Source of the DNA: a virus | Virus record (IMG/VR): IMGVR_UViG_3300025671_000284 | Span: 1 to 31,972 of that record | DNA length: 31,972 nucleotides | Direction: 5' to 3' (one strand) | Part shown: positions 1-31,972 of the stretch, piece after piece | Layout of the letters: each line of letters starts with the position of its first letter | Position numbering within the stretch: the stretch's first letter is position 1 | The notes under the pieces: generated by a model | Database searches by the model: none | Seen by the model: only the letters and a program-made list of their open reading frames with translations | What the model was told of the DNA's origin: nothing | Translations under genes and position numbers: made by a program

Positions 1-1752
1 GTGCGCCTCGAAGACTACATTGTTGAAGGCGGTAAGTTGCGCGCCTGGAATGCCAACTTCGAGCGCGTGATCTGGAACAAGATCATGGTCGAGCGATACA
101 AATGGCCGCGCACTCGCTCCTCGCAATGGTTCTGCACAATGGCACAGGCCAGCGCGATGGGTCTGCCCCGCGCCCTCGGCCAAGCTGCCGACGTTCTCGG
201 CGTCGAACAGCAGAAGGATAAGACAGGCCAAGGCTTGATGCTGCGCATGGCTCGGCCACGCAAAACAAAAGCCGATGGAACGCACACATGGTGGAACACG
301 CCCGACAAGATGCAAGCCTTGTTCGACTATTGCCTTCAGGACGTGCGGACGGAAGTCTCCGTCGCCGAACGTCTGATCGAAATGGACGAACAGGAACGCC
401 AAGTCTTTCTACTTGACCAGCGCGTCAACGACCGAGGCGTTATGCTCGACCGCGATCTACTTGAGCGCGTCAGAGTATTAGCCGACAATAGTAAAGAAGA
501 TATAGACGCAGAGATAGCACGTTTAACTAAAGGCCAAGTAACTGGAGCCACTAAGGGTGTCGATCTGGTGAAGTGGCTGAATGCTTATGGCATCTCCACA
601 AAAAGCGTGGACAAGCAGCACGTCACTAGGATGTTGGATTTACCCAACCTTCACCCCGTGATCCGCAAGGTTCTTATGCTGCGGCAGGACGGCGCAAAGT
701 CCAGCACTGCTAAATTAGATAGCATGGAGAGCGCGGCTGGTGCTGACGACCGGATGCGCGGGCTGCTGGTTTATCATGGCGCAGCCACGGGGCGTTGGTC
801 TGGCAAGCTCGTCCAGCCACAGAACTTCCCTCGCCCAAGCCGATCACAGGATGAACTCAACGAGATCATCGCCAAGTTGAAGGACGATCAGTCGGTTGCC
901 GATCACGGCGCTGGCACACTAATTGCCTCCGACTTGCTGCGCTCGATGTTAATCGCCAAGCCAGGACACCGCTTGCTCTTTGCGGACTATGCGGCAATCG
1001 AAGCGCGTGTATTGGCGTGGCTGGCCGGTGAGACGGAACTGGTCAAGACCTTCGCTGCTGGCGGCGATGTATATAAGGTGATGGCGAAGGACATCTACAA
1101 TAAGCCTGTCGATAAGATTGACGGGAACGAACGCCAAGTTGGCAAGATGGCGATCCTCGGCTGCGGCTATGGCATGGGCGGCAAACGCTTCGCCGAGCAA
1201 TGCAAAGCGATGGGCATTGAAGTGGATTCAGAAGAAGCCAAGCGCATTGTCTATGTCTATCGTGAGAGCAACAGCGCGATCTCGAACTACTGGCGCGATA
1301 TAGAGGATGAGTTTCTGGAGAACTGCCGCGAAGTGATCTCGCAAAGTGGGCAGTTTGCGAGACTGCCACTAAAGTCTGGCCGGTGCCTTACGTACCACAA
1401 CCCTCGCATTGTGGAACGTGAGACGCCGTGGAGCGCCAAGCGCGAAGCCGTTGAAGTAGACACCTTGAACAGCGTGACGCGGCAGTGGACATCGCAGATC
1501 ATATGGGGTGGTCTGCTGACAGAGAACGTAGTCCAGGCCACCGCCCGCGACCTGATGGCCGGTGCGATGATGCGGCTAGAGATGGCTGGCTACCCCGTAA
1601 TTATGTCTGTGCATGACGAAATCATTTGCGAAGTACCAGACAATCATGGCACACTCGCCGAGATGATTGACCTTATGGTCGAAGTTCCGGCGTGGGCGGA
1701 GGGTTGTCCGATTGCGGCGGAAGGCAAAGAAGGGCCGCGATATGAAAAGTAA
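1..1752 (+). CDS. polA: Family A DNA polymerase (PolI-like), 5'-truncated by window edge
   Basis: Replicative phage DNA polymerase of family A; it synthesizes the phage genome. The C-terminal polymerase domain is complete. Motif A is DYAAIEAR (about residues 329-336). Motif B is the stretch GNERQVGKMAILGCGYGMGG, with the Arg, Lys and Tyr-Gly of the O-helix. Motif C is SVHDEI near residue 544. The N-terminal part (to about residue 130) looks like the tail of a 3'-5' exonuclease domain, including a late YCLQDVRTE segment like Exo III. The first exonuclease motif (DxE) is absent, so the true start lies left of position 1 and the GTG at position 1 should not be taken as the start. It is the first visible gene of the plus-strand replication operon and overlaps the next gene by 11 bases. 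The polymerase assignment is firm; the exonuclease part is inferred. Confidence 0.95.
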   Translation: MRLEDYIVEGGKLRAWNANFERVIWNKIMVERYKWPRTRSSQWFCTMAQASAMGLPRALGQAADVLGVEQQKDKTGQGLMLRMARPRKTKADGTHTWWNTPDKMQALFDYCLQDVRTEVSVAERLIEMDEQERQVFLLDQRVNDRGVMLDRDLLERVRVLADNSKEDIDAEIARLTKGQVTGATKGVDLVKWLNAYGISTKSVDKQHVTRMLDLPNLHPVIRKVLMLRQDGAKSSTAKLDSMESAAGADDRMRGLLVYHGAATGRWSGKLVQPQNFPRPSRSQDELNEIIAKLKDDQSVADHGAGTLIASDLLRSMLIAKPGHRLLFADYAAIEARVLAWLAGETELVKTFAAGGDVYKVMAKDIYNKPVDKIDGNERQVGKMAILGCGYGMGGKRFAEQCKAMGIEVDSEEAKRIVYVYRESNSAISNYWRDIEDEFLENCREVISQSGQFARLPLKSGRCLTYHNPRIVERETPWSAKREAVEVDTLNSVTRQWTSQIIWGGLLTENVVQATARDLMAGAMMRLEMAGYPVIMSVHDEIICEVPDNHGTLAEMIDLMVEVPAWAEGCPIAAEGKEGPRYEK

Positions 1753-1939
1753 CCTGAGTGGTAAGATGGCCGAGCGATACCGCATTGTCGAACACGTTCG
1801 CGACACGGCCCATCATATCTTGGGGACTGCGATCTCCGACCCAGGAATGGACATTGAACGCGCTGACATCATTTGCACAGTGCTGGAAGACGTGGCCAAC
1901 AGCATTGAAGAGGGAGATCACTGGTCACATTTGAACTGA
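1742..1939 (+). CDS. Small hypothetical protein (65 aa)
   Basis: Unrecognized 65-aa protein. The ATG at 1742 sits inside the end of the polymerase gene, whose TAA is at 1750-1752, so translation is probably coupled. The frame stays open further upstream to 1667, but that extension lies wholly inside the polymerase reading frame and is very Arg/Lys-rich, so the shorter start is preferred. The protein is predicted helical and mixed-charge (MAERYRIVEHVRDTAHHI, then DIERADIICTVLEDVANSI) and probably soluble. Position suggests a replication accessory or host-takeover role, but nothing in the sequence shows a function. Confidence 0.6.
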   Translation: MKSNLSGKMAERYRIVEHVRDTAHHILGTAISDPGMDIERADIICTVLEDVANSIEEGDHWSHLN

Positions 1940-1951
1940 AGGAGAGATGAC

Positions 1952-2161
1952 ATGGCGCACAGACTAAACATAGGCCCGACAACACCAGCCGAATGCGGCT
2001 CTGCCGACGCTTACTACAGCGGGGGCCGATGGTATGGATACAAGCCGCACTGCTATCGTGATGAGGGATATGTTCCCGATTGCGATATGACAGCCGAGGA
2101 GCTGCGTGAGTATCGTGACGCATTCATGGCAGAAGATGATGAAAAGGATTGGGGAAGATGA
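1952..2161 (+). CDS. Small hypothetical protein (69 aa), Tyr/Asp-rich
   Basis: Unrecognized 69-aa protein with a good ribosome-binding site: AAGGAGAG ends six bases before the ATG at 1952. It carries a Gly/Tyr/Trp-rich N-terminal half (SGGRWYGYKPHCY) with two cysteines, Cys34 and Cys44, and a strongly acidic C-terminus (AEDDEKDW). The stop TGA at 2159-2161 overlaps the ATG of the next gene, so it belongs to the coupled string of small genes between the polymerase and the aaRS-like gene. No function can be assigned. Confidence 0.65.
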   Translation: MAHRLNIGPTTPAECGSADAYYSGGRWYGYKPHCYRDEGYVPDCDMTAEELREYRDAFMAEDDEKDWGR

Positions 2162-2301
2162 AACATACTATGCTTATTGGCTGCGCCGCAGTTCTCGTTG
2201 GGTTCTCGGCGTGGTTTCTCCGACACAAAAAGAACACGCTCTTTGATGACATCGACATCAAGTTTAGGCGTGGAGACTTAGGAGGGTGGGGCGATGATTA
2301 A
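2158..2301 (+). CDS. Small single-pass membrane protein (47 aa)
   Basis: A 47-aa reading frame starts at an ATG overlapping the previous stop (ATGA at 2158-2161). Residues 4-21 form one hydrophobic segment (MLIGCAAVLVGFSAWFL) followed by a basic patch RHKK, fitting an N-terminal membrane anchor with the charged tail in the cytoplasm. The tail is acidic then Gly-rich (DDIDIKF, GDLGGWGDD). The segment contains a cysteine at position 9, but there is no clean lipobox context. Its 3' end overlaps the next gene by 8 bases. It may be an early inner-membrane protein; the function is unknown. Confidence 0.55.
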   Translation: MKHTMLIGCAAVLVGFSAWFLRHKKNTLFDDIDIKFRRGDLGGWGDD

Positions 2302-2440
2302 GCTAGACCCGTCGATCACCGACCCGAAAGTGTTAGCGCGGCGCATTGCTGAACTGCATGACCGCGTTGAGCAGCTTGAGGCTGAGATCGAGCGGCTTAA
2401 GATTGAGGGCCAAATGATTGATGAGGGAGACGACTGGTGA
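2294..2440 (+). CDS. Small coiled-coil protein (48 aa)
   Basis: A 48-aa frame runs from ATG 2294 (inside the end of the preceding gene) to TGA 2438-2440, which overlaps the GTG start of the aaRS-like gene. Residues about 16-40 show a regular hydrophobic heptad pattern (ARRIAELHDRVEQLEAEIER), so a short dimeric or trimeric coiled coil is likely. The C-terminus is acidic. Such tiny coiled-coil proteins are common in phage early operons. No specific function is visible; the overlaps on both sides support it as a real gene. Confidence 0.55.
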   Translation: MIKLDPSITDPKVLARRIAELHDRVEQLEAEIERLKIEGQMIDEGDDW

Positions 2441-3132
2441 GTGAGGCGTTATTTCAGCACGGGGGTCTTCGGTTCTGGCACGAACGTGAAATACGGCTGC
2501 GAGAGCATGTGATCGCCGAACTGGCTGCGGCAGTGCGCGACACCTTGACCCGCGAATGGGCTATGTATCGCGTTGAGGGGCCGATCCTGCACCCGCGAGA
2601 TCAAATCTCGCCGTCCTATGACGATGGAGACATTTTCGTCACTAATCACAAGGGCTGGTGCCTACGGGCTGAAACCACACCTTCGAGCTATGCGTATGCG
2701 CGCTGGATGATGAAGCGGGGCGCGGGGTTGCCGTTGTGCATTTGGCAGGCGGGGATTTCGTCGCGGCGCGAGACAAACGACGGGGCCAGCGCGGCCAAAC
2801 TACGGTTCAATTCGTTTTGGCAGATTGAGTTTCAGTGCATTGTGCCTCTGGCAGAGAAGAGGCGCGACGGGGCTTTGCGCGGCAAGTTAATTGAAGCTTG
2901 TCGCCCTGTGGTTGAGCGGGTGACGATGGCGGACACACGGGTTGTTGATAGCGACCGATTACCTTCCTATTCCGAAAGCACACGGGACCTTGAGGTAAGG
3001 CTCGCAAACGATTGGAGGGAAGTCGCGTCTTGTTCGATCCGCACGGACTTTTCGCCTGACACCCGCGTGGTTGAAATGGCCTTTGGGCTTGATCGCCTTG
3101 TGACAATAGCCGGATTAGGAGAGACGAAATGA
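2437..3132 (+). CDS. Class II aminoacyl-tRNA-synthetase-like core protein (glycyl-tRNA-synthetase-like)
   Basis: 231 aa resembling only the catalytic core of a class II synthetase, closest by eye to glycyl-tRNA synthetase. Motif 1-like: YRVEGPILHP, residues 44-53, with the conserved Pro. LRAETTP (76-82) matches the RPET loop of GlyRS. Motif 2-like: an RxE at 110-112, then LRFNSFWQIEF (122-132), matching the GlyRS RVREFTMAEIE region. Then LPSYSESTRDLEV and WREVASCSIRTDF, like the GlyRS glycine-pocket strand, and motif 3-like VVEMAFGLDR (211-220) with the ATP-binding Arg. In GlyRS the motif 3 Glu is followed two residues on by Ser; here it is Ala. The protein is about half the size of a GlyRS and lacks an anticodon-binding domain, so it may activate an amino acid for another acceptor or be a non-tRNA paralogue. 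GTG start at 2437, with GAGGGAG upstream. It overlaps both neighbours by 4 bases. The fold call is fairly sure; the activity is unknown. Confidence 0.75.
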   Translation: MSEALFQHGGLRFWHEREIRLREHVIAELAAAVRDTLTREWAMYRVEGPILHPRDQISPSYDDGDIFVTNHKGWCLRAETTPSSYAYARWMMKRGAGLPLCIWQAGISSRRETNDGASAAKLRFNSFWQIEFQCIVPLAEKRRDGALRGKLIEACRPVVERVTMADTRVVDSDRLPSYSESTRDLEVRLANDWREVASCSIRTDFSPDTRVVEMAFGLDRLVTIAGLGETK

Positions 3133-3263
3133 CCGACGATGAGAGCGAGCCAGGTTCATGGAAACTAGCTCTAGAGTTAGGTCCGTGGCGCAGGATTGGT
3201 AAGAATACCTACACAAACGAGAAGAATGAAAATGTCCGAGACGAAGATACGACTACTGAATAA
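3129..3263 (+). CDS. Possible small hypothetical protein (44 aa)
   Basis: A 44-aa frame opens at an ATG overlapping the stop of the aaRS-like gene (ATGA, 3129-3132) and runs to TAA 3261-3263. It is hydrophilic, with an acidic N-terminus (MTDDESEPGSW), one Trp-rich stretch (ELGPWRRIGKN) and an acidic tail. Its last 32 bases overlap the start of the DnaA-like gene, an overlap longer than the others in this operon. It may be a real coupled gene or a chance frame. Support comes from the overlapping start and lack of any other gene in 3133-3231; no family is recognized. Confidence 0.4.
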   Translation: MTDDESEPGSWKLALELGPWRRIGKNTYTNEKNENVRDEDTTTE

Positions 3264-3633
3264 GGCGAGTGAACTGTTTGATCTGTCTGTGAAGGAGATA
3301 GCCGGAAACGCTAGATATAAATACCTTATGCCGGCTCGCTTTGCGATGTACAAAACTTTGCGTGAGCGGGGCTGGAGCTACCCGCGTATCGGTAAGCTGT
3401 TCGGCGGCAAGGATCACTCGACAATCATCCACGGCGTTCGTCGTGCAGACTATATGATTGAGAAAGACGCAGACTATGCGGCCAAGGTAAAGGCGTTGAC
3501 GGAGACACGGCTCACGCCCACTGCGTTGACAAAGGAAGAGGTCGAAGCACAACTACTCGCAATGCGTAAGAAGACCGGCATCCCTGAGCTAGAGGAAGAT
3601 GACGATTGGCTAGGGGATTTAATTCGTGACTGA
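3232..3633 (+). CDS. Stand-alone DnaA domain IV (origin-binding helix-turn-helix) protein
   Basis: 133 aa. Residues about 33-74 match the DNA-binding domain IV of bacterial DnaA: ARFAMYKTLRERGWSYPRIG and then FGGKDHSTIIHG, which is the DnaA signature helix (FGGRDHTTV-H-A in the bacterial family). There is no AAA+ ATPase domain, so it cannot act as a full initiator. It would bind DnaA-box-like DNA as an origin-recognition, repressor or anti-initiation factor. The C-terminal 55 residues are acidic (LEEDDDW) and may contact a partner. The frame extends upstream to a TTG at 3196, but GAGAAG at 3219-3224 is 7 bases before ATG 3232, so this start is preferred; ATG 3226 is possible. It overlaps the next gene's GTG. 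The domain call is strong; the role is inferred. Confidence 0.8.
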   Translation: MSETKIRLLNKASELFDLSVKEIAGNARYKYLMPARFAMYKTLRERGWSYPRIGKLFGGKDHSTIIHGVRRADYMIEKDADYAAKVKALTETRLTPTALTKEEVEAQLLAMRKKTGIPELEEDDDWLGDLIRD

Positions 3634-3844
3634 TTTTGATCGGGACGAGACGCTTAATAATAAGTACGCGCAAGAAGGATGGGGTGCAGATTCAAAAGTC
3701 CCCAGCCATCTGCGACCCGTAGCTGCGGGATTGTATCTAACAGAAACTATGGTTCCGCAACTATGGATTGAGATACGAGAGATGCAGCGACGAATAAAAG
3801 AGAGAGAAAAACAAAGGAGATACAGAGAATGGCTGGCGAGATAG
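3626..3844 (+). CDS. Small hypothetical protein (72 aa) with basic helix
   Basis: A 72-aa frame with GTG start at 3626 overlapping the end of the DnaA-like gene by 8 bases, and ending 16 bases inside the DUF2800 gene. The N-terminal half is mixed charge (DFDRDETLNNKYAQEGWG). The C-terminus is a long Arg/Lys/Glu helix (EMQRRIKEREKQRRYREW), which could bind nucleic acid or form a coiled coil. Its overlaps place it in the replication operon, just before the nuclease. No family is recognized and no function is proposed. Confidence 0.6.
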   Translation: MTDFDRDETLNNKYAQEGWGADSKVPSHLRPVAAGLYLTETMVPQLWIEIREMQRRIKEREKQRRYREWLAR

Positions 3845-4989
3845 CACACGCATCTTTTGGTGCGTCCAACTCCAAGCGCCGCATGGCGTGTCCTGGAAGT
3901 CTGAAGGCCGAGGAACGGTTTCCAGATGAGAGCAGCCCCTTTGCCGAACTAGGCACGGCGGCGCACGAACTGGGCGAGCATTGCTTGGAAAACAATATCG
4001 AAGACGTAGCCCTGTGCATCGGCGGCTCATTCAACGATCATATCGTAGATGACAACATGGCCACCGCTGTGCAGACTTACGTCAACTTCGTCCGCGCAAC
4101 TGAGGCAGAAGAAGCGCCAGCACTGCTGCGGCTCGAACAACGCTTCAGTCTCGAAGACCTCGACCCACCTATGCCTATGTTCGGTACCAGCGACTGCACG
4201 ATCTACGGCAAGGAAACAGGAAATCTGTGGATAATTGACTATAAGCACGGCCAAGGTGTGGCAGTCGATGTCGAAGACAACGCGCAGCTTAAATACTATG
4301 CCTTGGGCGCTGTCCTGAAGATCGGAAACAAAGCGCCTATCAATCAAGTTCACACTGCCATCGTGCAGCCACGCGCCTCGCACCGTGATGGTTCGATCAG
4401 GACATATAGCTACACGAAAGACGAGATACTGGACTTCGGGACAGACTTGATCGACGCCGCCCACGCTGCGCTTGCGCCGGATGCGCCACTGATTGCTGGC
4501 GATCACTGCAAGTTCTGTAAGGCAGCGGGCGTTTGCTCGGCGCTGAGAGGTAATGCTCTGGCGGTGGCGCAAGATGAGTTCGGAGCTATCAAGTCTGTGG
4601 ATGACTTGACACCTGAAGAGATCGGCGCCTACATGGACAAGCTACCATTGGTAGAGGAGTGGATCAAATCATTACGCCGTCACGCGCATACGATGTTGGA
4701 AGCTGGAACATCCGTTCCTGGTTTCAAGCTCGTCGAGAAGCGCCCGACGCGGCGATGGAAGAACCAAGAAGAACTGCTCGACTGGGCAGCTTCAGAGAAT
4801 CTGGAGGACGAGGAGATATTCGAGAAGAAGATCAAGTCGCCCGCTCAGATTGAGAAAGTTGTGGGAAAGAAGAATGTCCCCAGCGATCTCATCATGTCAG
4901 TATCAACGGGGCTGTCGATGGTTCCCGATACTGATCGCCGACCGCCGGCGGCTTTGTTAGCCTCCGACGAATTTACCGTGAATGAGTGA
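3829..4989 (+). CDS. DUF2800-type PD-(D/E)XK (RecB/Cas4-like) nuclease
   Basis: 386 aa, typical of phage DUF2800 proteins, which belong to the RecB-like nuclease group and commonly sit beside a DUF2815 gene and a family A polymerase, as here. Conserved features are the N-terminal ASNSKRRMACPGSLKAEE segment, GTAAHELGEHCL (the RecB-type His motif), GTSDCTIYG followed by LWIIDYKHGQG (Asp and the D-x-K catalytic pair) and NAQLKYYALGA (the Q/Y motif IV). A Cys cluster HCKFCKAAGVC around residue 226 is reminiscent of the Fe-S cysteines of AddB/Cas4 nucleases. It probably processes DNA ends or recombination intermediates during phage replication. AGGAG at 3815-3819 precedes the ATG. Family recognition is good; the substrate is inferred. 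Confidence 0.87.
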   Translation: MAGEIAHASFGASNSKRRMACPGSLKAEERFPDESSPFAELGTAAHELGEHCLENNIEDVALCIGGSFNDHIVDDNMATAVQTYVNFVRATEAEEAPALLRLEQRFSLEDLDPPMPMFGTSDCTIYGKETGNLWIIDYKHGQGVAVDVEDNAQLKYYALGAVLKIGNKAPINQVHTAIVQPRASHRDGSIRTYSYTKDEILDFGTDLIDAAHAALAPDAPLIAGDHCKFCKAAGVCSALRGNALAVAQDEFGAIKSVDDLTPEEIGAYMDKLPLVEEWIKSLRRHAHTMLEAGTSVPGFKLVEKRPTRRWKNQEELLDWAASENLEDEEIFEKKIKSPAQIEKVVGKKNVPSDLIMSVSTGLSMVPDTDRRPPAALLASDEFTVNE

Positions 4990-5003
4990 ATAAGGAAGTA
5001 CGT

Positions 5004-5564
5004 ATGACAAAAGTGATTACGCCTGAAGCCGTTATTAGCTATCCGCATATCTTTGAGCCGCAGACACCTCCTGGTGCGAGCGAGCCGGTTTATAGTTGCG
5101 CGCTCGTCTTTAAGGACGACGTGGATATTACAGACATGAAGGCGGCGGTTATGGCCGTGGCCAAGGAGAAGTGGGGGGACAAGACACGAGACATGATTAA
5201 GGCGGGTAAAATCCGTATGCCGTTTCGTGAAGACGCAACCGACAAGGGATACCCTGAAGGCTCGACGTTCATCAACGTCAAGTCGAAGCAACAACCTGGC
5301 GTTGTGTCTATTTATGCTGATGACAGCGGCAAGCCTGCCTCTATTAACGATCCGAAGGAAATCTATCCAGGGACTATCGTGAAGGCATCGCTGCGGGCCT
5401 ATGCCTACAGTGTCAATGGCAACAACGGTGTATCGTTTGCTCTCGGAAATCTTCAGAAGATCAAGGACGGCCCCCGCATGGACGGGCGTCTGTCTGCATC
5501 GGATGAATTTACAGCCGAAGCCAAGCCGACCGCCGACATCTCTGATCTCGACGATCTGCTATAA
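5004..5564 (+). CDS. DUF2815-type single-stranded DNA-binding protein
   Basis: 186 aa, matching the DUF2815 family of phage single-stranded DNA-binding proteins (OB fold, related to T7 gp2.5 in role). Visible hallmarks are the early ISYPHIFEP segment, YSCALVFKDD, a central FREDATDKGYPEG loop and FINVKSKQQPGVV, the segment GTIVKASLRAYAYS and a strongly acidic C-terminal tail ending DISDLDDLL, the usual partner-docking tail of SSBs. The frame opens with a GTG at 4986 that overlaps the preceding stop, but AAGGAAG at 4992-4998 lies 5 bases before ATG 5004, so the shorter form is chosen. It would coat single strands and recruit the polymerase or nuclease. It is the last plus-strand gene before the convergent hairpin. 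Confidence 0.88.
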   Translation: MTKVITPEAVISYPHIFEPQTPPGASEPVYSCALVFKDDVDITDMKAAVMAVAKEKWGDKTRDMIKAGKIRMPFREDATDKGYPEGSTFINVKSKQQPGVVSIYADDSGKPASINDPKEIYPGTIVKASLRAYAYSVNGNNGVSFALGNLQKIKDGPRMDGRLSASDEFTAEAKPTADISDLDDLL

Positions 5565-5570
5565 GTGATA

Positions 5571-5602
5571 GGGGCCGAGGCGCGTTGGGGTGTCTCGGTC
5601 CC
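5571..5602. terminator. Convergent hairpin terminator between the two operons
   Basis: GGGGCCGAG (5571-5579) pairs fully with CTCGGTCCC (5594-5602), including one G-U pair, around a 14-base loop. It lies exactly between the stop of the SSB gene and the stop of the leftward helicase gene, where the two transcripts meet. The downstream T-run is short (TTAAT), so termination may be weak or depend on other factors. The helicase stop codon at 5603-5605 abuts the stem, so the hairpin could serve both strands. Confidence 0.55.
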
Positions 5603-6886
5603 TTAATCCAACGCCTCGGAGATCATCCGAGCTTTCCGCCCAAGTGTCCGTGCAACGATTTCGTCAACCGAATTAGCTAACGCAAACGACCGCACGATCA
5701 CTGGCTTGGACTGGCCGATCCGATGCGATCTCTTTGACGCCTGAGCGTTAACCGCCGGCACCCAATCCATCTCCGCGAACACAACCTGGTTGGCCGCAGT
5801 CAACGTGATGGCTGTCGAACAGGCCGTGATCTGGCCGATAAAGACGCGGCAATCTTTGTCGTTCTGGAAGCGGTCGATCTCTTCTTGGCGTTCGCCCGCT
5901 GTCATGCCGCCCACGATGTACGCCGGATTGAACTCCGCTAGTCCTTCACGCAACGCTTCGAGTGCTGCACGGTGGTAGGCGAACACTACGACTTTATCGT
6001 AAGCGTTGTCTTTTAGCTCGCCCGCTAACTGCGCAGCCACAGGCTTCGCCTTGGCCAGCGCGGTCAGCCGCCTTAGCGACGCCATGTGCGGCGCGATGTC
6101 GTCCAGTTTGTTACTTACATCATCTTGCGTGACTGCGCTTTGCAGAATAAGCTCGACGGCTTCCCGCTCTTGCTCGTTCTCGATGTGCTTCATATCGTCC
6201 CAGCCATCGACCTCGATGACTGCGTCCTGCCACCAGAGCGGGGGCAGTTCTGTCAGCACATTCTCGGACTTACGGCGTAACATAATTGAGGACAGGATCG
6301 TCTTGAACTCGCCCATCCTCTCGGCCTTGTTGCCGAGAACCTTCAGCCCGAACTGCCCGCGCCACGTCTTGCAAAAGTAGAGAGTGTAGTCCGTAAAGTT
6401 GAGAGGGTACTGCCAGATGGCCTTGAGATGTGTCCAAAAATCACTGACATCGTTAGGAATGGGAGTGCCAGAAAGAAGCCAGACACGATCAGCAAAACGC
6501 ACAAGACCATCCCCACGGCAAAACTGGCCGTAGATATAACGAGTGCGCTTTGCCTGACGGTTCTTGAGATAATGCGCTTCGTCCAGGACCAGAACGTCAG
6601 GTTCAAACTTGGCAATCTCATTGCGCACCTCCTTGGACTGCGTCATCTTGTCATATGAAAAGACTTTTATCTCGCGCTCAACGCTACTCCATTTATCAAA
6701 CTCACGACGCCAGTTGATCTTGGCGATGGCGGGGCAGATCACAACGACTTTCTTCAGGCCGAGCTTATCACAAGCCGCGATCACCTGAATAGTCTTACCT
6801 AGTCCCTGCTCATCTGCCAGAAATGCGGCGGGATTATCAGCGAGGAAATCAGTCCCCGTTTTCTGATAGTCGAATAAATGATCCAT
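5603..6886 (-). CDS. SNF2-family (superfamily 2) DNA helicase/translocase
   Basis: 427 aa. It contains the full SNF2 motor: motif I DEQGLGKT (about residue 25), motif Ia VVICPA, motif II DEAH (about residue 99), motif III LLSGTPI, and in the second lobe VVVFAYHRAALEAL, motif V-type ACSTAITLTAANQVVF and motif VI QASKRSHRIGQ, the hallmark of SNF2 rather than DEAD or RecG helicases. It is short, close to the SMARCAL1-like core without accessory domains. Phages with DUF2800/DUF2815 modules often encode one; it probably remodels forks or anneals and displaces strands using ATP. It is the last gene of the leftward array and begins 38 bases inside the RuvC-like gene. Start ATG 6886. Confidence 0.92.
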   Translation of the reverse strand: MDHLFDYQKTGTDFLADNPAAFLADEQGLGKTIQVIAACDKLGLKKVVVICPAIAKINWRREFDKWSSVEREIKVFSYDKMTQSKEVRNEIAKFEPDVLVLDEAHYLKNRQAKRTRYIYGQFCRGDGLVRFADRVWLLSGTPIPNDVSDFWTHLKAIWQYPLNFTDYTLYFCKTWRGQFGLKVLGNKAERMGEFKTILSSIMLRRKSENVLTELPPLWWQDAVIEVDGWDDMKHIENEQEREAVELILQSAVTQDDVSNKLDDIAPHMASLRRLTALAKAKPVAAQLAGELKDNAYDKVVVFAYHRAALEALREGLAEFNPAYIVGGMTAGERQEEIDRFQNDKDCRVFIGQITACSTAITLTAANQVVFAEMDWVPAVNAQASKRSHRIGQSKPVIVRSFALANSVDEIVARTLGRKARMISEALD

Positions 6887-7421
6887 GTTCCTCTTCCTCT
6901 GCGGCGTAACACGCTATCAGCGTAGCATCCGCACGTCCATCATCTTTTTTTCGTGCAAAGAGATGGGCTTGATCGGGGAAGAGTTCTTGCGCACGGGCGC
7001 GGCTTCCGTCCTTACCGCCGAACAGACGCATTTTCTTCGTCCATGTGGCAGGGGGGACGAGGGAGAAGGGAATGTCGAGCGCAGCCAAGACACCCTCGAT
7101 GATACCGGCGGCGCGGCCAAAGCTGAAGGTCGAGGCCACGCCTTGGCCTGGCATGGAGTGAACCTTCTCTACGATTGCGCGGGCGCCATCGGCGTGGGAA
7201 CGCAAGAGATTAGCAAGGCACACCGCGTCAACTTGATTGACTTGGCGCGTCCCTCGTTTCACCTTAGTTGTCGGCATGTCGATGATGACGAGATGGTGTG
7301 TCTCGGTATCGAGGATCGCAAAGGCGCCAGTAGCGCCAGGATCAACTCCGATTATCTTACCACTTAACTTTGTGCGACCAGTAGCGGGCGCTAAGTTTGC
7401 TTGGGTTTGCGTCTTGGGCAT
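6849..7421 (-). CDS. RuvC-like Holliday junction resolvase
   Basis: 190 aa from ATG 7421. RNase H-fold signature: GKIIGVDPGATGAFAI (first catalytic Asp), AIVEKVHSMPGQG (Glu), then RKKDDGRADATLIACYAAE (final Asp pair). This matches phage RuvC-type resolvases that cut branched DNA before packaging. The frame extends upstream to 7496 within the preceding gene; ATG 7433, with AAGAAG 8 bases upstream, would give 194 aa and is an alternative. No in-frame start codon exists between 7421 and the catalytic Asp, so a real overlap of at least 65 bases with the upstream 95-aa gene is forced. The overlap with the helicase start (38 bases) suggests the two are made together for DNA processing. Confidence 0.88.
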   Translation of the reverse strand: MPKTQTQANLAPATGRTKLSGKIIGVDPGATGAFAILDTETHHLVIIDMPTTKVKRGTRQVNQVDAVCLANLLRSHADGARAIVEKVHSMPGQGVASTFSFGRAAGIIEGVLAALDIPFSLVPPATWTKKMRLFGGKDGSRARAQELFPDQAHLFARKKDDGRADATLIACYAAEEEEHGSFIRLSENGD

Positions 7422-7644
7422 TGTGCCGTGCATAATACGACTTCTTGCGCGCTTTGTCTTTGGCGCTCGTCGGATTTTTACCCGCCCCTTGAACACCTTG
7501 CTGGCCGAACCGGATAGTCTTTATCTTGTCGCCTTCCTTGGCCACGACGACGTGGCTTTTGGTTTTGTGGCTAGGTGTCCGCTTGGGTTTGTTAAACCCA
7601 GACACGCCAGCACGGGCTAGGCGCGGGTCTTTCTTCTTGCTCAT
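7357..7644 (-). CDS. Conserved small basic phage protein (95 aa)
   Basis: A very Lys/Arg-rich protein beginning MSKKKDPRLARAGVSGFNKP, with TKSHVVVAKEGDKIKTIRFG in the middle and ARYWSHKVKW at the C-terminus. Proteins with this same beginning and ending are familiar from many environmental tailed phages, usually unannotated. I recognize the family but know no proven function. The charge suggests nucleic-acid binding. The ATG at 7644 overlaps the TGA of the preceding small gene (ATGA). The C-terminal 22 codons overlap the RuvC-like gene in another frame, so the two are co-translated from one message. Confidence 0.8.
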   Translation of the reverse strand: MSKKKDPRLARAGVSGFNKPKRTPSHKTKSHVVVAKEGDKIKTIRFGQQGVQGAGKNPTSAKDKARKKSYYARHNAQDANPSKLSARYWSHKVKW

Positions 7645-7760
7645 TTCTTCTTCTTTTTACGAGCCATAGTCATGGGCTTACCCATTTTCTTAGCGGCTTT
7701 CTTGGCTGCGGCCATGCCTGCTTTGGTGTAGCTGTAATGTTTCCCGCCGACTTTTGGCAT
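7641..7760 (-). CDS. Tiny Lys-rich protein (39 aa)
   Basis: A 39-aa frame starts at ATG 7760 with AAGGAA about 6 bases upstream and ends in an ATGA overlap with the 95-aa gene. It reads MPKVGGKHYSYTKAGMAAAK and continues as almost pure Lys/Ala/Met, ending in five lysines. The MPKVGGKHY beginning recurs in small phage proteins near ejection or DNA-processing genes. It may bind or condense DNA, by composition only. It is the second of four tiny basic genes in a row. Confidence 0.65.
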   Translation of the reverse strand: MPKVGGKHYSYTKAGMAAAKKAAKKMGKPMTMARKKKKK

Positions 7761-7770
7761 AGATAATTCC

Positions 7771-7923
7771 TTACTTCTTTTTCTTAGCAGTCTTGGCAGA
7801 CTTACGGAAGGCCGCAGCCGTAGGTGCGCCCTTACTTCCGGGCTTGCGCATCTTCTCGCCTGATCCGGCAGCTATGCGCTTACGCTTGGCGTGGATGTTT
7901 GCGTATAGTCCTTTACCTGGCAT
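7771..7923 (-). CDS. Tiny basic protein (50 aa)
   Basis: A 50-aa frame starting MPGKGLYANIHAKRKRIAAG, with a Lys/Ala C-terminus ending KTAKKKK. The frame is open back to 7989, but ATG 7923 overlaps the stop of the upstream 40-aa gene as TAATG, and MPGKGLYANI is the beginning I recognize from other phage small proteins, so the short form is chosen. Its AKRKRIAAGSGEKMRKPGSK core is typical of unannotated phage virion-associated or DNA-binding peptides. The function is unknown; strong positive charge is the one clear property. Confidence 0.65.
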   Translation of the reverse strand: MPGKGLYANIHAKRKRIAAGSGEKMRKPGSKGAPTAAAFRKSAKTAKKKK

Positions 7924-8045
7924 TACCTTACCCTCATGTTGCTCTTCGGTCCCAGCTTCTTGCGGTGGCGCAAGTGCGGTGGCTTGCACCGCCGCTTTGG
8001 TTTAGGCTCTGGCTTCCATGCGTTTTTAATTACTGTGCGTGCCAT
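7923..8045 (-). CDS. Tiny Arg/Lys-rich protein (40 aa)
   Basis: A 40-aa frame begins at ATG 8045, with AAGAAG about 8 bases upstream, immediately after the stop of the 1273-aa gene, and ends in TAATG overlapping the next start. The composition is extreme: MARTVIKNAWKPEPKPKRR then CKPPHLRHRKK. No family is recognized. The tight spacing on both sides is the main support. It heads the run of four small basic genes that follow the ejection-type proteins. Confidence 0.5.
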   Translation of the reverse strand: MARTVIKNAWKPEPKPKRRCKPPHLRHRKKLGPKSNMRVR

Positions 8046-8048
8046 AGT

Positions 8049-11000
8049 CTACTTCTTTGTATAAACTTTGTAGTCGCCAGGATCGGTGTACTTTGTGCCA
8101 GCCGGCAACGCATCAAAGGCCTCTTTTGTCTGCACTAACGGAGCATCTATCAGTTGGCTATAGAATTTCTTAAAATCTAAACCCGTTGCTTCTTCGTATT
8201 GCTGGTTCAAACGGATTTTATCTTCACGCGACTCATCCTGAAAGAACATGAGAGCCGCATATGCGGGGTTTTCTTGCTTAATAGCGTCTCTAACTATACT
8301 TCGAATATCCTTGTAGAACTCTTTGAACATCTCGCGTTTAGTCAAAGAGTCCGCCGCTTGATAGTCTTCCGAACCAAAGTACGCATCTGCGTTATATTCA
8401 GCGATAGAGCCGATCAGTTCTTTGGCGGTGCGGTCAAGATCGGGTATTCCTACTTTCCTGTAGAGATCGTAGTCCTCAAACCCAAGATCGCGCATCTCGT
8501 CTTGGATGATCGTCGGCGCGGGGCGAATGGCCGCACCCGTTAGCTGGCGCAGAAGGGGGTCGTCTGTGGTACGCGCAGCTTCTTGCGAAATGTATTGCTG
8601 CTCTGGCAAACCAAGGAGTTCGCTCTGTGCAAACGGCACTGTTCGCAATGCTTGACCCAAGAACGGTGCTTCGGATGTATCGCGGACAACTGCTTCTTCA
8701 GGCCGGAATTGAGCAATTACATCTTTAAGGGTACTCATGGGCGTCAGAACGCTACCAAGCGAAGAACCCAAAATCCCTTTAATCGCGGACATAGCGCCTT
8801 CGCCGATTGATCCGGCTTGGACAAGATCGCGTATCAACTGGTCAACGGCGTATAGACCCCCGCCAGCGCGGAACTGCGCGCCGCTAAAACCTTGAACAAT
8901 GTCGGCGGCGGTGTAGGCTACGTCGAGCGTCCCGTCTTCGTACCGTTTCTGGAGATCGGCCAACAAGAGATACGGCGCTGCTGGGAAGAACGGGCGAAGA
9001 TCAACTTCTTTGCCGTTGGGTAGGCGCGCGTTATACCATTTACTTCCGGCGTACTCGCTGTCTTGAAACTGCATTGCCGCATAAAGCATCGCGCTACCGA
9101 CGACTGCTTTGCCCATAACGTCGCTGTCGCCTTTCATCAGGCGAGCCTGTTCCTTTTTAGACAAGAGGCGAAAGAAACCAGCAGGGCTATACTCGAACTG
9201 AAAGCGCAACGCATTGGCGATGAAGTTCGGAAAGCCGACAACTGACGCCCCAACTGGCCCAAGGTCTTCGATAAAATCTACGATTTTTTTCGAGGACTTG
9301 CCCAGAAACAGCGGGCCGCCTTCGCCGGGTCTGCGGGCATAAACGAGGTCGAGGGTTTCGTTAAGCGCCTTCTCCATAATCTCTTTAGGGATGGTATGGA
9401 GTTGGTTGTTGTTTACTAAGGCATCAAAATCCAAACCTTTGCGTTGCGCTTCGCGGCGCAAGAACGCCGGGAACGCGGCGCGGCGCGTAACATATTCTGA
9501 CGCGCGGTTGAAAATGTTTAGCATATCGACAGCCTTCTCGATTTTGCCAAACTTATCATTCAAGATCGGGCGAGTAACGTCCGGCGAATACGCCGACAAT
9601 AGTTTCCTATTTATCTTAGGCCGTGTCTTGGCAAGTTGCCGGAAGATTTCGCCTTTCTGTTCGCCTTTGAACTGCTGCGTCACCAGCACCAAAGCGTCTA
9701 GTGGATTGACTGGAACGGTATCTTGGCCGCGCAACTTACGAACAGGGTTCAATGTTGCGTTGATCACATTGTCAACTGTCGCGACAAACGGATCAAGGAC
9801 GACTCGGAGTCCGGTACTCGCTATGTTACGCATCGTTGTAGCTATTTGCGAAACCATAAGGCCGCGCATAGCGTTACCAGCCCGTATCCAAACGGAAGGA
9901 TCGGGCTGGGACCTAACCCCTGCTTTTGCTAACTCTGCGGCGGCGGTCGGTACGCGGCGTGAAATTATACTAAGTAGCCCAAGACCTCGGCCCAGTTCGG
10001 ATGCAGATGCGCGCAAACCTGTCGCGGCTTCGACAATGTCGAGATAGTCCATGTCGTATTTTTTATACAAATCTTGGACTACATTGTCCGGCAAAGTACC
10101 GGCAGCGAAATGGTCGTAGAAAAATTGAGTGAACGGCACGTCTTCGGGCCGAGTCAATTTGGCTTCATTCAAATAGTCCGCTGCAAAGCTGGCCGCTTTT
10201 TTACTAAGGCCATGCTCCATGATCGGCTGTGTCAGACCTTTTTGCTCTAATGTCTGTAGGGCCGCTGCTCTTTGCGGAGCAGTCATGGTGGCAGTAGGAA
10301 CTACCGGCTGGCGCGTTGGAGCCGCAACTGTGGGTGATGGGATTACCGGGGCGGCAGCGGGCACAGGTCCAGGCGCAGCGGCAGCGGGCGCAGGTCCAGG
10401 CGCAGCGGCAGCGGGCGCAGGTCCAGGCGCAGCGGCAGCGGGCGCAGGTCCAGGCGCAGCGGCAGCGGGCACAGGCCGCGTGTATTCGGTAAAACCGTCC
10501 CCGCGAGTGGCGGGCCAGCCCGCTTCCTTCAAACGGCGTTCAGTTATGAACCGCGAGGGCGCTTGGGCCTCATCCGCAATACGAATGGCTCGCAAATTCT
10601 TCTTGAGTTGTTCCACCCCGTCAACGCTAACAAAAAACTCCGACCCCAGACCTTCCCCAAACCCAACCTGCCAAGCGGGCTTCAGTTCGTTTACTCTCCC
10701 CAGAACCCCTTCTGCATCAAATTCGAGCAGAACCCCCCGGTTACTGCCTTGCCCCAAAGCCATATCCGGAGTGTCGGCCACAAACGTCCCAAATGGAGTG
10801 TTTGTAAGGGAAAAATCTTCCCACGGCAAAAACCCGCGAAAACTGTCGAAATCTGTTTCACGGTATATTCTTGGGGCATATTGCGACAGATCGGAGACGC
10901 GATTTTTCTTCTCACCCTGAAGTATACCCACCCGTGCCGCAACTTCTTCTCCGCTTAAGGGTCTTGGAGAAAACGACGGCAAGCTGGGCGGGGGTGCTTC

Positions 11001-11870
11001 TGGCGCAGCGGCAGCGGCGCGAGGCAGAATGCGAGGCGTGATGCGAGTCGGCGGAATCTCAGGCGCTTGAGCAATGCGCGCCATAGGCGTCGGTGGCGGG
11101 GCGGTAAGAGGCAGAGGCTCCGCACGTTCGAGAGCCTGCGCCATACGACTAGCCGATACGGGAACTTGCCCTGTAGCCACCGCATATCCTGGTGGGACAT
11201 ACCCCATCGGCGCGCGCAAGCCTTCGGATTCCAGCATACCGAGAAACTGGCGTTGCGCATATTCGGGAGTTTGCTTGACGCCGGTTGCCTGCTCAATAAG
11301 ATATAGCAGGCCGACATCCTCCATAAGTTGGCCTGCCGCCAAACCCGTCCCTTCAAGTCCAGCTTGAATAGTGGTAAGAGCGCCGGCCCCGATGTCGCCA
11401 AGTGGTGCGTACAGGGATCGGCCTAGCAGCCCAAGACTCTCGACGTACTGCCGGTTCTCTGGATCAAGGCCGAGCGACGGTTCGCGGGCGAACACATCTG
11501 CCGCGCCAGTATAAAAAGCCTCAAGTGGTGTCGGGGCCGGTTCAGGCGTCGGAACAAATCCAGGCGGGATAATTTCGGTTTGTGCGGCGTCGCCTGTTGC
11601 GGGCGCCAAAGGGTCCGTAGTGATCTGCAACAGATCGACATCAGTGTCTTCGCGGTTCGCCCATTCTACCGCTAATTTAACAAATGGTTCATTTTTCTTT
11701 GAAAAAATTAAACCAAAAGTTGCGGCTAAATCCGTTACGCCCTTAAGAGTAGCCTTGCCTTTGTTCTGGCGCAGATACTCTCGAATAGCAGCGCGACCTT
11801 GAGCATGGCGCGCGGCATCGCCCTGCGGTGGCGGGGCAGATGGCACAACAGTTTCAGGGTTAGTTGCCAT
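8049..11870 (-). CDS. Large virion-internal/ejection-type protein (1273 aa) with Ala/Pro repeat and possible enzymatic domain
   Basis: The largest gene here, and the last large one before the leftward DNA-processing genes. Size, position after other tail-proximal proteins and a long helical C-terminal half suggest an internal protein ejected with the DNA, comparable in role to T7 gp16. Residues 1-110 include a helical segment and Pro-rich linkers; 150-195 are hydrophobic. Residues about 333-432 form a compact alpha/beta region (IYRETDFDSF, FVADTPDMALGQG, GVLLEFD, GSEFFVSVDG) loosely resembling an ADP-ribosyltransferase-type fold; this is tentative. Residues about 463-507 are a 9-aa Ala/Pro repeat. 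The C-terminal half holds several amphipathic or hydrophobic segments (for example KAVVGSAMLYAAMQF), fitting membrane insertion. The exact role and any activity are unproven. Confidence 0.7.
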   Translation of the reverse strand: MATNPETVVPSAPPPQGDAARHAQGRAAIREYLRQNKGKATLKGVTDLAATFGLIFSKKNEPFVKLAVEWANREDTDVDLLQITTDPLAPATGDAAQTEIIPPGFVPTPEPAPTPLEAFYTGAADVFAREPSLGLDPENRQYVESLGLLGRSLYAPLGDIGAGALTTIQAGLEGTGLAAGQLMEDVGLLYLIEQATGVKQTPEYAQRQFLGMLESEGLRAPMGYVPPGYAVATGQVPVSASRMAQALERAEPLPLTAPPPTPMARIAQAPEIPPTRITPRILPRAAAAAPEAPPPSLPSFSPRPLSGEEVAARVGILQGEKKNRVSDLSQYAPRIYRETDFDSFRGFLPWEDFSLTNTPFGTFVADTPDMALGQGSNRGVLLEFDAEGVLGRVNELKPAWQVGFGEGLGSEFFVSVDGVEQLKKNLRAIRIADEAQAPSRFITERRLKEAGWPATRGDGFTEYTRPVPAAAAPGPAPAAAAPGPAPAAAAPGPAPAAAAPGPVPAAAPVIPSPTVAAPTRQPVVPTATMTAPQRAAALQTLEQKGLTQPIMEHGLSKKAASFAADYLNEAKLTRPEDVPFTQFFYDHFAAGTLPDNVVQDLYKKYDMDYLDIVEAATGLRASASELGRGLGLLSIISRRVPTAAAELAKAGVRSQPDPSVWIRAGNAMRGLMVSQIATTMRNIASTGLRVVLDPFVATVDNVINATLNPVRKLRGQDTVPVNPLDALVLVTQQFKGEQKGEIFRQLAKTRPKINRKLLSAYSPDVTRPILNDKFGKIEKAVDMLNIFNRASEYVTRRAAFPAFLRREAQRKGLDFDALVNNNQLHTIPKEIMEKALNETLDLVYARRPGEGGPLFLGKSSKKIVDFIEDLGPVGASVVGFPNFIANALRFQFEYSPAGFFRLLSKKEQARLMKGDSDVMGKAVVGSAMLYAAMQFQDSEYAGSKWYNARLPNGKEVDLRPFFPAAPYLLLADLQKRYEDGTLDVAYTAADIVQGFSGAQFRAGGGLYAVDQLIRDLVQAGSIGEGAMSAIKGILGSSLGSVLTPMSTLKDVIAQFRPEEAVVRDTSEAPFLGQALRTVPFAQSELLGLPEQQYISQEAARTTDDPLLRQLTGAAIRPAPTIIQDEMRDLGFEDYDLYRKVGIPDLDRTAKELIGSIAEYNADAYFGSEDYQAADSLTKREMFKEFYKDIRSIVRDAIKQENPAYAALMFFQDESREDKIRLNQQYEEATGLDFKKFYSQLIDAPLVQTKEAFDALPAGTKYTDPGDYKVYTKK
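10351..10480. repeat. 27-bp in-frame tandem repeat encoding an Ala/Pro linker
   Basis: A 27-bp unit (GCAGCGGCAGCGGGCGCAGG plus TCCAGGC) occurs three times perfectly at 10375-10401, 10402-10428 and 10429-10455. Diverged or partial copies flank it (10351-10374 and 10456 to about 10480). On the minus strand it encodes nine-residue units of AAAAPGPAP type inside the 1273-aa protein. Perfect identity of the central copies indicates recent slippage or recombination, so copy number probably varies between relatives. Confidence 0.95.
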
Positions 11871-11889
11871 ATTTCAGGACAATCCTTTA

Positions 11890-12846
11890 TTACTGCTGAA
11901 AACGCCGCTCGCCGACTTGGGGGGGAATCTGAAAGTTTGTTCCAGCGGTAGGGGACGGCATAAGTGTAACTTTGTTACCCGCCCTATCGACCCAGCTATC
12001 CTTGCCCCTATCCCAACGAACTTCTCCAGAAACAACTTCTCCACTGGGAGTTTTGTAAGTTCTCAGTTGCGTCTGTTTCCCTGTAATTCCGCCATCACCG
12101 CCCTTCGCGGCGCTTATATTTTGTCCACGGATAGTAACCGCGCGGGACAAATCGCGATCTATGTCGGCGGCGATTTCAGCGGGCGACATACCAAGCGGAT
12201 AGACCATGTCTGTCCCGTCCTCCTTCTTCAAAGGAAGTCCGGTATTTTTGTCCAGCACAACACGCTCGTTGACCCCGTCGCCGTTAACGTCGTAGGTCTC
12301 GATAATTGTTTCGGGCGGAAGCGAATACTCTGCGACTTCGGTCGTTCCGTCGAGATAGCGGTTGAGCGTCCGGCCTTCTTTATCAACGAAAGTTCCGACC
12401 CACTGACGCTGGCGGAACGTCTCCGTTTCCATGCGATCTACTCTTTTCTCAACAGGCAAGGCGAGAAAGGCTTTTTGTTTGTCTTCCGGCAAAGTTCTCG
12501 CGTACTCAATAGTATCCGCAATCTGCTGCTGCCGCGCTGCCATCTGCGCCCGCATCTCCTCAACCTTTATACGGTTCTGCATTTCAGCAACCTTCTGCTG
12601 CTGAAGCTGACCCATGACTTGCTGCGGCGTCAGGCCGGCACGGCGTCCGCTGCGAGTAGCCGAACGCATAAGCGCAGACAACGCAAGCAACTTATCGCCG
12701 CCAGTTAGTGAACCACTAAGATCACCGCCAAGAAGACGCGTCAACTCGGCCAAACTGTTCGCTTGTTGAGTATCCGCGCCAACGGCGGGCATATCTGCGG
12801 CGTTTGCGGCAGTAGTTCCCGCTTGCGATAAGAAAGGAAGTATCAT
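11890..12846 (-). CDS. Putative internal/structural protein (318 aa)
   Basis: No firm family match. Residues about 75-125 are Gln-rich and helical (QLQQQKVAEMQNRIKVEEM, then RAQMAARQQQIADTI), a likely coiled coil. The C-terminal half is beta-like and contains TYDVNGDGVNERVVLD, a DxNxDG calcium-loop-like sequence whose last ligand position is hydrophobic, so calcium binding is uncertain. It lies between a 289-aa Gln/Ala-rich protein and the 1273-aa protein, the usual trio of internal head or ejection proteins in short-tailed phages. Start ATG 12846 follows AAGGGGCAGAGAG. It could also be a tail hub component. Confidence 0.65.
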   Translation of the reverse strand: MILPFLSQAGTTAANAADMPAVGADTQQANSLAELTRLLGGDLSGSLTGGDKLLALSALMRSATRSGRRAGLTPQQVMGQLQQQKVAEMQNRIKVEEMRAQMAARQQQIADTIEYARTLPEDKQKAFLALPVEKRVDRMETETFRQRQWVGTFVDKEGRTLNRYLDGTTEVAEYSLPPETIIETYDVNGDGVNERVVLDKNTGLPLKKEDGTDMVYPLGMSPAEIAADIDRDLSRAVTIRGQNISAAKGGDGGITGKQTQLRTYKTPSGEVVSGEVRWDRGKDSWVDRAGNKVTLMPSPTAGTNFQIPPQVGERRFQQ

Positions 12847-12857
12847 CTCTCTGCCCC

Positions 12858-13727
12858 TTAAAACTTAATGCCGAGGTTCTGCAACGCGCCCAAGATACCG
12901 ACAATGTTAGCTGCCCCGCCGAGGAACCCGTCGCCAGGCTGCGTTGAAGTCTGCTCCGTTGACGTAACAGCCGGCAAGCCAGAGAGGCCCGACTGAAGAG
13001 TACGCAGTTGCTCCAACGGATAACCGCGCTGTTCAAGGAAGTCGCGGTATGCAAGGTCGAGGTTCTGCTGCGCCATCTGCCGCTGCTCCTTGCCGACACC
13101 GCCAAGCATACCCGCATATGCCTGCTCTTGCGCCAGCAGTTGCGGCGCGAGCGCAGCCAACTGCTGCGAGGCTTCAAGGCGTTGACCGGGAAGTCCTGCT
13201 GCCAGACCCGCTGCTTGGCCGTAGCCCTGCTGATATAGATTAGCCAAAGTCTGTGCCGTATTCAGGTCTTGCTCGGAGGCAAGCTGTGCCTCGTACACAC
13301 CCCCTCGTGTGTTCCCGAAAGCCCGTGAGGCAGCAAGCTGTCCCTTTGTAGCCGCGTCCCTCTCGGCGCGGGCCTTTGACAAACGCGCCATAGTGGTGTC
13401 GATCACGTTTTGCTGATACGGCGACATGAAACCAGCGACATCCTGTTGGAACTGCTCTGGACTAAAAGCTGCGGCTTGCTGCGCGGCCTGAACAGCCTCC
13501 GCTAGTTGCTGCGAGCCAACACGACCAGCGACAGCCTGCTGTGTGATGTCGAAGGCTTGTTGCTCTGCTGGACGGAAACCAGCTATACGTGGCCCGCTGT
13601 AGGGCTGATATGGCAACTCTGCTACTTGCTGCGCTGCCATGACGTTGCGCTGCAACGCATCCCGAATAAACGGATCAAGCGTTTGCTGGGTTGTTACCGT
13701 CGATGTTTCGCTACCGCCTTTAGACAT
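12858..13727 (-). CDS. Putative internal virion/DNA-transfer protein (289 aa)
   Basis: An Ala/Gln-rich, mostly helical protein: starts MSKGGSETSTVTTQQTLDPF, then a long series of helices (QQLAEAVQAAQQAAAFSPEQ, FMSPYQQNVIDTTMARLSK), a Gly/Ala-rich middle (GQAAGLAAGLPGQ) and a hydrophobic Gly-rich end (GGAANIVGILGALQNLGIKF). Similar proteins in environmental podovirus-like phages are taken as internal or injection proteins, comparable to T7 gp14 or P22 gp7/gp20 by role rather than by sequence. The terminal hydrophobic stretch fits membrane interaction on ejection. It sits 11 bases before the 318-aa gene. The family call is from composition and context. Confidence 0.65.
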   Translation of the reverse strand: MSKGGSETSTVTTQQTLDPFIRDALQRNVMAAQQVAELPYQPYSGPRIAGFRPAEQQAFDITQQAVAGRVGSQQLAEAVQAAQQAAAFSPEQFQQDVAGFMSPYQQNVIDTTMARLSKARAERDAATKGQLAASRAFGNTRGGVYEAQLASEQDLNTAQTLANLYQQGYGQAAGLAAGLPGQRLEASQQLAALAPQLLAQEQAYAGMLGGVGKEQRQMAQQNLDLAYRDFLEQRGYPLEQLRTLQSGLSGLPAVTSTEQTSTQPGDGFLGGAANIVGILGALQNLGIKF

Positions 13728-13729
13728 AC

Positions 13730-14095
13730 CTATAATTCCTTAATCACCGTAGTGCATAGATATTTAGCATCACGGCTTTCCAATGCTCGCATCCATCCCT
13801 TTCTACCTGAAACTGAAAGAGATGCACACCCCGTTGCCTTAGCATAAATTTCCATAGAATCCCACATGTCTAGTAGTTCGTCTAGTTTACCACCTGCTAG
13901 AAATACATGAAGAGATGTCTTCTTGGGGTAGATGTGAAATTCCGTAACTATTGCACTGTATTTGCCTGGCCAAAACTGATAGCGGCCTGACTGTATTCCT
14001 TCCCAAATATGCTCAATGTCGTGCGTCCCGCCGGAGTATTCGAGCGCGTCTTCGATCCAAGACTTACACCGTGCAAACTCTTGTTCTAAGTCCAT
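13730..14095 (-). CDS. T7 gp13-like / GNAT-like phage protein (121 aa)
   Basis: A 121-aa protein with the pattern of a small phage family related to T7 internal core protein gp13, whose fold looks like an acetyltransferase: FARCKSWIEDALEYSGGTH, WPGKYSAIVTEFHIYPKK, a central HVFLAGGKLDELLDM and the hallmark late segment SVSGRKGWMRALE. In T7 the homologue is needed to assemble internal core proteins; here it directly precedes the 289-aa and larger internal proteins, which supports the same role. Acetyltransferase activity is not implied. Only two bases separate it from the next gene downstream. Confidence 0.7.
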   Translation of the reverse strand: MDLEQEFARCKSWIEDALEYSGGTHDIEHIWEGIQSGRYQFWPGKYSAIVTEFHIYPKKTSLHVFLAGGKLDELLDMWDSMEIYAKATGCASLSVSGRKGWMRALESRDAKYLCTTVIKEL

Positions 14096-14098
14096 AAA

Positions 14099-15199
14099 CT
14101 ATTGCTGCATTTGAACTACTTGGAGAACGGCGGCGGGGGCGGCTGGAGCAAATGCCGTACTCGCGACGTTATCTACTGTAACCGCAGTATCGCTGGCCGC
14201 AAACATAATCTCAACATACTCATTGGCCGCAAGAGAAATCGTATCTTGTAAGGCAACAGGAACGTATCCGTTATTAATATCCGAAGTAACAATACGCGCT
14301 GAATTGGGTACGTCAGTTCCATTCTTTCTGAACCATATCCATATATTCTTGGCGGAAGCGTTACCGCTAGTAAGCTGCACTGTCGCATCAAACTGGTAAA
14401 GGCCGGAATCCGGCACAACAATTCTTGAAGTTGGCGTTCCGACAATCACTCCGTTGGATATTTCTGGTGTAGCATCAAAAGTAAGAGCATATGCCGTGTT
14501 AATCGCGGCAGGGGTTTGGTCGGCAGTCTTGGAAAATACGCCGTAGTATTCTTGTTGTTCAATTGTAGGGCGCACAAAAAGAACGCCGTTTGTGGCATCG
14601 GATATAATACACGCCGCAACAGGTATGACGTTGTTAGGGGCAGTTGGTTTCGTTGCAGTAAGAGCGCCCGCAGTTGTAGGGTGTGCGTATAGAATATCGC
14701 CAGCAGTAAACGCACTTGTATCTACGTCGCGCACAAAACCCCATGTGCAGCAGTAACCTTTGTCGCCGCTATCTGGTAGATCGTGCGTCATTATCCCTAT
14801 GATATAGAGGCTCGATTCCGAACCATCCGCGAGATACGGAGACACAAGTAGTGCGTTAGCCGTGGCTCCCGCAAAACCTACGACTGTTCCGTTAGGGATT
14901 GTCGAGCCTGTCGTGTTGCCTACGCGGGCGTAAGTCTCTTGGCCGATCTGTTGAACAACGCCGTATTCCATACCCAAGTTGAGAGTCTGGTCCGTATCGT
15001 TCCAATGTAGTCGGCCTGTCTGGTCTACATGGGTTTCGCCAGTAATAAAATCTACGTCGCTGACAATCAGTTTGGACGGCTGTTGGACACGCACATCTTG
15101 GCCGCGCTTATAGTTCTGGCCATCGGCTTGTTCGATGATCCTGTTGCGCTGGTTCTCGTGCGACGAGAGATAATCCTGCGGTGGGGCGGGGAGTTTCAT
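14099..15199 (-). CDS. Head/tail fibre- or decoration-like protein with C-terminal jelly-roll-like region (366 aa)
   Basis: The N-terminal quarter is a short adsorbed-domain-like segment (QDYLSSHENQRNRIIEQADG). The middle (about residues 80-210) is a beta-rich head-fibre-like domain (YARVGNTTGSTIPNGTVVGF, GDILYAHPTTAGALTAT) of a type seen in phage head fibres and decoration proteins. The C-terminal 150 residues look like a C1q/TNF-like jelly roll (SGLYQFDATVQLTSG, IWIWFRKNGTDVP, DTISLAANEYVEIMF). Such a layout fits a trimeric surface fibre that binds host or environmental glycans. Its ATG overlaps the stop of the upstream stabilization gene (ATGA at 15196-15199). Where it sits on the virion is not certain. 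Confidence 0.65.
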   Translation of the reverse strand: MKLPAPPQDYLSSHENQRNRIIEQADGQNYKRGQDVRVQQPSKLIVSDVDFITGETHVDQTGRLHWNDTDQTLNLGMEYGVVQQIGQETYARVGNTTGSTIPNGTVVGFAGATANALLVSPYLADGSESSLYIIGIMTHDLPDSGDKGYCCTWGFVRDVDTSAFTAGDILYAHPTTAGALTATKPTAPNNVIPVAACIISDATNGVLFVRPTIEQQEYYGVFSKTADQTPAAINTAYALTFDATPEISNGVIVGTPTSRIVVPDSGLYQFDATVQLTSGNASAKNIWIWFRKNGTDVPNSARIVTSDINNGYVPVALQDTISLAANEYVEIMFAASDTAVTVDNVASTAFAPAAPAAVLQVVQMQQ

Positions 15200-16677
15200 C
15201 TACGCCCACCTGGCGCCGCGTTAAGTCGCATCGTTCCGACACGCCAGTCCGTATTCGGCGTGGCTGTCAGGCGCATATTAACTTGGCGTCCGTTGAACCT
15301 GACGGACGTGGGATTCGTCATAGAGTACGGGCCGTAAGATCGCTGCGTTGAGTTAGGGTAGTAGCGCGAATAAAATGTGGCCGTGACATCGCCCTGATTT
15401 CGCTCGTCAGGTATGAGTTCATTGACGTAATAGATGTTGTCGCCATTGCCGATCTGGACCGGCCCGCTTTCAACATACACGTCAGTCCCGTCGTGATTAA
15501 CTCCGACTTCGTGATCGTAGAGAATACCATCGGTGCCGACGAAGATCGGGTTGGTAAACACCCCGCGATCCGTACCGGCGGAACGAGCCATCTCGCCGAT
15601 AGTCCAATAGTTATCGGCGTAGTTCCACACAACGTAGCGGTCATTCTCTTGCGAACTTGCGGACGGATAGAACCACCATACTTCGTTGAACTGTGAGTTG
15701 TTAACGGCGTAGACTTTACTCATCTGTGCGCGGTTGATGTCAGAGAATACATAGTCTGACACTTCGCTCGGCAGTGGTTTGATATATCCGTCGTAGGTGA
15801 AGAACCCGCGAGTACTCATCCAGACTGCAAAGTTGTCCTGCACGGCAATCGCGTTCGGCCCAGGAATACCGCAGGATCGGCCTACATATTCTGACTGATA
15901 GACAAACGGCTGGCCGACGTATGAGACAACGTGTGCATCAATATCAGTAAGGACAAGAATTTGCCCGCGCACACGTTTAGCGACAACAATCTTGCCGCCA
16001 GTCTGCAAATCAATACTGCCGGCAAGATTGTCTGACGCAGGCGTCCACACCGTGTTGTTTTCAAAATCAGACCAACTTATGCGGCGCGGGTTTCCTCCTG
16101 CACCTAAAGCAAAAAGCGAACGCTCGTTCGATACCATAATAGCTGTGGTACCTGTCGGCGCGTTAGTGACTACGGCTGCGGGCGTAGGTCCGCTGGTATC
16201 AAGTTGCCACTCATAGATTTTACCGTCAGAGTTTGCGCAGCCGACAAGATACTCTCCCCATGTATCAAGCGTCCATGTCGTGGCGGGAGTGATAGTTCCG
16301 ACATCGGCGCGGGGCGTACCATAGTAACCATCGCTATAAAAACCCACCCCGAAACCACCGGCAACACTTGCATCCGCGTTGCCTGGCGTAAAGCCTGTTG
16401 GCGTGATGTCGTAAATCACCGATGACTGAGACACGGCGTAGAGTTTAGAGTGTGTGCCGACAGCAATCTGCCGCGTGGCGCTGTTGTCGCGCCATGTTAG
16501 AATAGCACGGGGTTTACCGGTAAGCGTTGTAGTAGTGCGTTCCTGCCATCCCCCAACAGGCCGCATCATTCCTTCAACCCAACGCACAAGATTGCCGTCG
16601 AACCAACGTCCGGCGGCATCTAATTCAGTTCCGTTCTTGTAGATGCCCGGCGGCAATCTGATAGGGAGTAAGGTCAT
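15196..16677 (-). CDS. Packaged-DNA stabilization / tail tubular-type protein (P22 gp10-like)
   Basis: 493 aa. Starts MTLLPIRLPPGIYKNGTELD, then AAGRWFDGNLVRWVEGMMRP and VGGWQERTTTTLTGKPRAI, the characteristic beginning of P22 gp10-like stabilization and T7 gp12-like nozzle proteins in marine and environmental podoviruses. The rest is repeated beta strands with Trp-rich blades (RISWSDFENNTVWTP, RYVVWNYADNYWTIGEMA), consistent with a beta-propeller. It plugs or extends the portal-tail channel and holds DNA in the particle. It follows the lysis cassette in transcription order. Good confidence in the family, moderate in the exact T7/P22 equivalence. Confidence 0.8.
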   Translation of the reverse strand: MTLLPIRLPPGIYKNGTELDAAGRWFDGNLVRWVEGMMRPVGGWQERTTTTLTGKPRAILTWRDNSATRQIAVGTHSKLYAVSQSSVIYDITPTGFTPGNADASVAGGFGVGFYSDGYYGTPRADVGTITPATTWTLDTWGEYLVGCANSDGKIYEWQLDTSGPTPAAVVTNAPTGTTAIMVSNERSLFALGAGGNPRRISWSDFENNTVWTPASDNLAGSIDLQTGGKIVVAKRVRGQILVLTDIDAHVVSYVGQPFVYQSEYVGRSCGIPGPNAIAVQDNFAVWMSTRGFFTYDGYIKPLPSEVSDYVFSDINRAQMSKVYAVNNSQFNEVWWFYPSASSQENDRYVVWNYADNYWTIGEMARSAGTDRGVFTNPIFVGTDGILYDHEVGVNHDGTDVYVESGPVQIGNGDNIYYVNELIPDERNQGDVTATFYSRYYPNSTQRSYGPYSMTNPTSVRFNGRQVNMRLTATPNTDWRVGTMRLNAAPGGRR

Positions 16678-16717
16678 CTGGCGCTACCTAAAGTTTCAAT
16701 ACAGCCTTATACCAGCT

Positions 16718-17047
16718 TTATTGCGTATTTACAGCCGCCCGCCAAGCCTCAATCGTCAAGCGATGCTTGACACTGCACTCCATGTAACGAGCAATCAAAT
16801 GGCTTTCCCAGAGCGCCCGCTCTGGATCGATGAGCGGATCAGGTACATTGTCGAGTGGGCGGCAGTTACTCTCTAGGTTCGCCGGAGGCGGCGGCATTGG
16901 CGTTATCGACACCGCCTTGGAGCACCCCGACAATAGAATTAGGAGCAGCACAGCTAGGGGCAGGAGCAGGAACTTCACGATAAATCTCGCGAATGCTCGT
17001 TCCTCGGCTGGCTCCCAACCCATCGGCATAATCTCTGAGCGCCTCAT
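16718..17047 (-). CDS. Rz1-like outer-membrane spanin lipoprotein
   Basis: An Rz1-type o-spanin: hydrophobic signal segment FIVKFLLLPLAVLLLILLSG ending in a lipobox-type Cys (LLSGC followed by SKAV), then a Pro-rich linker (ITPMPPPPANLES) as in Rz1 proteins. It begins in another frame inside the Rz-like gene and continues past its stop. The frame is open back to 17134. ATG 17047 (109 aa) is chosen because it keeps a short positively charged N-region; ATG 17029 or 17023 are alternatives. It extends well beyond the Rz gene, giving a longer periplasmic part than lambda Rz1. It would pair with the adjacent i-spanin to fuse inner and outer membranes at lysis. Confidence 0.75.
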   Translation of the reverse strand: MRRSEIMPMGWEPAEERAFARFIVKFLLLPLAVLLLILLSGCSKAVSITPMPPPPANLESNCRPLDNVPDPLIDPERALWESHLIARYMECSVKHRLTIEAWRAAVNTQ

Positions 17048-17228
17048 AGGCTCTGGCTTTTTGTTCCAGTTCATCTTGCATCTCCTGCTGCCGCTCTGCC
17101 GCCTCTTCCAAGGCGTTTGCAAGTGCAGCGTCACACTGCCAATCCCGTATCTTGTAGCCTGCTATTGTTCCTACTACCAGAGTACCAGCAGCGGCATAAA
17201 GAGTTAGAGAACTAGGTAGTGGTAACAT
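16866..17228 (-). CDS. Rz-like inner-membrane spanin
   Basis: 120 aa with an N-terminal membrane segment (about residues 8-26, LTLYAAAGTLVVGTIAGYKI) and a following coiled-coil stretch (ANALEEAAERQQEMQDELEQ), the architecture of Rz i-spanins. The C-terminus is Pro/Ala-rich with one Cys (EVPAPAPSCAAP), which could allow a disulfide. Its 3' 182 bases overlap the Rz1-like gene in another frame, an arrangement diagnostic of spanin pairs. The ATG overlaps the stop of the upstream 50-aa gene (TAATG). The assignment rests on topology, overlap and lysis-cassette context, not on sequence identity. Confidence 0.75.
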   Translation of the reverse strand: MLPLPSSLTLYAAAGTLVVGTIAGYKIRDWQCDAALANALEEAAERQQEMQDELEQKARAYEALRDYADGLGASRGTSIREIYREVPAPAPSCAAPNSIVGVLQGGVDNANAAASGEPRE

Positions 17229-17380
17229 TACTTGTCCTTATTGAACAAATCGAACAGCACTTTGACCTTTTCTTCCAAAATGCCCACACGTCCATCTAGC
17301 TTGGCTAAACTGATTATGACAAGCACTGCGGCAAGCATAATAGGCCAGACGGCAGATACAATAGACGCAATCTCAGCCAT
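17228..17380 (-). CDS. Small membrane/coiled-coil lysis-associated protein (50 aa)
   Basis: 50 aa: one membrane segment (IVSAVWPIMLAAVLVIISLA, residues 6-25) followed by a short coiled coil (LDGRVGILEEKVKVLFDLF). The layout resembles a minimal XhlA-type holin-accessory protein with the coil after the membrane segment. ATG 17380 overlaps the end of the upstream holin-like gene by 8 bases; the frame is open to 17449, but that extension lacks a good start context. Position between holin-like and Rz genes supports a lysis role. It could also be an antiholin. Confidence 0.6.
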   Translation of the reverse strand: MAEIASIVSAVWPIMLAAVLVIISLAKLDGRVGILEEKVKVLFDLFNKDK

Positions 17381-17603
17381 CTTTTTCTGGCTCTGTCTTG
17401 GCTTTCGCCGCGATGCCTGCACCTCCAGCCGCCAGCACTGCGCCAGCACCTATACCCCACATACTGGGGTCGAATGCTTGGCCATTATAGATTGCGTAAA
17501 TAGATGCGCCACAGAACACTAAGGACATCTTCGCCCAAAGCACACGACCTATGTCTAATGTCTCGTTATCCTTCCCAGTGAAAGATTTCCTTAACATGTC
17601 CAT
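17373..17603 (-). CDS. Putative holin (76 aa, two hydrophobic segments)
   Basis: 76 aa: a hydrophilic start (MDMLRKSFTGKDNETLDIG), a first hydrophobic stretch (WAKMSLVFCGASIYAIYNG), then FDPSMWGIGAGAVLAAGGAG as a second small-residue-rich membrane segment and a charged tail (KAKTEPEKDG). Size, two-segment topology, charged C-terminus and position directly beside the endolysin fit a class II holin. ATG 17603 is used; ATG 17597 is only two codons later. The upstream 61-aa frame overlaps its start by 38 bases. Confident as a membrane protein of the lysis cassette, moderate as the actual pore-former. Confidence 0.65.
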   Translation of the reverse strand: MDMLRKSFTGKDNETLDIGRVLWAKMSLVFCGASIYAIYNGQAFDPSMWGIGAGAVLAAGGAGIAAKAKTEPEKDG

Positions 17604-17751
17604 CTTTATTTACCCGTCTCGAAAAATTAAGAAACTTAATCGCAGCGTATTCTACCGATATAGCTAAATACCACATCGCGACAAAACCGAACACCCAGAC
17701 CGAACCAGTGCAGACAACAAATACCGCTGCAAAGATCGGCGGGAGGATCAC
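17566..17751 (-). CDS. Small membrane protein of the lysis cassette (61 aa)
   Basis: A 61-aa frame with GTG at 17751 overlapping the endolysin stop (GTGA), then a long hydrophobic N-terminal region (ILPPIFAAVFVVCTGSVWVF, GFVAMWYLAISVEYAAIKFL) and a basic/charged tail ending HVKEIFHWEG. The hydrophobic region is long enough for one long or two short membrane spans. Overlap at both ends (endolysin upstream, holin-like downstream) supports it as a real gene, perhaps a second holin or an antiholin. No sequence family is recognized. Confidence 0.55.
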   Translation of the reverse strand: MILPPIFAAVFVVCTGSVWVFGFVAMWYLAISVEYAAIKFLNFSRRVNKDGHVKEIFHWEG

Positions 17752-18134
17752 GCCGGATAGTCACGCCATGGCAATTGCCAATGCGGGCCATCTTTGAAGC
17801 TGCGCCAGTCACCTCCCCATTCAATACGGACGCCTTCGTCTAGTGCAGCTTGTTTTACGATAGGAGCCAGGCGGTGGTAGAGCGGCCATTCCCAAGAGAC
17901 TTTGCCCCCAACTAAGGGAGCAATGTCTACAGCATGGCCGGTAAGATGACGGCTATTCATGGTCTTGGACGCACCAGATGCTACTAGCTTTTTCTGTCGT
18001 GCTAGAGTTCGCATCCCTTCAAGAACAGTGAAATCCAGATCGGTAGCCGCAATAGCGCGATCCATCACTCGGCGCAGATCAGGGTGAATGCCTTCCAGGC
18101 GTTTTAGAGATCGAGAACCAAAAACGTAAGCCAT
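17748..18134 (-). CDS. Endolysin: M15-type L-alanyl-D-glutamate (VanY-like) peptidase
   Basis: 128 aa, the length of phage M15C peptidases such as the T5 endolysin family. Zinc and catalytic signature: SRHLTGHAVDIAP (His63, Asp70 with the S-x-H-x-x-G-x-A-x-D pattern), a late acidic/Trp segment RIEWGGDW that carries the catalytic Glu, and DGPHWQLP with the third zinc ligand His118. FTVLEGMRTLARQKKLVASG is the usual N-terminal helix region. There is no signal peptide or binding domain, so it needs the neighbouring holin to reach peptidoglycan, where it cuts the peptide stem. Strong assignment. Confidence 0.93.
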   Translation of the reverse strand: MAYVFGSRSLKRLEGIHPDLRRVMDRAIAATDLDFTVLEGMRTLARQKKLVASGASKTMNSRHLTGHAVDIAPLVGGKVSWEWPLYHRLAPIVKQAALDEGVRIEWGGDWRSFKDGPHWQLPWRDYPA

Positions 18135-18137
18135 GTG

Positions 18138-18362
18138 TCACTCAAACAATGCTTTCAACAAATTACCAACAGACGCACCAACACCAGCCGCGAAGAGCGC
18201 GACACCTATCAAGATGCCAGCACCCTTGTTCTTTAATGCAGCTAGTTCCGCCATGTCTTCAATCTGGTCTTCTTCGACCCGATCTAGCTTGGCTTCGATG
18301 CGCTCAAGAATGACTTCAATACGGGCGAGCCGTTCTGCTTCAGTAAGATTGATGCTAGGCAC
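18138..18362 (-). CDS. XhlA-like holin-accessory protein (74 aa)
   Basis: 74 aa: an N-terminal amphipathic coiled coil (LARIEVILERIEAKLDRVEE) followed by one C-terminal membrane segment (GAGILIGVALFAAGVGASVG), the layout of XhlA/haemolysin-type proteins found next to phage endolysins. It probably associates with the membrane and assists the holin. The start ATG 18362 lies 22 bases after the preceding stop, with AGGGGAGCC upstream. It is the first gene of the lysis cassette in transcription order, three bases before the endolysin gene. Confidence 0.65.
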   Translation of the reverse strand: MPSINLTEAERLARIEVILERIEAKLDRVEEDQIEDMAELAALKNKGAGILIGVALFAAGVGASVGNLLKALFE

Positions 18363-18384
18363 TTTTCCGGCTCCCCTTCACGAT

Positions 18385-18726
18385 TTATGCTGCCCAGGGC
18401 AGAGGCTTGCTCTCAACAGGCGGTGCAATCAGGTCAGCAATCTGCTGCTCAATGTTGGCCTTGTATTTAGCGACCTGCTCATCGCCCAGAGCGGCCTCAA
18501 CCCAACCGATGACCTGTGCTTCGGTCAACTGGTCGAAGGGAACAAAGCTGCCAGCTTCCGGCTCTTCGAAAGACACAGTGCCGTAGACACCAGCCGAGAA
18601 CTGCCCGCCGCTCAAGAACTCGCCATCAAGCCGCCAGTGAGCGGTGATGACTTTGGCCGGGAAAGCATCATCTGTGTTGCTGCAATCCAGTGCAGCGATA
18701 GTCCAAGTGTAAGTAGTAGAAGACAT
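18385..18726 (-). CDS. Conserved small tail-associated phage protein (113 aa)
   Basis: Starts MSSTTYTWTIAALDCSNTDD, then VITAHWRLDGEF, a middle GTVSFEEPEAGSFVPFDQLT and EAQVIGWVEAALGDEQVAKY, ending PPVESKPLPWAA. This TYTWTI...VHWR...LPWA pattern is a recurrent small phage family (I believe DUF7936, from memory) that sits just downstream of tail fibre genes. It may be a fibre-assembly or accessory protein; the function is unproven. The ATG lies two bases after the S74 tail fibre stop, and the product is predicted soluble. Confidence 0.7.
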   Translation of the reverse strand: MSSTTYTWTIAALDCSNTDDAFPAKVITAHWRLDGEFLSGGQFSAGVYGTVSFEEPEAGSFVPFDQLTEAQVIGWVEAALGDEQVAKYKANIEQQIADLIAPPVESKPLPWAA

Positions 18727-18728
18727 GG

Positions 18729-20336
18729 CTATTGCCCTTCAAGTTGTGCCACGCGGGCGCGAAGATCGTCGTTTTGGGCCTTCAGTTCTTTGATGGCGTT
18801 GACAAGAGCAAATGTGAGAGCGTGACCATTCCAGTTAAACAGTTCCGTTTCGTCTTCATCACCCTCATTCAATTTGGCGTTAAACGTCCCGACACATTCG
18901 GGGAAATGTTCAATCGCCTCTTGTGCAATGATGGAGATATTCTCTTTGCCATCAGCCTCAAATCCCGCCGCACCGTTGTATTCGTAGGTAACAGGCCGGA
19001 GGGCACAGACCGCATCAAGACCCTTGGTATATTCTCCAGTCTCTTTTTTGATGCGAGCGTCAGAAGCAATCGTCCATGTATTTGTAGAAGGCTTGGCCGC
19101 ACTATCAGTAGATAGCTGCAACTGGTAAGAAGGCGAAGTCGTGCCGATCCCTACGTTGCCGTTTCCTGTATCAACTGCGAACTTAGTGGTAGTTGCATTA
19201 CTTAGATCACTACCAGAACCTACAGCCCAAATATCCCCTGCGCCCTTACCAGCATAAACAGAGGTAGCAGAGCCGCGATACTCAATGTTGCAGTTTGTAT
19301 CTGAACTTGTGCGACCCAATACAGCAGGGGTGGCGGCAGTGCCAGACACATGAAGTTTCGCACTAGGCGAAGTCGTGCCGATACCTACGTCGCCTGTCTC
19401 AGTTATTCTGACACGCTCCGCTCTGTTCGAGCCTGTAGTAGTTGCCGTAGTAAATGTTAGGCCATAAGCCGCCCCAGTCGCAGAGGTTGACACGGCATTG
19501 ATTGCCGCACCTATGCCATCTGCATATGTGCCAGTAAACGAGGCATCATCGGTGACGAAGTTAAGTTCACCTATCTTATCGCCAGTTGTTTTAGCGCCAG
19601 TATCACTTATTGATAAAGCCGTAATTCCAGCAGTTAAGGTAGCAGGCGAAGTCGTGCCGATTCCTACGAGGCCTGTCCCTGAAACGCGAAGCCTCTCTGC
19701 GCCAGCAGTATTAAAAATTAAATCATCAGAACCTTGTGTGCCTATCCGCATCGTGCCTGGCAAAGTGCCATTTGTGCTGCCACGATACTCAAGAATGCCC
19801 TTAGTCGTTCCGCTTTCTTGTAGATTTATTTCAGCACGGTTAGCCGTGTTAGTCATGTTAATATCGACTGTGGCAGTGCTGGCTTCTATGTCTAATGGGC
19901 TGCTAGGCGAAGTCGTTCCGATCCCGACCGAGCCTGTGGACGAGACCCGCATGCGTTCATCGCCAGCGGTCGAAATCGCGAAGGTGTTAGCGGCAGGGAA
20001 GAACACCCCCGTATTAGTGTCGCCCGTTACTGAGTATGTAGGGAACTCCGCGCTAGAAACTGCCGCTCGGATGTGCGCGCCACTAGCATCCTCAGAGGTA
20101 AGGATGTCGGTTCCAAACTCCATGTAGTTGCCACTGGAGTTGAACCGAGCGAGGCCAGCTACATTTAGAGTCTTGCCGGTACCCACATTCAGGCCGACGC
20201 TCGTCCCGCTACCCTCAGCGGTGAAGATCGCATCTACAAGATCAAGGTCCGTGTTGAGCTTCGCACCCCATGTATCGGCGCTTGCACCGACTTCGGGTTT
20301 CGTAAGACCAAGGTTCGTTGTGGTAGTATCAGCCAT
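18729..20336 (-). CDS. Tail fibre/spike with C-terminal S74 intramolecular chaperone
   Basis: 535 aa. The N-terminus [20 protein letters not shown] is the common attachment beginning of environmental phage fibres. The shaft is repetitive, with four copies of VGIGTTSP separated by ERLRVSGTG-type strands, suggesting a trimeric beta-helical stalk. The C-terminal 111 residues are a peptidase S74 chaperone: SDARIKKE (Ser425 and the catalytic Lys), [23 protein letters not shown] and a final coiled coil [19 protein letters not shown]74 domains trimerize the fibre and then cut themselves off before the Ser, here predicted between residues 424 and 425. It likely recognizes the host surface. The following 113-aa gene may assist it. 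Confidence 0.9.
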
Positions 20337-20344
20337 ATTTTACC

Positions 20345-21007
20345 TCATGCGGCCAGGGAGTCTGGAAACTCTTTCGGCGTCCAAGTCTCATCTGTATCAG
20401 AAATTTCAGTCCAAGTCTTGCCCGTTACTGCAACCGGCGTCCAAGTCTTCGGTGTATCACTATTCGCAGCCCACGATATAGCAGTATCGGATTGTTGCGT
20501 CCATGTCTCTGGCGTAATTGGGACAGGTTCCCATTTTTCTACTGCAACGACATTTACAGTAGATGTGGCCGAGATTGCTGCGCCCGTTGACTGCACACGG
20601 TTAGCAGTCGGAGTGACAGTGCTTTGTGCGTTTACTGTTACGCCCGAAAGGAATACTGCCTGCGCCGCTACCGAAACTGTAGATGTAGATAGCGCCGTTG
20701 TTTCGCCCAAACGAACACGAACAGCGGACAACGAAACAGTCGATGACGCAGAAGAAGAAATCGCTGCTTCACGAACACGAGTAGCTGTCGGCGAAACTGT
20801 GGATGTAGCTGAAACAGCAATCGCGGCTTCGCGAACGCGAGTAGCCGTAGGCGATACAGTAGACGCCGCTGCAACAGCGACGACAGCGTCTTTAACAATA
20901 AGACCAGAAGCGGTAGCGGTGGCAGCAGCCGTTACGGTAATTTGACCCTCTAATGGGTCAATACCGTAACTCCCTATGCCATATAAGCCACTACCATAAC
21001 CGGCCAT
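20345..21007 (-). CDS. Repeat-rich tail/fibre-associated protein (220 aa)
   Basis: An unusual low-complexity protein. Residues 2-16 are Gly/Tyr-rich (AGYGSGLYGIGSYGI). Residues about 25-150 hold four or five imperfect repeats of roughly 20 aa of the form AAIAVSATSTVSPTATRVRE. The last 65 residues carry a second repeat, W-x-P or TWT spaced 8-15 residues apart (ITPETWTQQSDT, PKTWTPVAVTGKTWTEISDT, ETWTPKE). Such Ser/Thr/Ala/Val beta-repeats fit an extended fibre or adhesive surface protein. It sits between a small tail-fibre protein and the S74 fibre, so a baseplate or fibre-linker role is plausible. No recognized domain. Confidence 0.65.
   Translation of the reverse strand: MAGYGSGLYGIGSYGIDPLEGQITVTAAATATASGLIVKDAVVAVAAASTVSPTATRVREAAIAVSATSTVSPTATRVREAAISSSASSTVSLSAVRVRLGETTALSTSTVSVAAQAVFLSGVTVNAQSTVTPTANRVQSTGAAISATSTVNVVAVEKWEPVPITPETWTQQSDTAISWAANSDTPKTWTPVAVTGKTWTEISDTDETWTPKEFPDSLAA
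20704..20900. repeat. Imperfect tandem repeats inside the 220-aa tail gene
   Basis: A segment of about 60 bp containing GCTTCRCGAACRCGAGTAGC and a following GGCGAWACWGTRGAYG recurs at least three times with a few base changes. Third-position differences exceed amino acid changes, so the duplications are old enough to have been filtered by selection. They encode the ATRVRE-type Ser/Thr/Val repeats of the tail protein. Confidence 0.7.
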
Positions 21008-21010
21008 TTA

Positions 21011-21391
21011 TCAATCCAAGTCGATGTCAAAATCACCCGATGGGATACGGAATACGTCGCCGCTGTCGATAGTCTTTGAAGTCGTCAGCGCACCGGATGC
21101 AAGAAGATTGCCGCCTGACACCGCGTCATATACCGCAGCGTAAGTGATCGTACCCCACGAAGCCGTCGCAGTAGGGAACTCAACAGCAGCACTGCTCGAC
21201 GCTTGGCTGCCCGTTACAGTGAACGCAATCGTCTGGCGAGCGTATGATCCGCCGCTAACTTCTGTGCCAGCGCCTGCTTCGCCAGGATCGCTAGTAAACA
21301 GACCGACATAAAGAGTGGCCGGAGCAGTATACGCCGAGCCACCGAAAACATGATCGAGAACTTTGTTCTCAAGATAATTAGAAAAAGACAC
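21011..21391 (-). CDS. Tail fibre-type protein (126 aa)
   Basis: A familiar small phage family: MSFSNYLENKVLDHVFGGSA, then YTAPATLYVGLFTSDPGEAG, GTEVSGGSYARQTIAFTV, ATASWGTITYAAVYDAVSGG and SGDVFRIPSGDFDIDLD. Members are usually annotated as phage tail fibre or tail proteins and are commonly found beside head-tail adaptors in environmental phages. The beta-rich pattern suggests a ring or fibre-attachment component. ATG 21391 follows the adaptor gene by 11 bases, and three bases separate its end from the repeat-rich gene. Confident in the family, moderate in the function. Confidence 0.75.
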   Translation of the reverse strand: MSFSNYLENKVLDHVFGGSAYTAPATLYVGLFTSDPGEAGAGTEVSGGSYARQTIAFTVTGSQASSSAAVEFPTATASWGTITYAAVYDAVSGGNLLASGALTTSKTIDSGDVFRIPSGDFDIDLD

Positions 21392-21402
21392 GGCGTTGAC
21401 CC

Positions 21403-22023
21403 CTAACCAAATGTGCGGAAGCGAGCTTTAAGTTTAGACGAGCCAATACGGGCGCGTTCATCGGCCAGCATCATATCATCAACAAACTGCTGATACAGCC
21501 CCGCCCAGACAGAGATTCGCTCGTCTTCTTTAAGATACGGCGCAGATTGAACCAGCGAGCCGTAAAGATATACGTCTGGGCTTTCTGTCAAAAGCCAGTT
21601 CGTTGTGTTGGCGTCCGACAGTGCCGGAATCTTGGCGTAGTAAAGTAGTTCAGCGTCGTAGCTAGTGTCAGGCGACGGCACGACTTGGAACTGCTCTCCC
21701 ACCATAGAAAAGAATAGTGGTTGGCCAGATGCGTTATATTTCTGGCGTTCCTCTGCGGCTTGTTCCGGCGTTACATACAGCAGTGGCGTAACAGGGTTCG
21801 TGTTTAACTGGAAGCGAATGTTCTCCAGCCAATCCGCTGGCACCGCAAAATATGGCGTGTCGAGCGTAGCATCAGACCGCGTCACCATCTTACGATGGCG
21901 CATAGTGCGGTTAAAGTGCGCTTCGGCAAGCGAAATGAAATTGGGAATAACGGCGTCAAGATCGTCCCGATTGAGCCAATCAGCGACGGCAGATTTAAGT
22001 TCTGCGTAGGTTGTAATCGCCAT
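21403..22023 (-). CDS. Head-tail adaptor (gp11/SU10 adaptor-like), 206 aa
   Basis: MAITTYAELKSAVADWLNRD then IPNFISLAEAHFNRTMRHRK and MVTRSDATLDTPYFAVPADW is the typical pattern of the phage adaptor family that binds below the portal. The continuation LENIRFQLNTNPVTPLLYVT and a late helix SVWAGLYQQFVDDMMLAD also fit. The frame is open to 22050, but ATG 22023 overlaps the previous stop (ATGA) and begins exactly where homologues start. It would join the portal to the tail and stabilization proteins. It lies two genes after the capsid gene, the normal place. Confidence 0.85.
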   Translation of the reverse strand: MAITTYAELKSAVADWLNRDDLDAVIPNFISLAEAHFNRTMRHRKMVTRSDATLDTPYFAVPADWLENIRFQLNTNPVTPLLYVTPEQAAEERQKYNASGQPLFFSMVGEQFQVVPSPDTSYDAELLYYAKIPALSDANTTNWLLTESPDVYLYGSLVQSAPYLKEDERISVWAGLYQQFVDDMMLADERARIGSSKLKARFRTFG

Positions 22024-22328
22024 CAGACATTCCCTGGTCGTGTACGCCACATGGCGTTGTTAGGATCATTCAGCCACTTCACCAACTCTTGTTGGTCGTC
22101 CAGAATGCCCTTCTCTTTAAGTTCGTTGTAAACCGTCATCGGAATGCGGCCTACATGAGTAAAGTCGCCCCACCGTTTCGGCGCGGCGTCAAACGCAGCC
22201 TTGTTGTAATCGACGATATTCGTGACATCCTGCTCTTTGACAATAGTGGCGTTGTCATCGGTGCCGTCGTAATCAAGATATGTCTTGATCCCGGTAGCTT
22301 TGTCGTCGGAAATAAGGCGCTTAGACAT
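22023..22328 (-). CDS. Conserved head-associated phage protein (101 aa)
   Basis: A small conserved family seen between capsid and adaptor genes in many phages: MSKRLISDDKATGIKTYLDY, DVTNIVDYNKAAFDA, DFTHVGRIPMTVYNELKEKG, KWLNDPNNAMWRTRPGNV. The function is not established to my knowledge. The Asp-rich strand followed by a helix, the HVGRIP motif and the C-terminal WRT-PG pattern are consistent across members. It begins 13 bases after the large hairpin; its ribosome-binding site GGAG (22334-22337 on the opposite strand) directly follows the hairpin base. It may be a head-completion or maturation factor. Confidence 0.75.
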   Translation of the reverse strand: MSKRLISDDKATGIKTYLDYDGTDDNATIVKEQDVTNIVDYNKAAFDAAPKRWGDFTHVGRIPMTVYNELKEKGILDDQQELVKWLNDPNNAMWRTRPGNV

Positions 22329-22338
22329 GGAATACTCC

Positions 22339-22378
22339 TATAGGTTAGGGGGCGAGCCTAAACCCGCCCCCACCTATA
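22339..22378 (-). promoter_or_regulatory. Strong stem-loop just downstream of the capsid gene
   Basis: TATAGG (22339-22344) pairs with CCTATA (22373-22378), and GGGGGCG (22348-22354) with CGCCCCC (22365-22371), around a 10-base loop; three bases against one are unpaired between the two stems. On the leftward transcript it lies 6 bases after the capsid stop and ends directly at the next gene's GGAG ribosome-binding site, with no following T-run. It may be a partial terminator, an RNA-end stabilizer for abundant capsid mRNA, or a lever lowering expression of the following gene. Confidence 0.75.
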
Positions 22379-22384
22379 TGTCAA

Positions 22385-23335
22385 TTACGACGTGGTAAGG
22401 TCAGCTACGATGCCGTGTGCGGCTTCGTTGTTAACCTTCAGGCCGTACTCAACGAGCATCAGGCGCTTCTCGGCGTCGCCGGTCTTCGCCAGTTCCATCT
22501 GCTGGATCGGACGCAGAACAGCCATCGACGCATACTGCGGATCAACGACGAAAGCGTCACGAGCGCGCTGGAAGCGGTTAGGCACGATGTTCACAGTACC
22601 GAAGTCCGATACGTAAACGTCGGCTGCGCCAACGATCTGTGCCTGCTGGCCAGCAGGAACGTCACGGAAGCGAGTCGCGATGCCGGTGAAGCCCGAAGCA
22701 ACTTGCTTGTTGTGCGAGCCAACCATGAGCATCTTAGGCGTACCACCTGATTCCCAAACCTGGGCGATCACGTCTTTCAACTGATCTTCAGTGAAAGCGC
22801 GCTGCGTACCATCGGTACGAGCAGCGATACCAGCCGTGTCAGCGCCACCAGAACCGAAGTCGGTGTTGGTTTTGATGAAAGCCGGCAGACCAGCAGTACG
22901 GCGAGCCGTAGTGGTGTTACCTGCTACTGGCGACTGGTTGGCGAGCAGTGCGCTCTCCATGTCACGCTTCAGTTCAGAACCCAGCTTTGCAAGCTGATAT
23001 GTCAGTTCGCTACGACGACCTGCTTTGTCGAGAGCTTCGAGCGTACCCGAAATAACGACGTTCTTCGTGCTGATCTGTGTGTAGTTACCGATCCGCGAGG
23101 TCGGGCTAACAGCAGTGAACGAAGAAATGTCGTCGCCTTCAAGAGCAGCGTTCGAAGCCGAAGCAGCAGCAAGGCTGTCAGTCTGCCATTCGAAGTAGGT
23201 GTTCTTGACGTTCTCGCGACCGATGTTCGAGATGAACGGAGTTTCTTCTGGCGAAATGTTGTAGATGACATTCGACAGGTCTTCACGAATACCAACAGCC
23301 GAATAACGGGTGAAGGTGTTTGCTACAATAGCCAT
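22385..23335 (-). CDS. Major capsid protein (SU10-type, HK97 fold)
   Basis: 316 aa with the pattern of the SU10/DUF5309 capsid family: VGIREDLSNVIYNISPEETP then FISNIGRENVKNTYFEWQTD, a middle SRIGNYTQISTKNVVISGTL, the long helix region AKLGSELKRDMESALLANQS and a late MLMVGSHNKQVASGFTGIAT, ending EYGLKVNNEAAHGIVADLTT. It is preceded by a separate scaffold gene and lacks an N-terminal delta domain, consistent with external scaffolding. It forms the icosahedral shell. Start ATG 23335, with a weak AGGGA upstream. It follows the scaffold gene by 12 bases and is followed by a stem-loop. Confidence 0.92.
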   Translation of the reverse strand: MAIVANTFTRYSAVGIREDLSNVIYNISPEETPFISNIGRENVKNTYFEWQTDSLAAASASNAALEGDDISSFTAVSPTSRIGNYTQISTKNVVISGTLEALDKAGRRSELTYQLAKLGSELKRDMESALLANQSPVAGNTTTARRTAGLPAFIKTNTDFGSGGADTAGIAARTDGTQRAFTEDQLKDVIAQVWESGGTPKMLMVGSHNKQVASGFTGIATRFRDVPAGQQAQIVGAADVYVSDFGTVNIVPNRFQRARDAFVVDPQYASMAVLRPIQQMELAKTGDAEKRLMLVEYGLKVNNEAAHGIVADLTTS

Positions 23336-23347
23336 AACTAAAAGTCC

Positions 23348-24388
23348 CTAAATGAGTTTATCCAAGAGTTTGGCGGCGTCAGCGACGCGACCAGTTTGTG
23401 CGAGACGCTTGGACGCTCTCTTAATATCAACGGAACCGGACTTTGCAGAAGAGTTGCTGGAACCTGGGCGGACAACACGAGCTTTTTTCTTGGCCGGTTG
23501 TTTCGCTTTTTCCACGTTCTTAACACCCTTATCATACAGCATGGCTTTACGGATAAGAGCAATATGAGCGGCCTGTGTGAGAGAATTAACATCCTGCTCA
23601 GTTAGTCCGTTCGATGTCGCCCATTCCCGCAGTTCTTGGGCTTCCCGCATCATCGTCTCTTGATCTTTCCATTCAGGAATGACTTCAGGGAGTCTGGCAC
23701 GTTCGGCTTGAACAACCGCTTGCATCTGCTGTGTACGCTGCTTGGTTTCTTCCTCGGTGAGACGCCACTGCTCGGCCTGAATAGCGGCCAGCCTTTGCGT
23801 TTGTTCATCCTTGGTTTTACGCCAATGCCGTTCCAATCTAGCAGCCTCAATGGGGTCTTCATCATAAAGAGTATCCCAGTCAGGCTCTGCCGCGTTCTGC
23901 TGCTGAATCTGCTGTTGCAGGATCGGCAGTAGTTGCGCGTATTGAGTGCGTTCCGCACGAATGGCTTCCACTTCAGCTTCAAGCGACTTGCGCTGCTCGG
24001 CCAGAGCGGTAGCTTTCCGCGTATAATCTGCGGTTCGAGAATAGCCGTTCCGAAGTTCGGCAAGGGTGACTTCCATCTCTTCCCCATCAACTTTAACCTT
24101 GAGGGTAAGGTCTTCTGAAAGTTCCTGCGTAGCTTCTTCTTCAACTTCCTCGTCGTCAGATTCAGAATCTTCAACATCGTCAGCCTCGTCGTACTCAGTT
24201 TCTTCTTCGTACTCTTCGACTTCTTCAGTCTCAGATTCCTGATCAAGCTCCTGCTCTTCAGCTTCTTCTTGATCTAGCGCCTCAGCTTCTTCTTGGTTGT
24301 CCTGTTCGGGGCCAAGCAAATTGCTGATGGCAAGAGTTGCTTCGTGAAGGCCGATCCCGCCTTGGGGGTTGCCGTCTTCAATCGCCAT
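23348..24388 (-). CDS. Scaffolding protein
   Basis: 346 aa with an extremely acidic N-terminal third (EEVEEYEEETEYDEADDVED, about residues 30-95), a short folded segment (LTLKVKVDGEEMEVTLAELR, then NGYSRTADYTRKATALAEQR), long helices for residues 125-270 and a basic C-terminus (AKQPAKKKARVVRP, then DIKRASKRLAQTGRVADAAK). This arrangement, right before the capsid gene, is typical of phage scaffolds, whose basic helical C-terminus binds the capsid. Internal only, so it leaves or is cut before DNA packing. ATG 24388 has AAGGTGAT 5 bases upstream. Confidence 0.88.
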   Translation of the reverse strand: MAIEDGNPQGGIGLHEATLAISNLLGPEQDNQEEAEALDQEEAEEQELDQESETEEVEEYEEETEYDEADDVEDSESDDEEVEEEATQELSEDLTLKVKVDGEEMEVTLAELRNGYSRTADYTRKATALAEQRKSLEAEVEAIRAERTQYAQLLPILQQQIQQQNAAEPDWDTLYDEDPIEAARLERHWRKTKDEQTQRLAAIQAEQWRLTEEETKQRTQQMQAVVQAERARLPEVIPEWKDQETMMREAQELREWATSNGLTEQDVNSLTQAAHIALIRKAMLYDKGVKNVEKAKQPAKKKARVVRPGSSNSSAKSGSVDIKRASKRLAQTGRVADAAKLLDKLI

Positions 24389-24411
24389 ATATCACCTTTT
24401 CATAGTGTAGT

Positions 24412-24648
24412 TCAACTCCTCGACGCAATAGTTCCATCATCGAGGATTGCCCGGAGTCGGGCTTCCAAACGCTCAAGGCATTTGAGCGTGAGAAATAGAT
24501 CAGTTCGTTTATCGTAGTCATTGACTTCGGACGAACGCCATTCCTTGAATATATCCTCCTCAACAGTGCTGAACGCATCGAGCAGCACTTCGTCCTCCAA
24601 AAGACGCTTGGCGTGATTAGCTTTTGCTATAATTTCTTCTTTGGTCAT
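24412..24648 (-). CDS. Small conserved head-module protein (78 aa)
   Basis: 78 aa, helical: MTKEEIIAKANHAKRLLEDE, then DAFSTVEEDIFKEWRSSE and LKCLERLEARLRAILDDGTI. Related short helical proteins, with an IFKEW segment and a late LEARLRAILDDG, appear between portal and scaffold genes of many environmental phages without known function. The ATG overlaps the stop of the 678-aa gene (ATGA at 24645-24648), and it ends 23 bases before the scaffold start. Possibly a portal or scaffold co-assembly factor. Confidence 0.7.
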   Translation of the reverse strand: MTKEEIIAKANHAKRLLEDEVLLDAFSTVEEDIFKEWRSSEVNDYDKRTDLFLTLKCLERLEARLRAILDDGTIASRS

Positions 24649-26681
24649 ATGAGTGTTGTGTCTACTGGAGTGTTAGGTCCAAGTACACCCGTCGCTGGGG
24701 CAGTAGGGGTAATCGGCGCGGAGCCGCCAAAGAAGTTAAACTCTGGTCCAAATCCATAGGTTTCATAGTCGCCGGTATATGGCTGGAACTCGCCACGAGT
24801 AAACGTCGGCATAGGCCCAAGTTGCGAAACATACGGCGCGGTAGCCCCACCGCCGCCGCCGCCGCCAAGACCCAATACCCCGCCCAAAGCGTCGAGGCCG
24901 ATAGAGCCGAGGCTGTAGTATTTAATGATTTCGTCGAGCAGGCTGATGCCTGTCCCCATAGTGGTCGTGCCATCTGTCGGCGTTTGGCCGCTTTGAAGTA
25001 TACCGCCAGTAGGAAGCGCACCTGCCGCCACTGATCCCACAGTTGCTGCGCCAATAAGTTCTTCGGCGCCAGGCATAGGTTCTAGGAGCGGCCCTTCTAC
25101 AATAATAGGCTTGCCTTCCGTCGTCGGGACGCCTGCTCCAGCCGCAGCGCCTGCAAGCCCCGCCATAAATTCTGGCGAGGAGGCTTCGTCAACAGTAGGC
25201 CGCGTTTCCTCCACAATAATAGGCTCGCCTTCCGTCGTCGGTATACCGTCTGATCCCAGCGCATTAGCTACGCCTGACGCAAAAGGTTCAACAGCTTTTG
25301 CAAAAGTAGACGAAGGTCGCGTTCCCGGCACAATAATTTGATTTTCAGTTGGCGCGACTTCTGGGACACCAGTCTGTGTCCCCGCAAGGTCTGGTAAAAC
25401 AGAAGAAACTACCGATCCCGCGCCAGATTCGATAAGCGGGGCAAGGCTGCGCTCTACAAGAATGTTACCTGCTTGTTCAGCGGCTTTTTGCGCTATAGCA
25501 CTTTCGGCTGCGCTCTGGCCTACGCCCAGCGCGCTTGAAATGTCTTTCCCCAAGCCAGTTCCCTGCATAAGTCCCGCTGTCCCAGCGGTAAGGCCAGCGC
25601 GCAACAATGTGTCTTCAAGAGAACGGCCTTGCACGGTGCTAGACGCCGCAGAGCCTAATGTGGCACCGAGTACGGGGCCGACACCGGGAATCATCGCCCC
25701 AGCAACAGGGAGCGCGATGTCGGTAACATTCGCACCTGCTGCACTAAGCGCCCCGCCTGCCGCGCCGCCCGCAAGCGCCGCTGGAACCGCAGCCAAGCCT
25801 AGCCCACCAGTCGCCGCGCCCAACAAGCCTACGCCCGCGCCAAGAGCTATGTCGCCAAGAATGTTGCCAAGAGCGTCGCTCTTGGGCTTGTCCCGCGCCA
25901 TAGTAGACCAACTCTCGCTACCGGACTTGCGCATCTCTACGCGCCAATCGGCATTTGTGCCACCTGTAGCAGATAGGTTCTGCGCCATAGAGTAAACGTC
26001 TTGCAGACCTTGCGCGCCTACGCCTTCAGCTACGTACTGGCCAGTGCGAGCGTCGTACAAACGGTAGCCTGCGTTCTCATCGAGAGGCACGAACGCGCTT
26101 GGGTTGCCTTTCACGTCCGCAGGGTTGGCTGCGTTAGTTGAGAAGAAATAGCCTAGCTGGTCGTCAAGAGACATCCAGTCGAGGGCGGCGTTTTCAGAAG
26201 GATTGCGGAATGCGCTGAGGGGTGTTGACGCGGTGGGCGGCGTATACGACGGAAGGACACGCATGTCGCCAGCTAGTGCAGCAATGTTTTCAGGACTTAA
26301 ACCGGCGCTGACTGCTTTATTGCGCAGATTTGGATCAAGTGTGCTGACCATACCGCCGGACGTGTCAGGTATAAAGCCAGTGTCTTGCGGCACCTGAACA
26401 ACATTACCTTTTTCATCCAAGACATACTTGTTGGCGCCTCTGACAAACATATCCGCAACCGGATCGTAGACTGGCGTAGGGGTCGGAGTTGGTGTAGGCG
26501 TTGGGACTGATGCAGGCACTTTCTGCTCCGGCGCAACTTGCACCACTCGCGTATTCGTAATAGGCGGCGCGGAAGGCATCGTAATTTGCGCAGGCCCGCC
26601 TTGATACTCAGCGCGAGGCAGCAGGGACGCTATCGTGTCTGGAGTAACGAGCGGATCATACATGGTAGGAAGTAGCGCCAT
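24645..26681 (-). CDS. Large Gly/Ala-rich hypothetical structural protein (678 aa)
   Basis: No family recognized. Residues about 58-70 are a Pro-Thr repeat (VPTPTPTPTPTPVY). A folded region (about 70-270) follows (DPVADMFVRGANKYVLDEKG; ADWRVEMRKSGSESW). From about 275 to 390 comes an extended hydrophobic Gly/Ala region (LGDIALGAGVGLLGAATGG then LGLAAVPAALAGGAAGGALS and ALPVAGAMIPGVGPVLGATL), like phage ejection or membrane-penetrating proteins. Residues about 440-560 hold a duplicated EGEPIIVEETRPTV / EGKPIIVEGP segment. The ATG overlaps the portal stop as TAATG. Its place between portal and scaffold is unusual and suggests a virion protein made with the head. Coding is certain; the role is inferred. 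Confidence 0.7.
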   Translation of the reverse strand: MALLPTMYDPLVTPDTIASLLPRAEYQGGPAQITMPSAPPITNTRVVQVAPEQKVPASVPTPTPTPTPTPVYDPVADMFVRGANKYVLDEKGNVVQVPQDTGFIPDTSGGMVSTLDPNLRNKAVSAGLSPENIAALAGDMRVLPSYTPPTASTPLSAFRNPSENAALDWMSLDDQLGYFFSTNAANPADVKGNPSAFVPLDENAGYRLYDARTGQYVAEGVGAQGLQDVYSMAQNLSATGGTNADWRVEMRKSGSESWSTMARDKPKSDALGNILGDIALGAGVGLLGAATGGLGLAAVPAALAGGAAGGALSAAGANVTDIALPVAGAMIPGVGPVLGATLGSAASSTVQGRSLEDTLLRAGLTAGTAGLMQGTGLGKDISSALGVGQSAAESAIAQKAAEQAGNILVERSLAPLIESGAGSVVSSVLPDLAGTQTGVPEVAPTENQIIVPGTRPSSTFAKAVEPFASGVANALGSDGIPTTEGEPIIVEETRPTVDEASSPEFMAGLAGAAAGAGVPTTEGKPIIVEGPLLEPMPGAEELIGAATVGSVAAGALPTGGILQSGQTPTDGTTTMGTGISLLDEIIKYYSLGSIGLDALGGVLGLGGGGGGGATAPYVSQLGPMPTFTRGEFQPYTGDYETYGFGPEFNFFGGSAPITPTAPATGVLGPNTPVDTTLI

Positions 26682-28927
26682 TACATCATCCCTTCTGGTG
26701 GCATCGGGCCTTCCGGCATCGGCATCGGCGCAGGCTCTGGGGCAGGCATGGGCATCGGCGCAGGAGCCGGAGCAGGCTGCATGGCCTGCTTCATAAACTC
26801 GCGGTCACGCTGCATCATGGCTTGAATGCTGGCGGTATTAACTTGAGTGTTATACTTTGCCTCGATTTCCGCTGCTCTTAACATTACGTCTGCATCGATC
26901 TTGTCGCGCTCACGATCATCCTTACGAAGCATCTCTTCGCGTTCAAGTTCAAGTTCGGCGGCTTTCTTCTGGATGTCGGCCTGAATAGATTGCGCCTGCA
27001 CTTGCGCCAAGATTTCTTCAGGCGAAGGTGGCGGTGGCGGGGGAGGTGGCGGTGGTGGCTGAGTGGCAGGGTCTTTAAAGAACATATTGGGGTCTTTGAA
27101 CCCAGCCAAGGCCAACATCTGCGCCAGGGTATTACGATACTGCCCCAGATCAACGAGCGGGTTGTTCTGCACACCGCCTTGCTGGATCAGCATTTCCTGC
27201 TTCTGGGCGATTTGTGCGAGGAACGCCAGTTTCTCTTCGTTAGTTCCAGTGCCAAGCGCAACATTGACGAGAACATCCATATTCGCATCCCACACACGCG
27301 GGTCAATCGGCACAAACTGATTGCGCAGACGAACCATACGCGGCGCGTCTTGATACGTCGTCACAAGATACAGCGCCTTCTTAAACAGGCTCTTCATACC
27401 CGTCTCTGCAAAAATACGGCAGATGAGTTCAATATGCTGCTGTGCTGCGGTGACTGTCGCCGCGACCGCAGCGCGGGTAGACGACTGAAGCGCGTTTGCA
27501 TCAAGACCCGCAGCGGCCTTGCTGATACCTGTGCGGTTCTCACGCAGTTCATCCATATACTGCAACATCGGGAACGCTGCTTGGCCGACAAAGGGCTGGG
27601 AGAACGGCTGCACCATGCCCGGTGCGCGCATACGAATGATACCACCTACTTCGGTGTTCATTACGTCTTCGAGGTTGACTTGACCTTCGACAACAGCAGT
27701 ACGCGGGTGGATAGACTGCGCCAGGCTGTCGAGCATATTACGCAGGATATTCGACTTGATAAGCTGGATGTCCATAACGACATCCGCAATCGACATACCA
27801 AAGAAGGTATGTGGCTCTGGATCAGGACAAAAGTCTACAAACGGGATGTGATCGCACGGTTCGTTGTGCAAAATCCGGTAGGCGCTGCCCCCGACACAGA
27901 CACGGCGCAGTTCGGCGATACCGTCGCCGTCCATATCTACATAGAGGTACGCTTCAATATATTCGATCTTACGGCTTGCGAGGTCTGTTCGGCCCGCGCC
28001 AAGTATCGTTGCGTCCGGATTCCGGTCGAAGGCTTCTTCGTTCCCATTAAAGTCTTCGGTTGTTTCGTAGCCAAGGTCTTCAATCTCGTCGAGGTCGTAG
28101 CCCATCTTAACAAGATCGGAGACAGTTACATACCGGCGGTGGCCGACAAATTCGGCTTCTTCCAGAGATTTCGCTTGGCGGTCGATCAGAAACTCTTCAG
28201 GCGGAACAGACGCTACAGCAACGCGGCCCTTAGTTGTTGTGCGGACAACGGTGCAAGAGTACGTCGCAGGCGTCTGCGACATCATCATCATACCATCGGG
28301 GCCGACAGTTTCTGTTTCCGAGGTTTCAATTTCAACGTCACGAAGTTCTACGTCAGGGTCGGATACCAGAACAGTGAAGGATTGTTCGTCTAGTCCAGTA
28401 TAGTCGATAGTCTCGACATTCTTCTCTTCGTCCCACCAAATTTTCATGATACCGTTCTTACGGATCAGCGCATCTTTGAAAGACGAGTAACAGACGTTGA
28501 AAAAGTTATTATCGCGGGTCAGACAGTAGTTGACGTATTCCGTCGCCTGCTCGGCGCTCTGCACATCTTCCGGCCCGTTCGGCGCGTACTCGACAACATT
28601 GTTGGCGGAAAAGAACACGCGCATGATTGACGGCATGATAGCCTGGACGGTGTCGCGCACGTCCATTGATACGACTTGGCTGCGACCTTCTTCTTCGTTT
28701 CCGAACGGCTCGCCTTTGTAATATTCGCCGGCTGTCGCTCGCTGGGGGCTGATAACATCATCAACATAATCGACGGCGTCATCTATCTCGGCTGAGACAA
28801 TACCGTGTAAGTCGTCTTCAGTGACGCCCTGAAACTCCTCTTCTTCCATGTCCTCCGGCATCTCGCCGTTAGCGGCCATGTCAATTTCCTCGTCGGAGGG
28901 TTTACTGTTGTCGCGGTATTTCGCCAT
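26681..28927 (-). CDS. Portal protein (P22-like)
   Basis: 748 aa, the normal length of P22-type portals. Recognizable stretches are the N-terminal helix region DDAVDYVDDVISPQRATAGE, the EEEGRSQVVSMDVRDTVQAI and MPSIMRVFFSANNVVEYAP segment, the wing IEYIEAYLYVDMDGDGIAEL, the crown-near PFVDFCPDPEPHTFFGMSIA and the stem SNILRNMLDSLAQSIHPRTA, with NRTGISKAAAGLDANALQ. The C-terminal 130 residues are low complexity: an 11-Pro run, a helical coil rich in Glu/Arg, and a Pro/Met/Ala tail (PMPMPAPEPAPMPMPEG). It forms the dodecameric gate through which TerL drives DNA. It follows the endonuclease VII gene. Confidence 0.93.
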   Translation of the reverse strand: MAKYRDNSKPSDEEIDMAANGEMPEDMEEEEFQGVTEDDLHGIVSAEIDDAVDYVDDVISPQRATAGEYYKGEPFGNEEEGRSQVVSMDVRDTVQAIMPSIMRVFFSANNVVEYAPNGPEDVQSAEQATEYVNYCLTRDNNFFNVCYSSFKDALIRKNGIMKIWWDEEKNVETIDYTGLDEQSFTVLVSDPDVELRDVEIETSETETVGPDGMMMMSQTPATYSCTVVRTTTKGRVAVASVPPEEFLIDRQAKSLEEAEFVGHRRYVTVSDLVKMGYDLDEIEDLGYETTEDFNGNEEAFDRNPDATILGAGRTDLASRKIEYIEAYLYVDMDGDGIAELRRVCVGGSAYRILHNEPCDHIPFVDFCPDPEPHTFFGMSIADVVMDIQLIKSNILRNMLDSLAQSIHPRTAVVEGQVNLEDVMNTEVGGIIRMRAPGMVQPFSQPFVGQAAFPMLQYMDELRENRTGISKAAAGLDANALQSSTRAAVAATVTAAQQHIELICRIFAETGMKSLFKKALYLVTTYQDAPRMVRLRNQFVPIDPRVWDANMDVLVNVALGTGTNEEKLAFLAQIAQKQEMLIQQGGVQNNPLVDLGQYRNTLAQMLALAGFKDPNMFFKDPATQPPPPPPPPPPPSPEEILAQVQAQSIQADIQKKAAELELEREEMLRKDDRERDKIDADVMLRAAEIEAKYNTQVNTASIQAMMQRDREFMKQAMQPAPAPAPMPMPAPEPAPMPMPEGPMPPEGMM

Positions 28928-28937
28928 CTAGTTTGTC

Positions 28938-29303
28938 CTATTTACGCTCGGCGGAACGCTTTTTGTCCAAATACAGAATTGCCTCTTGTAACACAACTGC
29001 GCGATCTTTTGCATAGCCTAGCATGAGATTACAGAGATGGCATAAAATTCCGCGTACAATGTTAGTGTCGTGGCAGTGATCTACGACGCTTTGACGGCCA
29101 TGTTTGTCAGTTTCAACATCTAGCTCACATGAACAAATAGCACACTGGCCGTTCTGACTTTCAAGCAAATCTACAAGTTCGGCGTAGTTAAGTTTATATC
29201 TGCGGTTAAGATTATGACATCTGTTGCAGAACGTGCGTCTGCTAGAATATTCCTTTATTGGCCGCTCGTGATTACAGCGACTGCAAGTTTTCGTCTCTGT
29301 CAT
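28938..29303 (-). CDS. Recombination endonuclease VII-type (T4 gp49-like) nuclease
   Basis: 121 aa. A paired-Cys zinc site (CSRCNHERP and CNRCHN near residues 8-29; CAIC near 54) precedes the His-Me finger motif VVDHCHDTNIVRGILCHLCN, the core of endonuclease VII family proteins (DHDH...RG-LC--CN). Family members cut Holliday junctions and branches before packaging; free-standing HNH enzymes in this place could also be mobile homing genes. It sits between the terminase transcription terminator and the portal gene, unlike most structural modules. GGAGGGGG lies 9 bases upstream of ATG 29303. The portal gene begins 10 bases downstream. Confidence 0.9.
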   Translation of the reverse strand: MTETKTCSRCNHERPIKEYSSRRTFCNRCHNLNRRYKLNYAELVDLLESQNGQCAICSCELDVETDKHGRQSVVDHCHDTNIVRGILCHLCNLMLGYAKDRAVVLQEAILYLDKKRSAERK

Positions 29304-29358
29304 TCACGGACCCCCTCCGTCAACTTTCAGAGACACGACAATACACTTTGTTTTGTCT

Positions 29359-29396
29359 AAATAAAAGGGGGCCGGTGATTGCGCGCACCGACCCCC
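29359..29396 (-). terminator. Rho-independent terminator after the TerL gene
   Basis: On the minus strand a stem (GGGGG and CGGTG, each paired, with one C-A mismatch between them; 29367-29377 with 29386-29396) surrounds an 8-base loop and is followed by TTTTATTT (29366-29359). This is a textbook intrinsic terminator about 100 bases after the TerL stop. It would separate the recombinase-TerL unit from endonuclease VII, portal and the structural genes unless read-through or a phage-specific promoter serves them. No good sigma70-type promoter was found between it and 29303. Confidence 0.8.
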
Positions 29397-29469
29397 TAAA
29401 GCAACGAATAAGGGAAGGAGAGGAGGAAAACCCTATTCGCGCCGCTCTACCCTAAGCAGAGGAGCTATG

Positions 29470-29494
29470 TCTAATATAGTCTAATATAGTCTAA
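29470..29494. repeat. Short 10-bp direct repeats at the TerL stop
   Basis: TCTAATATAG occurs at 29470-29479 and 29480-29489, with a third partial copy (TCTAATTA) running into the TerL stop codon at 29495-29497. The 10-bp spacing equals one helical turn, so a protein could bind one face. The rest of the non-coding stretch 29397-29469 contains a weaker stem GAATAAGGG / CCCTATTC (29406-29414 with 29431-29438) and nothing else recognized. Confidence 0.6.
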
Positions 29495-31018
29495 TTACAC
29501 AAGCCCCCTAATGTTTCTGCGCAGCGGGCCTTTGTTTGCGGCGGACAGTGAGTATCCATGCAACGCCGTAGATACATCTGTGGCTAGACAAAGACATAAC
29601 GCATCAGCTTTGTCGGGACTGCCAAGGCCGCGCTTCTTCATACTTTCTTTACTCTCGACTTGCATCTTGCCGGCGGAGGTAAAGCTATATCTTGGCGCAG
29701 CTAATTCGGCGAACAAGACTTCATCTTTAGGTATCTTCACATCACGATTTGCCAGCCAGGCTTTGGCCTTAAACCAAAGCTCGGCCCGTAAATTGGCGTA
29801 TGTGCCTTTCATCGCCGGGCTTTCCGCCACGTTGATACCTCTGGCTGGCAAGCCCAATTCACGCAGACGGTCAAGAACACCCGCACCTAGCCCGATACTA
29901 TCGACTAATATCTCGACTGGCTGCTTGCTGGGCGGCAGTGCCTCGTATTCGGCCACGACAGCCCCCGTCAACTGCATCAAGTCCAGCCCTTTCCAGGTCT
30001 GTATCTCTTCGACGACGGAACCTCGGCGCTTGGCTAGGGCGCTGGCGTCACTACCCATACGCGCAACGTCCAGACCCCACACGCCAGCAGCGTTCTCGTT
30101 CACGCCCATGTCGCGGTTCATAGCTCCATCAATCAGTTCAACGGGGATCACGGTGTCTTCTTCGCGTGGCGGGAAGTTACCTAGAACGCGCACATGATAG
30201 GCGGGACTATCTTCGCCATATCGTAGTTGCATCTCCTTGACGAAGTCTTCGGACACACGCGGGCTGTCGAGACACGACACATGAAAAGTCTTCCACTCGC
30301 CTTTGAGGCGATTGTGCGTGTCGTAAAACATACCTGTGTTTCTGGTCGGGTTACCTAGAAGCAAGGTCGTGGCGCTATGGCCAGACATCGAACCCGACGC
30401 AGCCTCGAACACGCTCTCTGGAACACCAGACGCCTCATCGGCCACCAGCAAAACATGGTCCGAGTGAATACCCTGCAACGCTTCGGGAGTCTCCGCCCTC
30501 GAGGTACGCGCAGAAATAAAGGCTTCAGTCGGCGATGCTTTGAGTTCGATACGGTCACTTTTAACTTCAACCAACGTCTTCAGAACATCTGGCAACTCAT
30601 TGACCCACCGCTTGAGTTCGGCGAACATGGCGTCGAACAACTGGCTGGATGTCGGCGCGGTGACGACCACCTTCACCGGATAGCGCGTCAAAAAGTAATG
30701 TAACATCGCCCAGGATGCCGCAGTAGACTTGCCTACGCCGTGGCCGGATCGCACCGAGATACGGCGGTGGCCTTTGCTGATCGCTTCAAGAAACTTGACT
30801 TGCCACGGGTCTGGGCGGACGCGCAGAACATCGCGCACGAAACCAGCCGGATCGTCTTTATACTTCTTCAAAAACTGCAAAAAGAAGTTTGGCTGCTGCT
30901 GGCTGCTCTGGGACATTAAGTCCGCAGCTTCCTTTGCAGCTTTGGCGGCTCTGGACGGGTTTGTCGTTTTAGGCTTCGTAGCCTTCTTCTTTGTCTTAGG
31001 GCTGGTGGACGAAGTCAT
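29495..31018 (-). CDS. terL: Terminase large subunit
   Basis: 507 aa. ATPase: Walker A SGHGVGKSTA (about residues 91-100), adenine-region VVVTAPTSSQLFDAMF, Walker B VLLVADEASG and coupling motif LLLGNPTRN. RNase H nuclease: GLDVARMGSDASAL (first Asp), VEILVDSIGLGAGVLDRL (second) and GLGSPDKADALCLCLA (third Asp). A Lys/Ser/Ala-rich N-terminal tail of about 40 residues precedes the motor. The frame extends upstream to a TTG at 31084, but ATG 31018 has CAGGAGAG about 5 bases upstream and is chosen. It translocates DNA into the prohead and cuts the concatemer. Its start overlaps the end of the recombinase gene by 23 bases. No small terminase gene is visible in this window. Confidence 0.95.
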   Translation of the reverse strand: MTSSTSPKTKKKATKPKTTNPSRAAKAAKEAADLMSQSSQQQPNFFLQFLKKYKDDPAGFVRDVLRVRPDPWQVKFLEAISKGHRRISVRSGHGVGKSTAASWAMLHYFLTRYPVKVVVTAPTSSQLFDAMFAELKRWVNELPDVLKTLVEVKSDRIELKASPTEAFISARTSRAETPEALQGIHSDHVLLVADEASGVPESVFEAASGSMSGHSATTLLLGNPTRNTGMFYDTHNRLKGEWKTFHVSCLDSPRVSEDFVKEMQLRYGEDSPAYHVRVLGNFPPREEDTVIPVELIDGAMNRDMGVNENAAGVWGLDVARMGSDASALAKRRGSVVEEIQTWKGLDLMQLTGAVVAEYEALPPSKQPVEILVDSIGLGAGVLDRLRELGLPARGINVAESPAMKGTYANLRAELWFKAKAWLANRDVKIPKDEVLFAELAAPRYSFTSAGKMQVESKESMKKRGLGSPDKADALCLCLATDVSTALHGYSLSAANKGPLRRNIRGLV

Positions 31019-31685
31019 AATGCTCTCCTGTAATGATCTTGCGAACGGTGACATGGCTGATGTCGATGCCATGCTTCTTGGCAATGATCTTGACTATGTC
31101 GCGGTAACTGTAGCCTTTCAAGCGCGCAGCTTTCATCGTCACAATCGCATCTTGCTCTTCGGGGTTCTCGCGCAGCCGCGATCCTCGGCCCTTACCTGAT
31201 AACGAATAACCAAATGGCGGCTCTCCGCCCAGAAAACCACCGGCCTCTTTCTTGGCCCTGCGGCCTGCGAGTACGCGCTCCTTGATCCTGCGGCGCTCTT
31301 CACCACTAAACACCGCCATGATTTCGAGCATGAAACGACCGTTCGGGTTGTTCTTGTCCATGACGTTGCCATAGCCGTTAATAATAAGGTTTATTCCGGC
31401 CTCCTCCCAATCACCAATGACGTTCAGTGCGTCCCTGGCGTCACGGAACATTCGGTCGAGCTTCGATACAATTACAGTGTCGCCTTCACGAAGAAACGCC
31501 AGCTTGCAGCCTTCTTCTCGGCGCAGGAGCGGGACCGCGCCCGATACGCCTTTCTCTTCATAGATGTGATCTAGTTCCAGATCGTGGGTAATCGAAATAC
31601 CTTTTATCTGGCGGGCCTGATCATCCAGGCTGGTATTCTCAACTTGGTCCTCAGTGGACACACGGGTGTAGCCATAAACAGCCAT
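30996..31685 (-). CDS. Small serine recombinase (resolvase/invertase family)
   Basis: 229 aa. The catalytic domain has YGYTRVSTEDQ (Ser10), LREGDTVIVSKLDRMFRDAR (catalytic Arg pair), FMLEIMAVFSGEERRRIKER (the dimer helix) and a following GRRAKKEAGGFLGG linker with PPFGYSL, then a C-terminal helix-turn-helix (YSYRDIVKIIAKKHGIDISH, then VTVRKIITG). This matches short resolvase/invertase-type enzymes, not the long phage serine integrases. It could resolve genome dimers, invert or integrate DNA, or be a remnant passenger. AAAGGAGATGG lies 3 bases upstream of ATG 31685. It is the first gene of the leftward array and overlaps TerL by 23 bases, so it is co-expressed with packaging. Confidence 0.9.
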   Translation of the reverse strand: MAVYGYTRVSTEDQVENTSLDDQARQIKGISITHDLELDHIYEEKGVSGAVPLLRREEGCKLAFLREGDTVIVSKLDRMFRDARDALNVIGDWEEAGINLIINGYGNVMDKNNPNGRFMLEIMAVFSGEERRRIKERVLAGRRAKKEAGGFLGGEPPFGYSLSGKGRGSRLRENPEEQDAIVTMKAARLKGYSYRDIVKIIAKKHGIDISHVTVRKIITGEHYDFVHQP

Positions 31686-31727
31686 ATTCCATCTCCTTTG
31701 TTGGTAAGGCGGTACATAACGAGCGCC

Positions 31728-31756
31728 TTAACACTATTCAAGCTAAAAATTATAAT
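31728..31756 (+). promoter_or_regulatory. Candidate rightward sigma70-type promoter
   Basis: TTAACA (31728-31733), a 17-base spacer and TATAAT (31751-31756) on the plus strand give five of six and six of six consensus matches, with a start near 31763. The -10 lies inside the palindrome AAAAATTATAATTTTT (31745-31760). It points out of the window, away from the recombinase. The predicted transcript would run antisense to the leftward leader. Confidence 0.5.
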
Positions 31757-31766
31757 TTTTTTGTGA

Positions 31767-31802
31767 GGGGGGCTTGGCCGGGAAGTGGCGGGGGTAGGGG
31801 GG
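31767..31802 (+). other. G-tract cluster, possible G-quadruplex
   Basis: Four G-runs (31767-31772, 31780-31782, 31790-31794, 31797-31802) with loops of 7, 7 and 2 bases fit the usual quadruplex rule on the plus strand. A C6/G6 pair (31845-31850 and 31866-31871) could form another stem further right. The rest of 31686-31972 has no coding frame that I can support. Confidence 0.55.
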
Positions 31803-31916
31803 TTTCTGCGAAAAATCGGTATCTGTCAGGTTATACGTACGTCACCCCCCGCGACCGGCAGGGTAGGGGGGCCAAAAAACGCAAAGGCTAGGGCGCCAAG
31901 CGCGCGCATACATAAA

Positions 31917-31941
31917 AAGATATCTTTGATATCAATATCTT
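31917..31941. promoter_or_regulatory. GATATC repeat / inverted repeat, candidate operator
   Basis: Two GATATC palindromes (31919-31924 and 31928-31933) are separated by TTT. AAGATAT (31917-31923) and ATATCTT (31935-31941) make a further inverted repeat around the centre. They cover the predicted start and -10 of the leftward promoter, the position of a repressor or activator site. No protein partner is visible. Confidence 0.45.
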
Positions 31942-31962
31942 GCATAGCAGACCGGGTGTAAA
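31934..31962 (-). promoter_or_regulatory. Candidate leftward sigma70-type promoter for the late operon
   Basis: On the minus strand TTTACA (31962-31957) is followed, after a 17-base spacer, by GATATT (31939-31934): five of six and four of six matches to the bacterial consensus. The expected start lies near 31927, about 240 bases before the recombinase ATG. It overlaps a GATATC repeat at the start point. Confidence 0.45.
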
Positions 31963-31972
31963 GGCGTTTTAC

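Follow-up and report, generated by a model that had tools for sequence, protein, structure and literature searches.

The window that we analyzed, a 31,972-bp virus record from IMG/VR, carries a gene for a 231-residue class II synthetase core that we call mini-GlyRS (Table 1). Its neighbors encode a family A-like DNA polymerase, whose gene lies 685 bp upstream, a stand-alone DnaA C-terminal domain, a DUF2800 (PD-(D/E)XK) protein, an Enc34-type ssDNA-binding protein, and an SNF2 helicase, together with a weak RuvC-like match. The overlap between the start codon and a 48-aa upstream ORF suggests that the two may be translationally coupled in a local operon. The stop codon of the mini-GlyRS gene overlaps an ATG as well (ATGA), and the overlaps at its two ends place the gene inside a tightly packed operon. 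Neither ARAGORN nor Rfam found a tRNA gene in the window, and a hidden tRNA there was rejected.

Table 1. Features at the mini-GlyRS locus, in window coordinates; residue numbers refer to mini-GlyRS
Feature	Position	Strand	Basis or remark
Upstream 48-aa ORF; its TGA overlaps the mini-GlyRS GTG start (GTGA)	2294..2440	+	Sequence reading
GGAG, likely Shine-Dalgarno; 5' edge of the stretch common to unrelated phages L001/L002	2426..2429	+	Sequence reading; breakpoint comparison
Mini-GlyRS core gene, 231 aa	2437..3132	+	GTG start, TGA stop
Motif 1, VEGPILHPRD, residues 46-55	2572..2601	+	Alignments
RAETTP, residues 77-82, equivalent to GlyRS RPETAQ; E79 corresponds to human GlyRS Glu245 (glycine pit)	2665..2682	+	Alignment and literature
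Motif 2, residues 107-133: R110, E112, R123, Q129, E131 (human Glu296), Q133	2755..2835	+	Invariant in 93/93
SDRLPSYSESTRD, residues 172-184; family counterpart of GlyRS EKLSHYAERTVD	2950..2988	+	Alignments
REVASCSIRTDF, residues 194-205; E195 and R202 common to GlyRS, S198 and S200 family-specific	3016..3051	+	Alignments
Motif 3, VVEMAFGLDR, residues 211-220; E213 (human Glu522), A215 (human Ser524 position), R220 (ATP-binding)	3067..3096	+	Alignments
Stand-alone DnaA C-terminal (DNA-binding) protein, just 3' of the mini-GlyRS gene	3196..3633		Bac_DnaA_C, 2.8e-12

As a single sequence, the window protein matches the NCBIfam glycine--tRNA ligase family at 4e-6 and, weakly, Pfam tRNA-synt_2b at 0.0011; its 25.9 bits are below the curated GlyRS family cut-off of 312 bits. 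A family profile built from 84 members finds solved GlyRS structures as its top matches (1.8e-17), with SerRS, PylRS, and ProRS far behind. The AlphaFold2 model of the protein (pLDDT 94.8, pTM 0.92) is most similar among PDB folds to the M. tuberculosis GlyRS (E 2e-13); the M. thermoresistibile GlyRS is also among the best matches, and ProRS, PylRS, and PheRS follow. The closest viral fold match is a 222-aa protein of an uncultured phage, and the next is the Orpheovirus GlyRS. Judged from the sequence, the resemblance to class II synthetases far exceeds chance, and the profile, the model, and the fold search agree on a class II fold with motifs 1-3. The initial annotation is thus borne out in the ORF, its exact coordinates, and its assignment as a GlyRS-like core without an anticodon domain. 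The six reference GlyRSs that we aligned continue for 114-128 residues past its C terminus, where their anticodon domain lies, and we found no recognizable tRNA-binding domain in mini-GlyRS.

Residue conservation was counted among 93 family members less than 90% identical to one another, with the six reference GlyRSs aligned for comparison. Invariant in all 93 are P99, S108, R110, E112, R123, F127, Q129, E131, Q133, P176, Y178, T182, D184, E195, S200, R202, D204, E213, G217, and R220, so that the motif 2 and motif 3 arginines are retained throughout; E79 and Ala215 are each kept in 92/93. E79, R110, E112, E131, R202, E213, and R220 (92-93 of the 93 members) are identical in all six reference GlyRSs, as is R123 of motif 2. 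In human GlyRS, Glu245, Glu296, and Glu522 hold the amino group of glycine in a three-glutamate pit (PMC4938167). Their counterparts in mini-GlyRS are E79, E131, and E213, and all six reference GlyRSs have them. No invariant Cys or His, and hence no candidate zinc site, is present across the 92-93 members.

The alignments refine the motif assignments of the initial annotation. Motifs 1-3 are all present, but LRAETTP (residues 76-82), listed as the first of them, is the GlyRS "LRPETAQG" amino-acid-binding segment, and motif 1 lies further upstream. The GlyRS-like spacing holds from E79 to E131, which agrees with human E245 to E296, but not between motifs 2 and 3, which lie much closer together in mini-GlyRS because the insert that separates them in GlyRS is missing. 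The Ser-to-Ala change in motif 3 is likewise real, with its Glu kept, but its reading as a sign of altered specificity is not supported. This position in human GlyRS, Ser524, has been termed a "non-conserved Ser (or Ala)" (PMC4938167), and actinobacterial GlyRSs have Ala there (EPAAG). Because genuine GlyRSs carry either residue, the change is not diagnostic, and we rejected it as a specificity switch. The hallmarks of the family are instead ETTP in place of ETAQ, S198/S200 in place of G/A, P176, and the lack of inserts and anticodon domain. Overall, mini-GlyRS shares with alpha2-type GlyRS (TIGR00389/NF003211) the fold, motifs 1-3, the RPET segment, an RTDF-like segment, and the glycine-pit glutamates. 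It differs in its length (231 residues versus 460-580), in having neither the anticodon domain nor the N-terminal and internal inserts, in its score (26 bits against the cut-off of 312), and in its own S198/S200 and TTP signatures.

Selection on the gene is purifying in both phage and bacterial copies. Between the window gene and that of L001 there are 17 synonymous and 3 nonsynonymous changes, for a dN/dS of 0.05; the range is 0.05-0.12 against L001-L003, and the value against L004, a 57-codon fragment, is 0.30. Bacterial copies give 0.06-0.17 in nine pairs of equal length, pairs of unequal length having been left out as not codon-aligned. With the ATP-binding residues and the three glycine-pit glutamates essentially invariant and the gene under purifying selection, mini-GlyRS is very likely an active enzyme, in keeping with its initial description as an amino-acid activator. 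Adenylation activity is likely, and the pit points to glycine as the likely substrate.

The gene also moves on its own. In L001 and L002, the DNA shared with the window begins at the ribosome-binding site (2426); in L003 it stops at 3133, one base beyond the stop codon. The flanks at these edges are unrelated; L004-L006 have flanks in common with the window. Breakpoints at the ribosome-binding site and the stop codon, next to unrelated flanks, indicate that a single ORF has been exchanged between otherwise different phages. Near-identical copies occur in unrelated phages, and the contexts of relatives are quite different. The position beside the DNA polymerase gene is therefore incidental, and the meaning that had been read from a "replication operon" is not supported. 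Because the gene moves alone, no phage-specific partner protein seems to be needed.

These data bear on the idea of a catalytically silent accessory subunit. The accessory subunit of DNA polymerase, PolG2, is GlyRS-like, and the location of the window gene downstream of a family A polymerase gene would suit a subunit of this kind or one like HisZ. Such a role is nonetheless extremely improbable, given that the catalytic residues are all invariant, that the gene is exchanged alone and its relatives mostly do not lie beside polymerases, and that the C-terminal domain of PolG2 is absent. The HisZ family (TIGR00443) is matched at only 1.3e-5, and the catalytic residues of motifs 2 and 3 are invariant rather than lost. 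We therefore rejected a polymerase-accessory role: the gene moves between phages by itself, and its active site is intact. A place among defense-system components was discarded as well, since mini-GlyRS has no PADLOC match.

Relatives of mini-GlyRS are found in Caulobacter Bertelyvirus, Brevundimonas jumbo phages, Sinorhizobium phage Phosso, Xanthomonas phage XbC2, and two uncultured phages of ~635 kb, at 32-46% identity. IMG/VR holds about 98 loci (30-99% identity), and bacterial genome assemblies hold 79, mainly from Rhizobium, Devosia, and Phenylobacterium. The phage records that carry the family are between tens of kilobases and 600 kb long; family records are mostly annotated as "hypothetical" or "serine-tRNA synthetase". 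In a tree rooted on GlyRS, the family forms one clade whose deep branches are phage. Nearly all bacterial copies fall into one group nested among huge-phage sequences, the Paraburkholderia and MAG copies standing separately; one of the 79 bacterial-assembly loci, on a short contig of a cyanobacterial MAG (L099), groups with phages. The bacterial copies were thus likely captured from phages, a direction that is likely rather than proven because the trees are quick ones built on few columns, with the GlyRS outgroup on long branches.

Bacterial copies are rare, occurring in 2 of 200 Rhizobiaceae-level genomes sampled, the center genome being one of the two. Nine gene-bearing assemblies yielded no full-length alpha2 GlyRS above the cut-off, and mini-GlyRS was their best GlyRS-like match. 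A shared bacterial operon was rejected, because the flanks differ between two Rhizobium groups and are different once more in Devosia, Phenylobacterium, and Paraburkholderia. Rhizobium sp. BK313 and SL86 have two copies each (L166/L170 and L167/L168), and a transposase-like ORF (IS110-like by eye) lies about 0.5 kb upstream of the copy at L168. Four Rhizobium copies (L014, L161, L175, and L177) are apparently truncated, suggesting decay of the gene in some bacteria.

Each of the 36 large phage records that we searched contains tRNA genes (2-69). In five of ten of these phages the mini-GlyRS gene lies <1 kb from a tRNA, against 1.0 expected by random placement (P 0.0014); these ten were not picked by distance, but local gene-tRNA distances were known beforehand. 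The nearest tRNA in the other five is 9-67 kb away. No tRNA gene is present in 12 of 23 gene-bearing records that are mostly small and in many cases fragments, and of the 79 bacterial loci, only 1 has a tRNA closer than about 6 kb.

Nine phages belonging to a single clade (L011, at 5591-5666, and L049, L053, L054, L058, L059, L061, L066, and L070) have a tRNA with a CUA anticodon and discriminator G73 at 53-1875 bp upstream of the mini-GlyRS gene. In the records scanned in full, these tRNAs lie outside the main tRNA arrays, and a second CUA tRNA occurs elsewhere in several of the nine phages. The tRNA is part of an island, at 1076-10593 in L011 and at syntenic loci, that encodes an RNA ligase, an R2K ATP-grasp protein (a predicted aminoacyl ligase), a full-length CysRS, tRNA(CUA), mini-GlyRS, a tyrosine phosphatase, and a peptidyl-tRNA hydrolase. 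Since the whole island is syntenic throughout the clade, a specific link between tRNA(CUA) and the enzyme is only suggestive, and the case for it is weakened accordingly.

This arrangement raises the idea that in one jumbo-phage clade mini-GlyRS might charge the adjacent amber tRNA for programmed UAG read-through, as a GlyRS-derived analog of PylRS or CysRS*. CysRS* of Desulfobacterales, which is paired with a SelC* tRNA (PMC9437257), offers a precedent as a synthetase that lacks an anticodon domain and whose gene is coupled to that of an unusual tRNA that reads a stop codon, a coupling seen here in one phage clade only. It differs in being a class I, cysteine-specific, bacterial enzyme, and a functional coupling in the phage clade is putative. 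The catalytic core of PylRS is likewise compact, of class II, and independent of anticodon reading; however, its profile match to the family is 3.5e-5, as opposed to 2e-17 for GlyRS, and its pocket accommodates a bulky amino acid. A CUA tRNA adjoins the gene in the nine-phage clade and is absent beside most members. No CUA tRNA of this kind occurs anywhere in about half of the large gene-bearing phages, and L081, a close relative of the clade, has none nearby. UAG is also still a common stop, terminating about a fifth of conserved ORFs, a mechanically compiled set with some spurious ORFs, and 4/69 annotated Phosso genes; global UAG recoding in these phages is not supported. Together with the synteny of the whole island, these observations make such read-through quite improbable. 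We consider just as doubtful the proposal that mini-GlyRS and the CUA/G73 tRNA of this giant-phage clade form a natural orthogonal pair that decodes selected host or phage UAG codons as glycine or as some other small amino acid; elsewhere in the family, other tRNAs would be charged by way of the acceptor stem only. If true, phages would carry a stop-codon-decoding system derived from GlyRS.

Our leading, although tentative, explanation is that mini-GlyRS is an autonomous core derived from alpha2-type GlyRS that would form glycyl-adenylate and then pass the glycyl group to RNA, most likely tRNA. The GlyRS-top profile and fold matches, the intact active site, purifying selection, single-gene mobility, and the enrichment of tRNA genes nearby in large phages form its basis. 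In this scheme, the enzyme would take up ATP together with a small amino acid, glycine being the likeliest, in the three-glutamate pit, and its class II core, assumed from motif 1 to dimerize, would convert ATP and glycine to glycyl-AMP and PPi. The glycyl group would then be transferred without anticodon reading to an RNA recognized through its acceptor stem, most likely the 3' end of one or more host or phage tRNAs, and the supply of charged tRNA would be supported or altered during infection. An RNA acceptor, and tRNA in particular, is weakly inferred from the tRNA proximity and the island; against it stand the lack of a recognizable tRNA-binding domain and the many loci at which tRNA genes are far away or absent.

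The main rival is an acceptor other than tRNA. As with EpmA/PoxA, AsnA, or the amino acid:carrier protein ligases, glycyl-adenylate would then be spent on a side chain of some protein, on the phosphopantetheine of a carrier protein, or on a small molecule such as a polyamine. Free-standing copies in small phages and bacteria, with no tRNA linkage, favor it, and the active site is intact. The amino acid:carrier protein ligases have similarly lost the anticodon domain, retaining a class II core minus the tRNA-binding domain, and some use glycine. They are zinc-dependent, however, and have a carrier-protein partner, whereas mini-GlyRS has no invariant Cys or His able to form their zinc site, and a non-exhaustive scan of the neighbors recognized no gene for a carrier protein, for EF-P, or for any other fixed partner. 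We regard this reading as possible but unlikely. The survey of homolog neighborhoods returned differing contexts and, at the loci examined, no conserved neighbor that would name the acceptor.

A transfer of glycine to a modified tRNA base, rather than to the 3' end, is also conceivable but improbable. GluQ-RS (YadB) provides a class I precedent for a free-standing catalytic core that lacks an anticodon domain and acts on tRNA, and enrichment next to tRNA genes would fit such an activity. GluQ-RS differs, however, in using glutamate and targeting the queuosine of tRNA-Asp; moreover, mini-GlyRS shows no conserved tie to base-modification genes at the loci examined, and the papers searched describe no such glycylated-base modification.

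Compact synthetase-derived enzymes are already known (GluQ-RS, EpmA, the amino acid:carrier protein ligases, and CysRS*), and synthetase-like cores without tRNA-reading domains have repeatedly been found to do unexpected jobs. In the open papers searched, we found no description of the GlyRS-derived phage family; the initial view that its function is undescribed stands within that scope. No PHROGs family was found for the window protein, and single relatives give marginal matches only. The family is compact and well conserved, has an apparently intact glycine site, and has spread through phages and been taken up by soil bacteria. It also bears on the puzzle of what jumbo-phage suppressor tRNAs target; those of XacN1, for example, have no known target (PMC5852040). 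The small size of mini-GlyRS and the occurrence of family members in model phage-host systems (Caulobacter, Sinorhizobium, and Rhizobium) make its substrate directly testable.

Two further observations concern the surroundings and the fold. NAD-salvage genes (NMN adenylyltransferase/NadR, PnuC, or nicotinamide phosphoribosyltransferase) lie a few kilobases from the mini-GlyRS gene in three different phages (L008, 2116-4718; L012, 605-2450; and L025, 4580-9528, the last assigned by eye). Four viral proteins of 185-217 aa in BFVD (A0A141HRQ2, A0A2I7SAH4, A0A292GIB7, and K7QJG2) have a class II-synthetase-like fold with little sequence identity and are possibly further phage families of this fold.
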